From Thermoleophilia bacterium (lineage in GTDB: Bacteria > Actinomycetota > Thermoleophilia > Solirubrobacterales > 70-9): a stretch of 64,000 bases of DNA. Positions within the stretch are counted from its first letter, which is position 1, and each line of letters opens with the position of its first letter. Both the position numbers and the translations under genes were made by a program. The stretch spans positions 1 to 64,000 of the forward strand of contig JAENWT010000008.1 in NCBI GenBank assembly GCA_016650125.1. The letters run 5' to 3'. This document shows, in pieces, positions 1 to 64,000 of the stretch. The notes beneath the pieces were generated by a model. The model searched no databases, was not told the DNA's origin, and worked only from the letters and a program-made list of their open reading frames with translations.

Positions 1-117
1 ACCCTGCATGGCCTGCGAACACGGCTGGTCAGCCGCTTCGTTGCCCTGGCCGCGGCGATCGCCCTAAACCATCAACTCGGCCTGCCACCGAGAGCGCTGG
101 CTCAATACGTGGGCTGA
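1..117 (+). pseudogene. C-terminal end of a probable transposase (cut by window edge)
   Basis: An open frame enters from the left edge and stops at TGA 115-117. The 38 visible residues include HGLRTRLVSRFVALAAAIAL and end in ALAQYVG. A basic segment followed by a hydrophobic ALAAAIALNHQLG-type stretch resembles the C-termini of DDE transposases (IS4/IS5/IS982-like) in actinobacteria. The family cannot be fixed from so little sequence. It may be an intact gene continuing upstream; only the 3' end is seen. Confidence 0.4.
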
Positions 118-163
118 GTTCGTGGAACTAGTCATCTAGTCGTCCAGGCGGACTCTCGTCGAA

Positions 164-193
164 GTCACGGCCTCGTAACAACAGGGCCGTGGC
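164..193. terminator. Hairpin downstream of the transposase tail
   Basis: CACGGCC (166-172) pairs with GGCCGTG (185-191) around a 12-nt loop, and the stem can extend by AG/CT outside one mismatch. It lies between the transposase stop and the pstS-like start and has no clear T-tract. It could be a terminator or part of an element end. Confidence 0.35.
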
Positions 194-249
194 TTCGGTC
201 GATAGTTCGCGTCAATCAGAAAAGGTCTGAGAAAAGGAAAAGAGGGAAC

Positions 250-1071
250 ATGAAGCGTTCAAAATTGAGTATCGCGGGGCTTTTGCTCGCACTCCTGGGA
301 TTGATGACGATCCCGGCAGCCGCGGCGCAGGCCAAACCAACTATTACGATCAGTGGATCGACTTCGGTCGCGCCGCTCGCAACCTTGCTGGCCCAGAAGT
401 ACGTCAAGACCTGCAAGGGTGGCAGCTGTCCGAAATTCAAGATCCTCCAGGGCGGATCTGATGTGGGAATCTCCGATGTTTCCCGCGGACGTGTGACGAT
501 CGGGATGTCTTCCCGTGACCCCAAGCCCGGCGACCCCGGTGGAATCGTTTTCAACCGGATCGCCAAAGACGCCATCTGCCTGGTGACAAACCCGGCAAAT
601 GCCGTCGCTTCATACGACCAGAACCTGGTCCAGTCGATTTTCTCCGGAGGAGTCCGGAGCTGGAGCCAGGTCCCCGGAGCCAAGCAGAAGGGAACGATCG
701 ACCTGTTCGTTCGCACCCCTGCTTCCGGAACACAGGATGCATTCGACAAGATCTTCATGAGTCCGAAGAAGATCTTCTCGGGAGCTTCTCAGAAGGCATC
801 GAACGGCCTGGTCCAGCAGCCGGTCCAGCGCGACAAGGCCGGAGTCGGCTACGTCTCGCTCGCTTTCACCAAGGGTACGACCGTTGGTGCGTACAAGGGC
901 GTTCCCTGCACGCTGCGTAACGCGAAGTCCGGCCAGTACGGCGGCCTCCGCAGCTTCTACATGGTGACCCGAGGCGCCGCTTCGGGAGCATCCAAGAAGT
1001 GGATCAAGTGGATCCGGTCGAACAAGGCCGCCCTCCGCATCGCGGCATCTGAATGGGTGCCATTCAAGTAG
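250..1071 (+). CDS. pstS: PstS-like phosphate ABC transporter substrate-binding protein
   Basis: A 273-residue exported binding protein. Residues 1-28 form a signal peptide (basic MKRSK, hydrophobic core, AxA-type site), and the mature part opens with ITISGSTSVAPLA, the phosphate-binding Ser/Thr loop of PstS proteins. A second ligand loop reads RTPASGTQDAF near residue 155. The protein captures phosphate outside the membrane and hands it to PstCA. It is on the short side for PstS. The next frame (pstC) overlaps its end by 19 nt, as expected for an operon, but pstC is truncated and no pstA or pstB follows, so the transporter is incomplete here. The ATG follows an AGAGGGAAC ribosome-binding site. 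Confidence 0.85.
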   Translation: MKRSKLSIAGLLLALLGLMTIPAAAAQAKPTITISGSTSVAPLATLLAQKYVKTCKGGSCPKFKILQGGSDVGISDVSRGRVTIGMSSRDPKPGDPGGIVFNRIAKDAICLVTNPANAVASYDQNLVQSIFSGGVRSWSQVPGAKQKGTIDLFVRTPASGTQDAFDKIFMSPKKIFSGASQKASNGLVQQPVQRDKAGVGYVSLAFTKGTTVGAYKGVPCTLRNAKSGQYGGLRSFYMVTRGAASGASKKWIKWIRSNKAALRIAASEWVPFK

Positions 1072-1487
1072 TGGAAGCCTCGGCTTTCAACGAAACACCC
1101 GAACCCGAACCACGGGGACGGGACCGGACGGACCGGCGCGTCGAGCTTTTGCTCGGCGCGCTGGCGTCTTCCATCCTTCTTCTGATCGCCGGCATGGTGA
1201 TCTTCGTCCTTCTCAAGGGCCTGCCCTCCTTCACGCACAACGGGCTGGCCTGGTTCGGCCCTGGCGGCAACATCGACCAGCAGCTGATGGACATCTTCAA
1301 CTCCCCGGCCGACCCGGCTGACTACGTCTACCACCTGCGAGCCTGGCCACTGCTCTATGCGACGGCCCTCATCACCGGTGTCGCGGTAGTCATTTCAACC
1401 AGCGGACTGCTGCTGACCGGCCTCTCGTCCGACTACAGCCGCAAAGCGGCCGACGACCTTTCGACGGCCTTCGGGGACCTTCAGTAG
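1053..1487 (+). pseudogene. pstC: Truncated phosphate permease PstC
   Basis: This frame overlaps pstS and encodes 144 residues. Residues 1-115 look like a PstC N-terminus: a polar cytoplasmic leader, one transmembrane helix (LLLGALASSILLLIAGMVIF), the LKGLPSFTHNGLAWF region, and the start of the next helix (ATALITGVAVVIST). The similarity then stops and about 28 unrelated polar residues lead to a TAG. Normal PstC has around 300 residues and six helices. The loss of all later helices, together with the absence of pstA and pstB, points to a deletion. A sequencing or assembly join is possible. Confidence 0.7.
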
Positions 1488-1509
1488 CCCTGAACGGGCT
1501 GGGGCTGGT

Positions 1510-1917
1510 TCAGGCGCCTTCGATTTTGAGCGGCGGGCTCTGGGCCGGCAGCTCGTTGGCGCTCTCGGGAACCTCAGCCTCTTCGGCAGCACTCGGCTGT
1601 TCGACGCCCAGCGCCGTGGCCAGCTCGCCCGAGGCGAACATCTCCTCGACGAGGTCGGCTCCGCCGACCAGCTCGCCGTTGACGTAAAGCTGCGGGAAGG
1701 TCTCCCAGTCGGAGATCTCGGTGGTCACTTCGCGCAGCGGCTGGAGCGCCGGCAGCACGTCGATCGCGCCGTACTCGACGCCCATCTGGTCGAGCACCTG
1801 CACCGTGCGCATCGAAAAGCCGCAGCGCGGCGCTTCGGGTGTGCCCTTCATGAAGAGCAGCACGGGGTTCTCGGAGATCAACTCCTGTACGCGTTCAGTC
1901 AGTTCCTGGTCAGCCAT
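1510..1917 (-). CDS. grxD: Monothiol glutaredoxin (Grx4/GrxD type)
   Basis: A 135-residue protein with the monothiol active site CGFS within MKGTPEAPRCGFS, the TFPQLYVNGELVGG segment that binds glutathione and partners, and a 35-residue acidic, Pro/Ala-rich C-terminal tail beyond the usual ~105-residue domain. CGFS glutaredoxins carry [2Fe-2S] clusters and work with BolA proteins. The bolA-like gene lies directly upstream in the same operon, which supports the assignment. A 51-bp palindromic element separates the two genes. Confidence 0.9.
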   Translation of the reverse strand: MADQELTERVQELISENPVLLFMKGTPEAPRCGFSMRTVQVLDQMGVEYGAIDVLPALQPLREVTTEISDWETFPQLYVNGELVGGADLVEEMFASGELATALGVEQPSAAEEAEVPESANELPAQSPPLKIEGA

Positions 1918-1961
1918 GGAACGGATGCTAGAACATCGGCCCCACCGGCCCCAGCCAAACC

Positions 1962-2012
1962 CATTCTGGAAAGCATTTCAAGGTAATGGAGCGGGAAATG
2001 CTTTCCAGAACG
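1962..2012. repeat. 51-bp palindromic element, copy 1
   Basis: ATTCTGGAAAGCATTTC (1963-1979) pairs with its near-perfect reverse complement at 1995-2011 around a 15-nt loop. The same 51-bp unit occurs at 59499-59549 and 59560-59610, so it is a dispersed repeat, not a private terminator. It sits between grxD and bolA inside an operon and would form a strong RNA hairpin there. Confidence 0.85.
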
Positions 2013-2023
2013 TTTTGGTTTGT

Positions 2024-2254
2024 CTATTCGATGACTTTTATGGTCAGCGCGTGGATCGTTCCGTCGTCGAACCGGCTGCGGACCGCGGCTTTGACCAGCC
2101 GGTGCTGGTTGATCCGGGTCAGGCCTTCGAACTGGGGCGCCTTGACTTCGGCTCGCAGATGGTCGCCGGTGCCGGTTTCGTCGACAACGGCGGCGGTCGA
2201 GCCGGGCAGGGCGGCTTCGATCATGCCTTTGAGTTCGAGCAGGTCGGCGGGCAT
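2024..2254 (-). CDS. bolA: BolA family protein
   Basis: A 76-residue protein with a BolA/IbaG-type fold: helix-rich start (LLELKGMIEAALPG), the DHLRAEVKAPQFEGL core, and INQHRLVKAAV containing the conserved His, then a C-terminal beta strand (HALTIKV). BolA proteins bind monothiol glutaredoxins through a shared [2Fe-2S] cluster and take part in Fe-S trafficking or iron sensing. It follows fprA by 9 nt and precedes grxD, giving a BolA-Grx pair in one transcript. Confidence 0.9.
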   Translation of the reverse strand: MPADLLELKGMIEAALPGSTAAVVDETGTGDHLRAEVKAPQFEGLTRINQHRLVKAAVRSRFDDGTIHALTIKVIE

Positions 2255-2263
2255 CGGACGAGC

Positions 2264-3673
2264 CTACTTCGTGACTTTGTCGGCGGCATGGTCGAGCATC
2301 TCGTCGACCCGCACGAACTTGACCCGGGGCCGGCCGTGCGGCTCGCCGCGGCCGACTTCGGCCTGGTCGATCTTCTCCCAGCCGCTGAAGCTGACGTAAT
2401 GGACGCCGCGCTCCTGGAGCAGGGCTTCGATCGCGTTCGGATCGGGTGAGGTGGGTTCCAGCAACTGGCTGACAGCCACGTCTTCGAGCAGGTGGGTGAC
2501 CGTCTCCTGGGCGTCCTTCTTGTTGGTGCCGATCACGCCTGAAGGCCCCCGCTTGATCCAGCCGGCGGTGTAGTGGCCGGTGCGGTGCGATCCGCCGTGC
2601 TCCTCGAGCACCCGGCCGTGCTGGTTGAGGATGGTGCCGCGCTTCTGGTCGAAGGGGATGCCCGGGATCGGGATGCCGGTATAGCCGACCGAGCGCAGGA
2701 CGAGATCGCATTCGAGCTCTTCGCGCTCGCCCGTGTCGCGGGCGCGTAGCGTGCCTTCTTCATCAACCAGTTCGTTCCGGCCAATCACGATGCTCTCAAC
2801 GTGGTCGCCGCCCTTGATCTCGATCGGCGAGGCGAGGAAGCGCAGAACTATGCGCTTCGGCTTGCCCTCGGGTGTCTTGCCCGCGAACTCGCGCACGATC
2901 TCGACGTTGACCCGGGTCGTCTTGTCGGCTTCGTCCGATTCGATGAAGGCCTGGCTGACCGGATCGAGTTCGACGTCGGCGAGATCGACGATCACATCGG
3001 CCTCTTCGAGATCGCCGAGCTCCCTGATCTCGGGGTTGGTGTAAGCCGCCTGGACCGGGCCGCGGCGGCCCAGCACGACGATCTCCTCGATCGTGCTCGC
3101 GTCGAGCACGTCGATCGCGTGGTCGGCGATGTCGGTCTTCCGCAGCTCGGCGTCGTCGAGCGCCAGCATGCGGCTGACGTCCATGGCGACGTTGCCGTTG
3201 CCGATGACCACGGCCCGCTTTGCCTGATCGAGGTTGAAATCGCGGTCGGCGTAATCGGGATGGGCGTTGTACCAGCCGACGAACGCGGTAGCGGCGTAGC
3301 TGCCGGGAAGGTCCTCGCCGGGAATGCCCAGCTCGCGGTCGGCCTCGGCGCCGAAGGTGTACATGATCGCGTGGTAATGGTTCTCGAAGTCGGCGATGCC
3401 GAGATCGCGTCCGACTTCGACGTTGCCGAAGAAGCGGAAGCCTTCCTTCGCCGCGGTGCGTTCGTAGACCCGGGTGACCGACTTGATCTTCGGGTGGTCG
3501 GGCGCGACTCCGCCGCGGACCAGCCCGTAGGGGGTGGGCAGCCGGTCGAAGAGATCGACTTGGGCATGGGTCTCGGGATCCTTGAGGATCTGGTCGGCGG
3601 CGTAGAAGCCGGAGGGGCCGGCTCCGATGATCGCGACGCGGAGGGGATTGTCCTGGGTGCCTGGATTACTCAT
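2264..3673 (-). CDS. fprA: Ferredoxin/adrenodoxin-type NADP+ reductase (FprA-like)
   Basis: A 469-residue FAD- and NADP-binding protein. The N-terminus carries the FAD Rossmann motif VAIIGAGPSGFYAADQIL, followed by DRLPTPYGLVRGGVAPDHP, a hallmark of adrenodoxin reductase and mycobacterial FprA. The NADP site is AVVIGNGNVAMDVSRML, and the C-terminal YTAGWIKRGPSGVIGTNK block matches the same family. It moves electrons between NADPH and ferredoxin. It sits upstream of bolA and grxD and downstream of a hydrolase and hemQ, consistent with an iron-sulfur and haem operon. Confidence 0.93.
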   Translation of the reverse strand: MSNPGTQDNPLRVAIIGAGPSGFYAADQILKDPETHAQVDLFDRLPTPYGLVRGGVAPDHPKIKSVTRVYERTAAKEGFRFFGNVEVGRDLGIADFENHYHAIMYTFGAEADRELGIPGEDLPGSYAATAFVGWYNAHPDYADRDFNLDQAKRAVVIGNGNVAMDVSRMLALDDAELRKTDIADHAIDVLDASTIEEIVVLGRRGPVQAAYTNPEIRELGDLEEADVIVDLADVELDPVSQAFIESDEADKTTRVNVEIVREFAGKTPEGKPKRIVLRFLASPIEIKGGDHVESIVIGRNELVDEEGTLRARDTGEREELECDLVLRSVGYTGIPIPGIPFDQKRGTILNQHGRVLEEHGGSHRTGHYTAGWIKRGPSGVIGTNKKDAQETVTHLLEDVAVSQLLEPTSPDPNAIEALLQERGVHYVSFSGWEKIDQAEVGRGEPHGRPRVKFVRVDEMLDHAADKVTK

Positions 3674-3710
3674 TCACTTACAGGTTAAGGAATCCGACTT
3701 CGCGGGTTGG

Positions 3711-4613
3711 CTATGCGGCGACGGCGCGGGCTGCGTTCGCTTCGATCTCGGCTGCCCACTGCGGCCAGAGCTCGATCGGCAAGTCGTGCCCCATGCCTTC
3801 GTAGATGCGCAATTTGGCTCCGGGGATGGCCCGGGCGGTTGCGCGGCCGCCACGCGGGAAGACGAGGCGGTCGGCCGAGCCGTGGATGACCAGGGCCGGC
3901 ATGTCGAGCTTTCGCAGGCCGCGGGTCCGGTTGGGCTGGCAGTTGATCGCGTGGAGCTGACGGGCGGTGCCTTCGCGGTAGATGCCGCGATGCCAGGCCT
4001 CGGTCGCTTTCTCCCGCAGGCGGTCGGGGTCGGTCGGATAGGCCGGCGAGCCGATCGCCCTGGACAGAAACTCCATCCGTTCGATGAAGCCCTCGAGGTC
4101 GCTCGGTGTCACCTTCATCAGGGCCACCAGTTCCTTCGATCCCGGCAGAGCGTCCTTGAAGGCCCCGGTCCGGGACATGATCGAGCAGAGCGAAAGTATC
4201 CGGTGGGGATGGCCGATCGCCATCGTCTGGACGACCATGCCGCCCATCGAGAAGCCGGCGATGTGGGCTTTCTCGATGCCGAGGTGGTCGAGCACGCCGA
4301 TGCCGTCGAGTGCCATCTCGGACATCGTGTATCGCAGCCCGCGTGGGATTCCGAGCATCATCGGGATCAGCCCGGGGGCGCCGAGCCCGTCGAGGACCGT
4401 GGAATGGCCACAATCCCGGTTGTCCATGCGGATTACACGGAAGCCGCGGCTGACCATCATCTCGCAGAACTCGTCGTCCCAGTAGATCTTCTGGGTGCCG
4501 AGGCCGGGCACAAGCAGGATCGCCGGGTCGTCCGGGTTGCCGCGATCGTCGAAGGCGATCTCCACGTCGTTGCCTACCGGTGCGAGCTGCTCCGGGGGGA
4601 TCGTCACGGTCAT
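3711..4613 (-). CDS. Alpha/beta-fold hydrolase
   Basis: A 300-residue single-domain hydrolase. ILLVPGLGTQKIYWDD gives the oxyanion-hole region, GFSMGGMVVQ near residue 110 is the nucleophile elbow (Ser), and VIHGSADRLVFP and GMGHDLP supply the Asp and His of the triad. The substrate cannot be told; the family includes esterases and lactone hydrolases. The ATG at 4613 lies 7 nt after the hemQ stop, so the two are probably cotranscribed. Upstream in-frame sequence belongs to hemQ in another frame, so the longer frame was not used. Confidence 0.85.
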   Translation of the reverse strand: MTVTIPPEQLAPVGNDVEIAFDDRGNPDDPAILLVPGLGTQKIYWDDEFCEMMVSRGFRVIRMDNRDCGHSTVLDGLGAPGLIPMMLGIPRGLRYTMSEMALDGIGVLDHLGIEKAHIAGFSMGGMVVQTMAIGHPHRILSLCSIMSRTGAFKDALPGSKELVALMKVTPSDLEGFIERMEFLSRAIGSPAYPTDPDRLREKATEAWHRGIYREGTARQLHAINCQPNRTRGLRKLDMPALVIHGSADRLVFPRGGRATARAIPGAKLRIYEGMGHDLPIELWPQWAAEIEANAARAVAA

Positions 4614-4620
4614 GTCGGCC

Positions 4621-5325
4621 TCAGACCGTTCCCGCCGCGGTGACCGAGCTGACCGCGGTGCCGTCGAGGGCATCGAGCGCCCGGGCGGTCGACATCGAGA
4701 CACAGGTGAAGATCGGGGTCTCGGATTCCGTATAGGAGCTCGATTCGGTGTAACGCAGTTCCTGGACCAGGTCGAGGAACTGAAGCGGGTCGTCACCTTC
4801 GAAGCCGACCACGAATTCCTGGTCGTCGAGCCCGTAGGAATAGGTGGTATTGATCGAGACGTCCGGATAACTCCGTCCGATCGCGATGTGGTCCTTCATG
4901 ATGCGGCCGCGCTCCTCCTGGTCAAGCGCGTACCAGGACCTTTTCTTGACCATCGGGTAGACGAAGAGGTATTTGCGATCCGACATGCAGATCTCGTTCC
5001 GGGGGTTCTCCTCTGAATATGGGGAGGCCCGGGTCGCGCTGAGATAGGAGTGGGGGATGCTCGCCCACTTGGCCAGCCCAGACTGCCCGAGCACCACGTG
5101 AAGGGTGTGGATGTCATCGAGGACCGGGCTCTGGCTCAGTACTACGAAGTCTGTATCGCCGCGAGTGCCTATCGTTGAATACGTGCGAAGCGACCGATCC
5201 TCCGAGAAGTCGTCGCAAGCCGCGAGAAACTCGCGTTTGTCGGCTGCGCGCTCGGCGGGATCGCGGCGACGCCACTCGGGATCCATCTTGAAAAACGTGA
5301 ACTTGGCGAAGGTGCGGTCGGCCAT
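4621..5325 (-). CDS. hemQ: HemQ, coproheme decarboxylase (chlorite-dismutase family)
   Basis: A 234-residue protein with the actinobacterial HemQ pattern: FAKFTFFKMDPEWRR at the N-terminus, YSTIGTRGDTDFVVLSQSP, and YPMVKKRSWYALDQEERG followed by MKDHI, whose His is the expected proximal haem ligand. HemQ converts coproheme III to haem b in the last step of the coproporphyrin-dependent haem pathway. It is the first gene of the minus-strand iron/haem operon. Its ATG overlaps the ATG of the divergent membrane-protein gene by 2 nt. Confidence 0.9.
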   Translation of the reverse strand: MADRTFAKFTFFKMDPEWRRRDPAERAADKREFLAACDDFSEDRSLRTYSTIGTRGDTDFVVLSQSPVLDDIHTLHVVLGQSGLAKWASIPHSYLSATRASPYSEENPRNEICMSDRKYLFVYPMVKKRSWYALDQEERGRIMKDHIAIGRSYPDVSINTTYSYGLDDQEFVVGFEGDDPLQFLDLVQELRYTESSSYTESETPIFTCVSMSTARALDALDGTAVSSVTAAGTV

Positions 5326-7201
5326 GCTGGTTCTCAAGATACTGATTGTTGCCTGGCTGCTTTCAATGGCGGCTCCTGGCGGGGCCGTTGCTGCTCCCGG
5401 CGCGGCCCTTGCGGCCCAGCCCCTGGTAACGATCGCGGTCGTGCCCGAGGGTTCGACCCCGGCCGCCCTCGGCAGCCTCAGAGGCTCTGCCGTCGGACTG
5501 CTCAATCCGGGACTGGGCGACGTGCCAGCCAACCAGACATGGCTTGATGTAAGTCAGGGCTCAAGGGCGTTTGACAGCGCGTATGACACAGCGTTGAACA
5601 CTTTGGTAATTACGCCGGAAAAGGTTTTTCCATGGGAAAAAATCCGAAAACGGGCACGCCTGGCATCACCTGACCTCCGGCCCGGTCTTTTAGCCACCAC
5701 GCTGGCTGTCGCGGGCCTCGAAACGGCAATTGCGTCTGGTACCGGCAGGCCGGCTCTGATGGGCGTCGATCGGGCCGGCCATCTGACCCCGATTCAGTCC
5801 GGCTGTGCGCCTGAAATATGCCCCCGGGCGCTGGAAATCCGAAGTACGACGCTTTCCGGAGCCACCGAATTGGCCCGGAATCGCAAAAGGGGCCAGCTGC
5901 TGATCGTCATCGAAAGTCCGCCGGCTGATTCGGGTGATCAGCTCTCGATCGCGATCGCCGGGCCCGGCTTCGAGGGGATGCTCACCTCGCCGAGCACTCG
6001 CACCGACGGCTACGTCCTGACCACCGACCTCGCGCCGACCGTCCTCGATTACTTCGGCGTCGAAGTACCCAAGGTGATGACCGGCCTGCCGATCTCTTCG
6101 GGCGGCGTCATCGACTACGAGGCGCTGAACAAGCTCGAAGGCCGGTACCAGCAGGTCGGCAAGCGCCGGGGCGCGGCCCTGCTGGTGCCGATCCTGATCT
6201 GGGTCCTGCTGGCGGCCGGGGCCGCTGCCGTCAGCCGCGGCCGGCTCGCCCGGGTCGCGGTCAAATTGCTCGCCCTTTCGGTGATCCTGCTGCCGGCGGC
6301 GCTGCTCCTGACCGCCGCGTTCTCCCCATCGCTCGGGGTCGAGCGGGCGGTGGCGACGCTGCTCCCGGCGGCGGTGGCCTTCGCGCTGCTGCGGCTGTTA
6401 CCCGGATTCGCCCCCCTGGCGGTCGCCTGCCTGGTGACGGTCGGTCCTTACGCGATCGACATGCTGGCCGGCTCGGTGCTGACCCCTAAGGCCGTGGTCG
6501 GCCCGAACCCGGGGCTCGGCGCGCGTTTCTACGGGATCGGGAACGAGCTCGAATCGACCCTGATGATCCTGACCTCGGCCGGGGTCGGCGCGGCGCTCAC
6601 CGCGTGGGGCGGTGGACTTGAACGAAGGCGGGCCGCGGCGGCCTTCCTGGTGGCCGGCCTGGCCGGCACCGTGATCTTCGCCGCGGGCCGGTTCGGCGCT
6701 GACGTCGGCGCGGCGATCATCTTCCCGGTGGCCGCCGTCATCGCCGCGGCTTTCATCCTCGAGCGCCCTCGTCTCGCCTGGTTCGGAGTGATCGCCGCGG
6801 TGGTCGCGCTAGCCCTGATCGCGGCCGGGGATGCACTCCTCGGCGGCGAGTCGCATTTCCTGCGTTCGATCTTCGACGGGTCGCCCGGCGATTCGGCCGG
6901 TCAGGTGCTGGTTCACCGGCTCGACGAGACCGCCGGCAGTTTCACCCGGCTCTCGAGGCTGCCGGTCACCCTCGCCGCGCTCGCCCTGATCGCACTCGCC
7001 TGGTCCCGGCGTGCGGCCATCGAAAGGTGGCTGAAACCCGCTCCAGCCCTCAGGGCGGGCCTGATCGCGGCCGCCGCCGGTTCAGTCGTCGGAGCGCTCA
7101 GCAACGACTCCGGAGCGCTTTTCATCCAGGTCGGTGTTTTGTATCTGGGCCTGCTGATCGGGTACGCCTGGGCCGCAAGCGGCAAAATGACCGATTCCTG
7201 A
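5324..7201 (+). CDS. Membrane protein with periplasmic phosphatase-like domain
   Basis: A 625-residue protein. Residues 1-30 are a signal peptide or anchor (LILKI-type hydrophobic core, AAPGAALAA). Residues ~35-330 form an exported domain ending in GYVLTTDLAPTVLDYFGVEVP, a segment seen in alkaline-phosphatase/sulfatase-superfamily proteins. The C-terminal half has about ten transmembrane helices, with the conserved loop GARFYGIGNELES between them. The substrate is unknown. The next gene is a glycosyltransferase-flippase fusion, so a role in envelope glycolipid or polymer assembly is an inference. The start at 5324 gives a complete signal sequence but overlaps the divergent hemQ start. Confidence 0.65.
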   Translation: MLVLKILIVAWLLSMAAPGGAVAAPGAALAAQPLVTIAVVPEGSTPAALGSLRGSAVGLLNPGLGDVPANQTWLDVSQGSRAFDSAYDTALNTLVITPEKVFPWEKIRKRARLASPDLRPGLLATTLAVAGLETAIASGTGRPALMGVDRAGHLTPIQSGCAPEICPRALEIRSTTLSGATELARNRKRGQLLIVIESPPADSGDQLSIAIAGPGFEGMLTSPSTRTDGYVLTTDLAPTVLDYFGVEVPKVMTGLPISSGGVIDYEALNKLEGRYQQVGKRRGAALLVPILIWVLLAAGAAAVSRGRLARVAVKLLALSVILLPAALLLTAAFSPSLGVERAVATLLPAAVAFALLRLLPGFAPLAVACLVTVGPYAIDMLAGSVLTPKAVVGPNPGLGARFYGIGNELESTLMILTSAGVGAALTAWGGGLERRRAAAAFLVAGLAGTVIFAAGRFGADVGAAIIFPVAAVIAAAFILERPRLAWFGVIAAVVALALIAAGDALLGGESHFLRSIFDGSPGDSAGQVLVHRLDETAGSFTRLSRLPVTLAALALIALAWSRRAAIERWLKPAPALRAGLIAAAAGSVVGALSNDSGALFIQVGVLYLGLLIGYAWAASGKMTDS

Positions 7202-7217
7202 GCTATGCTGTTGGTTC

Positions 7218-9557
7218 GTGCGAATTGCCCTTGTAACCCCGTATTCATGGACTTACCAGGGCGGTGTCAACAGGCACATCCAGTCGCTGGCCGAGGAATT
7301 TATAAGCCGAGGCCACCACGTCCGTGTCATTGCACCGTTCGATCCCCCGGATCGCCTGTCAAGAGTCCTGCACCGCGCTCCAGCTGATCAGCTCGAAGCG
7401 CCCGATTACCTGATCCCGATCGGCCGCACGATGGGCATCGGTTCGAACGGTTCGATCTCCAACGTCCCGATGTTCCCGAGTGCGGTCAGCGCGACCCGGC
7501 GGGCGATCGAGGAGGGCGATTTCGACGTCGTGCATCTCCACGAGCCGATCACCCCGCTCAACGGGTGGGACATCTCGACTTCGAGTGACACGCCGGTCGT
7601 CGGCACCTTCCACGCCTACTCGACCAGCCCGACCCCGCACACGCTCGGCAAGTTCGCCGGAGCCCGCCGGGTGGTCAACCGCCTTTCCGCGCGCATTGCC
7701 GTCTCCGAGGCCGCCGCCTGGACCGGCCGCCGCTGGTACGGCGGCAACTACACGATCGTCCCCAACGGCGTCAACATCGAGCGCGCCCCACACGGCCCGA
7801 AGACGACCAGTGACCAGCTGCGGGTCCTGTTCATCGGCCGCGCCGAGGAACGCAAGGGCCTGCCGGTCCTGCTGCGGGCCTTCGACGCGCTCAAGGACCA
7901 GGTGCCGACCCGCCTCGGGATCATCGGCACCGACCGGTCCGAAGTTCGCCGCATGCTCACCGATCCCGACCTCGAGGATCACATCGACTTCCACGGCCGG
8001 GCTTCTTCCGAAGAGCTCTGGCACCAGCTGCACAAGGCCGACGTGCTCTGCGCCCCGTCGCTCTCGGGCGAAAGCTTCGGCATGATCCTGACCGAGGCCT
8101 TTGCCGCCGGCACCCCCGTGATCGCTTCCGGTATCGCCGGCTACAGCGATGTCGTCACCGACGGCCACGACGGTGTCCTGGTCCCGCCCGGTGACCCCCA
8201 GCGCCTGGCCGAAGAACTCCAGCGCGCCTACCTCGAACCCGAACGGACCCTGCGCATGGGCAGGGCCGCCCGCGAAAGCTCCAAGCGCTACGCCTGGGAG
8301 CACGTCGCCGAAGAGGTCATCGGCGTCTACGAGCGCGCCATCGACGTGCCGCTGCCCACGACCACGCCCGACCGGGTGCGCCGCCGCGCCGGCATCATCC
8401 CGAGCGACGGCCTGCCCCAGGGCCTGCCGGAGAAACTTCCTTCGCTCGACCCGCCGCCGGCGATCGACCTCAACCGCAAACGCCATCTGCTTCGCAAGGG
8501 TGTGCTCGGACTCGCCGCGATCCTCGGACTCGGCCTGGCCGCGATCGCCGCCCAGAAGATCGGCCTCGACCGGGTCGGCAACGCGATCGTCCGCTCTGAC
8601 GTCTCGTGGGTGCTGATCGCCCTGGCCCTGATGGCCAGCTCGATGTTCTTCCGTGCCTACGCCTGGTACTTCATCGCCAAGGCCGCGATGCCGATCGCCA
8701 GCCTGAGACGCCGGGACTTCGCTTCGGCGACCATGATCGGTGTCTTCATGTCGGCCACGCTGCCCGCCCGCCTGGGCGAGCCGGCGAGGGCGATCGCGCT
8801 GTCCCGCCATACCGGCCGGGCGCGGGAAAACCTGCCCGTGATCGTCGGCACGATCGTCTCGCAGACGATGCTGAACATCGTCGCCCTGATCCTGCTCGGC
8901 GTGCTCGTGCTGACCAACTTCGGCGGCATCTTCCACAGCGGCACCAAGCAGGTCCTGCTCTTCAGCCTCGTGCCGCTGGCCCTGCTGCTGGCAGTGGTCA
9001 TCGCGCCGATCGTGCTGCGAAAGAACCAGGGCAACAAGGATGGTCGTCTCGCCCGCACCAGTGCCGCCATACATTCGGTGATGGTCCAGGTCCGGCGCGG
9101 GCTGAGTGTTTTCAAGAAGCCGATGAGCGGCCTCCCGGCCGCTGGCCTGCAGATCGGCGCCTGGTTCATCCAGCTGCTCTCCTGCTGGGCACTGATGTTT
9201 GCCCTCGGCCTCGAAGCCCAGGCCGGCTTCGCCGCGTCGGCCGCGGTCCTCTTCGCAGTCAACTTCACCGCCGCCGTGCCGGTCACGCCGTCGAACATCG
9301 GTGTCTTCCAGCTTGCCGTCGTCGCCGTGCTCCACAACGGCTGGGGCATCTCCACGGCCGACGCGTTCGCCTACGGCGTGATCCTCCAGGCCGTGGAAAT
9401 GGCGACTGCCGCCGCACTCGGCGTGCCCGCCCTGGTCCGCGAGGGCCTGACCTGGGGCGACATGCGCACACAGGCGATCGCCCAGGCCCCGGTCGAGCTC
9501 AGCTCGGAACCACCGCGCCGCCGCGAGAAGAACCGCCAGACCTTCGACTCGATCTAG
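7218..9557 (+). CDS. GT4 glycosyltransferase fused to a flippase-like (UPF0104/LPG-synthase TM) domain
   Basis: A 779-residue fusion. Residues 1-375 are a PimA-like GT4 transferase: VTPYSWTYQGGVNRHIQ (acceptor-side loop), VVHLHEPITP, GTFHAY, IVPNGV, LFIGRAEERKGL and the donor-binding ESFGMILTEAFAAGTPVI. Residues ~420-755 form a polytopic domain (GLAAIAAQKIG, SATLPARLGEPARAIAL, AVPVTPSNIGVFQLAVVAVL) typical of the UPF0104/lysylphosphatidylglycerol-synthase transmembrane family. The first half probably transfers a sugar, likely mannose, to a lipid; the second may move or modify the lipid. GTG start at 7218, 17 nt after the previous stop. The stop lies inside the left arm of a 23-bp inverted repeat. 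Confidence 0.85.
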   Translation: MRIALVTPYSWTYQGGVNRHIQSLAEEFISRGHHVRVIAPFDPPDRLSRVLHRAPADQLEAPDYLIPIGRTMGIGSNGSISNVPMFPSAVSATRRAIEEGDFDVVHLHEPITPLNGWDISTSSDTPVVGTFHAYSTSPTPHTLGKFAGARRVVNRLSARIAVSEAAAWTGRRWYGGNYTIVPNGVNIERAPHGPKTTSDQLRVLFIGRAEERKGLPVLLRAFDALKDQVPTRLGIIGTDRSEVRRMLTDPDLEDHIDFHGRASSEELWHQLHKADVLCAPSLSGESFGMILTEAFAAGTPVIASGIAGYSDVVTDGHDGVLVPPGDPQRLAEELQRAYLEPERTLRMGRAARESSKRYAWEHVAEEVIGVYERAIDVPLPTTTPDRVRRRAGIIPSDGLPQGLPEKLPSLDPPPAIDLNRKRHLLRKGVLGLAAILGLGLAAIAAQKIGLDRVGNAIVRSDVSWVLIALALMASSMFFRAYAWYFIAKAAMPIASLRRRDFASATMIGVFMSATLPARLGEPARAIALSRHTGRARENLPVIVGTIVSQTMLNIVALILLGVLVLTNFGGIFHSGTKQVLLFSLVPLALLLAVVIAPIVLRKNQGNKDGRLARTSAAIHSVMVQVRRGLSVFKKPMSGLPAAGLQIGAWFIQLLSCWALMFALGLEAQAGFAASAAVLFAVNFTAAVPVTPSNIGVFQLAVVAVLHNGWGISTADAFAYGVILQAVEMATAAALGVPALVREGLTWGDMRTQAIAQAPVELSSEPPRRREKNRQTFDSI

Positions 9558-9724
9558 AGGCCTGATGCGGGTTATCCGCACGCACGGATGACGCCCCAGG
9601 CGGCGCTGGATCACCACCCGCGATTTTGCGGGTAGTACCACTACCCGCTTCAACCGCGTGCGGTGCCCAGTCACCGCCTGGAACGCCCCCGCACGCACGT
9701 CTAACCCGCATCAGGCCTCTAGAT
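9552..9724. repeat. Inverted-repeat unit A (173 bp, perfect 23-bp arms)
   Basis: The arms at 9552-9574 and 9702-9724 are perfect reverse complements of 23 bp. Inside, CCAGGCGG (near 9596) pairs with CCGCCTGG (near 9674), and the centre holds two small hairpins, CCCGCGATTTTGCGGG and GGGTAGTACCACTACCC. The whole unit can fold back on itself. It has no open frame. Its left arm contains the stop codon of the glycosyltransferase gene, and its right end is shared with unit B. Confidence 0.8.
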
Positions 9725-9887
9725 GGTTGATTCCTAATTACCGGGCGTCCGGGGGCGCGCCCGATCAAGCAGATCAAGGAATCGGGCGAAGGGCTTGCCG
9801 GTGGCAAGTTCGAGTCCGATGACGAAGATATGCGCAGTATCGGGCGCATCATCCGGGCGTGGGGGAATTAGGAATCAATCATCTAGA
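9718..9887. repeat. Inverted-repeat unit B (170 bp, 22-bp arms)
   Basis: TCTAGATGGTTGATTCCTAA begins the left arm (9718-9739). The right arm (9866-9887) is its reverse complement with one mismatch. The interior contains GGGCGCGCCC and repeated CGGGCG segments and no convincing gene. The outer TCTAGA overlaps the end of unit A, and the right end covers the stop of the NTF2-like gene. Either unit could stop transcription between these convergent genes, but both are much longer than an ordinary terminator. Confidence 0.75.
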
Positions 9888-10158
9888 CCGCGTCGATCCC
9901 CAGTTCGGTGAGTTTGGAGTCCAACTCGCCGATCCTGTTCGAGTCCTCGTAGAAGTCGCTTTGGTCGACGATCTTGCCCCAGCGGGTCCTCGCGATGACG
10001 ACCACCTTGTTCGAGTAGATCTCCTTTCCGTCGGGCCCGGTGGCGTGATCGTTGAAGCGGGCGGCCAGGGTCATCGCCCGGGGCGGACCGCTGGTCAGGA
10101 TCTCGGTGACCTCGCCCTTGAGGCCGGCGCCGAGGATGAGTTTGTGAGTGCGTGCCAT
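9883..10158 (-). CDS. Short NTF2/SnoaL-like protein
   Basis: A 91-residue protein that matches the second half of SnoaL-like/NTF2-like proteins: VTEILTSGPPRAMTLAARFNDH, then VVVIARTRWGKIVDQSDFYED. Full-length relatives have about 130-150 residues, so the N-terminal helices are missing. The ATG at 10158 is preceded by AAGGAGTC, an excellent ribosome-binding site, so the short form may be made. It could be a shortened gene or a relic that kept a start. Ligand unknown. Confidence 0.6.
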   Translation of the reverse strand: MARTHKLILGAGLKGEVTEILTSGPPRAMTLAARFNDHATGPDGKEIYSNKVVVIARTRWGKIVDQSDFYEDSNRIGELDSKLTELGIDAV

Positions 10159-10234
10159 GAAGGACTCCTTGTTCGAGGCGTGACTCGATCCTATTGCGAT
10201 CGCGGACATCGGCTTCGCAATCTAGGATCGGACC

Positions 10235-10912
10235 ATGTCCGACGCAGCATCTGTGTTCAATTCGCACGCCGCCCACTACGAGGCGGCCCGCAACCGGCTG
10301 CTGCCGTCGTTCGATGATTTCTATGGCACCGCGGTCGAGGCAGTCGCTCTCGCCGGACCGGACGTGCGCCGGATCATCGACCTAGGAGCCGGAACGGGAA
10401 TGCTCTCGGTCCTCGTTCGCGAGGCTTACGCCGATGCGCACGTGACGCTTTTCGACGGGGCGACCCTCATGCTCGAAAAGGCGCGGGAGACACTCGGCCA
10501 GGAACGGGTCACCTACATCGAGGGTGACCTTTACGAGGATCTGCCGGACGGACCGTGGGACGCGGTGGTCTCGGCCCTGGCGATCCACCACATGACCGAC
10601 GACGGCAAGCGGCATGTGTTCGACGCCGCCCACGAGTCCCTTCGGCCTGGTGGCATCTTCGTCAACGCTGAGCACATCCTCGGGCCCACCGCCTCACTGG
10701 ACCGCGAATACCGCCGCTGGCACGAGATGCGGGCCCGGCACAATGGCATCAACGACCTGGAGTGGCACCAGGCCGAGGAGCGCATGCTCGCGGACCACCT
10801 GAGTCCACTTAGCTGCCAGCTCGAGTGGCTGGCCGAGGCCGGATTCGACGACGTCGATTGCCTCTTCAAGGACCACGGTTTCGCCGTGATGTTCGGACGC
10901 AAGGCAGGCTGA
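10235..10912 (+). CDS. Class I SAM-dependent methyltransferase
   Basis: A 225-residue Rossmann-fold methyltransferase: IIDLGAGTGMLSVLV is the SAM-binding motif I, VTLFDGATLMLEKAR the acidic strand-2 end, and WDAVVSALAIHHM motif IV. ESLRPGGIFVNAE follows as the usual post-motif strand. The substrate is not evident; small-molecule methylation is likely. The following GntR-type regulator starts 5 nt after the stop, so the two are cotranscribed. Confidence 0.85.
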   Translation: MSDAASVFNSHAAHYEAARNRLLPSFDDFYGTAVEAVALAGPDVRRIIDLGAGTGMLSVLVREAYADAHVTLFDGATLMLEKARETLGQERVTYIEGDLYEDLPDGPWDAVVSALAIHHMTDDGKRHVFDAAHESLRPGGIFVNAEHILGPTASLDREYRRWHEMRARHNGINDLEWHQAEERMLADHLSPLSCQLEWLAEAGFDDVDCLFKDHGFAVMFGRKAG

Positions 10913-10917
10913 GCGGG

Positions 10918-11604
10918 ATGGCGAACGAGATCCGGCCCGGCCCGGTATCGCAGCGAGTTCATGAATCACTGAGGCGGGACATTCTCGAGGGCAAGCTCGA
11001 GGCGGGTAGTCCGCTGCCTTCGGAGCGGGTCCTCGCCGAGGAGTTCGGGGTCAACCGGCACGCGGTGCGCGAGGCGCTGAAGCGGCTCGAGCAGGCCGGC
11101 CTGATCCGCATCACCCACGGCGGCGCGACCCGGGTGCTCGACTGGCGGGACAGCGGCGGCCTGCAGGTGCTGCTCGACCTGCTCGGCGAGACCTTCGACC
11201 CGCCGCCCGAGATCGCGCGCTCGGTGGTCGAGATGCGCGCCTCGATCGGTGTGGATGCCGCCCGACACTGCGCCGGGCGCGCTTCGGCGGAGGATCGGGA
11301 AGAGATTCGGGACTTCTCCGAAACCGCCGCGGACCTGGTGGGGAAGGGGGACGTCGAACTCGACGTCGCCTTCGCCGTCATGTGGGGAGCGATCGTCGCC
11401 GGCTCCGGCAACATCGCCTACCGCCTGGCGCTCAACTCCCTGATGGAGGCGATGCTGGCCTACGGCGACATCGCCGGCCGGATCCGCCCGACCGACGCCG
11501 ACGGCATCCGGGCCCTGGGGCGGGCGATCGCCGCGGGAGACGAAGACGGGGCGGTGGCAGCAGCCCGCCCGATGCTCGAATCAGACGTCAAATCCTTCGG
11601 CTGA
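10918..11604 (+). CDS. GntR-family regulator, FadR subfamily
   Basis: A 228-residue regulator. Residues 5-70 form the GntR winged helix (VHESLRRDILEGKLEAGSPL, VLAEEFGVNRHAVREALKRL, GLIRITHGGATRV), followed by an all-helical FCD-type effector domain with VEMRASIGVDAAR. FadR-type proteins bind TGGT-N3-ACCA palindromes. Such sites lie 190 bp downstream in front of the hydroxylase gene (11790-11821), which makes that gene the likely target. ATG at 10918. Confidence 0.85.
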   Translation: MANEIRPGPVSQRVHESLRRDILEGKLEAGSPLPSERVLAEEFGVNRHAVREALKRLEQAGLIRITHGGATRVLDWRDSGGLQVLLDLLGETFDPPPEIARSVVEMRASIGVDAARHCAGRASAEDREEIRDFSETAADLVGKGDVELDVAFAVMWGAIVAGSGNIAYRLALNSLMEAMLAYGDIAGRIRPTDADGIRALGRAIAAGDEDGAVAAARPMLESDVKSFG

Positions 11605-11643
11605 ACCTCTCCGCCCCGCCGAGCCAGAAAGCCGATCGGCAGG

Positions 11644-11689
11644 TTCTTTGCCGCGTTCAGTGCATATAGGACCAAAACGCGGCAAAGAA
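11644..11689. repeat. 14-bp hairpin 1 after the regulator
   Basis: TTCTTTGCCGCGTT (11644-11657) and AACGCGGCAAAGAA (11676-11689) are perfect reverse complements around an 18-nt loop. There is no T-tract on either side. It lies in the 236-nt gap between the regulator and the hydroxylase, and may end the upstream transcript. Confidence 0.6.
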
Positions 11690-11714
11690 TCAGCCGCGGC
11701 AGCCCGCGCATTCA

Positions 11715-11761
11715 TTCTGGGTCGGTTTTGCACTCCGTCTGCGTGCTTTACCGACCCAGAA
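11715..11761. repeat. Hairpin 2 upstream of the hydroxylase promoter
   Basis: TTCTGGGTCGGT (11715-11726) pairs with ACCGACCCAGAA (11750-11761). After a 3x3 internal loop, GCAC pairs with GTGC. The hairpin ends just before the -35 box at 11770. A terminator for the upstream pair or a protein-binding palindrome are both possible. Confidence 0.55.
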
Positions 11762-11769
11762 CGAGATTT

Positions 11770-11821
11770 TTGACGCGACGGCCTCTCAACTGGTATAACC
11801 AGTCGGACGACCGGTTGGACC
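11770..11821 (+). promoter_or_regulatory. Promoter with tandem FadR-type operators for the hydroxylase gene
   Basis: TTGACG (11770-11775) and TATAAC (11794-11799) are 18 nt apart. The -10 box lies inside CTGGTATAACCAG (11790-11802), a TGGT-N3-ACCA palindrome of the FadR/PdhR type. A second half-site pair, CGGTTGGACCA (11812-11822), is centred 21 bp further on, two helical turns away and on the same DNA face. Binding would block the polymerase. The upstream GntR gene is the natural candidate regulator. Confidence 0.65.
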
Positions 11822-11840
11822 ACTGACCCACAAGGAAGTC

Positions 11841-12791
11841 TTGAACGACGAATACATAATCATTTACGCGATTCCGTTCTTCCTGCTCTCGGTTGCGCTC
11901 GAGTTCGTCGCCCTGAGGCACGCCGCCCACGAACACGAGACCGATCCGAACGCCTCGATCGGCTACGACGTCAAGGACAGCAGCACCAGCATGACCATGG
12001 GACTCGGCCATCTCTTCGTGGCGGGAGCCTGGAAGCTCGTCCTGCTCTTCGTCTATGCGGGCATCTACACGCTCAGTCCGCTTCAGCTTTCCGCGGGGGA
12101 CTGGTGGACGTGGGTGCTGCTTTTCTTCGCCGACGACCTGGCCTTCTACTGCTATCACCGCAGCCACCACCGGATCCGCGTCTTCTGGGCGACTCACGTG
12201 GTCCACCACTCGTCGGAGCACTTCAACTTCTCGACCGCTCTCCGCCAGGACTGGTCACCTTTCACCGGCTCGATGTTCTGGCTGCCGATGGCGATCTTCT
12301 TCCCGCCGTGGATGATCTTCGTGGCGATGTCCTGGAGCCTGATCTATCAGTTCACCCTGCACACCGAATCGATCGACAAATACCCGCGGCCGATCGAATG
12401 GTTCTGGAACACACCGAGTCACCATCGTGTCCATCATGGGGCCCAGGAGCAGTACCTCGACAAGAACTACGGGGGCATCCTGATCATCTGGGATCGCATG
12501 TTCGGCAGCTTCGAGCCGGAGGACGAGCGGGTCCGGTACGGCCTCACGAAAAACATCGAAACGTACAACCCGGTCCGGGTTGCCTTCGGTGAATTCGCCA
12601 ACATCTGGCGCGACGTGAAGTCAGCCGACAACTGGCGCCACCGCTTCTCCTTCGCCTTCAAGGGCCCGGGCTGGAAGCCCGGGGAGGAGCCCGCCACCTC
12701 CGGGACTCAGGCCAACGCACGCCTGTCGAAGCCTACGAAAGCGGAACTCCCTGCTTCGATGACTTCGTCAACCTCTTTACGGTCACCTTGA
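11841..12791 (+). CDS. Sterol desaturase / fatty acid hydroxylase superfamily protein
   Basis: A 316-residue membrane di-iron protein. It has several hydrophobic helices and the His clusters HRSHH (near residue 112), HVVHHSSEH (near 122) and HHRVHHG (near 197), which bind two irons and define the superfamily. Such enzymes hydroxylate or desaturate lipids. The TTG start at 11841 follows AAGGAAG. The promoter carries FadR-type operators, which fits a lipid-metabolism gene under a FadR-like repressor. The last 59 nt overlap the convergent gene. Confidence 0.85.
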   Translation: MNDEYIIIYAIPFFLLSVALEFVALRHAAHEHETDPNASIGYDVKDSSTSMTMGLGHLFVAGAWKLVLLFVYAGIYTLSPLQLSAGDWWTWVLLFFADDLAFYCYHRSHHRIRVFWATHVVHHSSEHFNFSTALRQDWSPFTGSMFWLPMAIFFPPWMIFVAMSWSLIYQFTLHTESIDKYPRPIEWFWNTPSHHRVHHGAQEQYLDKNYGGILIIWDRMFGSFEPEDERVRYGLTKNIETYNPVRVAFGEFANIWRDVKSADNWRHRFSFAFKGPGWKPGEEPATSGTQANARLSKPTKAELPASMTSSTSLRSP

Positions 12792-13542
12792 AGGCGCCCT
12801 CGACTTCGCAGTCACCGTCGGCTGCTTTTGAGATCTTCGACCCGCGATAGACAACTGCTTCGTCGCAGGGGCCGCCGACCCGAATCGTCCGGATCAGGCG
12901 TTTGCCGATTCCGAGTGTTCTGAAGGACGAAATCCTCAGATCAAGCGGCAGCTCGATGCCGGAATAGATGCTGTCGAGCGGAGTGATGTCCGCTCCAAAC
13001 GGCGTCACCTCGGTGACATCCGGGCTCGTGCAGTCACCGGTCTTGGATGGGCCGGTCAGGCGCTGAATCCCGAACGAGACCCTTGGCGGCCCTTTGGCAC
13101 GAGGGTCGGGATAGAGACCGGCGGCTCCTTTGCCGGTGAAGGTCTTGCATTTCGGCTTTTCAATCTTGGCAGGTTCGTCCGGCAGGCAGTTGTTGCTCTC
13201 TTCGTACGCCACCAGGGCGTTCTTGTTGATCGCTCCCCCAGGCGTGATGGCGGCCGTGCTGTTGAGCATTCGGGGTCCGACCCGCTCGATGATGACCTTG
13301 TCGCTGATGTCCACTTCGGAGGTGTCGGCCAGCGTCCAGGCCCGTCCGGGCCGGCAGGTGGTGAGGTTGTCGTACTGGCTGGTGATGGTCAGGCTGCCGG
13401 CGACGGTCAGCATCGCCTTGTAGCGCTGGGAGCCGGCCGACGACTGGGCAGGCCAGGCGGCGAGAAGGCAGATTGCGGTGAGAACGGCCAGCACCGTGCC
13501 GGCTGTCTGCTTCGCAGAAAACGAAAGACAATGAAGTTCCAC
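12733..13542 (-). CDS. Secreted protein of unknown function
   Basis: A 269-residue exported protein. The GTG at 13542 has GGGGTG at good spacing and opens a signal peptide (TAGTVLAVLTAICLLAAW, then AQSSAGS). The mature part contains six to eight Cys, including NNCLP, KCKTF, GDCTSP and GDCEVEG, consistent with disulfides, and no catalytic motif that I recognise. Three possible starts exist (13602 TTG, 13551 GTG, 13542 GTG). The 3' end overlaps the convergent hydroxylase gene by 59 nt. Confidence 0.6.
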   Translation of the reverse strand: MELHCLSFSAKQTAGTVLAVLTAICLLAAWPAQSSAGSQRYKAMLTVAGSLTITSQYDNLTTCRPGRAWTLADTSEVDISDKVIIERVGPRMLNSTAAITPGGAINKNALVAYEESNNCLPDEPAKIEKPKCKTFTGKGAAGLYPDPRAKGPPRVSFGIQRLTGPSKTGDCTSPDVTEVTPFGADITPLDSIYSGIELPLDLRISSFRTLGIGKRLIRTIRVGGPCDEAVVYRGSKISKAADGDCEVEGAFKVTVKRLTKSSKQGVPLS

Positions 13543-13668
13543 GTGATTCACCCCTGTCCAGTTGCTTGGACCGAAACTAGCCGACGGGTCGGTCGCGGTC
13601 AATGACGCGGCGTTTTTCGAATGCTAAGCCCGTTTCAGCATCATCTGAGCGGCCCTTTGGTGTCGAGG

Positions 13669-13716
13669 TTGACACGCGCCTGACGTTTGTGTATAAACTG
13701 AACTATATGGTTCAGT
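13669..13716 (+). promoter_or_regulatory. Near-leaderless promoter with operator centred on the ArsR start codon
   Basis: TTGACA (13669-13674), a 17-nt spacer and TATAAA (13692-13697) form a strong promoter. The expected start of transcription is about 3 nt before the ATG at 13707. ACTGAACTATATGGTTCAGT (13697-13716) is a 20-bp palindrome with one mismatch whose centre lies exactly before the ATG. ArsR repressors bind such palindromes, so autoregulation is likely. Confidence 0.7.
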
Positions 13717-14048
13717 ATCCTAAAGTCGATCGAACGTTTGCGGCGCTTTCCGACCCGACCCGGCAGTTGATCCTCAACCGCCTGGGCGAAGGCAGCGCCA
13801 CGATCAGCGAACTGGCCGAGCCGGCCGGCATGTCACTCACCGGCCTGAAGAAGCACGTGGCCATTCTCGAGGACGCCCGCCTGGTGACGACCGAAAAGAT
13901 CGGCCGGACCCGGCACTGCCACCTCGACGCGGAGGGCTTCGACGAAGCCGCCTTCTGGATCGAGGAGTTCCGCCGCCAGTGGGCGGACCGGTTCGATCGG
14001 CTCGACGACATCATCGAAAGAAAGCAGAAGGAGAAGGAGACAAAATGA
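13707..14048 (+). CDS. ArsR-family regulator (module 1)
   Basis: A 113-residue winged-helix protein: FAALSDPTRQLILNRLGEGS, SELAEPAGMSLTGLKKHVAIL (recognition helix) and TTEKIGRTRHCHLD (wing). It lacks the metal-binding Cys of ArsR/SmtB sensors and belongs to the group paired with SRPBCC proteins. The ATG lies inside a palindromic operator. It overlaps the AHSA1-like gene by ATGA, so the two are translationally coupled. A second module of the same design is at 26.7 kb. Confidence 0.85.
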   Translation: MVQYPKVDRTFAALSDPTRQLILNRLGEGSATISELAEPAGMSLTGLKKHVAILEDARLVTTEKIGRTRHCHLDAEGFDEAAFWIEEFRRQWADRFDRLDDIIERKQKEKETK

Positions 14049-14551
14049 ACGAGCAGACCCAGAGAAACGAAACAAAGGTGACCACCCCGAGCGATCTCGA
14101 GATCAGGATCGAGCGGGAGTTCGAAGCCCCGCGCGAGCTGGTCTGGGAGTGCTTCGCCGACCCCGAGCTGCTGATCGAATGGCTCGGTCCGCGCCGGCTG
14201 AAGATGAGGGTCGAGCAGTATGACTTCCGCGAGGGCGGTGAGTGGAAGTACATCCACTCCGACGACGAAGGCAACGAATATGTCTTCTTCGGCGAGTTCC
14301 GGGAGCTCCGCGAGCCGGAACTCATGGAACAGACCTTCACCTTCGTCATGGATCCGCCGCTCCCGCCGCAGATCGACCGCTGCGAATTCATCTTGCTCGA
14401 GGGCGGCCGAACCCGGCTGGTCACGACCTCGACCTTCCAGGTGAAAGAAGGGCGCGACGGAATGCTCCAGTCCGGCATGGAGGGCGGCGTCAGCGAAGGC
14501 AACGAGCGGCTCGACGAGCTGCTCGCCCGAAAGCTGGCCGGCGCCGAGTAG
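14045..14551 (+). CDS. SRPBCC (AHSA1-like) protein, module 1
   Basis: A 168-residue START-like protein: LEIRIEREFEAPRELVWECFADPELLIEWLGP at the N-terminus is the standard AHSA1 opening, and the C-terminus (MLQSGMEGGVSEGNERLDELL) is the long helix that closes the hydrophobic cavity. The ligand is unknown. ArsR-AHSA1 pairs are common in actinobacteria; the ArsR partner probably controls this gene from the shared promoter. Confidence 0.85.
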   Translation: MNEQTQRNETKVTTPSDLEIRIEREFEAPRELVWECFADPELLIEWLGPRRLKMRVEQYDFREGGEWKYIHSDDEGNEYVFFGEFRELREPELMEQTFTFVMDPPLPPQIDRCEFILLEGGRTRLVTTSTFQVKEGRDGMLQSGMEGGVSEGNERLDELLARKLAGAE

Positions 14552-14558
14552 GCCTGAT

Positions 14559-14672
14559 CTAAAGCGCGATGACTTCGACCCGACCGGAAGCTGCTTTCGC
14601 CAGCTTCCGGTCGGTCGTCAGTAGTCGGGCTCCATCCACGGATTCGGCGAGCGCCACGTACTGGCGCCGAGA
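14559..14672 (-). pseudogene. VapC (PIN-domain toxin) C-terminal relic
   Basis: Directly after the VapB-like stop, the minus strand encodes RRQYVALAESVDGARLLTTDRKLAKAA and ends EVIAL-stop (TAG 14559-14561). This is the last third of a PIN domain, with the YVALAE helix and the TTDRKL segment that carries an active-site Asp. The first ~95 residues, including the N-terminal catalytic Asp, are gone, and there is no start codon with a ribosome-binding site. The toxin is inactive, while the antitoxin next to it is intact. Confidence 0.7.
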
Positions 14673-14676
14673 ACAA

Positions 14677-14907
14677 TCAGTTTAAATCGCGCATTCGGCG
14701 CAGCATCACGGAAGGCATCTCCTCAAGTCCGGCCGGCTCTTCGTAGCGAATCCGTTCGATGACTTCAGCCCTGGTCGGCGTGCCGGCGATCAGCGCAAGT
14801 TCTTCTCTCAGCATGTCGGAGAGCGTCCGGCCTTCTCGCGCGGCACGCGCCTTGAGCCGTTCATGGACATCCTCGGGAACGTCGCGGATCTGAAGCATCT
14901 TGCGCAT
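14677..14907 (-). CDS. vapB: VapB/FitA-like antitoxin
   Basis: A 76-residue protein with an N-terminal ribbon-helix-helix: MLQIRDVPEDVHERLKARA and GRTLSDMLREEL, followed by a charged C-terminal toxin-binding tail (VIERIRYEEPAGLEE). It would normally neutralise the PIN toxin encoded just downstream, but only the toxin's last third remains. It may be an orphan antitoxin or an autoregulator. Confidence 0.8.
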   Translation of the reverse strand: MRKMLQIRDVPEDVHERLKARAAREGRTLSDMLREELALIAGTPTRAEVIERIRYEEPAGLEEMPSVMLRRMRDLN

Positions 14908-14977
14908 GCGTCAAGAATGCAACGAATCCATCTCCAATTCACCTGAAACGTCCCGGGTCTAGTCTTTGCTCGACGTG

Positions 14978-15733
14978 ATGCCCTCGACGAAACCTGGCGT
15001 GAAGTTCATCCGGCTGCTCCCCTTGACTACGGGCCTGCTGCTCGTCCTGCTACTTGGCACGGGACCGTCGGCCGATGCATCAAGCGGGTTCAAGACGATC
15101 GGGCATTCGGTCAAGGACCGGCCGATCCGGGCGCTTCGGCTGGGTGACCCGAATGCCCCCTTCAAGGTCTTGGTCGTCGGCTCGATTCACGGTGACGAGC
15201 GCCAGGGTGTCCGGGTCGTCAAGCGCCTGCGGAAGTACAACCGACGCGGCATCAAAGGGGTCGAGTTCTGGACGATCAAGACGACGAATCCGGACGGCCT
15301 CGCTCGCGGCACACGCAAGAACGCGCGCGGGGTGGACCTCAACCGGAACTTCCCATACCGGTTTGATCCCGACCTCAACGGCGGTTACAACTCAGGTCCC
15401 AAACCCGCTTCGGAACCCGAAACCCGGGCCGTGATGCGGCTCACGCGCAAAGTCGATTTCGACCTCGCGATCTGGTACCACCAGCCCTGGGGCATGACAT
15501 TGGCACCCTGCAACCGCGACCACCGCTGGGCGAAGCTCTACGCGCGGCTTTCAGGGCTCGACTCCGACCGCGGCTGCGACCACGGTTACTACCCAGGCAG
15601 CGCGATCTCGTGGCAGCACCACACTTTTGGCATGACCGCCTTCGTGGTCGAGTTCGGCCCCGGAGTCCAGCCGCGCCCGACGATCAAGCGCCACGCCAGG
15701 GCGGTCGTCGGGCTGGCCCGCAGGATGCGCTGA
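14978..15733 (+). CDS. Secreted M14-family zinc carboxypeptidase (MpaA-like)
   Basis: A 251-residue exported peptidase. After a signal peptide (LLPLTTGLLLVLLLGTGPSADA) come VVGSIHGDERQG with the zinc ligands His and Glu, NARGVDLNRNFPY with substrate-binding Asn-Arg, IWYHQPWG with the third zinc His, and AFVVEFGPG with the catalytic Glu. All key M14 residues are present. Its small size resembles murein-peptide amidases. Start ATG 14978; an upstream in-frame start at 14966 is possible. Confidence 0.85.
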   Translation: MPSTKPGVKFIRLLPLTTGLLLVLLLGTGPSADASSGFKTIGHSVKDRPIRALRLGDPNAPFKVLVVGSIHGDERQGVRVVKRLRKYNRRGIKGVEFWTIKTTNPDGLARGTRKNARGVDLNRNFPYRFDPDLNGGYNSGPKPASEPETRAVMRLTRKVDFDLAIWYHQPWGMTLAPCNRDHRWAKLYARLSGLDSDRGCDHGYYPGSAISWQHHTFGMTAFVVEFGPGVQPRPTIKRHARAVVGLARRMR

Positions 15734-15781
15734 GTCCGTGAAATGCCGTTACTGCCGGTTCGCGCCTGATATTCCTTGACC

Positions 15782-16405
15782 ATGGAACGCGATGAACTGC
15801 TGCGCCAACTATCGTTCGTCATCGAGGACCAGCGGGTCCTCGACGCGATGAGAATCGTGCCCCGGGAAGTCTTCGTCCCCGGTTACCTGAGGGAGTGGGC
15901 CTGGGACAACGAGCCCCAGCCGATCGGCAACGAGCAGACGATCTCCCAGCCCCTCGTGGTCGCGCGTATGTGTGAGCTGCTCGAGCTCGAGGGCGATGAG
16001 ACGATTCTCGACGTCGGCGGAGGCTCGGGTTACCACGCGGCGCTGCTCGCGCAACTGGGCCGGCGGGTGATCTCGATCGAACAACACGCCGACCTCGCCG
16101 AGGCTGCCAGGGCGTCGATTGCGGAGGCCGGGATAGAAAACGTCGAGATCATCGTCGGCGACGGCAGCCGGGGGCTTCCGGACCGCGCGCCTTTCGACGC
16201 GATCAACGTCGCCGCTACCGCCAGGCGGGAGGCCCCGCCAGCACTGGTCGAACAGCTTGCGGAAGGTGGCCGGATGGTCATCCCGGTCGGTCGCGATACG
16301 CGCCTCAATCTGATCCGGCGAAGCGTGAAAGGAATCACCACGGAGCAACACGAGCCAGTCCGGTTCGTGCCCCTCGTGCAATCCTCCTTTTATGGCCGCG
16401 GTTGA
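15782..16405 (+). CDS. pcm: Protein-L-isoaspartate O-methyltransferase
   Basis: A 207-residue SAM methyltransferase of the PCMT family: AMRIVPREVFVPGYL, then ISQPLVVARMCELLEL, motif I ILDVGGGSGYHAALLAQLG, and VIVGDGSRGLPDRAPFDAI, all in the order expected for Pcm. It repairs isoaspartyl residues in damaged proteins. Its 3' end overlaps the HDAC-like gene by 14 nt. ATG 15782 was preferred over an in-frame TTG 6 nt upstream. Confidence 0.88.
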   Translation: MERDELLRQLSFVIEDQRVLDAMRIVPREVFVPGYLREWAWDNEPQPIGNEQTISQPLVVARMCELLELEGDETILDVGGGSGYHAALLAQLGRRVISIEQHADLAEAARASIAEAGIENVEIIVGDGSRGLPDRAPFDAINVAATARREAPPALVEQLAEGGRMVIPVGRDTRLNLIRRSVKGITTEQHEPVRFVPLVQSSFYGRG

Positions 16406-17483
16406 ACCAGTGACGGGACTCGCCTACGACCCGCGTTGCCTGACCCACGACAACGGCTCGATGGTGGTCGACGAGAAGGCCGCGGGGTGGATCGACGTGG
16501 CGCATGCCGAGAACGCCGACCGGATCAGTCGCGCCTTTCAGGTGCTCGAGGCCTCCGGGGTCGCCGGTCGCCTCGAAAGGATCGAGAGCCGGATCGCGAC
16601 CGACCAGGAGCTCGACCTGGTCCACACCGACGCTCACACCGCCCGGATCCGGGCCGCCTGCCAGAGCGAAGAATTGAAGTGGGTCGGGCCCGAGGCGAGG
16701 GCGAGCGCCGGCTCCTGGGAACCGGCGATGATCGATGCCGGCTCGGCGCTCGCCTGCGTCGACTTCTCAGTCGAGCGTGGCGCGGCCTCTTATTCACTCT
16801 CGCGGCCGCCCGGCCATCACGCTTCGGCCGATCAGGCGATGGGCTTCTGCCTGTTCAACAACGCCGCCCTGGCGGCACGCCACGCGCAGCTGAGCCACGG
16901 CCTCCGCCGCATCGCGATCCTCGACTGGGACGTCCACCACGGCAACGGCACCCAGGACGTCTTCTACGAAGACCCCGACGTGCTCTTCATCTCGATCCAC
17001 CAGAATCGGCTCTACCCCGAGGACCAGGGGACCCTGGACGAACGCGGCGCCGGCGACGGTGTGGGGGCCAACCTCAACATCCCGATGCCCGCCGGCAGCG
17101 GTGACGCCGGGTACGTCGCCGCAATAAACGAAGTCGCGCTGCCGGCCCTCGAAGCCTTCGACCCGGACCTGCTGATCCTCTCGAGCGGCCAGGACGCGGC
17201 GGCGTCGGACCCGCTCGGCCGGATGAGCGTCACCACCGAGGGCTTCCGCGAGATGACCCGACTCGTGACCAGCTTCGCGCGGGAGAAGAATTGCCACCGC
17301 CGGATCGTGGCGATCCAGGAGGGCGGTTACAGCCTCGACCACATGCCGTTCTGCGTGCTCGCGACGGTCGAGGCGCTGGCCGGTTTCGAGCCGGCGCTCG
17401 ACGGCGATCCGCTCGAGATGGACGTCCCGACGACGATCTCCCCGGCCGAGACCGAAGCGATCCGGGCCGCCCGCTCGGCGTGA
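16392..17483 (+). CDS. Histone deacetylase-superfamily deacetylase (AcuC/HdaH-like)
   Basis: A 363-residue arginase/deacetylase-fold enzyme. The catalytic His pair is in RPPGHHA, the zinc ligands are the Asp and His of ILDWDVHHGNGTQ and the Asp in SSGQDAAASDP, and the substrate Tyr/Gly loop is QEGGYSLD. It should deacetylate acetyl-lysine, acetylpolyamine or similar amides. Overlap with pcm suggests a shared transcript for protein or metabolite repair, which is inference. Confidence 0.9.
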   Translation: MAAVEPVTGLAYDPRCLTHDNGSMVVDEKAAGWIDVAHAENADRISRAFQVLEASGVAGRLERIESRIATDQELDLVHTDAHTARIRAACQSEELKWVGPEARASAGSWEPAMIDAGSALACVDFSVERGAASYSLSRPPGHHASADQAMGFCLFNNAALAARHAQLSHGLRRIAILDWDVHHGNGTQDVFYEDPDVLFISIHQNRLYPEDQGTLDERGAGDGVGANLNIPMPAGSGDAGYVAAINEVALPALEAFDPDLLILSSGQDAAASDPLGRMSVTTEGFREMTRLVTSFAREKNCHRRIVAIQEGGYSLDHMPFCVLATVEALAGFEPALDGDPLEMDVPTTISPAETEAIRAARSA

Positions 17484-17522
17484 GTAGGAATCACCACCGA
17501 GTTCTACCTGGCCGGGCAGTAA

Positions 17523-18824
17523 CTAGGTCACGGTCAGAAAACCGAGCGCCAGGATCGAAACCGCGATCAGCACGAGGGTGGTGCCGCTCAAAACCAGCTC
17601 GGTCCCCCGTAGTACCTGGGTCCCCATCACGGACTCTTTCCTGGCCAGCGACCAGAGGAACGGCAGCACCGCCAGGAGCAGGACGGCATTCAGGGCCTGC
17701 GAGAGAAACAGGATCTTGATGAGCGGGGCGCCCGGGATCAGGATCACGGCCGCCGAAATGGTCACGGCCCCGATAAAGCTCAGATAGAAGACCCTGGCCA
17801 CGGCGAATCCGTCGTTCAGGTCGTGCCGCTTGCCGAAGGTCTCCGACACGGAATAACTGGTTGCCAGGGGAACGATCGCCACGGCCAGCAGTGCGGCGCC
17901 CAGAAATCCGATGCCAAAGAGCCGCGATGCCAGGCTTCCGGCAAGCGGCTCCAGCGCCCGGGCCGCGTCGCTGGCCGTCTCGATCGAATCGCCGCTCGCG
18001 TGAATGGTCGCCGCGCAGGCGATCACGACGAACAGCCCGATGACCCCCGTCAGCACGGCCCCGACGATCACGTCGACCCTCTCGAAGGAGAGGTCCTTGA
18101 TCTCGAGCCGCTTGTCGACGGCGTAGGACTGTATGAAGGTGAGTCCCCAGGGGGCGAGCGTGGTGCCCACCGTCGCCACCGCGATCAGAACCGCGTCGCG
18201 GTTCAACGGCATCGTCGGCAGCACCATTCCTTTTGCCGTTTCGCCCCAGTCCGGCCCGGCCAGGAATCCGGAGGCGATGTAGGTGACGAAGACGGCGCTC
18301 AGCAGGAGGAGGATGTGCTCGATTCGCCGGAACGAGCCCTTCAGGACGAGCAGGGTGATCCCGATGGCGGCCACCGGCACCACGAGATAGTGGTTCTCGA
18401 GGCCGAGCAGCTCGAAGGCCGCCGCGACACCGGCGAACTCGGCGCAGAGCGTTCCGAGGTTCGCCACGACCAGTCCAAGGAGGACGAGCCTGCCGATGTG
18501 TGGACCCCACTCTTCGACGACCAGGGTCATCAGTCCCTTGCCGGTGACCACGCCGACCCGGACCGCGATCAGGTGGAAGATGATCAGCGCCCCCGTGGAC
18601 AGGACCAGGACCCAAAGGAGCTGGTAGCCGTACTCGGCTCCGAGGATCGAATAGGTGGTGATGCCGGCCGGATCGTCGTCGGACAGCCCGGCCAGGATGC
18701 CCGGACCGAGGACCGCCAGAAAAGCGGTCAGTCCGCCACCGGTCAGGAGCAGGTAGCGGCGCTTGACCAGCTTCCAGTGGAGGTGCCGGACCGGCGCGGG
18801 ATGTCGTGGGGCGGGTCGTTTCAC
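17523..18824 (-). CDS. NRAMP-family divalent metal transporter, variant motifs
   Basis: A 433-residue protein with about 11 transmembrane helices. Helix 1 ends in GPGILAGLSDDDPAGITTY, where canonical NRAMP has DPGN, and helix 6 reads GTTLAPWGLTFIQ, where canonical transporters have a metal-binding Met-Pro-His. The Met is thus Ala. This places it among the NRAMP-related proteins of uncertain metal choice; a relation to the Mg2+-type NRMT group is possible but unproven. It appears to be transcribed alone. Confidence 0.8.
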   Translation of the reverse strand: MKRPAPRHPAPVRHLHWKLVKRRYLLLTGGGLTAFLAVLGPGILAGLSDDDPAGITTYSILGAEYGYQLLWVLVLSTGALIIFHLIAVRVGVVTGKGLMTLVVEEWGPHIGRLVLLGLVVANLGTLCAEFAGVAAAFELLGLENHYLVVPVAAIGITLLVLKGSFRRIEHILLLLSAVFVTYIASGFLAGPDWGETAKGMVLPTMPLNRDAVLIAVATVGTTLAPWGLTFIQSYAVDKRLEIKDLSFERVDVIVGAVLTGVIGLFVVIACAATIHASGDSIETASDAARALEPLAGSLASRLFGIGFLGAALLAVAIVPLATSYSVSETFGKRHDLNDGFAVARVFYLSFIGAVTISAAVILIPGAPLIKILFLSQALNAVLLLAVLPFLWSLARKESVMGTQVLRGTELVLSGTTLVLIAVSILALGFLTVT

Positions 18825-18872
18825 CTAGGGGTTAGTGTCCCGCCCCGAAATGCCCCATCGCGATGATCGTGT

Positions 18873-19289
18873 CTAGCTTTCGCGATGGGCCGCGACGTTG
18901 CGGAAGATCTGGTTGGCGCCGCTGCGTTCCATGATTTTCGCCGAAAGGCCGGGAGTAATGGTTGAAAGGGCCGTGATCGGGCGGATCGGGCGGTTGTTGG
19001 AAATGAGCAGCGGCTTGTCGCCGGTGATCGCCTTGACCAGCAGGTCGAGCGGCCCGGCCTCGGCTTCGACCCTGGAGATGATCGAGGCCGACTGTTCCCG
19101 GTCGGCGAGGTCCGCGGTGAAGATCGAATGCCCGTCTCCGGGAAGCGTGCCACGAAGACTCTCGAGCGCGACCTCGTCGAGGTCGGAGAGGACCAGCGTC
19201 ACACCCTCCTCGGCCAGACGCCTCGCGACGGCCTTGCCGATGCCTCCGGCGGCGCCGGTCAAGAGTCCTGATGTGCCGTCCAATTCCAT
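18873..19289 (-). pseudogene. SDR oxidoreductase with an internal deletion
   Basis: The 138-residue frame begins as a normal short-chain dehydrogenase: LLTGAAGGIGKAVARRL (NAD(P) motif), VLSDLDEVALE, and DREQSASIISRVEAEAGPLDLLV, where NNAG should follow. Instead it jumps in frame to an SDR C-terminal region (KAITGDKPLLISNNRPIRPI, then ERSGANQIFRNVA). About 140 residues are missing, including the catalytic Ser, Tyr and Lys. The protein cannot be an active SDR. Confidence 0.75.
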
Positions 19290-19394
19290 TTGCCGATCCC
19301 CGATCAGTTTGCGCTGCGTCCACGGCCTTATGAGAGAACCTTATTCCGGACTTCGATCCAAGGAGCAAGCGTAATTCTGGTTCAGGTCACCTTC

Positions 19395-21104
19395 CTATAA
19401 GGGACCGGCCTGGACTTCGATGAATCGTGCGGCCATCTCCGGTGGTATGGATCGGTTCGCGTCACGGTCGGTGTGCAGACAGATCACGGCCGGACGACCA
19501 GACTCACGTGCCCGGTCGAGCGCCGGGGCCAGTTGATCAAGGCTTTCGACGTTCTCGCCGTGACAGCCAAGCCCCTGACCGACCAGATCCCACCTGATAT
19601 CGCCCTGTTCGGTTCCGAACGTGCGTCCGTACAGGGCAAGCTCGTTTGGCTCCTCCATGGTCCACGCGCCGTCGGCGAAGACAATCGTGATTACGGCAAC
19701 ATCTTCCCGGGCTGCCGACTGCATTTCCATGATGTTGAATCCGGCAGCACCGTCGCCGGTCACGCAGACGACTTCACGTTCAGGTTGGCTCAGCCGAGCC
19801 CCGATGGCGGATGGAATCCCGGTTCCGAGCATGCCTAGCTCGAGAATGCTGTGGTACGAGCGCGGCTTGGTCGGGGGAAGGAGCGAGTAGGCCCAGACTG
19901 AAGTCAAACCGCCGTCGACGGTGTAGATCGCTTCGCTACCGAACGTCTCGCCGATTACCTCGATCGCCCTTGCCGGATGGATTCCGGGTCCGTTCCAGGC
20001 GGTAACTGTTTCGAACTGCCGGTCGGTCCAGACCCGGTCGGCCTCGCGGTAGCGCGAAAGGTTGGCGGCCGCTTCTTCAGGCGGCGCGGTCCCGCGCCGG
20101 TCCAGCTCACCGAGGATCCCGGTCAACGCGTCGCCGACGTCAGCGACCATCCCCAGGGTCAATGGCCGGGTTACCCCCATGTCCCGGGGTTCGATATCGA
20201 TTTGAATCAACTTCTGTCCGGCCGGATCGCCCCAGTACTTGTCGTAGGGCAGATCAAGGTTGCCGACCCTGGAACCGGCGACCAGGATCAGGTCGGCCTC
20301 TTTGCGGGCAAGGCCGCCACCGTCGCTGAAACCGAAGACGTAGTTGGGGTGCTCGGAGGACACGGTCGACCGGCCGGCCTGGGTCGGGATCACCGGGCAG
20401 CCGAGCTTCCCGGCCAGCTCCAGTACCTGGGAATTTGCTGCGGCGCGATCCACGCCGGAGCCGGATACGATCACCGGTCGTGCGGCCCCGGTCAGCAGAT
20501 CAGCGGCGATCCCTATCTGGGCAGCTGAAGCTTGGGGCAGGGAGGGCCGGTAGGCACCCGGTGCCAGAACCGGTGCGTCGCTTTCCTCGCCGGTGTCGTA
20601 GACCACTGGAGCCGGAATCTCGACGTGGACCGGGCCCGGCCGACCATTCCACATCTCCCGGAAGGCCAGTCGAAGTACTTCGGGAATCCTTCCCCATTCG
20701 AAGATCGGCCCGCCCCATTTGACCGCTGGCTGGAATATGTCGAGCTGATCCTGTCCCTGGAAGGTCGACGGAGGGGAAGGGTACGCCACTCCCATCCGGT
20801 GCTGAGAGGTTATGGCGAGCACCGGTACGCCTTCGTGGGCGGCGGTGAAGACCCCGGGGAGGAGGTTGACCGCACCCGGGCCGGGGTTACCGAGTACCGC
20901 CGACGCCTTGCCGGTTGACTTGTAGATGCCTTCGGCCATATGCACCCCGGCCGACTCATGACGGACCGGAACCAGCCTGATCCCGTTTTCCTCCAGGTGG
21001 GAAAGGACGGGATCGATTTCAGGTGAAGGCAAACCGAACAGGTACTCGATTCCTTCGCTGGCCAGGCATCTTGCGAAGAGTTCGCCACCGGTAATCTCAG
21101 CCAT
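19395..21104 (-). CDS. Thiamine-diphosphate enzyme of the acetolactate synthase family
   Basis: A 569-residue three-domain enzyme. The N-terminal PYR domain has VPVRHESAGVHMAEG with the catalytic Glu and GNPGPGAVNLLPG; the middle domain has PVIVSGSGVD; the C-terminal PP domain has CVTGDGAAGFNIMEMQSAA. The usual Asn after the GDG motif is an Asp-Gly (FADGAW), a variation. The reaction could be acetolactate synthase, oxalyl-CoA- or benzoylformate decarboxylase-like; the sequence does not settle this. The ATG at 21104 follows GAAGGAGCAGCA. No small regulatory subunit gene is nearby. Confidence 0.8.
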   Translation of the reverse strand: MAEITGGELFARCLASEGIEYLFGLPSPEIDPVLSHLEENGIRLVPVRHESAGVHMAEGIYKSTGKASAVLGNPGPGAVNLLPGVFTAAHEGVPVLAITSQHRMGVAYPSPPSTFQGQDQLDIFQPAVKWGGPIFEWGRIPEVLRLAFREMWNGRPGPVHVEIPAPVVYDTGEESDAPVLAPGAYRPSLPQASAAQIGIAADLLTGAARPVIVSGSGVDRAAANSQVLELAGKLGCPVIPTQAGRSTVSSEHPNYVFGFSDGGGLARKEADLILVAGSRVGNLDLPYDKYWGDPAGQKLIQIDIEPRDMGVTRPLTLGMVADVGDALTGILGELDRRGTAPPEEAAANLSRYREADRVWTDRQFETVTAWNGPGIHPARAIEVIGETFGSEAIYTVDGGLTSVWAYSLLPPTKPRSYHSILELGMLGTGIPSAIGARLSQPEREVVCVTGDGAAGFNIMEMQSAAREDVAVITIVFADGAWTMEEPNELALYGRTFGTEQGDIRWDLVGQGLGCHGENVESLDQLAPALDRARESGRPAVICLHTDRDANRSIPPEMAARFIEVQAGPL

Positions 21105-21309
21105 TGCTGCTCCTTCGGGAGAGTGGACGGCACTTTGGGGGCATCGGCCGGTTTCGACCGGGGCTGTCAGTGCAGTCCTTTGACAGGCGCTGCTTGAGCC
21201 CACAATTACACAATGAGTTGTAGAAAGTGAAGTTCTCTTCAGTCGGCCGGGCTGATCCAAGGAGCAGCGTGGAGAAAATCGGGCGCTGTTGCTGGCGTAA
21301 ACTCGAAGC

Positions 21310-21738
21310 ATGGCCCGGGTCCTGGTCAGTTCAGTCATCGACGCACCGATCGAGCCGGTCTGGCAGGCGATCCGCCGCTTCGATGCCGTGGCCGAGTGGC
21401 TGCCGTTCGTTGTCTCGAGCCCGATCGAGGAGGGCAGTGATCCGACCGAAGTCGGGGCGATCCGGGTGGTCACTCAAAACGACGGCGGGGTCTTCCGCGA
21501 AGTGCTGGTCGCCCACTCCGACGCCGACCATTTCTATTCGTACACCTTCGTCGGCTCGCCGATCCCCGTTCGCAATCACCTCACGACCCTGCGGCTACGC
21601 CCGATAACCGACGGGGACCACACGCTCGGTGAGTGGACTTCCCGCTTCGAAGCGACCCCCGATCAGGAGGCCGAGCTGACCGGGCTCATGGAGCAGAACT
21701 TCCTCGCCGGCCTGCGGGCCCTCGATACGACGATGTGA
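21310..21738 (+). CDS. SRPBCC-family protein
   Basis: A 142-residue START-like protein: VSSVIDAPIEPVWQAIRRFDAVAEWLPF is the polyketide-cyclase/SRPBCC opening, and the C-terminal helix is EAELTGLMEQNFLAGLRAL. The fold makes a cavity for a hydrophobic ligand, which is unknown. It stands alone, divergent from the ThDP enzyme. The 205-nt gap upstream (21105-21309) holds a TTGACA at 21180-21185 but no good matching -10 box. Confidence 0.75.
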   Translation: MARVLVSSVIDAPIEPVWQAIRRFDAVAEWLPFVVSSPIEEGSDPTEVGAIRVVTQNDGGVFREVLVAHSDADHFYSYTFVGSPIPVRNHLTTLRLRPITDGDHTLGEWTSRFEATPDQEAELTGLMEQNFLAGLRALDTTM

Positions 21739-21817
21739 CAGTGTCTCCCGATCACCCTGGGTTAGCGCTGAGGGAGTCGATGCAAACGGGAATCGTTCGT
21801 GCATGCAGGAGACAACA

Positions 21818-22660
21818 TTGAGTGATCACAGCATCCAGATAGATGGTTACGAGGTCTTTGAGGAACTCGGCCACGGCGGTATGGGCACGGTCTACCGGGC
21901 TAGGCAGACCTTCTTTGATCGCGACGTGGCGTTGAAAGTCATCCTACCGCGTCTCGCATCAGACCGAGAGTTCAGCGCGCGCTTCCGGACCGAGATGCGA
22001 CTTGCTGCATCCATTGATCACCCCAACGTTGTGCCGGTATATGACGCAGGTGAGTCCAACGGGAATCTCTACTTTGCCATGAAACTGATTCGCGGTGATG
22101 ATCTCTGGGCGCGGATAGGTTCCGCCGGGAGTCTGTCCCCTGACTTCGTGGTCGGCGTAGTGGAACAGGTTGCCGGCGCGCTCGACGAGGCGCACGGGCT
22201 GGAAATTCTTCACCGGGACGTCAAGCCTTCCAACGTCCTCTTGGACAATCGCACCGGCGGGGCATACCTCTCGGATTTTGGCATCGCGAAAAGCATGGAG
22301 GCGGCCCAGCCGCTGACGGAAACCGGTTTCCGAGCTGGGGCACTGAAGTATGTGTCGCCTGAACGATTAAAGGGCGAAGTTCCGGACGCGCGGGCGGACG
22401 TCTACTCCTTGGGCTGCGTCCTTTTCCAAGCCCTGACTGGTGAACTGCCATTTGAAGACAAGTCGGATGCGTCGATCATGTTCGCGAAGGTCAATGACGA
22501 CACTCGCGTCCCAAGCGACATCAACCCGACCCTGTGGAGATTCGACCGGGTCGTAAGCAAAGCTCTTATCGCCGACCGGAACAAACGGTTCTCGTCTGCA
22601 GGAGAGCTGGCGGTGGCCGCTCGAGCCGCTCTCTCAGGTTCAGATCCCACAATGTTATGA
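21818..22660 (+). CDS. Hanks-type serine/threonine protein kinase, kinase domain only
   Basis: A 280-residue kinase: glycine loop LGHGGMGTVYRAR, VAIK-type Lys in DVALKVILP, catalytic loop LHRDVKPSNVLLD, SDFGIAKS, and SPERLKGE in place of the usual APE. It stops right after the C-lobe, with no transmembrane or extracellular part, unlike PknA/PknB. The next gene encodes a membrane anchor with an exported domain and may supply these. TTG 21818 follows AGGAG at 6-nt spacing and was preferred to ATG 21803, which lacks a ribosome-binding site. Confidence 0.9.
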   Translation: MSDHSIQIDGYEVFEELGHGGMGTVYRARQTFFDRDVALKVILPRLASDREFSARFRTEMRLAASIDHPNVVPVYDAGESNGNLYFAMKLIRGDDLWARIGSAGSLSPDFVVGVVEQVAGALDEAHGLEILHRDVKPSNVLLDNRTGGAYLSDFGIAKSMEAAQPLTETGFRAGALKYVSPERLKGEVPDARADVYSLGCVLFQALTGELPFEDKSDASIMFAKVNDDTRVPSDINPTLWRFDRVVSKALIADRNKRFSSAGELAVAARAALSGSDPTML

Positions 22661-22680
22661 GGGAATAAGATGGACCAACA

Positions 22681-23400
22681 GTGCCCTTCCCCCACCATTC
22701 AGACTCGGGCGGGCGGAACGATCGATCTGGGATAAGGCGAGTCGTAGCGGGCGGAGCAGTCGGGATCGTTCTCTTGCTCGGTATTGGCTATCTCATCTCG
22801 CAAATCGGTGGATCAGATGAGAAAGTAGGAGGGAATTCGTCAGGCAATGTCACGAAGAAATCGGAGCCATCTCCCAAACCAGATGAAACCGAAACCCAAA
22901 ACATCGTCACCGCTCCCCCTGATGAAGGCGCGGAAGCCCAGGCTCAGGAGCCTGTTGACCTACCAACCGTGCCTGTCTCAAGAAGGCAATTTCAAGCAGA
23001 GGTGCCAAAAGGATGGACCCCAGATCAAGTTGATGATCCGAACTCGGGACGGTTCACCAATACTTGGATCTCTCCCGATAACGATGCGGTTTCCGTATTG
23101 ATCGATTCGCAGTATTCGGATGAGGTGAATCCATCTGCCATTGACAGCGCGGCGCAAGTCAGGGAGCAAACCAGTCGGTCGGAGGGATATTCCGAGACAA
23201 CTTTCATGGAAACCGAACTCAACGGCTACCCCGCTGCCAAGTGGGTGTTCACCCTTCCCGAAGACAAGAGGGTCGATTACTTCGTGTATGAGTGCGGCGT
23301 CGGAATCGCAGTTCTAGGCGTGGCTCCACCAGAGGAATTTGCAACATACGAGGGCGCCTTTGCTGACATAGCGAAGTCGCTCTACGTTCCGTGCGAATAG
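22681..23400 (+). CDS. Membrane-anchored extracytoplasmic protein next to the kinase
   Basis: A 239-residue protein starting with GTG 20 nt after the kinase stop. A short basic cytoplasmic start, one transmembrane helix (AVGIVLLLGIGYLIS, residues ~26-42), a Ser/Pro/Glu-rich linker (45-100), then a ~135-residue outer domain starting FQAEVPKGWTPDQVDD and ending KSLYVPCE. Its layout equals the missing half of a receptor kinase. It may be the kinase's sensor partner or substrate. No frameshift would restore one polypeptide, because a TAA (22666-22668) separates the frames. Confidence 0.7.
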   Translation: MPFPHHSDSGGRNDRSGIRRVVAGGAVGIVLLLGIGYLISQIGGSDEKVGGNSSGNVTKKSEPSPKPDETETQNIVTAPPDEGAEAQAQEPVDLPTVPVSRRQFQAEVPKGWTPDQVDDPNSGRFTNTWISPDNDAVSVLIDSQYSDEVNPSAIDSAAQVREQTSRSEGYSETTFMETELNGYPAAKWVFTLPEDKRVDYFVYECGVGIAVLGVAPPEEFATYEGAFADIAKSLYVPCE

Positions 23401-23440
23401 GCAGCGACTCACTTTCATCAAACGCCGACTCGGTCTGCGG

Positions 23441-23540
23441 CTAGCTGATCGTCACGCTCTTGCCCGCCGTGTAGTGGCTCACGACGGGGCTGGAGACGGT
23501 CGCCTTCACCTTGACTTCGCACCCTTCTTCGCGCTCTTCA
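23441..23540 (-). pseudogene. Possible relic of a secreted protein C-terminus
   Basis: The minus strand of the 172-nt gap reads CEVKVKATVSSPVVSHYTAG and ends SVTIS-stop at 23441. It has no start codon and is too short for a domain. Alternating hydrophobic residues suggest a beta strand from an exported protein. The evidence is weak. Confidence 0.3.
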
Positions 23541-23572
23541 AGTAGACGGCCCGAAACTTTAGATGCGTCGGA

Positions 23573-26287
23573 TCACTCCGGGAGATTTTCGGTTGGACCG
23601 CGATATTCGACCAAACCTTCGGTGATCCTGCGGTTCAGTTCGTAGAGATGTTGGTTTACGGACGGGTGGTCCCCGACTTCCAGGTCGTTCCAGCCATATG
23701 CAGCCAGGACTGCTTCGTCGAGCTGAGCATGAAGGGTGGACAGGTCGTCCCATGCTCCGTCTTCGATCTGGTTATACAGATCGGTAAGCCCCATGTTGCC
23801 TTGGACGCAAATCTCTTGGCGACGCTCGATAACGGCCTGTCCGTGGTCGCCGATCAAATCGGCCTGAGCTTGACTGACCCTTGGCCACGGGAAGGTTTCG
23901 AAAGCGGAACTTGGCGTATATCGAATGCGGTCTTCTAGCGTTGAGGAACGGGCTTTCGCCCAATGCGTGTGAATCGAAGAAGTGAGAATGGCCATGGCGT
24001 AGCTCGAGTCGAAAGCAAAGACATTGGTGCTGTCGCTCGGCCGCCAATTCGAATCGCACCAAGTGAACAAAATCCATTTGCTAACTCGAGTGCCAGCAAT
24101 GAAACGGTCAAGTTCGCCAAGCTTCTCCCTGAAGTCGGGTCGGGGCCAGAGGAATTGCCACCAGCGAGGGTTGCGGTGGTACGAGGGACTGTTCTCGCGA
24201 GCCTCTCGTGCTTGGGCACGAATGACCTCTATGGCGGCCGGGTAGGCCATGGCGGCTTCGAGCGTCATCTGAGCGAAATCAATGGTGTATCGAGTGGGTT
24301 GTTGCCCAACGTTCCTGGCAATGTCTCGACCGTCCATATACGGGAGTACCACTCGCGAATAGTCGCAGTCGTCTCGCTGTAGAAGTTCCCGGGCCTCTTC
24401 GACTTCAATGTCGTAGTGAGCTCCCGGCAAGAAGCCTTGAAAAGCTATGTGCCTGTTGAGAGGAAGCCGCGGGACATCAGCAACCGGAATAGTCGATTCA
24501 CGGAGAGCAGTATCGATCCCTTCAACTTCGGCTTCATCTAGTAGTCGAGCGGGAACAAATGCGACCGGTCCCTTGATCCAGTTGACGATGCTCACGTCTA
24601 CGTTCGCGGCTCCGGGCCAATCCTGGGTGCTGACTGCATCGGTGATTATTCCGTCGTTCTCGACGATGTAATTCAGGCTGGCGCCACGCGCACGGTTCTG
24701 GCTGATCGAGTTGGTTCCTACGAGCCCGGCGCGTTGTCCCGGAGCGAGTTGATCGTGCGCCTTTCGGAACCAGTAAACGCAGTGGTCTTTGAGCCCGCAT
24801 CCGAACTCTTCTGAAAGCCACTCCACGTAAGCATCACCAAGCAGGCTCCGGAGGTTTCTATCTCCATGGAACGGAGGGTTGCCGACAATCACGCTGGCCT
24901 GCGGCCACTCGACTCGTAAGGCATCTCCCGTCCTGATCTCGCTCAGGTTCTCGAGGGGAAGTGTGGATTCGGCCAGGTTCAGCTCATCGACGACCAACTT
25001 GTGCCCCATCCAGAGAGTGACCCTGGCCAGTGCGACCGCAAAGGCGTTTATCTCGATGCCTTTGATGTTATGAAGTGGGAAAAAGCCGCTCAGGGCTTCG
25101 GGGTCCGGCATGCCAGCGGCCTGTCGTAGTTCCCTCTCGCGCTCCCTCAGGCGGCGTTCAATTTGCCGGAGTTCCCGGTAGGCAATGTAAAGAAAGTTGC
25201 CGGACCCACAAGCCGGGTCGAGAACGGTGAAGTTGAGAAGCTCGTCCTGAAGTGATTGAGCCTGGGCGACGGTTTCTGCGCCTTCGATTTTCGCAAGCCA
25301 TGGAGTCACGATGCTCGGGCCAATCACCTTCATGATGTCGGCTGAATGCGTGTAGTGCGCTCCGAGAGTCCACTGCGCCTCTTCCCCCAAAGCCCCCTCT
25401 AGGAGGGATCCGAAAATGTGTGGCTCAACTCGTTTCCAGTCGAATTCGCAGGCGGCTCGCAGTTCAGCCAGTTCTTCCGAGTCGAGGTGAACCTCGGAGG
25501 GCTCTGCGAAAAGCCCCCCGTTCACGTATCGGGTTTCGGCATAGAACCCCGCTTCAGGACGAGCTCCCTCAGTATTCAGCCAGCGGAACAAGCCGCCAAG
25601 ATCGTCAGCGCTGGAGCGCTGCGGATTTGCGAGAAGGTCATCGACGATCCGTGTAAAGAGTTGACGCTCGAGTTGCCCTAGATCTTCGGCGAACATGCAC
25701 CAGACGCACTGAAGGACAAAGTCCCGCAGAACGTCAGGATCTGCTGCCCGTCGCTCGCGCAGGCCGGCATAGAGATCGGTTACATGTGCCACAGCTTCAC
25801 GCGTCACTGCTTCTTGAGAGGTGAGGAAGACTGGTTCTCTCCCCGCTAGGAAGAGAAGTGAGTCAGAGCGGTCAAGCAAATCCGATATGTCGAAAGTTGC
25901 CAGTGGTTCGTTCGGGAACGCCCCTGGCTCCCATATTTCGAATCGGGTAAAAGCACAAAGTACGAGCCAACGAGGTGCCGGCAGGTTTCGCGCCGGGTCC
26001 GCTGCATCTCGCCAGTATCCGAATGCTTGAGGTCGGTGCTGGTCGAGTCGATGAGCCTCGCTGGGACGCTTCATCTCGATAATGCAGACGCGATCCCAGA
26101 TCAAGTCCAGGAATCTGCCGTGCTGGGCGTCTTCAAATCTGGCTACAGCTTGCCGGTCAGTACCAAAGCAAGTGAACAGGTCATTCAGGAAGGTCTGAGC
26201 CTCGGCTCGCTCGGATCCGGCGTAGTCACTCCATCGCTGCTGAAAATCACTGAGGCGCTGGCGAATCTCTTCGCCGGTAATCGGCAT
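23573..26287 (-). CDS. MmeI-like single-chain restriction endonuclease-methyltransferase (Type IIL/IIG)
   Basis: A 904-residue enzyme. Residues 61-73 hold the nuclease motif D-x9-E-M-K (Asp61, Glu71, Lys73), with the same spacing as in MmeI. Residues 357-365 are the SAM motif DPACGSGNF and 470-473 are NPPF, an N6-adenine methyltransferase motif. The last ~300 residues (from about PFHG to the end) hold the target-recognition and C-terminal helical parts. One protein therefore cuts and methylates, with specificity set by its single TRD. A small charged helical protein lies 6 nt upstream in the same operon. Base composition is lower in G+C than that of flanking core genes. Confidence 0.88.
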   Translation of the reverse strand: MPITGEEIRQRLSDFQQRWSDYAGSERAEAQTFLNDLFTCFGTDRQAVARFEDAQHGRFLDLIWDRVCIIEMKRPSEAHRLDQHRPQAFGYWRDAADPARNLPAPRWLVLCAFTRFEIWEPGAFPNEPLATFDISDLLDRSDSLLFLAGREPVFLTSQEAVTREAVAHVTDLYAGLRERRAADPDVLRDFVLQCVWCMFAEDLGQLERQLFTRIVDDLLANPQRSSADDLGGLFRWLNTEGARPEAGFYAETRYVNGGLFAEPSEVHLDSEELAELRAACEFDWKRVEPHIFGSLLEGALGEEAQWTLGAHYTHSADIMKVIGPSIVTPWLAKIEGAETVAQAQSLQDELLNFTVLDPACGSGNFLYIAYRELRQIERRLRERERELRQAAGMPDPEALSGFFPLHNIKGIEINAFAVALARVTLWMGHKLVVDELNLAESTLPLENLSEIRTGDALRVEWPQASVIVGNPPFHGDRNLRSLLGDAYVEWLSEEFGCGLKDHCVYWFRKAHDQLAPGQRAGLVGTNSISQNRARGASLNYIVENDGIITDAVSTQDWPGAANVDVSIVNWIKGPVAFVPARLLDEAEVEGIDTALRESTIPVADVPRLPLNRHIAFQGFLPGAHYDIEVEEARELLQRDDCDYSRVVLPYMDGRDIARNVGQQPTRYTIDFAQMTLEAAMAYPAAIEVIRAQAREARENSPSYHRNPRWWQFLWPRPDFREKLGELDRFIAGTRVSKWILFTWCDSNWRPSDSTNVFAFDSSYAMAILTSSIHTHWAKARSSTLEDRIRYTPSSAFETFPWPRVSQAQADLIGDHGQAVIERRQEICVQGNMGLTDLYNQIEDGAWDDLSTLHAQLDEAVLAAYGWNDLEVGDHPSVNQHLYELNRRITEGLVEYRGPTENLPE

Positions 26288-26293
26288 TGGTGC

Positions 26294-26518
26294 CTATATC
26301 GCGAGTTGCTCGTTGCGCTCCGGCACGGCAAAGTAGGTGCCCTGCATCAATTCACGATGGGAATCAGCGAGCGATGTCTCGACCCGCTCTAGCGAGTCGA
26401 TCAAATGGCTGTCGGCATTCTCAGCAATGAGCTTTTTGCGTGCCTTGGCAGCTCTCTCTCGGGCGTCAGATATGAAGAGCAGTACCTTTTCGATCTCGCT
26501 GCTTGCCACTTCTTCCAT
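26294..26518 (-). CDS. Small helical protein upstream of the MmeI-like enzyme
   Basis: About 74 residues, rich in Glu, Lys, Arg and Ala (SSEIEKVLLFISDARERAAK, KKLIAENADSHLIDSLERVE), predicted to be a pair of helices or a coiled coil. No known domain recognised. Its stop is 6 nt before the RM gene start, so it belongs to that operon and may be an accessory or control protein. A TTG 30 nt further upstream (26548) is an alternative start; neither has a strong ribosome-binding site. Confidence 0.6.
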   Translation of the reverse strand: MEEVASSEIEKVLLFISDARERAAKARKKLIAENADSHLIDSLERVETSLADSHRELMQGTYFAVPERNEQLAI

Positions 26519-26662
26519 GAACGGAAGGCTAGACCGTGGGTCGGACAACGTTTTCGTTCAAAGGCGCGATTTGGGAGAACTTTTCAGGACTCGTGAGCAT
26601 TCGTAGACGGCTTTGATCATCGCTGCCATCATGGCGATCGGCCGCGCCTACAATTGTGACCT

Positions 26663-26719
26663 TCAACCAATTGGTTGACAATTCGAAATCGATCGTCTAT
26701 GTTCAACCACATGGTTGAA
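26663..26719 (+). promoter_or_regulatory. Leaderless promoter with two operators for ArsR module 2
   Basis: TCAACCAATTGGTTGA (26663-26678, perfect palindrome) overlaps the -35 box TTGACA (26675-26680). After a 17-nt spacer comes TATGTT (26698-26703). TTCAACCACATGGTTGAA (26702-26719) is the second operator, centred exactly before ATG 26711. Both share TCAACCA-N2-TGGTTGA, and their centres are 40 bp apart. The predicted transcription start lies at or next to the ATG. Confidence 0.75.
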
Positions 26720-27064
26720 GAAACTGAAGAGGTCGATCAGATTTTCCACGCGCTTTCGAACAGCACCCGTCGGGGCATGCTTCGCCGCCTGTCACGGAGC
26801 GCCTGCACGGTGGGCGAGCTGGCCGAGCCGGCCGAGATGTCGTTCGCGGCCGCTTCCAAGCATGTCCAGGTGCTGGAAAGGGCCGGAATGGTCAACCGAA
26901 GAGTGAAGGGCCGGCAGCACATCTGCACCCTCTCGCCGAAACCCCTCAAAGAAGCAAGTGAGTGGCTGAGTTTCTACGAGAAGTTCTGGGACGAGAGTCT
27001 GGATCGCCTCCAGGCGATGCTCGAGTCCGATCGTGACGCGGCGGCTCGCAAGGAGAACAAATGA
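26711..27064 (+). CDS. ArsR-family regulator (module 2)
   Basis: A 117-residue winged-helix protein: IFHALSNSTRRGMLRRLSRSA, VGELAEPAEMSFAAASKHVQVLERAGMV with the recognition helix, and NRRVKGRQHICTLS as the wing. No metal-binding Cys pair. The ATG at 26711 lies in an operator; ATG 26699 (MFNH extension) is also in frame. It overlaps the next gene by ATGA. It is a paralogue of the 13.7-kb module with the same operator position. Confidence 0.88.
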   Translation: MVEETEEVDQIFHALSNSTRRGMLRRLSRSACTVGELAEPAEMSFAAASKHVQVLERAGMVNRRVKGRQHICTLSPKPLKEASEWLSFYEKFWDESLDRLQAMLESDRDAAARKENK

Positions 27065-27558
27065 ATCAAGTTTCAGAAGACACCGACACGGACGCAGTGC
27101 GAATCGTCCGCGAGATGGCCGCCCCGGCAAAAGACGTCTACGACGCTTTCCTCAACCCCGACCAGCTGATGCGCTGGATGGGTCCGAAGCGGTTCAAAGC
27201 GACCGACGTCGAGATCGTTCCCGAAGTGGGAGGCAGCGCCCGGATCACGGTCGAGGCCGAGAACGGCGACCGGGGTTCCTTCGACTGGAAGTTCGTCGAG
27301 CTGGTCCCGGACGAGAAGATCGTCATCAGTTTTGCCTTCGGCGGTCCGAACGGCGAAACCGACACCCACCGCTCCCGCTTCACCGTGAGCCTGGTGGAAA
27401 ACGCACCTGACAGGACCGAGCTGACTCTCGTCCACGACCGGCTCGGTCAGGCACCTCCCGGCGGCCACGCCGGCGTCAACCAGGGCTGGACCGAAGCTAC
27501 GGCCAAGCTCGCCCAAATGTTCGAAGCAGACAAAGGAACTCATGAATCAGACGACTGA
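27061..27558 (+). CDS. SRPBCC (AHSA1-like) protein, module 2
   Basis: A 165-residue START-like protein: VREMAAPAKDVYDAFLNPDQLMRWMGPKRF opening, a beta-rich middle, and LTLVHDRLGQAPPGGHAGVN leading to the C-terminal helix. It is coupled to the ArsR gene by a 4-nt overlap. Directly after it lies the C-terminal relic of a further paralogue, so the array once had at least three genes. Ligand unknown. Confidence 0.85.
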   Translation: MNQVSEDTDTDAVRIVREMAAPAKDVYDAFLNPDQLMRWMGPKRFKATDVEIVPEVGGSARITVEAENGDRGSFDWKFVELVPDEKIVISFAFGGPNGETDTHRSRFTVSLVENAPDRTELTLVHDRLGQAPPGGHAGVNQGWTEATAKLAQMFEADKGTHESDD

Positions 27559-27719
27559 CGCTCGAGTTCCGTGAAGACGGATCCGACTCGACCGAGCTGA
27601 TCCTAGTTCACGACCACCTCGGAGCCGCCCACCCGGTCACCAACGTCAACAGGGGCTGGACAGCGGTCACGGACCGTCTTGTCAAATACCTCGAAGAAAC
27701 TGAAGGAGAAGCACGATGA
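27555..27719 (+). pseudogene. Relic of a third AHSA1-like gene
   Basis: The frame encodes TELILVHDHLG, then NVNRGWTAVTDRLVKYLEE and a stop at 27717-27719. It matches the last third of the upstream gene (TELTLVHDRLG, NQGWTEATAKL). An ATG at 27542 (MNQTTD) that looks like the old start is in a different frame and meets a TGA within 11 codons. The gene lost its first two thirds by deletion. Its stop still overlaps the DUF899 start by ATGA. Confidence 0.75.
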
Positions 27720-28468
27720 ACACACCACCGACCGTCTCACCGCAGGAATGGGAAGCCGCTCGCGCCGAGCTGCTGATCAAGGAAAAGGAACTCACCCGCG
27801 CCCGCGACGCCATGGCCGCCGAGCGGCGCCGGATGCCACGGATGGAAGTTGAGAAGGACTACAAGTTCGAAGGCCCGGACGGGCCGGTGAGCCTCCTCGA
27901 CCTGTTCGACGGGCGCCGCCAGCTGATCGTCTACCGCTTCTTCTTCGACCCGGACGTGACCGGCTATCCCGACGCCGGCTGCCCGGGCTGTTCGATGGGC
28001 GCCGACCAGCAGGCCAATCCCCTCCACCTGAACGCCCGGGACACCTCGCTCGCGTACGTGTCGAAGGCACCGCAGGAGAACATCGAGCGCCTGAAGGCGA
28101 AGATGGGCTGGGAGCTCATCCCCTGGTACACCCTGACCGACGACTTCGACGTCGATCACGGAGTAGGGGAGTGGCACGGCACCAACGCCTTCATCCGAGA
28201 CGACGAAGACCGGATCTTCCGCACCTACTTCCTCGACGCCCGCGGCGACGAGGCGATGGGCAGCACCTGGACCTACCTCGACATCACCGCACTGGGACGG
28301 CAGGAGAAGTGGGAAGACTCACCCGAGGGCTACCCGCAGACCCCGCCCTACGGATGGTGGCGCCGCCACAACGAATACGACTTCGAAGCGGCCGAAAAGG
28401 AAATGGCCGACCAGATCGAGCGCCATGACAAGGCCCACGCGGCGGCGAATGGGGGAGGCAACCCATGA
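27716..28468 (+). CDS. DUF899 thioredoxin-like protein
   Basis: A 250-residue DUF899 protein: VSPQEWEAARAELLIKEKEL, then RRMPRMEVEKDYKFEGPDGP, DLFDGRRQLIVYRFFFDP, and the Cys motif GCPGCS in the position of a thioredoxin active site, then GWWRRHNEYD near the end. The fold is thioredoxin-like, and the biochemical role is not established. The gene overlaps the AHSA1 relic upstream and a 41-residue ORF downstream, both by ATGA. Confidence 0.85.
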   Translation: MNTPPTVSPQEWEAARAELLIKEKELTRARDAMAAERRRMPRMEVEKDYKFEGPDGPVSLLDLFDGRRQLIVYRFFFDPDVTGYPDAGCPGCSMGADQQANPLHLNARDTSLAYVSKAPQENIERLKAKMGWELIPWYTLTDDFDVDHGVGEWHGTNAFIRDDEDRIFRTYFLDARGDEAMGSTWTYLDITALGRQEKWEDSPEGYPQTPPYGWWRRHNEYDFEAAEKEMADQIERHDKAHAAANGGGNP

Positions 28469-28590
28469 TCCTCGCCCACATAGCCGGCATCCCGGTAGAG
28501 GAAATGCTCGCCATGGCCCCGGCAGCGGTAGGAGCCTGTATCGCAGCGGGAGCGGGAATCAGGTCCCGCTTCCGCGACCCCCGCCATTGA
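28465..28590 (+). CDS. 41-residue coupled small membrane protein
   Basis: A short frame starts in the ATGA that ends the DUF899 gene. It encodes MILAHIAGIPVEEMLAMAPA, continues VGACIAAGAG and ends in the basic RSRFRDPRH. The pattern (AHIAGIPVEE, then a small hydrophobic stretch and a basic tail) fits a single-pass small membrane protein. Translational coupling and normal codon use favour a real gene. Function unknown. Confidence 0.55.
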   Translation: MILAHIAGIPVEEMLAMAPAAVGACIAAGAGIRSRFRDPRH

Positions 28591-28706
28591 GCCGCCATTC
28601 GAGCAATGAACAGTGAATCTCTATTGGTTGGAAGAAAAGATAGGCTGGCCAGACCATCAACGATCAGTCTCAACTTGACCTGAATCCGAAGCACCCCGAG
28701 CCTCGC

Positions 28707-29690
28707 TTGGCTCCGATCAGAGTGGCGGGGAGGTGGCTCCGTCCCTCGCCAGTATTCGACACCTATTGGCGCTTTGCGTTTGCGCGGCAGAACCTTTATC
28801 TGTCGAGAATCAGGGACTGTTCCAAACCTTGGTCTACGGATCCGGTCCTTCAGAAGTTTCGCTTCACCAACGTATATCGAGCCACCGACCGAGTGACTCA
28901 ATACCTAATATCCAAAGTCCAGTATCGGGACGGGGCCCCCCAGTCTGCTGACGAAATTGTATTTCGTACGCTGCTATTCAAGACCTTCAATCGGATCTCA
29001 ACATGGGAGCAACTGGAAGGCGAGCTCGGCGAAATCACGTGGGCTAACTTTCGGTTCGACCACTATGAAGCGGCCCTTCGCAAGGCGAGTTCATTGGGGC
29101 CAATCTATTCTGCCGCCTACATGATGCCACCGCCGAAGTTCGGCGAAGCCAAGAAATACCGAAACCACTTGCGCCTATTGGAGTTGATGATGGCAGACGG
29201 TTTGCCGGGTGTTATCTCGAAGGCCAAGTCTCTCCAACAAGTGTTCGCTGACCTCGTGCGATACCAGTCAATTGGTCCCTTCTTGGCCTACCAATATGCG
29301 ATCGACCTGAACTATTCGCCCGTTCTTGAATTGGACGAGAACGAATTTGTCGTAGCTGGGCCCGGGGCAAAAGATGGAATCCGAAAGTGCTTTGGGAAAG
29401 ATTCGGCAGGGATCGAGTCCGAGATTATCGAGTACATGGTCACCCACCAGGAGAACCACTTTCAACGTTTGTCGTTGGATTTCGAGAGCCTGAATGGTCG
29501 CCCAATTCATTTGATAGACGCGCAAAATGTCTTCTGCGAGGTGGACAAATACTCGCGGGTCGCTCACCCCGAGATTTCAGGAATCTCAGGGCGCAGCAGA
29601 ATTAAGCAGAGGTTCGAACCGTCTGGACAGGTTGACGTTCCCGTATTCCCTCCGAAATGGAACTTGGCATCCGGAAACGACTGGATCTAG
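28707..29690 (+). CDS. DNA-base-hypermodification-type protein (HMUDK-helical / aGPT-Pplase clade)
   Basis: About 327 residues. FAFARQNLYLSRIRD, then PWSTDPVLQKFRFTNVYRAT and DRVTQYLISKV; later IYSAAYMMPPPK, GPFLAYQYAIDLNYSPVLEL and FVVAGPGAKDGIRKCFG; near the end HLIDAQNVFCEVDKYSRVAHP. I recognise this block order from the predicted DNA-base hypermodification family named after 5-hmdU kinases and glutamyl/putrescinyl-thymine pyrophosphorylases, which is related to helix-hairpin-helix DNA glycosylases. The exact clade is uncertain. TTG 28707 or GTG 28722 may be the start; the frame is open upstream to 28644. Low G+C, and it ends 2 nt before the convergent MazG gene. Confidence 0.7.
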   Translation: MAPIRVAGRWLRPSPVFDTYWRFAFARQNLYLSRIRDCSKPWSTDPVLQKFRFTNVYRATDRVTQYLISKVQYRDGAPQSADEIVFRTLLFKTFNRISTWEQLEGELGEITWANFRFDHYEAALRKASSLGPIYSAAYMMPPPKFGEAKKYRNHLRLLELMMADGLPGVISKAKSLQQVFADLVRYQSIGPFLAYQYAIDLNYSPVLELDENEFVVAGPGAKDGIRKCFGKDSAGIESEIIEYMVTHQENHFQRLSLDFESLNGRPIHLIDAQNVFCEVDKYSRVAHPEISGISGRSRIKQRFEPSGQVDVPVFPPKWNLASGNDWI

Positions 29691-29692
29691 GC

Positions 29693-30583
29693 TTATGTCA
29701 CTACCGACAGAGTTCTTGCCTCCAGGTCAACAGCAACCAACCCTCCCTGTTGCTCGCTCACTTGTCGCCAGACCTCAAATCCCTTGAGGATGGCCTCTTG
29801 CCATTCGCGGTGCGTGCGTGACGCAACCTCAAGGTGAGATGTAACGGCCTTTACGGCATTCAGAATGCTTCCATCAACTTGATCTGAACCATCGAAGAAG
29901 TCGTATGACCGGGCGAGGTTAAAGACAAGGGCCGCCGCGGCTTCTTCGGTAATTCCCGCCCTAGCTCCATCCTCGTCGTGATCTAACTCCGGAACTGATT
30001 TGCGCTTCCTTCTAAGAAGGGAGCGGAGGATCGGTGACCACCCGAGTACTGCGGCATAGCTCAGGTGAAATACATCGTGAAAACGGTAATTATCGGCTTC
30101 GTGAGAGTTATCGTCGATCGGGTCGCCGATTTCCGTGCCCCGGATCTTCATCTGAGACATTGTTCGTCCCTCGCCAATGAAAGTCGCAAACTCGACTTCG
30201 AACTGACGGGGGAGACGTTCGTCCGCTTGTAGATCTTTATCGAAGAAGGCGGGGGTGGGATTTGAATCCAGCAACCAGCGTGATCGGGTCTTGGTCAAGT
30301 TTTGAGTTGCTACTTCGCCTAATTCCACCCCCATTCGGCGAGCGAGAGCGGCCAAATACCAGAGGACATCACCCATCTCCGTCGTAACGCTCTCTTCGAA
30401 TCCGCTGTATCGCACGCCGTCTGGCCGACGCATCTTCTTGAATTCACTTATAAGAGTTCCCACTTCGCCGGCGAGCCCAAGCAAAGGGATAACGGGGTCG
30501 GATTCTGATGGTTCTAGGTCTGTTTCCGACGACAGCAGTTGGTACTCACTGAACGTGAGGTGCTCAGGTGTGACGCCATTCAT
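29693..30583 (-). CDS. MazG-like nucleotide pyrophosphohydrolase with C-terminal domain
   Basis: A 296-residue protein. Residues ~32-90 carry the MazG signature: GLAGEVGTLISEFKKM and VTTEMGDVLWYLAALARRMG supply the E-x-x-E and E-x-x-D Mg2+ ligands. The C-terminal ~190 residues (FEVEFATFIGEG, NYRFHDVFHLSYAAVLGWSP, AAAALVFNLARSYDFF) match the extra domain seen in MazG proteins of predicted conflict systems. It probably hydrolyses an NTP, dNTP or modified nucleotide to the monophosphate. ATG 30583 follows AGGAGATCTC; the SLOG gene ends 15 nt upstream, so they form one operon with the TIR gene. Confidence 0.8.
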   Translation of the reverse strand: MNGVTPEHLTFSEYQLLSSETDLEPSESDPVIPLLGLAGEVGTLISEFKKMRRPDGVRYSGFEESVTTEMGDVLWYLAALARRMGVELGEVATQNLTKTRSRWLLDSNPTPAFFDKDLQADERLPRQFEVEFATFIGEGRTMSQMKIRGTEIGDPIDDNSHEADNYRFHDVFHLSYAAVLGWSPILRSLLRRKRKSVPELDHDEDGARAGITEEAAAALVFNLARSYDFFDGSDQVDGSILNAVKAVTSHLEVASRTHREWQEAILKGFEVWRQVSEQQGGLVAVDLEARTLSVVT

Positions 30584-30598
30584 GAGATCTCCTATCCC

Positions 30599-31468
30599 TT
30601 AGGACCATTCCTGGGAGGCAGAAATTCGACGTAGTCCTGCCCCAATAAGTGAAGCGACTTCACCGGGTCGAACTGAATTCGAAAGTTTGACGTTGTCATC
30701 TCGAGAGAGGCCGTTGCCATTGATTTCCCACTCCACTTCCGCTTCCACGGCGAGCTCCCGCAGGGCCAAAGCTGCCCTCGAATCAATAGGTTCGCGCGAC
30801 GGTGGTTTTGATCCCTCTCCGTGCCCCAAGCCGAGCGAATCCGCGAGATCCGCGGTAATTCCCCCGAAGCCACCAGCCAGATAGAGCGGTTGATCCGCAT
30901 TGATGGCCAACTTGGCCTCTTCCAGAAGTCCTGGAATTTCACCCTGAAATCCGGAGCGCTTGCCTCCAACCAGAATCCTCGCGTTGGTGATTCCAATCAT
31001 GTAGTTCCTTAGCCCTGAGAGGGATCTGGAGACCTCATCATCTCCCAGTTCGACAGGTTCTTCACCTCTGCCTGTACTCGGATCCAAAGTGTTTCCGTTG
31101 GGGTCCAGATAGGTAACCACCCCATAGGGCTTCAACTTCTCTTCAGAATTCGAAAGTTCGCTCAGTTTCGTAGTTCGGTGTTCGGACCAGGCTAAGCACA
31201 GGACTAGGGGCTTGCTGCCTTGACCAAATCTCTCGAGTTCACCGCTAAGAAAACTCGTGTATCCAGAGGCATCAATTCGTCCGCCGTAAACGAGGGTTGA
31301 GTCTGCCAAGAGGACCATCCGAGCAATCTCGCCGAGAGTCAACCGGAGATGGGTTTCCGTCAGGCCCAATCTCGCCAAGTCAGAACTCTCTGAGACAGAG
31401 ACGCCGATCCGAGCATTCGCTAGGAACCGATTGTTCTCAGGGCTAACCACCCCTAGCCGCCAGTCCAC
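30599..31468 (-). CDS. SLOG-domain protein (predicted nucleotide-ligand sensor)
   Basis: A 289-residue protein. Residues ~20-205 look like a SLOG Rossmann domain: ARMVLLADSTLVYGGRIDAS, GYTSFLSGELERFG, KPLVLCLAWSEHR, YMIGITNARILVGGKRSGFQ, GEIPGLLEEAKLAI, PLYLAGGFGGITADLAD. SLOG domains bind nucleotide-derived ligands, as in ThsA of Thoeris, where the ligand is made by a TIR protein. No attached effector (SIR2, nuclease or TM) is visible; the last ~70 residues are helical and polar. It overlaps the TIR gene by 26 nt. GTG 31468; GTG 31450 is an alternative. Confidence 0.78.
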   Translation of the reverse strand: MDWRLGVVSPENNRFLANARIGVSVSESSDLARLGLTETHLRLTLGEIARMVLLADSTLVYGGRIDASGYTSFLSGELERFGQGSKPLVLCLAWSEHRTTKLSELSNSEEKLKPYGVVTYLDPNGNTLDPSTGRGEEPVELGDDEVSRSLSGLRNYMIGITNARILVGGKRSGFQGEIPGLLEEAKLAINADQPLYLAGGFGGITADLADSLGLGHGEGSKPPSREPIDSRAALALRELAVEAEVEWEINGNGLSRDDNVKLSNSVRPGEVASLIGAGLRRISASQEWS

Positions 31469-32750
31469 GAGGTGTCAGAATCTCGATCTCCTCGATTCCG
31501 GAGATTGAACCAAGACTTCGGAGGACTTCGAATTCCTCTCGGCCGAGGGGGGGATCGGGATGAAGTACCACGAGGTCATGCCTTTCATCTGGTCCGAGCT
31601 CGTCCCAATTCGATTGAATCCAATCAATGAGCGTCAGTGGTTCCGGGGCGTGAGGGGCCCACCAAGCAACCTGCAGGGTGGTGGTGCCAAGGGCTACCTG
31701 CTCCTGTCGCTTCCAAAGTTCTCGCTTTAGGCACTCGTTCACGAGCTGATTGAGCGACTCCACGATGGCTTCATCTGGAATCTCCCCAGAGTCTCTGCGG
31801 CCAGGAATACGCGGGACATGGTCCATAAGAAATGAACCCCTTGATTCCCCCGAAGCGAGATTATCCAAGATGATTACGGGGACCCCGGCCAACTTCGCTA
31901 GGGAAATCTCTCGTTGACACCAGTCTCGTGTGGAGTACAGGTCAGATCTGACTCCAAGAAAGGCACACCGCGAAGCCTCTGCTTCAAGTACGTCTGCCCA
32001 GGCCTCGCCGGGGATGAGGTCTGAGGCGTCGAAAAATTCATCGAGCTTTGTTCTCATGATTACTTGTCTGACCCGATCAATATTCAAAGCCAGACCATCT
32101 TCTTCCTCGGCGGAGGGTCGTTTTGTATGGCTTACAAAAATTGTCAAACGGCCAGCGGCATCGGCGAGGTATTGGGTAAGTGACTGAAGCAAGTCGCGTT
32201 TCAGCTGCCCGGAAGGTTGGTCGGCGAGGAGAAGCTCGTTGGGGGCCCCGATGTCCTGAATGGGCCTGAACATTTGACCCAGTGATGAATCCTCATCCAG
32301 ATGAAAGTCTCCCGTGACATGAAAAAGGCAAACACTCGTCTCGTTGCGAGCGTCCAACAGCGACTGGAGGTACTCGCTCCATCCTGAGCCAGCCTCGTCC
32401 ACGGCATTGGATAGCCCGGGTCCCAACACCGGGACTATCGCGGTTACGCTCGCAATGGAATCGACGGGTGGCGAAGCTTCAACGGCGGGTATCGGTCGCG
32501 GTGCTAGTCCAGCTGATTCCCAACCTTCCGATCGAATAAAGACATCTACGGCACCGCCAATCAAACCGGAAAAGGCCGTGCCGTGGAAGTGGTCAATAAG
32601 GAGCTCCGATACACGCCGGCCTTCTGGGTCGTCGGGGTGCCAAACCACGTATATCTCAAGAACCGGGGGAAGCACGTCCGCAAAGACTAACCTTTGCTTC
32701 AAGATATTCCAATCAATGGCGCTAGCCCCTGAAAGGAACGTATGGCGCAC
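31443..32750 (-). CDS. Multi-domain TIR protein (TIR-like, TIR, C-terminal domain)
   Basis: About 435 residues in three parts. Residues ~30-180: a TIR-like fold without the catalytic Glu (LEIYVVWHPDDPEGRRVSEL, GLIGGAVDVFIRSEGW). Residues ~205-330: a TIR domain with LTIFVSHTKRP, DASDLIPGEAWADVLE and DWCQREISLAK, in which the Glu fits the NADase catalytic position. Residues ~345-435: a third unit with DLVVLHPDPPLGREEFEVL. Active TIR domains cleave NAD+ or make cyclic ADP-ribose signals. The frame opens with GTG 32750, which would overlap the divergent TIR gene by 9 nt; TTG at about 32702 is a reasonable alternative. Confidence 0.8.
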   Translation of the reverse strand: MRHTFLSGASAIDWNILKQRLVFADVLPPVLEIYVVWHPDDPEGRRVSELLIDHFHGTAFSGLIGGAVDVFIRSEGWESAGLAPRPIPAVEASPPVDSIASVTAIVPVLGPGLSNAVDEAGSGWSEYLQSLLDARNETSVCLFHVTGDFHLDEDSSLGQMFRPIQDIGAPNELLLADQPSGQLKRDLLQSLTQYLADAAGRLTIFVSHTKRPSAEEEDGLALNIDRVRQVIMRTKLDEFFDASDLIPGEAWADVLEAEASRCAFLGVRSDLYSTRDWCQREISLAKLAGVPVIILDNLASGESRGSFLMDHVPRIPGRRDSGEIPDEAIVESLNQLVNECLKRELWKRQEQVALGTTTLQVAWWAPHAPEPLTLIDWIQSNWDELGPDERHDLVVLHPDPPLGREEFEVLRSLGSISGIEEIEILTPRGLAARGG

Positions 32751-33209
32751 GAGAAAGTGTTTATTTCACACATTCACGAAGACGACGCCCAGGTCGGCGC
32801 GATGAAGCTTCTTCTTTCTGGCCAAGGATTCGACGTGACCGATTCTTCCGTGACGAAGGACGAACCAAATCGGGCCAACAATCGTGAGTACATTCAGCGG
32901 GAGATCTTGGCCCCCCGAATTGAGGCTGCGGACACAGTGATAGTGCTTGTTTCTCCTGGGATGCGAAATAGTGCTTACGTCAATTGGGAAATTGAGTATG
33001 CGAGTCAGCTCGACCGAAGAGTCGTGGGTGTCTGGGCTCCGAATGGCACTGAGGATGACATCCCGACCGCTCTTGATGATCTTGCAGATGCAATGGTAGG
33101 CTGGCAAGGGGAGAGGATCAAGGATGCCATCCTCGGCAGGATCAACAACTGGGAGACCAGCCAAGGATCAATCCGAGAACAAAGACCTATAGACCGGCAC
33201 AACTGTTGA
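32742..33209 (+). CDS. ThsB-like TIR protein (DUF1863 type)
   Basis: A 155-residue TIR protein: KVFISHIHEDDAQVGAMKLL, GFDVTDSSVTKDEPNRANN, then YIQREILAPRIEAADTVIVL and the catalytic-Glu segment YVNWEIEYASQLDRRVVGVW. These features match ThsB of Thoeris, whose NAD+-derived signal activates a SLOG-containing effector. A SLOG gene lies 1.3 kb away on the other strand. AAAGGA precedes the ATG at good spacing. It overlaps the Nmad2-like gene by 4 nt (TTGA). Confidence 0.85.
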   Translation: MAHEKVFISHIHEDDAQVGAMKLLLSGQGFDVTDSSVTKDEPNRANNREYIQREILAPRIEAADTVIVLVSPGMRNSAYVNWEIEYASQLDRRVVGVWAPNGTEDDIPTALDDLADAMVGWQGERIKDAILGRINNWETSQGSIREQRPIDRHNC

Positions 33210-33811
33210 CGAGGTTGTACTCGTACATCGTTGCTCGAGATTATGGTTTTGCGCCGAACCCGTTCTTTGGAAGCTGCACTCTGGCTACTTGTAAGCCCAA
33301 AATTCGGGGAGCTGCGTCTGTTGGTGACTGGGTCATCGGGACGGGATCGAAGCAAGCAGGCCAAAGGGGCCGACTGGTGTACGCCATGCGAGTGACGGAG
33401 ACGCTTGGCTTTGACGACTACTGGAGCGATCCGCGATTCCTGAGCAAGAGGCCTCACTTTGACGGAAGTCGAAAACAGGCGTATGGAGACAACATTTATC
33501 ACCACGGAACCGCTGGTGATTGGTCGCAGGAAGACTCTCACCATAGCCTCCCAGGTGGAAGGATCAATCCGAAGAATCTAATCCCTGACACAAGTTGCCC
33601 TCGAGTCTTGATATCGAAGGATTACTGCTACTGGGGCAAGCTAGCTCCCGAGATTCCTTTGGACTTGCGTAATCGTCAGACGGACCAGGATATTTGTCAT
33701 GACCGGCCAGGCCATCGATCAAACTTCACTACGTCGCTAATAGAAGATTTCGAGAAATGGTTTCGCAGCTTCGGTTCGCGCGGTGTCGTTGGGCTCCCGC
33801 GAGATTGGTGA
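33206..33811 (+). CDS. Nmad2-like (nucleotide-modification-associated domain) protein
   Basis: A 201-residue protein: RLYSYIVARDYGFAPNPFFG, CTLATCKPKIRGAASVGDWV, RLVYAMRVTETLGFDDYW, then AYGDNIYH and WSQEDSHHSLPGG, PRVLISKDYCYWG. This is the pattern of Nmad2, a family named for its link with DNA- or nucleotide-modification genes; its biochemistry is not established. Conserved Cys, Trp and His-His positions suggest an enzyme or binding site. It is translationally coupled to the TIR gene, so both products probably work together. Confidence 0.8.
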   Translation: MTRLYSYIVARDYGFAPNPFFGSCTLATCKPKIRGAASVGDWVIGTGSKQAGQRGRLVYAMRVTETLGFDDYWSDPRFLSKRPHFDGSRKQAYGDNIYHHGTAGDWSQEDSHHSLPGGRINPKNLIPDTSCPRVLISKDYCYWGKLAPEIPLDLRNRQTDQDICHDRPGHRSNFTTSLIEDFEKWFRSFGSRGVVGLPRDW

Positions 33812-33835
33812 GCAGAGCCGGACTTGGTTTGGGTC

Positions 33836-33967
33836 CTACTTCGAGCCGCTGATCACCGCGATAATCCAGTCCACGATGTCGCTGCGCATCCCGATCAGGC
33901 CGGGCTCCTCGTTCAGTCCCAGCTCGGTCTTGATCAGCTCGCGGGCGCCCAGTGACAGCCCCATGTA
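33836..33967 (-). pseudogene. TetR-family regulator C-terminal fragment
   Basis: The minus strand encodes YMGLSLGARELIKTELGLNE, then IGMRSDIVDWIIAVISGSK and a stop (TAG, 33836-33838). This resembles the last ~45 residues of a TetR ligand-binding domain. There is no HTH and no start. The fragment is cut at ~33967, where a piece of another gene on the plus strand begins. G+C is high, like the core genome. Confidence 0.55.
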
Positions 33968-33971
33968 CAGC

Positions 33972-34082
33972 AGCACCGTCCGCGACCTCGTCGTGGGCTC
34001 CGGTCAGACGTTGACCGACCGCGGAGAGCACGATCTCAAGGGTGTGCCCGGAGCCTGGAGGATCTTCGCGGTCGCCGGCTAA
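33972..34082 (+). pseudogene. Class III adenylate/guanylate cyclase C-terminal fragment
   Basis: The plus strand encodes SSTVRDLVVGSGQTLTDRGE, then HDLKGVPGAWRIFAVAG and a stop (TAA 34080-34082). This is the standard end of bacterial class III cyclase domains (RGEHELKGVPG). The catalytic part is absent. It abuts the TetR fragment at the edge of the TIR island and looks like recombination scar tissue. Confidence 0.7.
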
Positions 34083-34086
34083 TGAC

Positions 34087-36111
34087 TCAAGGCCGGGCCG
34101 GCAGCCCGATCAGGGGAGTCTTCACTGGTCCGGCGGCGCCCACGAAAGCGACTATCTGGTACCCGCCCGGGTTGGTCTGGACTGGCTTCACCTTCCAGTT
34201 GTTGGTGGCCCAGACATTGCCGGAGGGGTCGATCGCTACGCCCGTGACTCGGGTCAGGCCGTCGAATCCGTAGCCGGTCCCGTTCGGGGAGATCGGGTCC
34301 CCGGTCCGCTTGCCCCTGGGGCAGCGCGACGCCGTGGTCCCGCAGAACTGCGAGATCCGCTGCTTGCCGAAGTTGGCGACCCACACCGTGTTGTTGCCGT
34401 CGATCGCGTTGCCCCAGGGGATGGTCAGGCCGCCGCCGGTGAAGGACGTCTTCCGCTTCGGCTGGCCCTGGGGATCGAGGAGGGTCATCGAACCGCCGCG
34501 GGTTTTCAGGGAGATATTCGCTTTCGGACAGGGGAGGGAGAGCAGGCCCGAGTTGCTGACCCAGAGGTTGCCGTTCTGGTCGGAGGAGATCCCCATCGGC
34601 TGATCGAGTCCGCCACCCTTGTTCGGAGAACCCGCGGCGGGCTTCGCACCTCGATTGAGGACTGCGACCGCATCGTTACCGATGCCGGTGACGAAGGCTT
34701 TGCCGTTCTTACCGATCGCGATGTCGAAGGGCTCGGTCAGCCCGAGGCCGGTCAGGTTCTTCGCCTTGTGCGGGTTGCCGCGGGGGTAGTAGGTGACGGA
34801 ATCGTTGCCGCAGTTGGCGATCCAGATGTTGCCGGCCCGATCGGAGACGGTCCCCTGGGGCCAGCTGATCTTGCCCGCCGTGTAGCCGGTGTCCGGTGAG
34901 ATCGGTTTGCCCGACGGCTGGATCTCGGAGACGCTGTTGTGGGGCGGCTCTACGGTGCAGCCCCTGGCCGAGAATCCGTAGTTGCCCACCCACACTCTTC
35001 CCTCCGGATCGAGGGTGACCCCGAAGCCGGCGCCGCTGAGTCCTCCTCCGGTGTACGGGGAGCCGGGCACGTACCTGCCGTCCGGGGTGAACTTGAGCAG
35101 GAGGTCGCTGCCGCAGACCGACTGGAATGGGTCCGGGCTGTAGTTGTAGTTGTTGACTACCCAGAGGTTGCCCTTGGCGTCGACGGCGAAGTTGCCGGGG
35201 CCGTTCATCGTCTTGCCGTCGCCGTCGAAGCGGAGGGCGACCGTCCAGGCGGAGGGCTGGTCGGCCGAGGCGAGTGTGGGGGAGTAGGGCGCCGGTCCGG
35301 ACCTGGACATGCGAAACAGCCCGGCCACGTTGTGCCACGGGTTGCGGGCGATCATGGCGACCGCGTCAAGAACGCCTCGGGGAGTTTTCTCGCCCGTCAC
35401 ATCGGCCGCCTTGAACAGCCGGTCGCACCGGCTCTGGTGCCGGGCGCAGGGGGCGATCAGGTTGGCAAGCGAGTTGAAGGTGCGAAGGGTCTCGGTCTCG
35501 GAACCATTCGGCGAGGTTTTGAGAACAGTCGAGATGCCTCCGGTGCTGACGTTGGCCAGGTTCGCCGCCATCAGCCCGGCATTGCCGATTCCCGGAGCAG
35601 GTCCGAGGGTGCGCGAATGCCGGGTGAACTGGGCCAGCCCGAAGCCGGCCGCAACCGTGGTTCGCTCGTTGATCACGATCTGCTTCGGATACGGCGCGGA
35701 ACCGAGGAAAGCACCGAGGCGCAAGGTGCCTCGAGGTCGCTTCCGGGGTTCGTTGAACGAGGCTTGGCTGCCCTTCGGGGCGTTGGCCGATGTCTGGTGC
35801 GGCGGGGTCAGCGCGGTCACGTAGAACTGCGCCCCTGGGGAGCTCGACCTCGAATAGCGAATCCGGAAGCTGCCGCCTCGACCACTCATGTCGGTACCAA
35901 GGGTCTCGACCCGCCGGGCACCTGGCCGCGACTGGACTAGCTTGACCTTGAGTCCAGGCAGGGCGTGATCGCCGCTCGTAACTCGACCTTTCAGCACTGC
36001 CGCCCCGGCCTCAGAGGCACCGGAGGCAAGGAGTGCCGCGAAGACGAGGGCACTCACGAGCCCGGTTGTAAGCCGAGACAGCCCTTTGGACGGAATCATC
36101 CGGGGGAACAC
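34087..36111 (-). CDS. Secreted NHL/Vgb-like beta-propeller protein
   Basis: A 674-residue exported protein. After a signal peptide (TTGLVSALVFAALLASGASE) there is a carboxypeptidase-regulatory-like beta domain (VLKGRVTSGDHALPGLKVKL). From residue ~300 repeated propeller blades follow: NFAVDAKGNLWVVNNYN, GFGVTLDPEGRVWVGNYG, GTVSDRAGNIWIANCG, GISSDQNGNLWVSNSG, GVAIDPSGNVWATNNW. These D-x-x-G-N-x-W-V-x-N repeats match NHL/streptogramin-lyase-like propellers. It probably binds a surface ligand; no enzyme residues could be assigned. Confidence 0.75.
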   Translation of the reverse strand: MFPRMIPSKGLSRLTTGLVSALVFAALLASGASEAGAAVLKGRVTSGDHALPGLKVKLVQSRPGARRVETLGTDMSGRGGSFRIRYSRSSSPGAQFYVTALTPPHQTSANAPKGSQASFNEPRKRPRGTLRLGAFLGSAPYPKQIVINERTTVAAGFGLAQFTRHSRTLGPAPGIGNAGLMAANLANVSTGGISTVLKTSPNGSETETLRTFNSLANLIAPCARHQSRCDRLFKAADVTGEKTPRGVLDAVAMIARNPWHNVAGLFRMSRSGPAPYSPTLASADQPSAWTVALRFDGDGKTMNGPGNFAVDAKGNLWVVNNYNYSPDPFQSVCGSDLLLKFTPDGRYVPGSPYTGGGLSGAGFGVTLDPEGRVWVGNYGFSARGCTVEPPHNSVSEIQPSGKPISPDTGYTAGKISWPQGTVSDRAGNIWIANCGNDSVTYYPRGNPHKAKNLTGLGLTEPFDIAIGKNGKAFVTGIGNDAVAVLNRGAKPAAGSPNKGGGLDQPMGISSDQNGNLWVSNSGLLSLPCPKANISLKTRGGSMTLLDPQGQPKRKTSFTGGGLTIPWGNAIDGNNTVWVANFGKQRISQFCGTTASRCPRGKRTGDPISPNGTGYGFDGLTRVTGVAIDPSGNVWATNNWKVKPVQTNPGGYQIVAFVGAAGPVKTPLIGLPARP

Positions 36112-36130
36112 TAGCCGAAGTATTCGGTCA

Positions 36131-36245
36131 AATCAGGCGGTCGCGGGTTCCTCGTTGGCCGATTCTGCGCCAATCTCTCCCACTCGGGATCGATGTCGGG
36201 GTCTTCGTTTTGGCGGGTTCGTGCTGCGCTCACTGAAACCGCTTA
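36131..36245 (-). pseudogene. Decayed duplicate of the metH 3' end
   Basis: The segment aligns with 37530-37640, the end of metH, at roughly 75-80% identity by eye. On the minus strand it reads NEDPDIDPE, then (after a 1-nt deletion) VGEIGAESANEEPATA-stop; intact metH ends EEDPDVDPEVGEIGAESADEEPATA in the same order. It has a frameshift and no upstream metH sequence. Relic and intact end are direct repeats flanking ~1.3 kb with two accessory genes. Confidence 0.8.
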
Positions 36246-36314
36246 TCTCGTTTGAGCTGCGCGGGTATGGGTCTAGACATTGATCTCGTTGCGTCTTCCG
36301 GGTACGTTCAACGG

Positions 36315-36569
36315 ATGGTTACGAAGATGACGGTTATCTACCTCAGGGAGCAGCCACCCGCGTATGTGGTTGAAACCCCTGACCAGATAAATCAGGCGCG
36401 AGAAGAAGCAATGGACAGAGCAAAGGAATTCGTTTGCCTTCATGACGCGGACGGCGAGTCGCTCTACATCAGACCATCAGACTTCGTGCGCTTCCAGATC
36501 CATCAGCCGCCCCAGACCCCGGCAAGTTCAACCAGGTCAGGGTCCATCGTCACTGACAGCGACGCTTGA
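36315..36569 (+). CDS. Small hypothetical protein
   Basis: An 84-residue frame with TVIYLREQPPAYVVETPDQI, an acidic helix (NQAREEAMDRAKEFVCLHD) and YIRPSDFVRFQIHQP, then a Ser/Thr-rich tail. No family recognised. ATG 36327 is an alternative start. Its third codon positions are less G+C-biased than core genes. It lies inside the metH direct repeats with the next gene. Confidence 0.5.
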   Translation: MVTKMTVIYLREQPPAYVVETPDQINQAREEAMDRAKEFVCLHDADGESLYIRPSDFVRFQIHQPPQTPASSTRSGSIVTDSDA

Positions 36570-36708
36570 TGGATCGCGGTCATTCGCATCGCCATGATTG
36601 ATGATGATTCGACGTCGGCTGCGCTTTGGCCGGGCGATTCTTCTTCTGTAGACCTGGCTAAGTCAGGTTTACCTTGTATCAACGTTCAAAAATCCCTAGG
36701 GAGTCACC

Positions 36709-37479
36709 GTGAATGAACTGTCAAAGCCTGTCGGGCTACTCGTAGCAATGTCCGAGGCGTTTGATGAGCCCCATCCAAACACTGGTTCTCGGGAGCCCCT
36801 TCTATTTCTGAAGTTCATGGGTGGGCAGCAGCTACAACACCATGCCTTCGATGCTGATGACGAAGCCATCGACGAAGAGCTTCTGGAGAGCCTCGCCGAC
36901 CAGGGGCTGGTTCGCCTTAGCCATACAGCTAAGGGTTCGACGCAAATATTCGTAACGGAGAAGGGCCAGAAACTTGCCGCCGAGGCCAGACGCTTGATCG
37001 AGGGGGATCCGGCTCTTGAAACTCAAGAGGCCATTGATCTCGACTGGGACGCCGTGGTGCGCCCAGTCCTCCAGCACACCTATGAGCATTGGAAAAAGCA
37101 GGGTGCTCCGATATCGGGAGTACTTTCCACACGGGTGGCTGATGATGCGTCTCAGTCGGACCTCGAAGCGCTGCGGGCTATAAGTCTGCTCGCCGAAAGT
37201 GGCTACCTATCTCAAGCAGGGTCGCTTAGTACTGATCTAGGTCCGACGGCGGTGACCGTGACCCCAAGGGGATTGGAGATCGTCGGCGGTTGGCCTAGCA
37301 CCACTGGTCAAGCGGCAGCCGAGGCGCTCATAGCCGCCCTCGATCGAGAAATCGAAGAGGCCGAGGGTCAGCCGGAACGCCAAGGAAAACTCAAAGAGCT
37401 CAGGGAAGTGGCTACGGACGTCGGCCAAGGGGTCTTGAGCGATGTCCTCACCAGGGTGATCACTGGCGGGTTGAATTAA
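36709..37479 (+). CDS. Hypothetical protein with winged-helix-like segments
   Basis: A 256-residue soluble protein, GTG start. LLESLADQGLVRLSHTAKGS with FVTEKGQKLAAEA, and later LRAISLLAESGYLSQ with VTPRGLEIVGGW, look like two winged-helix units. A Glu-rich helical end (IEEAEGQPERQGKLKELREV) follows. No specific family recognised. Accessory-type codon use and the flanking metH repeats mark it as recently inserted. Confidence 0.55.
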   Translation: MNELSKPVGLLVAMSEAFDEPHPNTGSREPLLFLKFMGGQQLQHHAFDADDEAIDEELLESLADQGLVRLSHTAKGSTQIFVTEKGQKLAAEARRLIEGDPALETQEAIDLDWDAVVRPVLQHTYEHWKKQGAPISGVLSTRVADDASQSDLEALRAISLLAESGYLSQAGSLSTDLGPTAVTVTPRGLEIVGGWPSTTGQAAAEALIAALDREIEEAEGQPERQGKLKELREVATDVGQGVLSDVLTRVITGGLN

Positions 37480-37531
37480 TCGCAGGGCTTGGTTCCAACG
37501 CCGGCCGACCGCCCAGCTGCGATACGGGGAA

Positions 37532-40500
37532 TCAGGCGGTGGCAGGTTCCTCGTCGGCCGATTCAGCACCGATCTCTCCCACTTCGGGATCCACGTCGGG
37601 ATCCTCCTCGGGCGGATTCGCGCTGCGGTCGCTGAGCTCGATTACTTCGTCCGGGGCCGGGCCGTCCTTGGGGATGAAGCCTGACTTCATGCCGAAGTAG
37701 ACCGCGTCCGGGTGGTGACTGATGATCGCGACCGTGGACTGCTCGGGCATCACGGCGTAACCGCCGGAGAGGTACATGCCGATCTGGTTCAGGTCGAGCA
37801 GTTCCCACACCTTTTCGTGCTCGGACTGATCCGGGCAGGCGGGGTAGCCCCATGAGTAGCGTCGACCCTGGGTGGGTCCGATCTTCAAATCCTTGCGCAT
37901 CTTCTGGTGGAGCCACTCGGCCAGGCCCTCGGCCGACTGGACGCCCAGTCCGTGGGTGAAGAGCTGCTCGGCGAACTCGCCGTCCTTCTCCAGCTGGTCC
38001 ATCAGGTCGGTGACCTCGGAGCCCATGGTCACGCCCTGGAGCGCGACCACGTCACGCACGTTGCCATCCCCGAGCGGACGGTAGAAGTCGGCCAGGCAGA
38101 TGCGGTCGTGCCGCGGCTGCCTCGGGAAGACCAGGCGGTTGATTTCCTTGTCCTGATCCTCGGGATCGAAGATGACCAGCTCATTGCCGTCGGAGTTGCA
38201 GGGGAAGTAGCCGAGCACGGCCTTCGGATGGAGGTAGGTCTGTTCGGCCCACATACGCTCGAGGCGCGGGCGGAAATCTTCGCCGACGAGCTTCTCCCAC
38301 GCTTCGCCCTTGACCCCGCGGCCGCCCCAGTGGAGCTTGAACAGGACGTGGAGGTCGAGGTGGTTGAAGATGTCGTTGATCTCGATCGGCAGTTCCTGGA
38401 CGCCCCAGAACGGCGGCGTCGGGATCGGCGCGTCCGGGTCGGCGGCCGAGCGCACGGAATCGTCCGTCACCGGCGGTCCGTCATCGACCACGACCGGCTT
38501 GTTGCGGAAGGTCTCGGCTTCGTCGCGCAGCTTCTCGACCAGGGCGGTCCGCGCCTCGGGCTCGATCAGGGCGTCCATCGTGTCGAGGCCCTGGAAGGCG
38601 TCCTTGCAGTAGAAGACTCCGGGCTCGTAGATCTCGTCCGACTCGCGTCCGTTCGGGTACAGGATCCGCCGGCCGAAGTCGCGGTTGATCGCGGCACCGC
38701 CGATCAGCACCGGGTATTCGAGACCGCGTGAATGGAGCTCCTGAATCGCGATCGGCATCTGCTTCGACGTCGAAACGAGCAGGGCGGAGAGGCCGATCGC
38801 GTCGGCGTCATGCTCCTGGGCGGCATCGAGGATGACGTCGACCGGGACCTGCTTGCCGAGGTCGACCACGGTGTAGCCGTTGTTGGTGAGGATCGTGTTG
38901 ACCAGCGACTTACCGATGTCGTGGACATCACCGAACACGGTCGCGATCACGACCTTGCCCTTGGTGTGTCCTTCCATCCGCTCGAGATAGTTCTCCAGCT
39001 GGGTCACGGCCTTCTTCATGACCTCGGCCGACTGCAGCACGAACGGCAGGATCAGTTCGCCGGCGCCGAACTTGTCGCCGACTTCCTTCATGGCGGGCAG
39101 CAGGACGGTGTTCAGGGTCGGAACGGCGCCGATCTTCTCGACCGACTTGTCGATCCAGTCCTCGACGCCATCTTTGCGGCGGCGCAGGATGTGGAAGTGG
39201 AGGGCCTCTTCCGGCTCCATGCCTTCGGTCGGGTTGGCCGCTTCCTCTTCTTCTTCGTCGCCCTTCGACTCGAAGTGTTCGATGAACTTCTCGAGCGCGT
39301 CTTCGGACTCGTTGAAGACGAGCGCGTTGGTGAGAGCCTTTTCCTGCTCGTCAATCTCGCCATACGGCTTGATGTGGTTCGGGTTGACCATCGCCAGGTC
39401 GAGCCCGGCCTCCACGCAGTGGTGGAGAAAGACCGAGTTGAGCACGGCGCGGGCGGGCTGGCCGACGCCGAAGGAGACGTTGGAGACGCCGAGAGAGGTC
39501 TTGACGCCGGGGATCTCCGCCTTGATCCGGCGGATGCCCTCGATCGTCTCGACCGCGGACGGGCGCCACTCCTCGTCACCGGTGGTCAGGGTGAAGGTCA
39601 GGGCGTCGAAGATCAGCGCCTCGGGCTCGAGGCCGTGCTCGTCGCAGATCAGTTCCTTGAGGCGCTGGGCGATCTCTACCTTGCGGTCGGCGGTCTTGGC
39701 CATGCCGACCTCGTCGATCACCAGGGCGATCAGCGCCGCGCCGTGGGCGAGCGTGATCGGCACGACGGTGTCGAGCTTGTCGCGGCCGGCTTCGAGGTTG
39801 ACCGAGTTGACAATCGCCCGGCCCGGGATCTGCTCCAGGGCCATCTTGATCACCTTCGGCTCGGTCGAGTCGATCTGGATGGGCGAGGGCTGGGTCAGCG
39901 AGATCCGCTTGACCACTTCCCTCATCTGCTCGTCTTCGTCGTCGCGCTCGACCAGGGCGACACAGACGTCGAGCACGTGGGCTCCGCCCGTCACCTGGTC
40001 TTCAGCGACCTGGAGGATCGAGTCGTAGTCATTGGCCAGCAGCAGTTCCTTGGCGCGGCGCGAGCCCTGAGAGTTGACCCGCTCGCCGACCATGGTCGGA
40101 GCGGGAATCTGGACCAGCGGGGTCGCGGTCATCATGCTCGAGAGCAGGAGGTCCTCGCCCTTGCCGGGACGGGGCTGCGGCTTGAGATCGCGGACGCGAT
40201 CGGTGATCGCCTTGATGTGCTCAGGCGTGGTGCCGCAGCAGCCGCCGACGATGCCGACGCCGAACTTCTCGACGAACTCGCCGAGGCTCTTGGCCAGGGG
40301 CTCCGGCTCCTCCGGGAAGATCGTCTCGCCGTCCGGGCCCTGGAGGGGCAGGCCGGCGTTCGGGATGCAGTGGACCGGGGTGGTCGCGTTCTCGCCGAGG
40401 TAACGGATCGCATCGCGCATGTCTTCGGGGCCGGTCGAGCAGTTGAGCCCGATCACGTCAACCTTGAGCGCTTCGAGCGTGGTCAGCACGGCCGAGATGT

Positions 40501-41113
40501 CGGTGCCGAGGAGCATCTTGCCGCCGTTCGGCAGCAGCGAGACGGAAATCTGGATCGGAAGCTTCTTGCCGGTCTCTTCAAAGGCGGCGCGCGCGCCGAA
40601 GATCGCGGCCTTCACTTCGAGGATGTCCTGCGCGGTCTCGATGATGATCAGGTCGGCGCCGCCGTTGACCAGGCCGGTGGCCTGCTCCGTGAAGACGGTG
40701 ACCAGTTCCGGGAACTTGATCGAGCCGAGGGTCGGGTCGTCCGAGGCCGGCAGGTGGCCGGTCGGGCCGATCGAGCCGGCCACGAAGCGGTCGGGGCCGG
40801 CGGCCTTCCGCGCGATCTCGGCCGCTTTGACGTTGATCTCCATCGTGTGCTCGTCGAGGCCCCACTCCTCGAGCTTGATCCGCGAGGCCTGGAAGGTGTC
40901 GGTCTCGAGGACCTCGGCTCCGGCTTCGAGCATGGAGTTGTGGACGTCTTCGATGACGTCGGGGCGATGCAGGATCAGAGCCTCGTGGCACTTGCCCTTG
41001 AGGCCTCCATAGTCGGCCTCAGTGAGGTCGACCATCTCCAGAGTCGCGCCCATCCCACCGTCGAAGACGACGATGTGGTCAGCGATGGCATCTAGATAGT
41101 TGCGTTCGGGCAT
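37532..41113 (-). CDS. metH: Cobalamin-dependent methionine synthase
   Basis: A 1193-residue enzyme with the full MetH domain order. Homocysteine domain (DGGMGATLE, zinc-binding GGCCGTTPEHI), pterin domain (VGERVNSQGSRRAKELL, VNSVNLEAG), cap domain, B12 domain with the Co-binding GDVHDIGKSLV, and the C-terminal AdoMet activation domain (RRYSWGYPACPDQSEHEK). It makes methionine from homocysteine and methyl-tetrahydrofolate. A 25-residue acidic tail (PPEEDPDVDPEVGEIG) extends beyond the family's usual end. ATG 41113; upstream in-frame codons overlap the divergent gene region and were rejected. No cobalamin or SAM riboswitch was recognised in the 118-nt upstream gap. Confidence 0.95.
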   Translation of the reverse strand: MPERNYLDAIADHIVVFDGGMGATLEMVDLTEADYGGLKGKCHEALILHRPDVIEDVHNSMLEAGAEVLETDTFQASRIKLEEWGLDEHTMEINVKAAEIARKAAGPDRFVAGSIGPTGHLPASDDPTLGSIKFPELVTVFTEQATGLVNGGADLIIIETAQDILEVKAAIFGARAAFEETGKKLPIQISVSLLPNGGKMLLGTDISAVLTTLEALKVDVIGLNCSTGPEDMRDAIRYLGENATTPVHCIPNAGLPLQGPDGETIFPEEPEPLAKSLGEFVEKFGVGIVGGCCGTTPEHIKAITDRVRDLKPQPRPGKGEDLLLSSMMTATPLVQIPAPTMVGERVNSQGSRRAKELLLANDYDSILQVAEDQVTGGAHVLDVCVALVERDDEDEQMREVVKRISLTQPSPIQIDSTEPKVIKMALEQIPGRAIVNSVNLEAGRDKLDTVVPITLAHGAALIALVIDEVGMAKTADRKVEIAQRLKELICDEHGLEPEALIFDALTFTLTTGDEEWRPSAVETIEGIRRIKAEIPGVKTSLGVSNVSFGVGQPARAVLNSVFLHHCVEAGLDLAMVNPNHIKPYGEIDEQEKALTNALVFNESEDALEKFIEHFESKGDEEEEEAANPTEGMEPEEALHFHILRRRKDGVEDWIDKSVEKIGAVPTLNTVLLPAMKEVGDKFGAGELILPFVLQSAEVMKKAVTQLENYLERMEGHTKGKVVIATVFGDVHDIGKSLVNTILTNNGYTVVDLGKQVPVDVILDAAQEHDADAIGLSALLVSTSKQMPIAIQELHSRGLEYPVLIGGAAINRDFGRRILYPNGRESDEIYEPGVFYCKDAFQGLDTMDALIEPEARTALVEKLRDEAETFRNKPVVVDDGPPVTDDSVRSAADPDAPIPTPPFWGVQELPIEINDIFNHLDLHVLFKLHWGGRGVKGEAWEKLVGEDFRPRLERMWAEQTYLHPKAVLGYFPCNSDGNELVIFDPEDQDKEINRLVFPRQPRHDRICLADFYRPLGDGNVRDVVALQGVTMGSEVTDLMDQLEKDGEFAEQLFTHGLGVQSAEGLAEWLHQKMRKDLKIGPTQGRRYSWGYPACPDQSEHEKVWELLDLNQIGMYLSGGYAVMPEQSTVAIISHHPDAVYFGMKSGFIPKDGPAPDEVIELSDRSANPPEEDPDVDPEVGEIGAESADEEPATA

Positions 41114-41231
41114 CCAGACAGGGTACCGAGGCGGGGGAATGGAGCAGTTTCGCCCTGCGGTGAGGCCGATCGGAGAGCTATTTACTCCCCGATCTTCGTC
41201 ACCGGACGTGTTGTTGCCTATATTGCGTTTC

Positions 41232-41747
41232 ATGGCTTCTTACGTTGCACTTCTGAGAGCGGTGAACGTCGGCGGGACCGGCAAACTGCCGATGGCCGAG
41301 CTTCGTGCGATGTGCGAGGAGGCCGGATTCGAGTCGGTCGAGACCTACATCGCCAGCGGCAATGTGGTCTTCAAGTCGGGCGACAGCGAGGACAAGGTCA
41401 AGTCGATCATCGAGAAGCGACTCGAGGCCTACGCCGGCAAGAAGGTCGATGTCTACGTGCGCACCGTTCGCGAAATGAAGGACCTGGTCGAAGTCAATCC
41501 GTACCCTAAGGAGCCTGGCAACAAGACGGCCGTGCTCTTCCTCGACCAGAAACCGCCAGCCGACCTCGACGCCATCGCCAGCGGCATTAAAGACGAGAAG
41601 TTCGAAGGCGCCGCTCGCGAGATCTTCATCAGTTACCCCGATGGCCTCGGCACCACGAAGCTCGCTTTCGACAAGAAGGTGATTCACGGCACGACCCGCA
41701 ACATGAACACCGTGGCGAAGCTGGCCGAAATGGCCGCCGACCTCTGA
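41232..41747 (+). CDS. DUF1697 family protein
   Basis: A 171-residue DUF1697 protein: YVALLRAVNVGGTGKLPMAE, GFESVETYIASGNVVFKS, and the C-terminal TTKLAFDKKVIHGTTRNMNT, where the T-x-R-N motif is conserved. The family is found across bacteria and has no settled function. It is divergent from metH. Confidence 0.85.
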   Translation: MASYVALLRAVNVGGTGKLPMAELRAMCEEAGFESVETYIASGNVVFKSGDSEDKVKSIIEKRLEAYAGKKVDVYVRTVREMKDLVEVNPYPKEPGNKTAVLFLDQKPPADLDAIASGIKDEKFEGAAREIFISYPDGLGTTKLAFDKKVIHGTTRNMNTVAKLAEMAADL

Positions 41748-41759
41748 ATCGGCCTCCGA

Positions 41760-43037
41760 TCAACTGAATTTGAGCCGGTGGGCTTTTCCGATGCGGTCCA
41801 TTGTTTCTTCCGGGACGCCTGCTTTTTCCGCGAATTCCGGCCAGCGGGAAACCGCATCGGTCACATCTTCGACCACTTCCCTGGTCAGGGTCCGGCGGAG
41901 TGAAGCACTCGCGGCGCAGGCTTCAAGGTCCTTCATCGTGAAGCCGTCGCGTTTCCCGTTCACGCTCATCTGATGCTTTGACGTGTGGACCCCGCGCGGG
42001 TTGTAAGCGTAAGTCAGATCGAACGCGGGGGACAGGTGCCAGTCGCCCTTTCGATTCATCAAGAAGGCGATGTTCTTGGCGTGGTCGTCCTGATTTCTCG
42101 CGACGATATTGAAAACCATCCGCCTGAACTGCTGTTCGAGATCTGACATTTCAACTTCGAGCTCTCGCCCGACTAGCAGTGCCTGCTCATAGGCGTGCGT
42201 CGGCAGATTGAAGTCCAAGTTGGCCAATGCCGAGAGCGACTGCATGTGGACCTTCTGGTTTCCCTTGCGGTCGAATCTCTTGGTCATGAAATGACGCCGG
42301 TCGCCCTCTTCCAAAATCTGGCTGGGACTCATGTTGATGCCGGCGGCGCGGGCCATAAGGGCGTACCCGTATTCCCTCACTCCGTAGCCGCCCGGACCCG
42401 AGAGATCACCTTCCCGGGTATCGGATACCCCGTCGAACTTGATCAGCCAATGCTCGAAACTCGGGCCGGCATCAACCTGGCCAGACCGGATTTGCCCAGT
42501 TTCGCGATTCCATGCGATCACCGCTTTGGCTCTTGCACCGCCCGCCGATGTGCCGATGCTCAGGAGGTCCTTTACGGCTTGCTCCTTGGAGCCTTCCAGC
42601 GACGTCTCGAACGACTCCCTTTCGTTCAGTACTGACGAGGACAGTTCGACCATGTCCTCTATTTGGATGGCATGACGTTTGGTCCCGACCGGTCCCTTCG
42701 AGGGCTTGAACTCCAGCGCGCCCATTCCACGTCTGCCGATATAGCAGAGGCGATCGACGAGGTCGAATTCGGATTTGGACTTGCCTTCGGTGGCGAGCCA
42801 CGCGTCAATGAGCGCGTTGCCGAAACGATCAGGAAGGCTGTCAGAGAGAAGCCCCGGAAGGCCTCCGAACAATGCGGGGTCGAACCTGTGAGCTCCCGGG
42901 CCAAGGGGCAGAGTGATCGGGGATACCTCGATGCGGCGAGCGACGAATCGGGAGTCGTATTCGAAGGTGATGGCGCCGTCATCGCTGGCAATCGCACCAA
43001 CGCGCTGGTCCCATATCCGGACTTCGGCAATGCTCAT
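41760..43037 (-). CDS. hipA: HipA-like serine/threonine kinase toxin
   Basis: A 425-residue HipA protein: GLPGLLSDSLPDRFGNALID (N-terminal subdomain), GTSAGGARAKAVIAW (Gly-rich P-loop), EHWLIKFDGV, then MTKRFDRKG, the catalytic NIVARNQDDHAKNIAFLM (Asp and Asn) and LSPAFDLTYAYNP (Mg2+-binding Asp). All kinase residues are present, so it is probably active; E. coli HipA phosphorylates glutamyl-tRNA synthetase. The upstream hipB overlaps it by 4 nt. Confidence 0.9.
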   Translation of the reverse strand: MSIAEVRIWDQRVGAIASDDGAITFEYDSRFVARRIEVSPITLPLGPGAHRFDPALFGGLPGLLSDSLPDRFGNALIDAWLATEGKSKSEFDLVDRLCYIGRRGMGALEFKPSKGPVGTKRHAIQIEDMVELSSSVLNERESFETSLEGSKEQAVKDLLSIGTSAGGARAKAVIAWNRETGQIRSGQVDAGPSFEHWLIKFDGVSDTREGDLSGPGGYGVREYGYALMARAAGINMSPSQILEEGDRRHFMTKRFDRKGNQKVHMQSLSALANLDFNLPTHAYEQALLVGRELEVEMSDLEQQFRRMVFNIVARNQDDHAKNIAFLMNRKGDWHLSPAFDLTYAYNPRGVHTSKHQMSVNGKRDGFTMKDLEACAASASLRRTLTREVVEDVTDAVSRWPEFAEKAGVPEETMDRIGKAHRLKFS

Positions 43038-43330
43038 GAGGCCCGTCTGCGTCGTTTGCCCTGGGTCTTCAGTCGTTCTATCGGTGACGGGGCGGGTTCC
43101 GGGATGAGGTTCGAGAGATTGTCGAGCAAGTTGAGTTCACGGAGCACCCTGATGAAGGTGATGAGACTGACGTCTTCGCCGGCCTCGAGTCGAACGAGGG
43201 TCCTTCTTGAGATTCCGGCATCTGTCGCAACGCTCCTCTGGGTGCGATTCTGCTCCAGACGATTCATGGCAGCCCGTTCCCCAAGGGTTTTGAGGACGGT
43301 CTGATCGCTGTTCATACGGGATACGGACAT
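43034..43330 (-). CDS. hipB: HipB-like XRE antitoxin
   Basis: A 98-residue protein with an XRE helix-turn-helix: LGERAAMNRLEQNRTQRSVA, TDAGISRRTLVRLEAGEDVS, then a basic C-terminal tail (KTQGKRRRRAS). It should bind HipA and repress its own operon. Palindromes and direct repeats lie immediately upstream. ATG 43330; ATG 43315 (MNSDQ) is an alternative. Confidence 0.88.
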   Translation of the reverse strand: MSVSRMNSDQTVLKTLGERAAMNRLEQNRTQRSVATDAGISRRTLVRLEAGEDVSLITFIRVLRELNLLDNLSNLIPEPAPSPIERLKTQGKRRRRAS

Positions 43331-43346
43331 ACCATCATGTTACACC

Positions 43347-43365
43347 CCATACCGTGGTGGTATGG
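43347..43365 (-). promoter_or_regulatory. Probable HipB operator palindrome
   Basis: CCATACCGTGGTGGTATGG consists of perfect 7-bp arms with a 5-nt spacer, 17 nt before the hipB ATG. XRE antitoxins of this family autoregulate through such palindromes. Confidence 0.6.
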
Positions 43366-43366
43366 A

Positions 43367-43430
43367 ATAAGTGACATATATGGCATGGTACGACTGAATC
43401 AGACAGATAAGTGACATGTAAGGCATGTTA
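43367..43430. repeat. Two 24-bp direct repeats upstream of hipB
   Basis: The units at 43367-43390 and 43407-43430 share ATAAGTGACAT and GGCATG, start 40 bp apart and differ at about four positions. They fill the 110-nt gap between hipB and the FhuF-like gene, together with the palindrome next to hipB. They are probably extra regulator sites. Confidence 0.6.
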
Positions 43431-43440
43431 TGAGGTATTT

Positions 43441-44220
43441 CTATGTATTCGCTAGGGGGCAGGCTCGGCAGAGGCCTCCCTCGGGGGTGCGGTAGGCGAG
43501 GCAGCAGGTGACTCTCAGGTGGTATGGCTCGCGGGTTTCGTCCTCTTCGCGCTGGACCGGGATCGAGAGTGGCCCGTCCTTTGCCATCAGGTACTCGGTC
43601 AGCTCCAGCGCGAAGTCCCGCTGGTCGAAAGCCTTGCCCGACCAGACCAGTGACTGCGCGATTCGGTCCGCGGCCGCATGCCAGAGGGTCTTTTCCGGTC
43701 GCAGTCCGTGGCCGTCGATCCAGACGACCATCGGCGTTAAGAGTTGGACCGTCTCTTCATACATCTGGTCGGCCACCGCCTGCCAGTCGTGAAATGGCCT
43801 AGCACCGCGCTTGGTCGCCTTCTTGTCCGATTCGAGCGCGCTCATCGCTCCCGACTTGACCGCGGTCGCCGCGGCCAGGCCTTTCTGCGAAGCGATCATC
43901 AGGTTGGCGGGATGAAGGTCCGGCAGGCGGCGGTGGCTGACCATGAACGAGCCGGCGAGGTCGCCAATCGCCCGGGCCCAGTTCTCCAGCATCCACTCGG
44001 CACAGATGTGGTCGGCCGGCCGCTCGCTCAGTCCAGAGACGCGGGCGAAAAGCGCGGTCCTCAGGTCATCGGACTCGAGCAGCTCCTCGACTTCGATCCA
44101 GCCGGGATGCGGCTCCTCCATCCGAAGGATGTGAATGCCGTAACCGTCGGCTCTGGCCGCCTCGATGCGGGCCAAGGTCTGGTCAGTCTCGCGGTTGATC
44201 CGATCCCCTCCTGACTTCAT
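43441..44220 (-). CDS. FhuF-like ferric-siderophore reductase family protein
   Basis: A 259-residue protein, the usual size of FhuF. The C-terminus has VTCCLAYRTPEGGLCRACPL, the four-Cys motif that binds the unusual [2Fe-2S] cluster of FhuF. The middle contains FMVSHRRLPDLHPANLMIAS. The family reduces ferric siderophores in the cytoplasm. Oddly, its ATG (44220) overlaps the stop of the AbiEi-like antitoxin by ATGA, so it is coupled to a toxin-antitoxin operon. Confidence 0.7.
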   Translation of the reverse strand: MKSGGDRINRETDQTLARIEAARADGYGIHILRMEEPHPGWIEVEELLESDDLRTALFARVSGLSERPADHICAEWMLENWARAIGDLAGSFMVSHRRLPDLHPANLMIASQKGLAAATAVKSGAMSALESDKKATKRGARPFHDWQAVADQMYEETVQLLTPMVVWIDGHGLRPEKTLWHAAADRIAQSLVWSGKAFDQRDFALELTEYLMAKDGPLSIPVQREEDETREPYHLRVTCCLAYRTPEGGLCRACPLANT

Positions 44221-44831
44221 TGGGCCGAAGCGTCGCGGAGTACTTCGGTCAACCGCTGAGAGACGATCGTGCGGAGGCGGGAAGAAGCAATCTTCCTGCG
44301 CCATTCCTCAAGTTTGCGTTGCCTGAATCGAGGTGGAATCTCCAATTCCGGGAAATACGCTTTCGCTCCCGCGGCGGCCCTCACATAGACGGTGTCGAAC
44401 AAAGCCTTTTCAGGCGTGGCGACAAAGCCGTCTTCGCTCTTTCCTTCAAATCCACCGAAGATGTCCGGTTTGAGATGGTGGACTTCGAATTGACCGATCG
44501 TCGTGCTGATCTTTCGCGACCGGGCAAGGGAGGCGACCGAAACGTAGCGTGGGATCTGCTCGATCATTCCGTGGCGATTGAGCGCTGACCAGAAAGAGAC
44601 GTATGCGGGGTACGGAGATGTCAGGTACGGAGCGACTGCAAACGGTTCGATTTGCGGATCCAGCGACCAGAGGCCACGGCGGAGCAAAAGGGCCAGGCCG
44701 GCCTCCTCGAGTCCCTTAAGGCGCTTGGTGGCATTGGGAGTGGGCGTCTTCAGGCGGGCTGCCACTTCACCCGTGGTCACGACTGGACGCTTCATTCGAA
44801 GCAGGTCGCCATAAGCCTCGGAGGTCCTCAT
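44217..44831 (-). CDS. AbiEi-like antitoxin
   Basis: A 204-residue protein: an N-terminal winged helix (VVTTGEVAARLKTPTPNATK, LKGLEEAGLALLLRRGLWSL) and a C-terminal domain with YVSFWSALNRHGMIEQIP, VATPEKALFDTVYVRA. This is the AbiEi pattern, an antitoxin that represses its own operon and counters AbiEii without direct contact. Its ATG overlaps the AbiEii stop by 4 nt. The gene order (toxin first) is the reverse of the common abiEi-abiEii order. Confidence 0.85.
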   Translation of the reverse strand: MRTSEAYGDLLRMKRPVVTTGEVAARLKTPTPNATKRLKGLEEAGLALLLRRGLWSLDPQIEPFAVAPYLTSPYPAYVSFWSALNRHGMIEQIPRYVSVASLARSRKISTTIGQFEVHHLKPDIFGGFEGKSEDGFVATPEKALFDTVYVRAAAGAKAYFPELEIPPRFRQRKLEEWRRKIASSRLRTIVSQRLTEVLRDASAQ

Positions 44832-45583
44832 CGGAACTCCTCGAGCTTGCCGGCCACGTAAGTCTGGATCTGCTCCCATGCTGCTTCGGATTCGTACAGC
44901 GCGATGAAGTCTGGTTCCAGAAAGCGACCGACTTGATCGCGAAACTCGTCGTATGAAAGTTCCAGCGTCCGGTTGATCGCTTCCTCAATCACCGAATCAT
45001 CCAGGGACGGGGGATCGAAGCCGCCGCGGCGGAGTAACAATTCGAGGTCGAAGACGTCCCGGGCCTGGGTCTGGTTGCGTCCGGTGAGGGCTCCGATCTT
45101 TTGTTCGAGAGCGGCGCTTATCTCGTAGTGCTGGGCACTTGGCGGACGAAGCGCGTAGGGGTCCGTGACCCGGCTGGGAACGAACTCGAAAATGAAACGA
45201 TCATCACCCTCTCTGTGACTGAATTCGATCTTGGTTCGAACCGGGTGCTTGTGCCCGTCCACGGCGAGTTTGATTTTCCAGCGCTGGGTCGTCTCCGTCT
45301 GTTTCGGTTTCGTGAATTCGCTCAGTTCGACTCCGGCAGTTCTGAGGGTCGAGATCAGAGGAATGGAACGGAGCGCCCGATCTACTTTTGGCGTGAGTTG
45401 CCAGTCCTCCAGGCGCTTCACATCGAGGTCGACGTCCTCGGAATAGCGGATGCTGTCAAAGAAATATCGAAGGTTCGCGCCACCTTTGAGGACGTAGCAC
45501 TTCGGGTCCACCTCCTTTGAGAGGACGCCCAGAAATGCCAGGTGGAAGAGCTCAATAGCTTGAGCTTCAGTTAGCTTGGCCAT
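44828..45583 (-). CDS. AbiEii-like nucleotidyltransferase toxin
   Basis: A 251-residue protein of the AbiEii (DUF1814) nucleotidyltransferase family: CYVLKGGANLRYFFDSIRYSE followed by DVDLDV, the metal-binding Asp pair, then EQKIGALTGRNQTQARDVFDLELL, with the catalytic Lys and the ARD-x-D motif. Relatives such as MenT transfer nucleotides to tRNA and stop growth. It is the first gene of the operon; the antitoxin and the FhuF-like gene follow with 4-nt overlaps. Confidence 0.88.
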   Translation of the reverse strand: MAKLTEAQAIELFHLAFLGVLSKEVDPKCYVLKGGANLRYFFDSIRYSEDVDLDVKRLEDWQLTPKVDRALRSIPLISTLRTAGVELSEFTKPKQTETTQRWKIKLAVDGHKHPVRTKIEFSHREGDDRFIFEFVPSRVTDPYALRPPSAQHYEISAALEQKIGALTGRNQTQARDVFDLELLLRRGGFDPPSLDDSVIEEAINRTLELSYDEFRDQVGRFLEPDFIALYESEAAWEQIQTYVAGKLEEFR

Positions 45584-45587
45584 TAAT

Positions 45588-45634
45588 CAAGAGTACACGC
45601 AAAGGCCACTATAGGGCAACTCAATGCACTCTTG
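45588..45634 (-). promoter_or_regulatory. Inverted repeat and -10 box upstream of the AbiE operon
   Basis: CAAGAGTACA (45588-45597) and TGCACTCTTG (45625-45634) are reverse complements with one mismatch. Between them the minus strand has TATAGT (45613-45608), a good -10 box about 25 nt before the ATG. AbiEi antitoxins bind inverted repeats in their promoters, so this fits an AbiEi operator. No clear -35 box. Confidence 0.5.
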
Positions 45635-45655
45635 GATTGTAATTGCCTGGTTCTG

Positions 45656-47194
45656 CTACTTCCTCTTGCCGAAGCGGCGACCGATGTCGCGCGCCGAGAG
45701 GAAGCGGGTCAGCTTGTCGACCAAGGCGCGGCGCGACGGGGTGTACGGGTACCAGAGCGGCTCGGATTTGGTCTGCATGCGGGCGCTGACGATCGCTTCC
45801 GAGCGGCAGTACTTGCGGATGCCGTACTCGGCGTGGCGGTAGCCGATCCCGGATTCCTTCCAGCCGCCCATCGGGACTCCGACGGCGAAGAAGTTGAAGA
45901 GCACGTCGTTGACGTTCACCGCGCCGCATTCGATCCGGCGGGCGACTGTCTCCGCCTTGCGGGACGGTCCGAAGACCGTGCCGGAAAGCCCGTAACGCGA
46001 ATCGTTGGAAAGACTGATCGCCTCTTCGGAATCCTTGACCTTCATCACTCCGACCACCGGGCCGAAGGTCTCGTCCTTCATGAACTTCATCGAATGGTCG
46101 ACGTCGACCAGGACGGTCGGCTCGTAGAAGTCGCCGGGGCCGTCGACGCGTTTGCCGCCGGTCAGGGCACGAGCTCCATTCTTGATCGCGTCGTCGACCT
46201 GATCCTCGACGTGCTTGATCTGGTTGGGAGAGGTCATCGCACCGACTTCACTACCGAACTCGGCGCCGTCGACGCCCTGGTTCAGCTCCTTGACCGAGTC
46301 GGTGAGCTTGCTGACGAACTCGTCGTACGCCGGCTCCTCGACGTAGATCCGTTCGACCGACATGCAGACCTGGCCGGAGTTGGTCATGCCGCCCCAGGCC
46401 GCGGCGTTGGCGGCGCGTTCCATGTTGGCGCCTTCGAGCACGACCATCGGGTCCTTGCCGCCGAGCTCGAGGCTGACCGGGGTCAGCGTGTCGGCGGCAC
46501 GGGCCATGACCAGCTTGCCGACTCGGTCGGAGCCGGTGAAGCCGATGAAGTCGGAATCGTCGATCAGGGCGTTGGCGGTGTCGGCGGTGCCGACCACGCA
46601 GTCGAGCACGTCCGGGGCGCCGATCTCCTCTTTCCAGGCGGTGACGATCTCCTGTACGCCGAGCGGGGTGAACTCAGACGGCTTGAGCACGACCGCGGCG
46701 CCGGCCATCAGCGCGGGGATCGCGTCTCCGAGGGAAAGGATCAGCGGGAAGTTCCAGGGACTGATCAGCCCGACCACGGGGTGGGGCCGGTACTGGACAC
46801 GCAGCTTGCGGGTCGCGACGAGGGGAGAGTGGGGGCGGACCTTCTCTTCGCCGACGAACTTGGAGGCCTTCGAGCCGTAGAAATTGATCAGGTCGGTCAG
46901 GTAGATGCCTTCATTCATCGCTTCGGCCCGGACCTTGCCGGTCTCGGCCTGAAGCGTGTCGGCAACCCGATCGGCGTTGTCGAGCAGCCAGTCGCGCAGT
47001 TTGTCGAGCCAGACCTTCCGGCCCTTGAAGCCGAGGTCTTCCCAGGCGACCTGGTTGGCCCGGACACGGGCGACCGTGTCGGCAACGTCGTGCGGAGAGG
47101 TGACCGGGACATCGGCGATCGTTTCGCCGGTGGACGGGTTCTGGACCGGAATCGTTTCGGTTACCGGTTCCTCTTGAATCGAAAGCGCTTCCAT
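45656..47194 (-). CDS. Aldehyde dehydrogenase (succinate-semialdehyde-dehydrogenase-like)
   Basis: A 512-residue NAD(P)-dependent enzyme: VVGLISPWNFPLILSLGDAI, VLKPSEFTPL (cofactor Lys), FTGSDRVGK, the catalytic Glu in SLELGGKDPMVVLEGANM and the catalytic Cys in TNSGQVCMSVERIYV. The substrate is not fixed. A basic C-terminal extension (VDKLTRFLSARDIGRRFGKR) could touch the membrane. It starts 4 nt after a PQQ-type sugar dehydrogenase gene, so aldehydes or aldoses from that pathway are possible substrates. Confidence 0.9.
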   Translation of the reverse strand: MEALSIQEEPVTETIPVQNPSTGETIADVPVTSPHDVADTVARVRANQVAWEDLGFKGRKVWLDKLRDWLLDNADRVADTLQAETGKVRAEAMNEGIYLTDLINFYGSKASKFVGEEKVRPHSPLVATRKLRVQYRPHPVVGLISPWNFPLILSLGDAIPALMAGAAVVLKPSEFTPLGVQEIVTAWKEEIGAPDVLDCVVGTADTANALIDDSDFIGFTGSDRVGKLVMARAADTLTPVSLELGGKDPMVVLEGANMERAANAAAWGGMTNSGQVCMSVERIYVEEPAYDEFVSKLTDSVKELNQGVDGAEFGSEVGAMTSPNQIKHVEDQVDDAIKNGARALTGGKRVDGPGDFYEPTVLVDVDHSMKFMKDETFGPVVGVMKVKDSEEAISLSNDSRYGLSGTVFGPSRKAETVARRIECGAVNVNDVLFNFFAVGVPMGGWKESGIGYRHAEYGIRKYCRSEAIVSARMQTKSEPLWYPYTPSRRALVDKLTRFLSARDIGRRFGKRK

Positions 47195-47198
47195 CTCA

Positions 47199-48653
47199 CT
47201 ACCCCCGGGTATTGGTGTTCTTGCTCGGCCTACTGGGAATCTTTACGGACTTCTTGCATATCTTCTTCGACTTGTTCTTCGTTTTGCTGCAGAACTTCTT
47301 GATCTGGGCTTTGGTCGGCTTCGCCGGTTCCTTCTGATTAAGCTTAACGCAGACCTTTTTCTTCCTGTTTTCCTTCTTGGCGCACCACCTCTCGACCTCT
47401 GCCCTGGTCGGTTTGATCTCGACCTCGGTCTGGGTCAGCTTGTAAATCTCACCGTAGTCGCTGAAGGCATAGACGTGGTCGGCCTGGTCCACACCGAAGC
47501 CGTTCAGGGAGGGCTGCTCGCCCTTGCCGGGCGGCATGAAGGTGCCGAGCGACTGGTCGTCGGTGATCCATCCGGGGTCCGGCAGGGCCGTGCGCGTGCG
47601 GTTGGCGCAGAAGTCGCCGTAGATAATGCGGCCCGTGATCGAGGTGAGCTCCGGGTCCTCGATCACCGGGCCGCCGATCACCGAGCAGCCGGACTTGTGG
47701 GTGTAAGTGAGCTGGGGCCACTTCAGGCCGGGCTTCGGGACGATTGGCGCGACCGTGAGAGCGCCCGGGCATTCTTTCGGACCACAGTTGAAGGGGAGGG
47801 TGCCCTCGAAGTCGTGCCAGCCGAAGTTGGCGCCCCAGGCCAGCTTGAAGGGCAGGTAGTTGATCTCTTCCATGCGCGACTGGCCGACGTCGGAGATCAC
47901 CATTTGCGTCTCCCCGCCCTTCGGCTTGTAGAAGTCGAAGCTGTGGGGGTTGCGGAATCCGTAAGCGAAGACCTCGTCGCGTCCCGGCTTGTTGACGAAC
48001 GGATTCGTTGGGGGGATCTGGTAGGTCCGGCCGGTCGTTTCATCCGGCTTGGGGAGGATCCTCAGGATCTTTCCGCGGAGGCTGTCGAGGTTCTGCGCGA
48101 GGTTCTGCGTGTCACCGGGGTCGTTGCCGTCGCCGACCGAGATGTAGAGGGAGTCGCCGAGGAACTCCATCGGCCCGCCGTTGTGGTTGCCGCGGCTCGC
48201 GACCGCCGGGATCCTCAGGACGTTCCGCTTGGTGTTGAGCAGGGTCGTGGTCGGATCCTCGGGATTGACCTGGTACTCGTCGACCTTGTTGTCACCGTCT
48301 TTCGCGGTGTACTGGATGTAGTACCGGCCCGTCTTCTTGAAGTCGGGCGGGAAAGCGAGACCGAGCAGGCCCTGCTCGACCCAGCCGGTCTGGACCTGGC
48401 TCTCGATGTCGAGCAGAGGCTTCGGCAGGAGCTCGCCCTTCTCGATGACCCTGATCTTGCCGAGTCTCGAGACGGCGTAGATCAGCTTGGGGAAACCCGG
48501 GGCCGAGGTGACGACGGTCGGCTCGGTGATCTCGGTCACCAGTTCGAAGTTGATCTTCGGCTCGGTCCGCGCGTTCGCCGCCGGCGCCATCGCCGCGCTG
48601 AAAAGGGCCGCCACCAGGAAGGCCAGCGCAAAAAGGGGTTTGGACGATCTCAT
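47199..48653 (-). CDS. Secreted PQQ-type sugar dehydrogenase with Cys/Lys-rich tail
   Basis: A 484-residue exported protein. Signal peptide (ALAFLVAALFSAAMAPAANA), then the glucose/sorbosone dehydrogenase propeller: EQGLLGLAFPPDFKKTGRYY, RGNHNGGPMEFLGDSLYISV, GDGNDPGDTQNLAQNLDSL, EVFAYGFRNPHSFDF, DVGQSRMEEINYLP, GANFGWHDFEG. It would oxidise sugars outside the cell with PQQ or a similar quinone. The last ~75 residues hold two copies of a K-P-T-x-A-x5-C-x7-K-K-x-C unit, not part of the usual fold, possibly for wall binding. Overlaps the upstream paralogue by ATGA. Confidence 0.85.
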   Translation of the reverse strand: MRSSKPLFALAFLVAALFSAAMAPAANARTEPKINFELVTEITEPTVVTSAPGFPKLIYAVSRLGKIRVIEKGELLPKPLLDIESQVQTGWVEQGLLGLAFPPDFKKTGRYYIQYTAKDGDNKVDEYQVNPEDPTTTLLNTKRNVLRIPAVASRGNHNGGPMEFLGDSLYISVGDGNDPGDTQNLAQNLDSLRGKILRILPKPDETTGRTYQIPPTNPFVNKPGRDEVFAYGFRNPHSFDFYKPKGGETQMVISDVGQSRMEEINYLPFKLAWGANFGWHDFEGTLPFNCGPKECPGALTVAPIVPKPGLKWPQLTYTHKSGCSVIGGPVIEDPELTSITGRIIYGDFCANRTRTALPDPGWITDDQSLGTFMPPGKGEQPSLNGFGVDQADHVYAFSDYGEIYKLTQTEVEIKPTRAEVERWCAKKENRKKKVCVKLNQKEPAKPTKAQIKKFCSKTKNKSKKICKKSVKIPSRPSKNTNTRG

Positions 48654-49876
48654 TGTCTTAGGCGATAAACCGGGCCCGAGGTGGAAGTCGCGTAAACCGC
48701 TCCTCCAAGGCTTTCTCCGAACGAAGATATCGATGGCACGGTAAGGCCGGTGCTGCGCGTTTTCGTGATCCGGTGGGCGCTGGGCTTGAACGTGCGGACG
48801 TCGTTGTTGCAGTAGTCGGAGTAGAGGAAGCGGCCGCGGAGCGACTTCAGCTCAGCCGCGCGGACGACGATGCCGCCGATGATCGAGCAGTTGCCGCCGT
48901 TGTGAGAAGTGACGAAGTCCGGCTTGGTGGTCCCGGAGCGGCCACCGTCGTATTCACTGAAGCCCTCGAACTTGTTCCAGCCGAAGTTGGCGCCCTTGGC
49001 CTGGGCCAGCGGCAGATAGTTGAGCTCTTCGAACTCGTCCTGGCCGACGTCGGCGATCACCATATGCACGCCGTTGCCGGTGAACTTGTCGAACGACCAG
49101 CGGAAGGGGTTGCGCAGTCCGTAGGCGAAGATCTCGTTCTGGCCGTCGCGGCCGACGAACGGGTTCGAGTTCGGCACCGAGTAGGGCTTGCCGTTCGATG
49201 GGCGCGGGTCGATCCGGATCATCTTGCCGAGCAGGACGTTGAGGTTCTGCGCGTTGCCGGGCTCGTCGCCGCCTCCGCCACCGTCGCCGGTGCCGAAGTA
49301 GAGGTCGTTGCCGAGGAACTGCATCTGGCCGCCGTTGTGGTTCGAGTTCAACCGGTGCTCGATCCGGATCACGCTGCGGCGGCTGCCGCGCCGGGCGGTG
49401 ACCGCGGTGCGGCGGTGGTATTCGTCGACCCTGATGTCACCGGTGCCGTCGTTGTAATAGACGTAGAAGCGGCCGCTCTTCCTGTAGTTGGGCGGGAAGG
49501 CGACCGAGAGCAGGCCGCGCTCGCCGTCGTAGTTCACCCGGTTCGTGATGTTGAGGAACGGCTTGGCCAGTTTCCTGCCGCGGCGCAGCACCCTGACCTT
49601 GCCCTCCTGCTCGACCACGAACATCAGATTCTTGTAACCCGGGGCAGACTTGATCTCGACCGGCCCGTCGAAGTTGCCGACGCGTGCGAGGTGAAGCCCG
49701 CCCTTGGCGCTCGTCGTCGCACCGGTGGTCGTGGTGCCGCCCGGAGCCGCGGCGCGGTCGGAGTCGGTCGAGGAATCGCCGCTGGCGCAGGCGGTCGCGG
49801 TGAAGCCCATGACCGCAGCGAAAAGCACCGCCGCGAGGGGGATCGAATGCCGTCGGCAGATCCGGGATCCGCGCAT
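48650..49876 (-). CDS. PQQ-type sugar dehydrogenase lipoprotein
   Basis: A 408-residue paralogue of the next gene: GERGLLSVAFPPNYRKSGRF, NSNHNGGQMQFLGNDLYFGT, NEIFAYGLRNPFRWSFD, DVGQDEFEELNYLP, GANFGWNKFEG. It has a lipobox-like TATAC near residue 29, followed by a Ser/Thr/Ala linker, so it is probably anchored as a lipoprotein. Coupled to the downstream paralogue by a 4-nt overlap. The two may differ in substrate or location. Confidence 0.85.
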   Translation of the reverse strand: MRGSRICRRHSIPLAAVLFAAVMGFTATACASGDSSTDSDRAAAPGGTTTTGATTSAKGGLHLARVGNFDGPVEIKSAPGYKNLMFVVEQEGKVRVLRRGRKLAKPFLNITNRVNYDGERGLLSVAFPPNYRKSGRFYVYYNDGTGDIRVDEYHRRTAVTARRGSRRSVIRIEHRLNSNHNGGQMQFLGNDLYFGTGDGGGGGDEPGNAQNLNVLLGKMIRIDPRPSNGKPYSVPNSNPFVGRDGQNEIFAYGLRNPFRWSFDKFTGNGVHMVIADVGQDEFEELNYLPLAQAKGANFGWNKFEGFSEYDGGRSGTTKPDFVTSHNGGNCSIIGGIVVRAAELKSLRGRFLYSDYCNNDVRTFKPSAHRITKTRSTGLTVPSISSFGESLGGAVYATSTSGPVYRLRQ

Positions 49877-49970
49877 GGTCAGGACCCGTTCAGGGGACTG
49901 GGCCGCGTGGCCCGCGATGAAAAGTGGTGCTCCCGAACGGCCCTGACCCCGTCCCTTTTGATTCCAGCCA

Positions 49971-50669
49971 TCACGGCACTGCTGCCTTTTCTTGCGCTTC
50001 CAGGTGCAACTGCTCCTGCTGGGTCAATGGTACGACTTTGCCCTTGTCGTCAATCTTGGTCAAGATCGGCTTGGCCGAGATGAACGACGGCAACACGCCC
50101 TCGGCCGGCTCGCCCGACGCGTCCAGCGCGTGAGCTTCGCCGCTGAGCCCGGCGTTCACCTGGTACGAAATCCTGTGCTCGCCCGGCTTCACCGCGACGA
50201 CCCGCCAGATCATCTCGGCCGTGTCGCCGGCTTCGACTTCACCGAAGTTGAAGGTGCGCCGATTGCTGGTGGCGGCACCGCCGCGCCCGATCGTTCCGGC
50301 CAGCTTGGGGTAACCCTCCTCGAGCACCCAGACCGGACGCTGCGACTGGGCCAGACCCACCTGATCGTCGTGATAGGCGAAGGCCAGGGTGGATCCTTCG
50401 CCGGGCAGGTTGATGGTCACGCTCATCGCGGGGATCGTCTCGTCGCCGGAATTCCGCACGGCGAGTTCGAAGTTATAGGTCTCGGCGATCGTCTGGCGGG
50501 GAGGGAAATCGGCGGCCAAAACCTCGACCGGATAGTCCCCGGCGGGCTCGTTGGCGAACTGCGCTCCCGACTCGCCTCCGCCGCCGCAGCCAGCGAGAAT
50601 TGCCGACGTGGCCAGGATCATTACGGCCCCGCCCAAGATACGGTTGAGGTGTCGACTCGTCTCCCGCAA
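49971..50669 (-). CDS. Lipoprotein of unknown function
   Basis: A 232-residue protein with lipobox AILAGC and a Gly-rich linker. The rest resembles a beta-sandwich of the CARDB/DUF11 kind: YNFELAVRNSGDETIPAMSV, NFGEVEAGDTAEMIWRVVAV, KPGEHRISYQVNAGL. It lies 94 nt upstream of the sugar dehydrogenase genes on the same strand and may share their transcript. Function not known. Confidence 0.7.
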   Translation of the reverse strand: MRETSRHLNRILGGAVMILATSAILAGCGGGGESGAQFANEPAGDYPVEVLAADFPPRQTIAETYNFELAVRNSGDETIPAMSVTINLPGEGSTLAFAYHDDQVGLAQSQRPVWVLEEGYPKLAGTIGRGGAATSNRRTFNFGEVEAGDTAEMIWRVVAVKPGEHRISYQVNAGLSGEAHALDASGEPAEGVLPSFISAKPILTKIDDKGKVVPLTQQEQLHLEAQEKAAVP

Positions 50670-50753
50670 GGCGCGCTGAACATACCACGGGTGTGCCGAC
50701 GGTCACAGACGCCGAAGATTGACATACACTCTTTGGCAAGGCACGACGTCGGC

Positions 50754-50814
50754 ATTTGGGAACCCTGGCCTTCCGGGGAGCCAAGCCGCGAGTGCTGATA
50801 GGAGAGGTGTGAGG
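50754..50814 (+). pseudogene. Relic of an MlaE-type permease 3' end
   Basis: The sequence upstream of the first permease (from TTGGGAACCCTGG to the start region) aligns closely with 52576-52636, which encodes the last residues of the second permease (MLGTLVFWGANPRAP) and its spacer to the ATPase gene. The similarity continues across the start codons into GCAGACGAAAAC. It indicates an old tandem duplication whose upstream copy was lost. Confidence 0.65.
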
Positions 50815-51831
50815 TTGAGTCCGGCAGACGAAAACAAAGAACCTGACGGCGCAGAGACTCCGATCAGCGCGGGACCGTCTGAGCCCGTGAGCGTGGTCGA
50901 TCAGCCCGAGCCCGCAACCGTCGGAAGTCCCGGGCACGTCGGCCGTCCCGTCGATCCGGATGCAGATCCAGGCGATTCCGGCGGTTCCGAGGGCGGAACG
51001 CCCCGTCTCAGGCGCAGAGGGAATCCGGTCAGTGCCGCTGCCAACAAGGTTTTCGAGCCCGCCAAGACTCTGTTCACCGAGATCGGCGAGATGATGATCC
51101 TCACCGGACGCACGATGGTGTCCGCGGTCCGGGCGCCGTATCCGTACGGCAACGAATTCATCGGCCAGTTTCTCTTCGCCCTCCAGCTCTGCTGGTTCCC
51201 GATGCTCATCTCCTGCGTCGCCTTCGGCTTCGGTGCTCCGGGCCTCCAGGCCGCCAACTTCCTTTCGCTGTTCGGAGCCCTCGACCGCCTCGGCGGTTTC
51301 TTCGTGCTCGCCTCCATCCGCGAGTTCGCGCCCTTCGTGACCGCCGTCGTCGTTGCCGGTGTCGCTGGCACCGCGATCACCGCCGACCTCGGCGCCCGCA
51401 AGATCCGCGAGGAACTCGACGCGCTGCAGGTGCTCGGCGTCGACCCGATCAAGAACCTGGTCGTGCCGCGCTTCCTGGCCCTGATGCTGATCACCGGGCT
51501 GCTCGACATCTACGCGCTGCTCTTCGGCATCACCGGCGGCATCGGTGCCGAGCTGCTCTACGCCCAGCCGCTCGGCGGCTTCTTCGCCACGCTCTTCTCG
51601 AACGCGTCGACCACCGAGCTCGCCGCCTCGGTGCTCAAGTGCACCCTCTTCGGCGCGATCATCGCGATCGTCTGCTGCTACAAGGGCATGACTGCGACCG
51701 GTGGCGCCGCCGGCGTCGGCCGTGCAGTCAACGAAGCGGTTGTGACCGCCCTGCTCGGGGTATTCGCCTTCAACTACGTCTTCACCCAGACCATGCTCGC
51801 GACCAACCCCGACCTCCAGACGATCAAGTAG
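50815..51831 (+). CDS. MlaE/YrbE-type ABC permease 1
   Basis: A 338-residue permease. Residues 1-75 are a polar, Pro/Glu-rich leader; the rest has five to six helices with the family motifs GRTMVSAVRAPYPYGNEFI, VLASIREFAPFVTAVVVAGV, TAITADLGARKIREELDALQ, VLGVDPIKNLVVPRFLA. MlaE-type permeases move phospholipids or sterols together with an MlaF ATPase and MCE proteins. TTG 50815 follows GGAGAGGTGTGAGG. The second permease starts directly after its stop (TAG-ATG). Confidence 0.9.
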   Translation: MSPADENKEPDGAETPISAGPSEPVSVVDQPEPATVGSPGHVGRPVDPDADPGDSGGSEGGTPRLRRRGNPVSAAANKVFEPAKTLFTEIGEMMILTGRTMVSAVRAPYPYGNEFIGQFLFALQLCWFPMLISCVAFGFGAPGLQAANFLSLFGALDRLGGFFVLASIREFAPFVTAVVVAGVAGTAITADLGARKIREELDALQVLGVDPIKNLVVPRFLALMLITGLLDIYALLFGITGGIGAELLYAQPLGGFFATLFSNASTTELAASVLKCTLFGAIIAIVCCYKGMTATGGAAGVGRAVNEAVVTALLGVFAFNYVFTQTMLATNPDLQTIK

Positions 51832-52632
51832 ATGAGCGTCGGCTGGCTGACAGTTCCGCGTGCATGGCTCGAGTCCCTCGGGGAGATCGCCCGCTTCTGC
51901 AGCATGGTGGTCAGCCACGTCTTCACCGGACGGGTCTTCAAGTACTTCGGCGAGGCCCTGAACCAGGCCGGCATCCTGATCCTCGGCTCGACCACGGTCA
52001 TCTGGGGACTGGTCTTCGTGCTCGGGCTGCAATGCGGCATCGAGGGCGCCTACTTCAACCGCTCGGTCGGTGCGCCCGCCTACGCCGGTGTGTTCGCCGC
52101 CTGGTGCGACCTGCGCGAAGTCATCCCGTACGCCTTCGGCTACATGATGGCGGCCAAGGTCGGCACCGGAATCGTCGCCGAGCTCGGCGCGATGCGGATC
52201 TCGGACGAGATCGATGCGCTCGAAGTCATGGGCGTACCGCCGGTCACCTTCCTCGCCGCGACCCGCCTGCTCGGCGCCTGGATGACCCTTCCTTTCATGT
52301 ACATGGCGGCGATCGGCGTCGGCTTCCTCGCTTCTTACATCGCCGTCGTCGAGCAGATCGGCGACGTCTCGTCCGGTGGCTATCAGCTGATCTTCTGGGC
52401 GTTCCAGAACCCACCTGACGTGCTGTTCTCCCTGATCAAAGCCATGGCCATGGCCACGGCGATCGTGCTCGTCGGCTGTTATTACGGCTACACCGCATCC
52501 GGGGGACCGGTGGGCGTCGGCACGGCCACGGCCAAATCCATGGTGCTTAATATTGTCCTTGTGCACATCATCGGAATGTTGGGAACCCTGGTCTTCTGGG
52601 GAGCCAACCCGAGAGCACCCATAGGAGGGTGA
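51832..52632 (+). CDS. MlaE/YrbE-type ABC permease 2
   Basis: A 266-residue paralogue without the long leader: GRVFKYFGEALNQAGILILG, AWCDLREVIPYAFGYMMAAK, GTGIVAELGAMRISDEIDALE, VMGVPPVTFLAATRLLG. It probably forms a heterodimer with permease 1, as YrbEA and YrbEB do in mycobacteria. ATG 51832 abuts the previous stop. Confidence 0.9.
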   Translation: MSVGWLTVPRAWLESLGEIARFCSMVVSHVFTGRVFKYFGEALNQAGILILGSTTVIWGLVFVLGLQCGIEGAYFNRSVGAPAYAGVFAAWCDLREVIPYAFGYMMAAKVGTGIVAELGAMRISDEIDALEVMGVPPVTFLAATRLLGAWMTLPFMYMAAIGVGFLASYIAVVEQIGDVSSGGYQLIFWAFQNPPDVLFSLIKAMAMATAIVLVGCYYGYTASGGPVGVGTATAKSMVLNIVLVHIIGMLGTLVFWGANPRAPIGG

Positions 52633-52636
52633 GAGC

Positions 52637-53794
52637 TTGAACTTTGCAGACGAAAACGAGGAACCGATCAACGCGGAAATCCCCGACGAACTCGCTTCCG
52701 GGGAGTCCCCTGAAGTCGAGCGCGCCGTTTCCGACGTCGGTGGTTCTTCAGAACTCGCTGGAGAGATGGAGGCCGCCGACGAGGCGAATGCCGCCGATGA
52801 CGTGAGCAGCGATGCCGACGTGGAGGCCGCCGACGCTTCGTCCCCGGCAGTAGGGCAGACGAACCAGCCGATCGAGAAGGGCACGGGCGTCATCAACGAG
52901 CCGGCCCCCGCGGGTTCCGGCGGCGAGTACGTCGCCGGCGACGGACAGGTCCTCGGCCGTGACTTCATCCTGCCCGGCGTCGCCCCCGGCGACAACGACC
53001 CTTACAGGTGGCACACCGGCAGAAAGATCGATCACGGCGGCCATGACGCGATTGAGATCAAGGACCTGACCAAGCAGTTCGGCCGCTCCCGGATCCTCAA
53101 CGGCCTCAACCTCGGCCTGCCGGACGACCAGATCTCGATGGTCCTCGGTCCCTCGGGCACCGGCAAGAGCGTGCTGATCAAGCACATCGTCGGACTGCTC
53201 TACCCGGACTCCGGCGACGTCCTGGTCAAGGGCCAGTCGGTCCCGGAACTGAGCGACGACGACCTCTTCGAGATGCGCAAGAAGTTCGGCCTCCTGTTCC
53301 AGGACGGCGCGCTCTTCGGCTCGATGAACATTTTCGACAACGTCGCCTTCCCGCTTCGCCAGCACACCGACAAGGGCGAGGACGAGATTGAAGACATCTG
53401 TACGCGCCGCCTGCGGGAGGTCGGCCTGGGCGAAGCCCATTACAAGATGCCGAACGAGCTTTCCGGCGGCATGCGCAAGCGCGCCGGTTTCGCCCGCGCC
53501 CTGGTGCTCGACCCGGAGATCGTCATGTTCGACGAGCCCGATTCCGGACTCGACCCGGTTCGCACGGCACTGCTTTGCGAGCTGATCAAGGAAGTCCACG
53601 CCGAAAGCGGTGGCTGTTACATGGTGATCAGCCACGACCTCGGGACGGCGCGCCGCATTGCCGACTTCATCGCGGTTCTCTGGAAGGGCAAGATCGTCGA
53701 GAGCGGTCCCAAGGAGCGGCTCTTCGAATCGGAGAACGAGTTCGTCCACCAGTTCCTCCGCGCTGACGTGACCGGTCCTCTGGCGATGGATTGA
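52637..53794 (+). CDS. MlaF-type ABC transporter ATPase with acidic N-terminal extension
   Basis: A 385-residue protein. Residues 1-130 are an acidic, Ala/Glu/Asp-rich disordered leader similar in character and opening (DENEEP) to that of permease 1 (DENKEP). The ABC domain has Walker A GPSGTGKSVLIK, Q-loop LLFQDGALFGSM, signature ELSGGMRKRAGFARAL, Walker B EIVMFDEPDSGLDP and the switch His VISHDLG, the MlaF-like pattern. TTG 52637. It overlaps the RND gene by 4 nt. Confidence 0.92.
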   Translation: MNFADENEEPINAEIPDELASGESPEVERAVSDVGGSSELAGEMEAADEANAADDVSSDADVEAADASSPAVGQTNQPIEKGTGVINEPAPAGSGGEYVAGDGQVLGRDFILPGVAPGDNDPYRWHTGRKIDHGGHDAIEIKDLTKQFGRSRILNGLNLGLPDDQISMVLGPSGTGKSVLIKHIVGLLYPDSGDVLVKGQSVPELSDDDLFEMRKKFGLLFQDGALFGSMNIFDNVAFPLRQHTDKGEDEIEDICTRRLREVGLGEAHYKMPNELSGGMRKRAGFARALVLDPEIVMFDEPDSGLDPVRTALLCELIKEVHAESGGCYMVISHDLGTARRIADFIAVLWKGKIVESGPKERLFESENEFVHQFLRADVTGPLAMD

Positions 53795-56283
53795 GGCCGG
53801 GAGCCCTGGGGGATTTCTTCGGGCGGGTAGCGGCGGCATGTGCCCGCCGGGCCTGGCCGGTACTGATAGCCGGAATTCTCATCGCCGTTGCCGCGGTGGC
53901 GACTGTCGCGCTGACCGGGATGAAGGTCCAACCGGTCGAGGACGCGATGTTCGATCGCGATTCCACGTCGTACGTGGATACGGCGGCTGCCGAGAAGTCG
54001 TTCGGCTCCGACCCGGTGGTGATCCTGGTCAAGGGCGACCTCCAGGAGTCGCTGAAGGCTGAGAACCTCCAGCGCCTCAACGTTCTCGAGCTCTGTGTGT
54101 CGGGAGGCATCAAGCGGGGTCGCGGCGAGCTCTTCAAGATCTGTGACCAGCTTTCCGAGCTCGACCCGGTCCAGGTCTCGGCCGGGCCGGCCACTTTCCT
54201 GAACCGGGCGGTCGCCGGCATCACCGCGGTCTACAAGGAGCAGGTCAAGCGAGTCGGTGAGCTGCCCAAAGGTTCGGCGCGGGCCGCGCAGGGCCAGCAG
54301 GAGCTGTTGAGCCTGGCCGCGGGGATCGTCGCCAAGTACGGACTGACCTCACTGCCGAGCCTCGACGACCCGACCTTCATCAACAAGGTCGTCTACGGCG
54401 ACGGCCAGATCAAGCGGGGGCCGAAGCCGAAGCTCTCTTACCTCTTCCCGAACGCCGACTCGGCCCAGATCATCCTGCGGCTGCGCTCCGACCTGACCGA
54501 CGACGAGCGCGCGAAGACGATCGACCTGATCAAGCAGGCGACCGAAGACCCGTCGACGAAGCTCGACGGTGCCACCTATGTCGTGTCGGGGTCGCCGGTC
54601 GTCTTCGACGGCCTCTCCGAGTCTCTGCAGACCGGGGTCGTGCTGCTGGCGGTGGTGGCCCTGGTGCTGATGTCGATCGCCCTTGGCCTCGTCTTCGGTT
54701 CGGCCTGGCGCCTGCTGCCGCTGGGCCTGGCGCTCGGCGCGATCGCGATCGCCTTCGGCCTGCTCCGGGTCGCCGGCGGTTCAATCTCCCTCGCCGCCCT
54801 CGGGGCTGTGCCGATCCTGATCGGCCTCACCGTCGACTACGCGGTGCAGATCCAGGCGCGATACGACGAGGCGGGCTGGGACCTGAGCCCGGTCGATGCC
54901 GCGCGTTTCGCCGCCCGCAAGGGCGTGCCGATGATCGCCACCGCTTGCGTCGCCAGCGCCTTCGGCTTCGCATCGCTCCTGATCTCGCCGGTGCCGCTGA
55001 TCTCGGAATTCGGGCTGCTGCTGGCGGCCGGCGTCCTGGTCTGCCTGACGGTCGTCTTCCTCTTCGGTTTCGCCGCGCTTTCGATCCGCGGACCGGGGCA
55101 GCCGGGTCCGATTGCCTTCGAGCGTTTCGCGGCCTTCGACTTTCTGAAGAACGGCGCCAAGCGCATCCTCGGCCTGGCCATCCTCGCGCCGGGACGGCTG
55201 CTTCTGATCAGCCTGGTGATCGCCGCCTGCGGCTGGGCGGCCGGCACCCAGGCGGAGACGACCGCCGAGTTCCGCCAGCTGCTGCCGACCAGGACGGCCG
55301 TGGTCGAGGACCTGCTCGACCTCGAGACCTCGACCGGGACCTCGGGCGAAGTCGACCTGATCGTGAAGTCCGACGACGTCACCAATCCCGAAGTCGTGGC
55401 CTGGATGACCGAGGTTCGCCAGACTGCGCTGGCCAAGGCCGGGTACGCGGCGAAGAACCCGAACTGCGTCAAGGCCGAGCTCTGCCCCGGGCCGGCGATC
55501 ACCGACTTCGTGCCCGACGGGGCCCGGGGCCTCAGTGCCTCTGACGTGCGCCAGACCCTGCGCGGGCTGCCGGTCACCGAGCGTGAAGCCATGGTTGCCG
55601 GCGGACTCGCCGGCAAGGAGCTTCCGACTGAGACCAAGATCCCGTTCGTGATCCGCTCGGGCTCGGTCGACCGGCAGGGCGAGGTGATCGAACTGATCGA
55701 CGATGCGGTGGCCGAGTCGCGCGACGGCCAGGGCCCGCCGCCCGGGACCACGGTCGAGCTGGCCGGGATGCCCGTGGTGGTCAGCGCCACCGTCTCCGAC
55801 CTCGCCTCCTCGCGCTACCTGCTGACCGCGCTGGCGATCCTCGCGGTCGGCCTGATCCTGCTTTTGGTCTATCGCTCGTTCATCCGGATGCTGGTGCCGC
55901 TGGTCCCGATCGTCGTCGCCGGCGGCTGGTCGGCGGTCATCGTCTCCTCCCTCGACGTCTCGCTGAACCCGCTCTCGACGGTCCTCGCCGTGCTGGTGAC
56001 GGCGATCGCGACCGAGTTCAGCGTGATCCTCGCCGGGAGGTATTTCCAGGAGCGAGAGGGCGGCGCGTCGATGGCTGACTCCCTGCGCTTCACCTACGGC
56101 CGGACCGGCATGGCAATCGCCGCTTCCGGCATCACCGCGATCGCCGGCTTCGCCGCGCTCGCGGCCAGCGACATCGCCATGCTGCGGAACTTCGGCCTGG
56201 TCGCGGTGGTCGACCTCAGCGTCGCCCTGCTCGGGGTGGCGATCGTGCTGCCCGCAGTCCTCGCCTGGCTGGAGCGGCGTTGA
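53791..56283 (+). CDS. RND/MMPL-family transporter
   Basis: An 830-residue protein with two repeats of one helix, a large exported loop and a five-helix bundle. Motifs: first helix at ~20-42, VILIGLTVDYAVQIQARYDE in the first bundle (Asp-Tyr pair for proton coupling), and LAVLVTAIATEFSVILAGRYF in the second, where the Asp is replaced by Glu. MMPL/HpnN-type proteins export lipids. Coupling to the Mla-like ATPase suggests a joint lipid-trafficking system. Confidence 0.88.
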   Translation: MRPGALGDFFGRVAAACARRAWPVLIAGILIAVAAVATVALTGMKVQPVEDAMFDRDSTSYVDTAAAEKSFGSDPVVILVKGDLQESLKAENLQRLNVLELCVSGGIKRGRGELFKICDQLSELDPVQVSAGPATFLNRAVAGITAVYKEQVKRVGELPKGSARAAQGQQELLSLAAGIVAKYGLTSLPSLDDPTFINKVVYGDGQIKRGPKPKLSYLFPNADSAQIILRLRSDLTDDERAKTIDLIKQATEDPSTKLDGATYVVSGSPVVFDGLSESLQTGVVLLAVVALVLMSIALGLVFGSAWRLLPLGLALGAIAIAFGLLRVAGGSISLAALGAVPILIGLTVDYAVQIQARYDEAGWDLSPVDAARFAARKGVPMIATACVASAFGFASLLISPVPLISEFGLLLAAGVLVCLTVVFLFGFAALSIRGPGQPGPIAFERFAAFDFLKNGAKRILGLAILAPGRLLLISLVIAACGWAAGTQAETTAEFRQLLPTRTAVVEDLLDLETSTGTSGEVDLIVKSDDVTNPEVVAWMTEVRQTALAKAGYAAKNPNCVKAELCPGPAITDFVPDGARGLSASDVRQTLRGLPVTEREAMVAGGLAGKELPTETKIPFVIRSGSVDRQGEVIELIDDAVAESRDGQGPPPGTTVELAGMPVVVSATVSDLASSRYLLTALAILAVGLILLLVYRSFIRMLVPLVPIVVAGGWSAVIVSSLDVSLNPLSTVLAVLVTAIATEFSVILAGRYFQEREGGASMADSLRFTYGRTGMAIAASGITAIAGFAALAASDIAMLRNFGLVAVVDLSVALLGVAIVLPAVLAWLERR

Positions 56284-56960
56284 GCTGGGAAAGGGAAGAA
56301 GGGTCCGAAGAGTCCGGTTCTGGCGGACCGCGCACCAACATGTTCGTCGTGCTCGGGATCACCCTGGTTCTGGTTCTCGCCGTGACCCTGTTCTTCGCTT
56401 TTCGCGGTAAAGAGTCGGGCACGGTCGGCATCGGATCGGCCGGGATCGGGGAGAAGGTGGCGCCTTTCGCGGTGCCGGACGCCGCCTCGGACCTCGACGG
56501 CGACGCCAACATCGACCCGGACAAGGCCTGCTCGGTCGAGGTGGCTGACGCCATCCGGGTCTGCGATTTCTTCGACAAGCCGCTGGTCCTGTCGTTCTGG
56601 TTCACCAAGGGCGTCTCACCCGGTTGCGTCGAGCAGCAGGACGTTTTCGACAAGCTGGACGCGAAGTACAAGGGCCGGGTCGGCCTGCTCTCGATCAACG
56701 TTCGCGACGACCGCGAAAAGGTGCGCGACCTGATCGCGGAGCACGACTGGAAGGTCCCGGTCGGTTATGACCGGGACGGCGCGGTCTCCAACATCTACCG
56801 GGTCGGTGGCTGCCCGACTTTCCTCTTCATCAAGCCCGGCGGTGTCCTGAAGAACGCGGAGATCAAAAGGAAGACGCTTCCGGAGCTGGACGCACAGGTA
56901 CGCTCATTGCTCGAGTCCTCAAATGGCGCAAAAGTCAAACCGCAAAACTCCCAGCAGTAA
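56280..56960 (+). CDS. Membrane-anchored thioredoxin-fold protein
   Basis: A 226-residue protein: acidic start, one transmembrane helix (VVLGITLVLVLAVTLFFAF), then a TlpA/AhpC-like fold with KPLVLSFWFTKGVSPGCVEQ, GLLSINVRDDREKVRDLIAE, YRVGGCPTFLFIKPGG (cis-Pro loop). The active site has one Cys in place of C-x-x-C, with a second Cys before the cis-Pro. TTG start coupled to the RND gene. It may reduce or fold envelope proteins. Confidence 0.8.
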   Translation: MSWEREEGSEESGSGGPRTNMFVVLGITLVLVLAVTLFFAFRGKESGTVGIGSAGIGEKVAPFAVPDAASDLDGDANIDPDKACSVEVADAIRVCDFFDKPLVLSFWFTKGVSPGCVEQQDVFDKLDAKYKGRVGLLSINVRDDREKVRDLIAEHDWKVPVGYDRDGAVSNIYRVGGCPTFLFIKPGGVLKNAEIKRKTLPELDAQVRSLLESSNGAKVKPQNSQQ

Positions 56961-57327
56961 GCAGGAAGCGCCGCCGGCTCCGTGGGGGTCCTTCCCCCTG
57001 ATGGAGCTCGCGGTCCTCGCCGGACTGATCCTGATCGTCGTCGGTGCGATCACCGGCAACCCGACCCAGCTGGCGATCGGACTCGCGCTCGGCTCGCTTG
57101 GCGGACTCGAACTCTCGGTCCGCGAGCACTTCGCCGGGTTCCGGTCCCACACGACACTGCTCGCCGGCGTCGTGTTCGTGCTCGCGACCGGCCTCAGCTA
57201 CTTCGTCGCGCTGCTGGTCCTCTGGAAATGCCTGGTCATCGGGTTCAGCCTCGGCGGCCTCGCCTGGGGCTACCTGCGCCGGGTCTTCGAGAAGAAGTCC
57301 GGCGGCCTCAGCTACAAGCTGCGATAA
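56923..57327 (+). CDS. Small membrane protein at the end of the lipid-transport operon
   Basis: A 134-residue protein with a basic start (MAQKSNRKTPSSKQ), about four transmembrane helices (LMELAVLAGLILIVVGAI, LAIGLALGSLGGLEL, TTLLAGVVFVLATGLSYFVA) and a basic end. It overlaps the previous gene by 38 nt. No known family recognised. Confidence 0.75.
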   Translation: MAQKSNRKTPSSKQEAPPAPWGSFPLMELAVLAGLILIVVGAITGNPTQLAIGLALGSLGGLELSVREHFAGFRSHTTLLAGVVFVLATGLSYFVALLVLWKCLVIGFSLGGLAWGYLRRVFEKKSGGLSYKLR

Positions 57328-57352
57328 CGAAGCAGTCTTGCCTTTAATCGGA

Positions 57353-57380
57353 ACGGCCGGCCGCTTTCGCGACCGGCCGT
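57353..57380. terminator. Hairpin between convergent genes
   Basis: ACGGCCGG (57353-57360) pairs with CCGGCCGT (57373-57380) around a 12-nt loop. It lies between the convergent membrane-protein and mihF genes and probably ends transcription from both sides, although it lacks a long T-tract. Confidence 0.6.
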
Positions 57381-57407
57381 AGTCCGTTTGGCTCCGTCCC
57401 TGAAAAG

Positions 57408-57746
57408 TCAGTGAGGACGGAGCTGGCTGACCAAGAGCATTCGTTGGCGCTCGGTCAAAGTGTCAAGCCGCTTGTTCTCGCTCAGTGCAACCGAAGCGAG
57501 AAGTTTGCGGGTCCTGGTCCTGCCCCACCGAGACTGGCTGCGCAGCAGCTCGGACAAGGTCATGCTTTCGGTTTGCCAGGGACATTCGGAAATGACCCTC
57601 GTGATCGGTACTTCGCCACTGGCGATTGACCGCTTCAACGCCGCACGGGCGAGACGCACTCGGTTGGCTCTCTCCAGCGCGCGCAAATGCTGGGGGACCA
57701 CCGGACTCGCGGCAGTTGGTGAAGCGGCAGTGGCAATAGATTCCAC
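57408..57746 (-). CDS. mihF: Integration host factor, actinobacterial type
   Basis: A 112-residue nucleoid protein: VPQHLRALERANRVRLARAA, LKRSIASGEVPITRVISECP, MTLSELLRSQSRWGRTRTRK, LTERQRMLLVSQL. This is the helix-two-turn-helix mIHF fold of actinobacteria, unrelated to E. coli IHF. It binds DNA and compacts it. GTG 57746 follows GGGAGG at 7 nt; the longer in-frame ATG start at 57812 has no support. Confidence 0.9.
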   Translation of the reverse strand: MESIATAASPTAASPVVPQHLRALERANRVRLARAALKRSIASGEVPITRVISECPWQTESMTLSELLRSQSRWGRTRTRKLLASVALSENKRLDTLTERQRMLLVSQLRPH

Positions 57747-58074
57747 GGACTGTCCTCCCTTTGGGGGATGATTAAAAATGACTGGTTTCAGGGCGCCGAC
57801 CAGCGAAGTCAAAGCTCCCCTTGGTCGTAACTCTCCTCACTCCGGGGCCTCTCCTGAGGGGCTCCGATGCGTTGGATTCAACCTACGCGGTAGGCCCTGG
57901 TCCGTCAACGCCCAATTTTGGCAAAAGGTCGCTAAGAGCAGGATTTACCTCGTGGGCTGGAAAGAGGCGACCGGAGTCGGTAGGTTCGGTCAAGATTCAG
58001 TACCCAGTCACCGAACATCGTTCGGTACAAAGCTATTCCCGGGGAGCAGAACGCTCGTCGAGTAAGGGGAGCAA
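57747..58074. promoter_or_regulatory. 328-nt divergent intergenic region (mihF / binding protein)
   Basis: No gene is seen. The region must hold the promoters of both neighbours. It contains the short hairpin CCTACGCGGTAGG near 57889 and the palindrome CCGAACATCGTTCGG (58011-58025), about 50 nt before the GTG of the binding-protein gene, a plausible repressor site. No clear -35/-10 pair could be assigned. Confidence 0.4.
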
Positions 58075-59421
58075 GTGTCTCGAATTTTCAAGATCTCTTT
58101 GATCGCCGCCGCCCTCATGGCGGGGTCGATATTCGTAGTTGCGTGTGGCAGTAGCGATGACGATTCGTCATCGGATTCGTCCTCGTCTGACTCGACGATG
58201 GCTGTCTCGGCTGACACCTGCGGTGACGTCAAGTTCGTCGGCGAAGGCGAGCCCGACGCGCTGATCGTCTCCGACCTGCCGCTCCAGGGCGACTCGAAGG
58301 ACCGCTCGACGCAGATGAACACCGCGATCGAAGAAGTCCTCGCCGATTCCGAGTACCAGGCGGGCGACACCAAGGTCGGCTTCCAGGCCTGCGACGACTC
58401 GCTCGCCGACACCGGCCTGTGGGACGAGCAGACATGCAAGGACAACGCTTCTGCCTACAGCGACAACACCGACGTCATCGGCGTCATCGGCACCTACAAC
58501 TCCGGTTGTGCCGAGCTGATGATCCCCACGCTGAATCAGGCTGAAGGCGGCGAGCTGGCGATGGTCTCGCCGGGCAACACCGCGGTCTGCCTGACCGAAC
58601 CCGCAGATACCTGCGAGAACGGAACGCCGGATTCGCTCTATCCGACGGGTAACAGGAACTACGCAAGAGTCGTGCCGAACGACGCCTTCCAGGGCGCCGG
58701 CCTCGTCACCTTCGCGAAAAAGAAGAGTTACCAGGACGTCGCGGTGCTTTACGCGGCGGATGACCCGACCAGCCTCGGCCAGGCGAAGACGTTCATCAAC
58801 TCGGCCAAGCTCGGCGGGATCAACATCTCGATGCAGAAGAGCTGGGACCCGGAAGCGAAGGACTACACCGACCTCATGAACGAGGCGGCGGACGCCGACG
58901 TGGACGCGGTCCTGCTCGCCGGACTGACCGAACAGAACGGCGCCCATCTGATCAAGGACAAGGTCAAGGTCCTCGGTCCGAACAGCGGCGTCGGCCTGAT
59001 GGCGCCCGACGGGTTCGCCCAGCAGTCGACGATCGACGAAGCCGGTTCGGCCTCGAAGGGCATGTTCGCCAGTGTTCCGGGACGTGCTCCGGAACTGCTG
59101 ACCGGCCCCGGCAAGCAGATGGTCGCGGCCATCTCCAAGCAGGTCGGCGGTGAGCCGGTGGAGATCTACGCGCCGTACGCCGGCCAGGCCGCGGACGTGA
59201 TGCTCCAGGCGATCGCCGCCGGTGGCTCCGAGCGCGGTGACATCACCAAGGCGCTCTACGGCCTGAAGGTGCCGGACGGCATCGTCGGCAAGTTCGAGAT
59301 CACCGACACCGGCGATCCGAACGTCGGCCCAGTCACGATCTCGGAGGCCGGCAAGACGTTCGAGCCGCTCGAAGTGGTCCTGCCCGCCTCGAACCTGGTC
59401 ACCGCAGCCCGAGGCAAGTAG
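58075..59421 (+). CDS. Branched-chain-amino-acid-type ABC substrate-binding lipoprotein
   Basis: A 448-residue type I periplasmic-binding-fold protein. Lipobox FVVACG, then an Asp/Ser-rich linker (SSDDDSSSDSSSSD) and a LivJ-like domain: DVIGVIGTYNSGCAELMIPT, NYARVVPNDAFQGAGLVTFA, DVAVLYAADDPTSLGQAKTF, YAGQAADVMLQAIAAGG. GTG 58075 follows AAGGGGAGC. No permease or ATPase gene is adjacent, so the transporter partners are elsewhere. Confidence 0.85.
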   Translation: MSRIFKISLIAAALMAGSIFVVACGSSDDDSSSDSSSSDSTMAVSADTCGDVKFVGEGEPDALIVSDLPLQGDSKDRSTQMNTAIEEVLADSEYQAGDTKVGFQACDDSLADTGLWDEQTCKDNASAYSDNTDVIGVIGTYNSGCAELMIPTLNQAEGGELAMVSPGNTAVCLTEPADTCENGTPDSLYPTGNRNYARVVPNDAFQGAGLVTFAKKKSYQDVAVLYAADDPTSLGQAKTFINSAKLGGINISMQKSWDPEAKDYTDLMNEAADADVDAVLLAGLTEQNGAHLIKDKVKVLGPNSGVGLMAPDGFAQQSTIDEAGSASKGMFASVPGRAPELLTGPGKQMVAAISKQVGGEPVEIYAPYAGQAADVMLQAIAAGGSERGDITKALYGLKVPDGIVGKFEITDTGDPNVGPVTISEAGKTFEPLEVVLPASNLVTAARGK

Positions 59422-59441
59422 TTCGAAACGAGATTCACTGC

Positions 59442-59471
59442 GAGGCCCTCGGACTTCGGTCCGGGGGCCTC
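59442..59471 (+). terminator. Intrinsic terminator of the binding-protein gene
   Basis: GAGGCCCTCGGAC (59442-59454), a TTCG tetraloop, GTCCGGGGGCCTC (59459-59471), then GTTTCGTTT. A strong stem with one mismatch and a T-rich tail, 20 nt after the stop codon. Confidence 0.85.
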
Positions 59472-59498
59472 GTTTCGTTTAACCCGCCGGCGAAACAC

Positions 59499-59549
59499 CA
59501 TTCTGGAAAGCATTTCAAGGCAATAGAGCGGGAAATGCTTGCCAGAACG
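59499..59549. repeat. 51-bp palindromic element, copy 2
   Basis: The same 51-bp unit as at 1962-2012, with one base change in the loop-proximal region and one in the right stem (CTTGCC in place of CTTTCC). Separated from copy 3 by 10 nt, in direct orientation. Confidence 0.85.
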
Positions 59550-59559
59550 AACGGCGCCT

Positions 59560-59610
59560 CATTCTGGAAAGCATTTCAAGGCAATGGAACGGGAAATGCT
59601 TTCCAGAATG
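59560..59610. repeat. 51-bp palindromic element, copy 3
   Basis: The full 51-bp unit with perfect outer stems (CATTCTGGAAAGCATTTC against GAAATGCTTTCCAGAATG). It ends 4 nt before the stop of the alpha-oxoamine synthase gene (read from the minus strand). Confidence 0.87.
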
Positions 59611-59614
59611 TTGG

Positions 59615-60877
59615 TTAGCTGCTGGTGACTCCCTCGAAGGCCTTGTCTTTGAGGACCGTTTCGAAGATTCCGAGTGCTTTGTCCAGCTGCTCGGTTTCGT
59701 GGGTTGCCATCAGACTGGTCCGGAGCAGGGCGCCGCTCGGCGGCACGGCCGGGTGAATCGCCACGTTGGTGTAGACGCCGGCTTCGAACAGCGCCTTCCA
59801 CAGGAGGATCGCCTGCCAGTCGTCGCCGATGACCACCGGCACCACCGGGGTCGTGGCGACCGATCCGTCGGGCATCAGCCCGGGTTCGATCACCCGCAGC
59901 CCGAGGCTCTTGAGGCCCTCGCGCAGGTAGTCGGCGTTGCCCAGCAACTTCGAATAGAGCGCCGGCCCTTCGGCCCGGCAGATCTTCACGGCGGCGAGCG
60001 CCGCGCCGACCGAGGCCGGTACGCCCGAGGCGCTGAAGATGAAGGAACGTGAACTGATCCGCATGTAGTCGACGACTTCGGCGCTGCCGGCGATGAAGCC
60101 GCCGCAGGAGGCAAGGCTCTTCGAGAAGGTGCCCATGCGCAGGTCGACCTGGTCCTCGAGGCCGAAGAGTTCGGTCGCGCCGGCACCGCGGGCGCCGAGC
60201 ACACCGACCCCGTGGGCCTCGTCGACCATCAGCCGCGCGCCATACTGCTGCGCCAGCTCGGTGACCCGGGGCAGGTCGCAGAGGTCGCCTTCCATCGAAT
60301 AGACGCCGTCGACGACCACCAGGACGCCACCGCCGTCGCCTGCGGCCCGCTGGAGCATCTTTTCCAGCTTGTCGGTCTGGTTGTGGCGGAAGGGGCGCAT
60401 CTTCGCGCCGGAGAGCTTGATGCCGTCGAGGATCGAGGCGTGGTCGCCGGCGTCGGCGATGACCGTGTCTTCCGGGCCGAGCAGCGCCTGGAGGCAGCCG
60501 ACGTTCGCCTGGTAACCGGTCGAGAAGACGATCGCCCCCTCGGTCTCCATCCACTCGGCCAGCTCGGTCTCGAGCTCGACGTGGATCGGCGTGGTGCCGT
60601 TCAGGAGGCGCGAGCCGGTGACGCCGGTGCCGTAGGTGTCGAGGGCGTCACGCGCGGCCTGCTTGACGCGGTCATCGCCGGTCAGCCCGAGGTAGTTGTT
60701 CGACCCGAGCATGATCGTCTCGCGCCCCTCCATCTCGACCACCGGGCCGGCCTGGGAGGTGAGCAGGCGGAAGTAAGGATTGAATCCCCCTTCGTTGGCC
60801 GCTTCGAGCAGCTCGCGCCGGTCGTGGTTCTTGACCTTCTCGAAGAGATCGATCGGAGTCGCTGCGGTTTCGGTCAT
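59615..60877 (-). CDS. Alpha-oxoamine synthase (KBL/BioF/SPT-like aminotransferase)
   Basis: A 420-residue PLP enzyme: NNYLGLTGDDRVKQAARDAL, GTGVTGSRLLNGTTPIHVEL, DAGDHASILDGIKLSGAK, VVDGVYSMEGDLCDLP, VDEAHGVGVLG and the PLP-Lys in MGTFSKSLASCGG. Members condense an amino acid with an acyl-CoA: KBL (glycine, acetyl-CoA), BioF (alanine, pimeloyl-CoA), SPT (serine, palmitoyl-CoA). No bio or tdh genes are near, so the specificity is open; the lipid-related surroundings make an SPT-like role possible. Confidence 0.85.
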   Translation of the reverse strand: MTETAATPIDLFEKVKNHDRRELLEAANEGGFNPYFRLLTSQAGPVVEMEGRETIMLGSNNYLGLTGDDRVKQAARDALDTYGTGVTGSRLLNGTTPIHVELETELAEWMETEGAIVFSTGYQANVGCLQALLGPEDTVIADAGDHASILDGIKLSGAKMRPFRHNQTDKLEKMLQRAAGDGGGVLVVVDGVYSMEGDLCDLPRVTELAQQYGARLMVDEAHGVGVLGARGAGATELFGLEDQVDLRMGTFSKSLASCGGFIAGSAEVVDYMRISSRSFIFSASGVPASVGAALAAVKICRAEGPALYSKLLGNADYLREGLKSLGLRVIEPGLMPDGSVATTPVVPVVIGDDWQAILLWKALFEAGVYTNVAIHPAVPPSGALLRTSLMATHETEQLDKALGIFETVLKDKAFEGVTSS

Positions 60878-60915
60878 AAGAGCAGTTTGTCAACTCCCGC
60901 TATATATAGGAACTG

Positions 60916-61935
60916 ATGGATGACTCCAACGGAATAGAAGTGATCGGGCTGGTCAAGCAGTTCAAGAACGGCCCGCGTGCGGTCGACGGCATCGACCTCG
61001 AAGTCGAACCCGGGGAGATCTATGGCTTCCTCGGCCCGAACGGCGCCGGCAAGTCGACCACCGTCCACATGCTGACCACCCTTTTGCCGCCGACCGCGGG
61101 CACCGCCCGGGTCGCCGGCCTCGACGTCGCCAAGCAGGGTCCCGAGGTGCGCAAGGTGATCGGCGCGGCGCTTCAAGAGGCCGCGCTCGACCCTCACCTG
61201 ACCGGCAGCGAGCACATGAAGCTCCAGACCGCGCTCCACGGCCTGCCAAAGAACGAGCGCATCAAGCGCGGCGAAGAACTGATCGAGCGGGTCGGGCTGT
61301 CCGATGCCGCCGGTCGCCGGGTTGGCGCCTACTCCGGCGGCATGAAGCGCCGCCTCGATCTCGCCCTTGCCCTGGTCCACCGGCCGCGGGTCCTCTTCCT
61401 CGACGAACCGACCACCGGACTCGATCCCCAGAGCCGCTCCTCGCTCTGGTCCGAAGTCACGAGGCTCTCCGCCGAGGACGGCGTCACCGTCTTCCTGACC
61501 ACGCAGTACCTCGAGGAGGCCGACCAGCTGGCCAACCGGATCGGAATCATCGACGACGGCAGGATCGTCGCCGAAGGCACTCCGGCCGCCCTCAAGTCGG
61601 AGATCGGCCGCCCCAGCGTCGAGGTCGTGCCGCGTGACCCGGTCAGGTGTGGGGAGGCAAGGACCATTCTCGACGACTTCGGCACGCGGGTTCCGGCGGC
61701 GCGCGACATCCTTGCGATCCGACTGAACGAGGGCATCGACGAACTGGTCGGCATCGTCCGCGCCTTCGACGCGGCGGACATCGAGCTCGCCAGCCTGGTC
61801 CTCAACGAGCCCACCCTCGATGACGTCTTCCTGGAGAAGACCGGTCGCCACCTCGAAGGCTCCGGCGAGGCCGACAGCGGCGAGATGGCCCTGCCGCAGG
61901 CGCAGGGGGCCGCGGAGCTGGCGGTTTCCCAGTGA
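60916..61935 (+). CDS. ABC exporter ATPase (DrrA-like)
   Basis: A 339-residue ABC ATPase: Walker A GPNGAGKSTTVHML, signature AYSGGMKRRLDLALALVHRP, Walker B VLFLDEPTTGLDPQSR, switch TTQYLEEADQL, and a C-terminal DrrA-type domain ending TLDDVFLEKTGRHLEG. It energises the two ABC-2 permeases that follow (4-nt overlap). Typical substrates are drugs, antibiotics or lipids. Confidence 0.9.
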   Translation: MDDSNGIEVIGLVKQFKNGPRAVDGIDLEVEPGEIYGFLGPNGAGKSTTVHMLTTLLPPTAGTARVAGLDVAKQGPEVRKVIGAALQEAALDPHLTGSEHMKLQTALHGLPKNERIKRGEELIERVGLSDAAGRRVGAYSGGMKRRLDLALALVHRPRVLFLDEPTTGLDPQSRSSLWSEVTRLSAEDGVTVFLTTQYLEEADQLANRIGIIDDGRIVAEGTPAALKSEIGRPSVEVVPRDPVRCGEARTILDDFGTRVPAARDILAIRLNEGIDELVGIVRAFDAADIELASLVLNEPTLDDVFLEKTGRHLEGSGEADSGEMALPQAQGAAELAVSQ

Positions 61936-62741
61936 GCGGAGCGGTAGCAACTGCTGACTTCAGGGGGCGATCGGTCCTGCCGATCCAGGTGGCTGCGATG
62001 GCCGGCCGCTCGGTCACCCGGCTGATCCGCCAGCCGGCGGCGATCGTCCCCAGCGTCATCTTCCCGCTGTTCCTGCTCGCGGTGAACGCGGGCGGGCTCA
62101 ACTCGGCGACCAATCTCCCCGGCTTCCCGACCGACTCTTACATCACCTTCGCGATCGCCTTCACCTTCATCCAGGCGGCCATCTTCTCGACCATGAATGC
62201 CGGGCAGGGCCTCGCCCAGGACATCGAGAACGGTTTCTTCAGCCGGCTGGTCCTGACGCCGATGCGGCCTTCAGCGCTGATGGCCGGACAGCTCGCCGGA
62301 CTCGTGTTGCTCGGCCAGTTCCAGGCACTGCTCTACCTTGCGGTCGGCCTGGCCTCGGGCGCGCAATTCCCGGCCGGCATCCTCGGTTATCTGGTTCTGG
62401 CGGCGCTGGTTTCGATCATCTCGATCGGCTTCGGCGGGATCGGCCTGATCATGGCGATCCGGACCGGCTCGGGCGAGGCGGTGCAGGGCATGTTCCCGAT
62501 CATGTTCGTGCTGCTCTTCTTCAGCTCGATGGCGTTGCCGCGCAACCTGATCGAGCAGGACTGGTACCGCATCATCGCGACGATCAACCCGGTGAGCTAC
62601 CTGATCGAAGCGATCCGCAGCCTTTTCATCACCGGCTGGAACGGAGAGGCGCTTGCCCTCGGATTCGGGGTCGCGATCGTGATCGCGATCCTCTCGATCA
62701 CGATCGCCGCCGGTTCGCTCAAGGGAAGGATGCTGAACTGA
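61932..62741 (+). CDS. ABC-2 type permease (DrrB-like) 1
   Basis: A 269-residue protein with six helices: SVIFPLFLLAVNAGGLNSAT, GQGLAQDIENGFFSRLVLTP (a family motif after helix 2), LVLAALVSIISIGFGGIGL, NPVSYLIEAIRSLFITGW near the end. GTG start overlapping the ATPase gene by 4 nt. It pairs with the next permease. Confidence 0.88.
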   Translation: MSGAVATADFRGRSVLPIQVAAMAGRSVTRLIRQPAAIVPSVIFPLFLLAVNAGGLNSATNLPGFPTDSYITFAIAFTFIQAAIFSTMNAGQGLAQDIENGFFSRLVLTPMRPSALMAGQLAGLVLLGQFQALLYLAVGLASGAQFPAGILGYLVLAALVSIISIGFGGIGLIMAIRTGSGEAVQGMFPIMFVLLFFSSMALPRNLIEQDWYRIIATINPVSYLIEAIRSLFITGWNGEALALGFGVAIVIAILSITIAAGSLKGRMLN

Positions 62742-63511
62742 TGTCGTCCGCCTACTTCGCTCCCGCCTGGGCCGTGGCCTGGCGGTACCTCCACAACCTC
62801 TATACGAAGCCCGCCGTTCTGATTCCCGGGCTGATCTTCCCGCTGTTCTTCCTCGCCGCCTTCGCCGGCGGTCTTTCGTCGATCGGTGACGCACCGGGAT
62901 TCAACTACTACGACTTCACGGCGTTTCAGTTCTGCTTCATCCTGATCCAGGCGTCGGCGCTGGCCGGCGTATTCGTCGGCTTCTCGATCGCCGCTGACTT
63001 CGAGCTGGGGATGGGCCGGAGAATGATGCTGGCGATCACCCATCGCAGCGCGATCGTGCTCGGTTACGCGATCGGTGCGGCACTCCGGCTGTTCCTGGTC
63101 TGGGCGATCATCACCGTGGTCTCTTTGCTGGCCGGGATGGAGGTCCACGGCAGTGGTCTGAACATCGTCGGCATCTACAGCCTCGCGGTGCTGGCAAACG
63201 TTGCCGCCCTGCTGTTCTCGGCAGGCATCGCACTGCGATTCCGCTCTCTCCAGGCCGGGCCGCTGATGCAGATGCCGGTCTTCATCATCCTGTTCCTCGC
63301 GCCGGTCTACGTGCCACAGAAGTTGCTGACCGGCTGGATCGAACCCGCCGCATCGGTCAACCCGGTCACCGCTTCACTCAATGCCGCCCGCAGCCTGATG
63401 GCCGGCGATCCGAGTGGCGTCCTGCTCGCCTACGGCGTCGCGCTCGGCCTGATCATGGTGATGGGCTTCTGGGCCATCCGCGGCCTGCGCAGCGCTGAAA
63501 CCGCCGGTTAG
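62741..63511 (+). CDS. ABC-2 type permease (DrrB-like) 2
   Basis: A 256-residue paralogue: AVLIPGLIFPLFFLAAFAGG, GFSIAADFELGMGRRMMLAI, FIILFLAPVYVPQKLLTGW, NPVTASLNAARSLMAGDP. Its ATG shares a base with the stop of permease 1. Together with the ATPase they make a complete exporter. Confidence 0.88.
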   Translation: MSSAYFAPAWAVAWRYLHNLYTKPAVLIPGLIFPLFFLAAFAGGLSSIGDAPGFNYYDFTAFQFCFILIQASALAGVFVGFSIAADFELGMGRRMMLAITHRSAIVLGYAIGAALRLFLVWAIITVVSLLAGMEVHGSGLNIVGIYSLAVLANVAALLFSAGIALRFRSLQAGPLMQMPVFIILFLAPVYVPQKLLTGWIEPAASVNPVTASLNAARSLMAGDPSGVLLAYGVALGLIMVMGFWAIRGLRSAETAG

Positions 63512-63520
63512 AGTGCGTCC

Positions 63521-64000
63521 ATGACAACTGATGCGGCGCGCTGGCGCGCCCCGGCGCTAGGCGAAGCCAAAGAACTCGACCTGTCCGCCGGCAAGCTGCT
63601 CTACCACGATGTCGGCAACGGTCCGACTCTGGTCTTCGTCCATGGCCTTTTGGTCAACGCCAACCTCTGGCGCAAGCTGGTCGAGCGGCTTTCGGCGGAG
63701 TTCCGCTGCGTCGTGCTCGACCTGCCGATCGGTTCACACATCCTGCCGCGCGAGCCCGGTGCCGACAACGGGCCGGTAGCCGTCGCCAACCTGGCGGCCG
63801 ACGCGATCGATGCCCTCGGGCTGGAGGACGTCACCCTGATCGGCAACGACAGCGGCGGCGCGATGTCGCAGGTGATCGTCACCACCCGCCCCGAACGGAT
63901 CGGGCGGCTGGTGCTCACGTCCTGCGACTTCCGCGACAACTTCCCTCCGAAGCTTTTCGCCTACTTCAAGCCGACCGCGGCGATTCCGGGGGCCCTCTAC
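63521..64000 (+). CDS. Alpha/beta hydrolase, N-terminal part (cut by window edge)
   Basis: The frame opens at ATG 63521, 9 nt after the permease stop, and runs off the window. Visible residues include LVFVHGLLVNANLWRKLVE (oxyanion loop), VVLDLPIGSH and the nucleophile elbow GNDSGGAMSQV, where the Ser lies between Asp and Gly. It resembles haloalkane-dehalogenase-like or esterase-type hydrolases. The Asp/His of the triad lie beyond the edge. Confidence 0.8.
   Translation, partial: MTTDAARWRAPALGEAKELDLSAGKLLYHDVGNGPTLVFVHGLLVNANLWRKLVERLSAEFRCVVLDLPIGSHILPREPGADNGPVAVANLAADAIDALGLEDVTLIGNDSGGAMSQVIVTTRPERIGRLVLTSCDFRDNFPPKLFAYFKPTAAIPGALY

What the first reader, a model, noticed from the sequence alone, without database searches (positions are those of the whole stretch)
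26663..26719. Second ArsR module repeats the operator-on-ATG design and adds an operator on the -35 box
TTCAACCACATGGTTGAA is centred immediately before ATG 26711, as in the first module, though the half-site differs (GGTTGA against GGTTCA). A perfect palindrome with the same core covers the -35 box 40 bp upstream. Paralogous repressors seem to have diverged in specificity while keeping geometry, giving a natural pair for studying operator evolution.
Basis: partly seen in the sequence, partly recalled or inferred. Interest (0 to 1): 0.65.

Follow-up and report, generated by a model that had tools for sequence, protein, structure and literature searches.

The report
Repressor whose operator spans its start
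A small bacterial repressor gene carries two copies of its own predicted binding site, one over the promoter's -35 box and one centred on the spot where both transcription and translation seem to begin, and hundreds of related genes show that the repressor's DNA-reading helix predicts the letters of that site.

Summary
TTCAACCACATGGTTGAA (26702-26719) is a perfect 7-4-7 palindrome whose left half ends just before ATG 26711. A second site with the same core (26663-26678) overlaps the -35 box exactly 40 bp upstream. TCAACC-N4-GGTTGA occurs nowhere else in the 2.83-Mb genome. Five same-genus orthologues keep both sites at 40 bp while the DNA between them diverges. Most likely this is the autorepressor operator pair of an ArsR-AHSA1-DUF899 operon with a leaderless mRNA, so the operator covers +1 and the start codon together. 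In about 300 ArsR relatives the recognition helix predicts the half-site: TGxK gives GGTTCA (38/38), AxxS gives GGTTGA (25/27), PAxS mostly GGTTAA, AAxQ gives GGTTGT. The code held in a largely held-out alphaproteobacterial set, and the footprinted Rv2034-type operator leads back to one helix type. Binding, transcription start and cross-binding are untested.

The parts
26702..26719 (+). Downstream operator, TTCAACCACATGGTTGAA, perfect 7-4-7 palindrome centred on the start codon / predicted +1
26663..26678 (+). Upstream operator, TCAACCAATTGGTTGA, overlaps the -35 box; centre 40 bp upstream of the other
26675..26680 (+). -35 hexamer TTGACA
   Evidence: conserved in orthologues
26698..26703 (+). 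-10 hexamer TATGTT, 7 nt before ATG 26711 (leaderless geometry)
   Evidence: class-wide position -13
26711..27064 (+). ArsR-family repressor, 117 aa, recognition helix SFAAASKH (AxxS class)
   Evidence: PF12840 and PF01022 above gathering score; upstream in-frame ATG 26699 not conserved
27061..27558 (+). AHSA1/SRPBCC protein, overlaps the arsR stop codon
   Evidence: PF08327; kept in orthologues
27552..27719 (+). Remnant of a second AHSA1 gene (C-terminal part only)
   Evidence: tblastn 44% over 54 aa
27716..28468 (+). DUF899 protein, third gene of the predicted operon
   Evidence: PF05988; kept in five same-genus orthologues and weakly in L011
13698..13715 (+). Module-1 operator CTGAACTATATGGTTCAG centred on ATG 13707 (comparison)
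13707..14048 (+). Module-1 ArsR repressor, recognition helix SLTGLKKH (TGxK class)
14045..14551 (+). Module-1 AHSA1 partner
   Evidence: PF08327

Best explanation
The two palindromes are the operators of a local autorepressor circuit. An ArsR-family dimer (26711-27064) inserts its recognition helix (SFAAASKH) into the GGTTGA half-sites. One dimer sits over the -35 box and a second, 40 bp downstream, sits over +1, so RNA polymerase is shut out of the arsR-AHSA1-DUF899 operon. The mRNA is predicted to be leaderless: the A of ATG 26711 is +1, so the operator's right half is also codons 1-3 (Met-Val-Glu). An unknown signal releases the repressor and exposes the promoter. Shown here: the sites, their conservation, uniqueness, geometry and helix-to-site correlation. 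Inferred: binding, repression, the leaderless start, joint action of the two dimers, and the signal.
For: Both sites are kept at 40 bp in five same-genus orthologues and in L011 from another family, while the DNA between and around them varies; L011 changes T/A to C/G at the outermost pair, keeping the palindrome. The core is found nowhere else in the genome. TTGACA-17-TATGTT ends 7 nt before ATG; TAnnnT starts 13 nt before the palindrome centre in 31 of 36 TGxK relatives. Second codon Val is GTT in 87 of 88 start-centred operators, against 4-11% of Val codons in the rest of the same genes; for the TGxK class no member was left out by the selection. Helix class predicts half-site, also in a largely held-out set. 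AxxS tandem spacing is 39-41 bp in 17 of 24 intervals. Precedent: Rv2034, an ArsR with a co-expressed polyketide_cyc2 gene, autorepresses through a footprinted palindrome with a 4-nt spacer, protected from -30 to +3 (PMC3338718).
Against: No binding, expression or transcription-start data exist for this organism. An in-frame ATG at 26699 would put the palindrome inside the coding region; it is ATG in only three of six same-genus promoters, which argues against it but does not exclude it here. One ArsR relative with two footprinted sites in its own promoter (Nocardia SdpR) showed no effect on its own promoter (PMC12185567), so sites do not prove autoregulation.
Confidence: 0.85

Rival explanations
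1. The ATG palindrome is a by-product of conserved coding sequence: translation starts at ATG 26699 (MFNHMVEE...) and the peptide FNHMVE is conserved for the protein's sake.
For: ATG 26699 is in frame, and the translated peptide FNHMVE is the same in all five same-genus orthologues.
Against: ATG 26699 is ATC or ACG in three of six same-genus promoters. The same core lies 40 bp upstream in non-coding DNA. Val codon 2 is GTT almost without exception. The half-site follows the recognition helix across classes.
Confidence: 0.05
2. The palindromes are RNA elements (hairpins) acting on translation or mRNA stability.
For: An inverted repeat over a start codon can in principle hide it.
Against: With the predicted start at 26711 only the right half of the downstream palindrome, and none of the upstream one, is transcribed. 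The letters change with the protein's DNA-reading helix, which an RNA hairpin would not require.
Confidence: 0.03
3. The sites are bound by a different regulator, or by the module-1 or module-3 paralogue, so the circuit is cross-regulation rather than autoregulation.
For: The three paralogous half-sites differ at one base (GGTTGA, GGTTCA, GGTTAA), so some cross-binding is possible.
Against: Each paralogue carries its own class-specific site at its own start, and helix classes are tied to half-sites across phyla.
Confidence: 0.07

Closest known systems
Rv2034 of Mycobacterium tuberculosis (ArsR-Rv2035 polyketide_cyc2 operon; PMC3338718)
   Same: ArsR-family repressor co-expressed with an SRPBCC-type gene; palindrome with 4-nt spacer; autorepression; footprint reaching the start codon.
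   Different: Half-site ACTTAC(GG), not GGTTGA; ArsR genes next to that operator carry an RPAxSQH helix; the palindrome lies just upstream of, not on, the start codon; one site, not two at 40 bp.
SdpR-type ArsR autorepressors (NCBIfam NF033789)
   Same: Same fold; the match covers the DNA-binding region.
   Different: Score 47.8 against a cut-off of 100, so not a member by that model.
NolR (rhizobial ArsR with a DNA-bound structure, described in PMC8960804)
   Same: Base-specific contacts come mostly from the recognition helix, the part that varies here.
   Different: Motif (A/T)TTAG-N9-A(T/A), global regulator of nodulation genes, not a local operon repressor.

Membership tests
ArsR/SmtB winged-helix repressors | HTH_20 (PF12840) and HTH_5/arsR (PF01022) domain above gathering score | tested here: met
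   43.1 (cut-off 27) and 31.2 (cut-off 22) bits; NF033788 69.8 (cut-off 55)
ArsR/SmtB winged-helix repressors | Binds a palindromic operator near its own promoter as a dimer | tested here: inconclusive
   Operator pair found and conserved; binding and dimerisation not measured
Metal-sensing ArsR/SmtB (alpha-3 or alpha-5 sites) | Metal-ligand cysteine or histidine pairs in alpha-3 or alpha-5 | not tested
   Only Cys32 and Cys72 are present in the sequence; no metal-site model was run
SdpR autorepressor subfamily (NF033789) | Score above the curated cut-off of 100 bits | tested here: not met
   47.8 bits
ArsR-AHSA1/SRPBCC operons | AHSA1/SRPBCC gene directly downstream of arsR, same strand | tested here: met
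   PF08327 77.3 bits at 27061-27558; also in all five same-genus orthologues and L011
Leaderless autoregulated genes | Transcription start at the start codon | tested here: inconclusive
   -10 box ends 7 nt before ATG, class-wide; no transcript data

The most novel reading that the evidence does not exclude
Across several bacterial phyla, AHSA1-type ArsR repressors follow a readable recognition code (the residues before K/Q-H of the helix set the half-site), and because the operator is fused to the leaderless start codon, a change of operator forces a change of the protein's own third residue (Glu with AxxS, Gln with TGxK, Lys or Asn with PAxS). Helix, operator and N-terminus then evolve as one unit inside a single gene.
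Probability: 0.6. Interest if true: 0.7.

Novelty: new variant of a known kind. Interest (0 to 1): 0.55.

Why it matters
If the code holds in binding tests, each such gene carries its own specificity readout, because the site sits next to or inside the gene whose product reads it. That gives a large natural series in which protein, operator and start codon can be compared without knowing any target genes, and makes one-base operator changes (GGTTGA, GGTTCA, GGTTAA) directly testable by helix swaps. It also warns that N-terminal residues of such proteins can correlate with helix residues for DNA reasons, not because they touch in the fold, and that start codons here are easily mis-annotated.

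Tried and rejected
The viral-contig scan found no relatives. The exact pattern TCAACC-N2-ATGGTTGA over 396 genomes gave 36 hits against 1 for the reversed pattern, but most are coding or unrelated and only a minority precede an ArsR gene, so the pattern alone is a poor finder. A phylogenetically independent-pairs test of helix against half-site was underpowered: 46 of 48 rows fit, but only 1 pair lies on well-supported branches. Covariation at the outer palindrome positions was weak except in PAxS. Outside the code: Bacteroidota relatives with RQGV helices show no site, about a third of PAxS relatives show none, and Bacillota RTAx relatives use GGTGTC sites about 26 bp apart. The remaining helices were left unclassified. 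Literature searches found no paper describing the start-codon operator or the helix code, but the library holds open-licence papers only.

Full report
WHAT IS THERE. The window lies in a Solirubrobacterales-type metagenome-assembled genome (G000, 2.83 Mb; the nearest named relatives are mostly Solirubrobacterales MAGs). At 26702-26719 the sequence reads TTCAACCACATGGTTGAA, and at 26662-26679 TTCAACCAATTGGTTGAC. Both hold TCAACC-N4-GGTTGA, with centres 40 bp apart. A search of the whole genome for that core finds these two places only. Lone palindromes of this size are common in the window (11 found, 7.5 expected), but this is the only pair of matching-core palindromes within 80 bp; 40 shuffled windows gave one such pair in all.

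PROMOTER GEOMETRY. TTGACA (26675-26680), 17 bp, TATGTT (26698-26703) matches 10 of 12 consensus bases, and ATG 26711 follows 7 nt after the -10 box. That is where a sigma-70-type promoter would start transcription, so the mRNA is predicted to be leaderless and the downstream operator is centred on +1. The upstream operator overlaps the -35 box. The in-frame ATG at 26699 is a weaker candidate start: it reads ATC or ACG in three of six same-genus promoters.

GENES. ArsR (117 aa, PF12840/PF01022), an AHSA1/SRPBCC protein (PF08327) overlapping its stop, a C-terminal remnant of a second AHSA1 gene (27552-27719), and DUF899. The order ArsR-AHSA1-DUF899 recurs in all five same-genus orthologues, and more weakly in L011. 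Module 1 lies 13 kb upstream on the same strand, and G006, G009, G010, G011 and G015 of the same genus keep both modules on one contig, 7-15 kb apart, in the same order and orientation (coordinates).

CONSERVATION. In an alignment of seven orthologous promoters both operators, the -35 and the -10 region stand out while the spacer and the upstream DNA vary. L011, from another family, changes the outermost pair of the ATG operator from T/A to C/G, keeping the palindrome.

THE WIDER PATTERN. I gathered 220 non-identical ArsR domains with their upstream DNA from about 250 loci and compared the recognition helix with the best of nine half-site motifs between -120 and +40. TGxK helices go with GGTTCA (36/36), AxxS with GGTTGA (15/16), AAxQ with GGTTGT (11/11), PSFM with GGCTAA (6/6), PAxS with GGTTAA (16, and 5 more at two mismatches, of 29), RTAx of Bacillota with GGTGTC (45/59). 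The same scan on reversed sequence gave almost nothing. Classes and motifs were defined on these data, so I wrote the prediction down before fetching a second set, mainly Alphaproteobacteria. Three genomes of that set (those of L180, L182, L183) had been represented in the first. There, AxxS gave GGTTGA in 10 of 11, TGxK gave GGTTCA in 2 of 2, PAxS gave GGTTAA in 11 of the 14 that had any site (of 26), and the reversed control gave no motif for AxxS or TGxK.

ANCHOR TO EXPERIMENT. Rv2034 was footprinted on CCGTAAGT-N4-ACTTACGG (PMC3338718). Searching 396 genomes of the phylum for GTAAGT-N4-ACTTAC and reading the neighbours, nine loci have an adjacent ArsR gene and all nine carry an [ST]RPA[VI]SQH helix. 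In NolR, base-specific contacts come mostly from the same helix (PMC8960804).

START CODON AND OPERATOR. In the TGxK class every operator is centred on an in-frame ATG, GTG or TTG, and TAnnnT starts 13 nt upstream in 31 of 36. Ignoring the operator and taking only starts that lie 7 nt after a TAnnnT box, residues 2-3 are VQ in 31 of 32 TGxK proteins and VE in 16 of 20 AxxS proteins. Val codon 2 is GTT in 87 of 88 start-centred operators, against 4-11% elsewhere in the same genes; that count was conditioned on an operator match, which matters for PAxS but not for TGxK, where every member matched. QAxS relatives keep GGTTGA operators but mostly off the start codon, so the operator follows the transcription start and the coincidence with ATG follows from leaderlessness.

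TANDEM SITES. Spacing is class-specific: AxxS 39-41 bp in 17 of 24 intervals, QAxS mostly 43-46, PSFM 33-36, RTAx mostly 26, while TGxK and AAxQ have single sites. The -35 operator of module 2 is therefore typical of its class.

AGE OF THE PARALOGUES. A tree of 109 domains without the helix columns puts TGxK in one clade (97% SH-aLRT), and module 2 nearest to AxxS proteins of other orders and phyla; many deeper forks are unresolved. The third paralogue, G000:C3, has CTTAACAAAGTGGTTAAG centred on its GTG start. The three are old subfamilies that share one genome.

LIMITS. Everything is sequence inference. Autorepression, the transcription start, specificity and the inducing signal need bench tests. 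The statistical independence of helix and operator is limited by shared ancestry: only one well-supported independent pair was available.

Noticed in passing
window 27552-27719: C-terminal remnant of a second AHSA1 gene (44% identical to the intact copy over 54 aa) between the intact AHSA1 and DUF899 genes; its front part is missing.
   Followed up: partly
window 23573-26287 (-): 904-aa MmeI-like restriction-modification protein (MmeI N, helicase spacer, methyltransferase and target-recognition domains), transcribed away from the arsR operon.
   Followed up: no
L002 1474-1497 (G000:C3): Third paralogue: ATACTTAACAAAGTGGTTAAGTAT centred on a GTG start, followed by a short protein gene beginning MSKYVLVYHGGG instead of AHSA1.
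   Followed up: partly
L198-L254 (mostly Bacillota loci): RTAx-helix ArsR genes carry pairs of GGTGTC palindromes about 26 bp apart, a different site and spacing from the actinobacterial classes.
   Followed up: partly
L041, L042, L043, L023, L018, L026: AAxQ-helix ArsR genes start ATGGTTGTAG inside TACAACC-N4-GGTTGTA, giving an N-terminal MVV stretch in front of the domain.
   Followed up: partly
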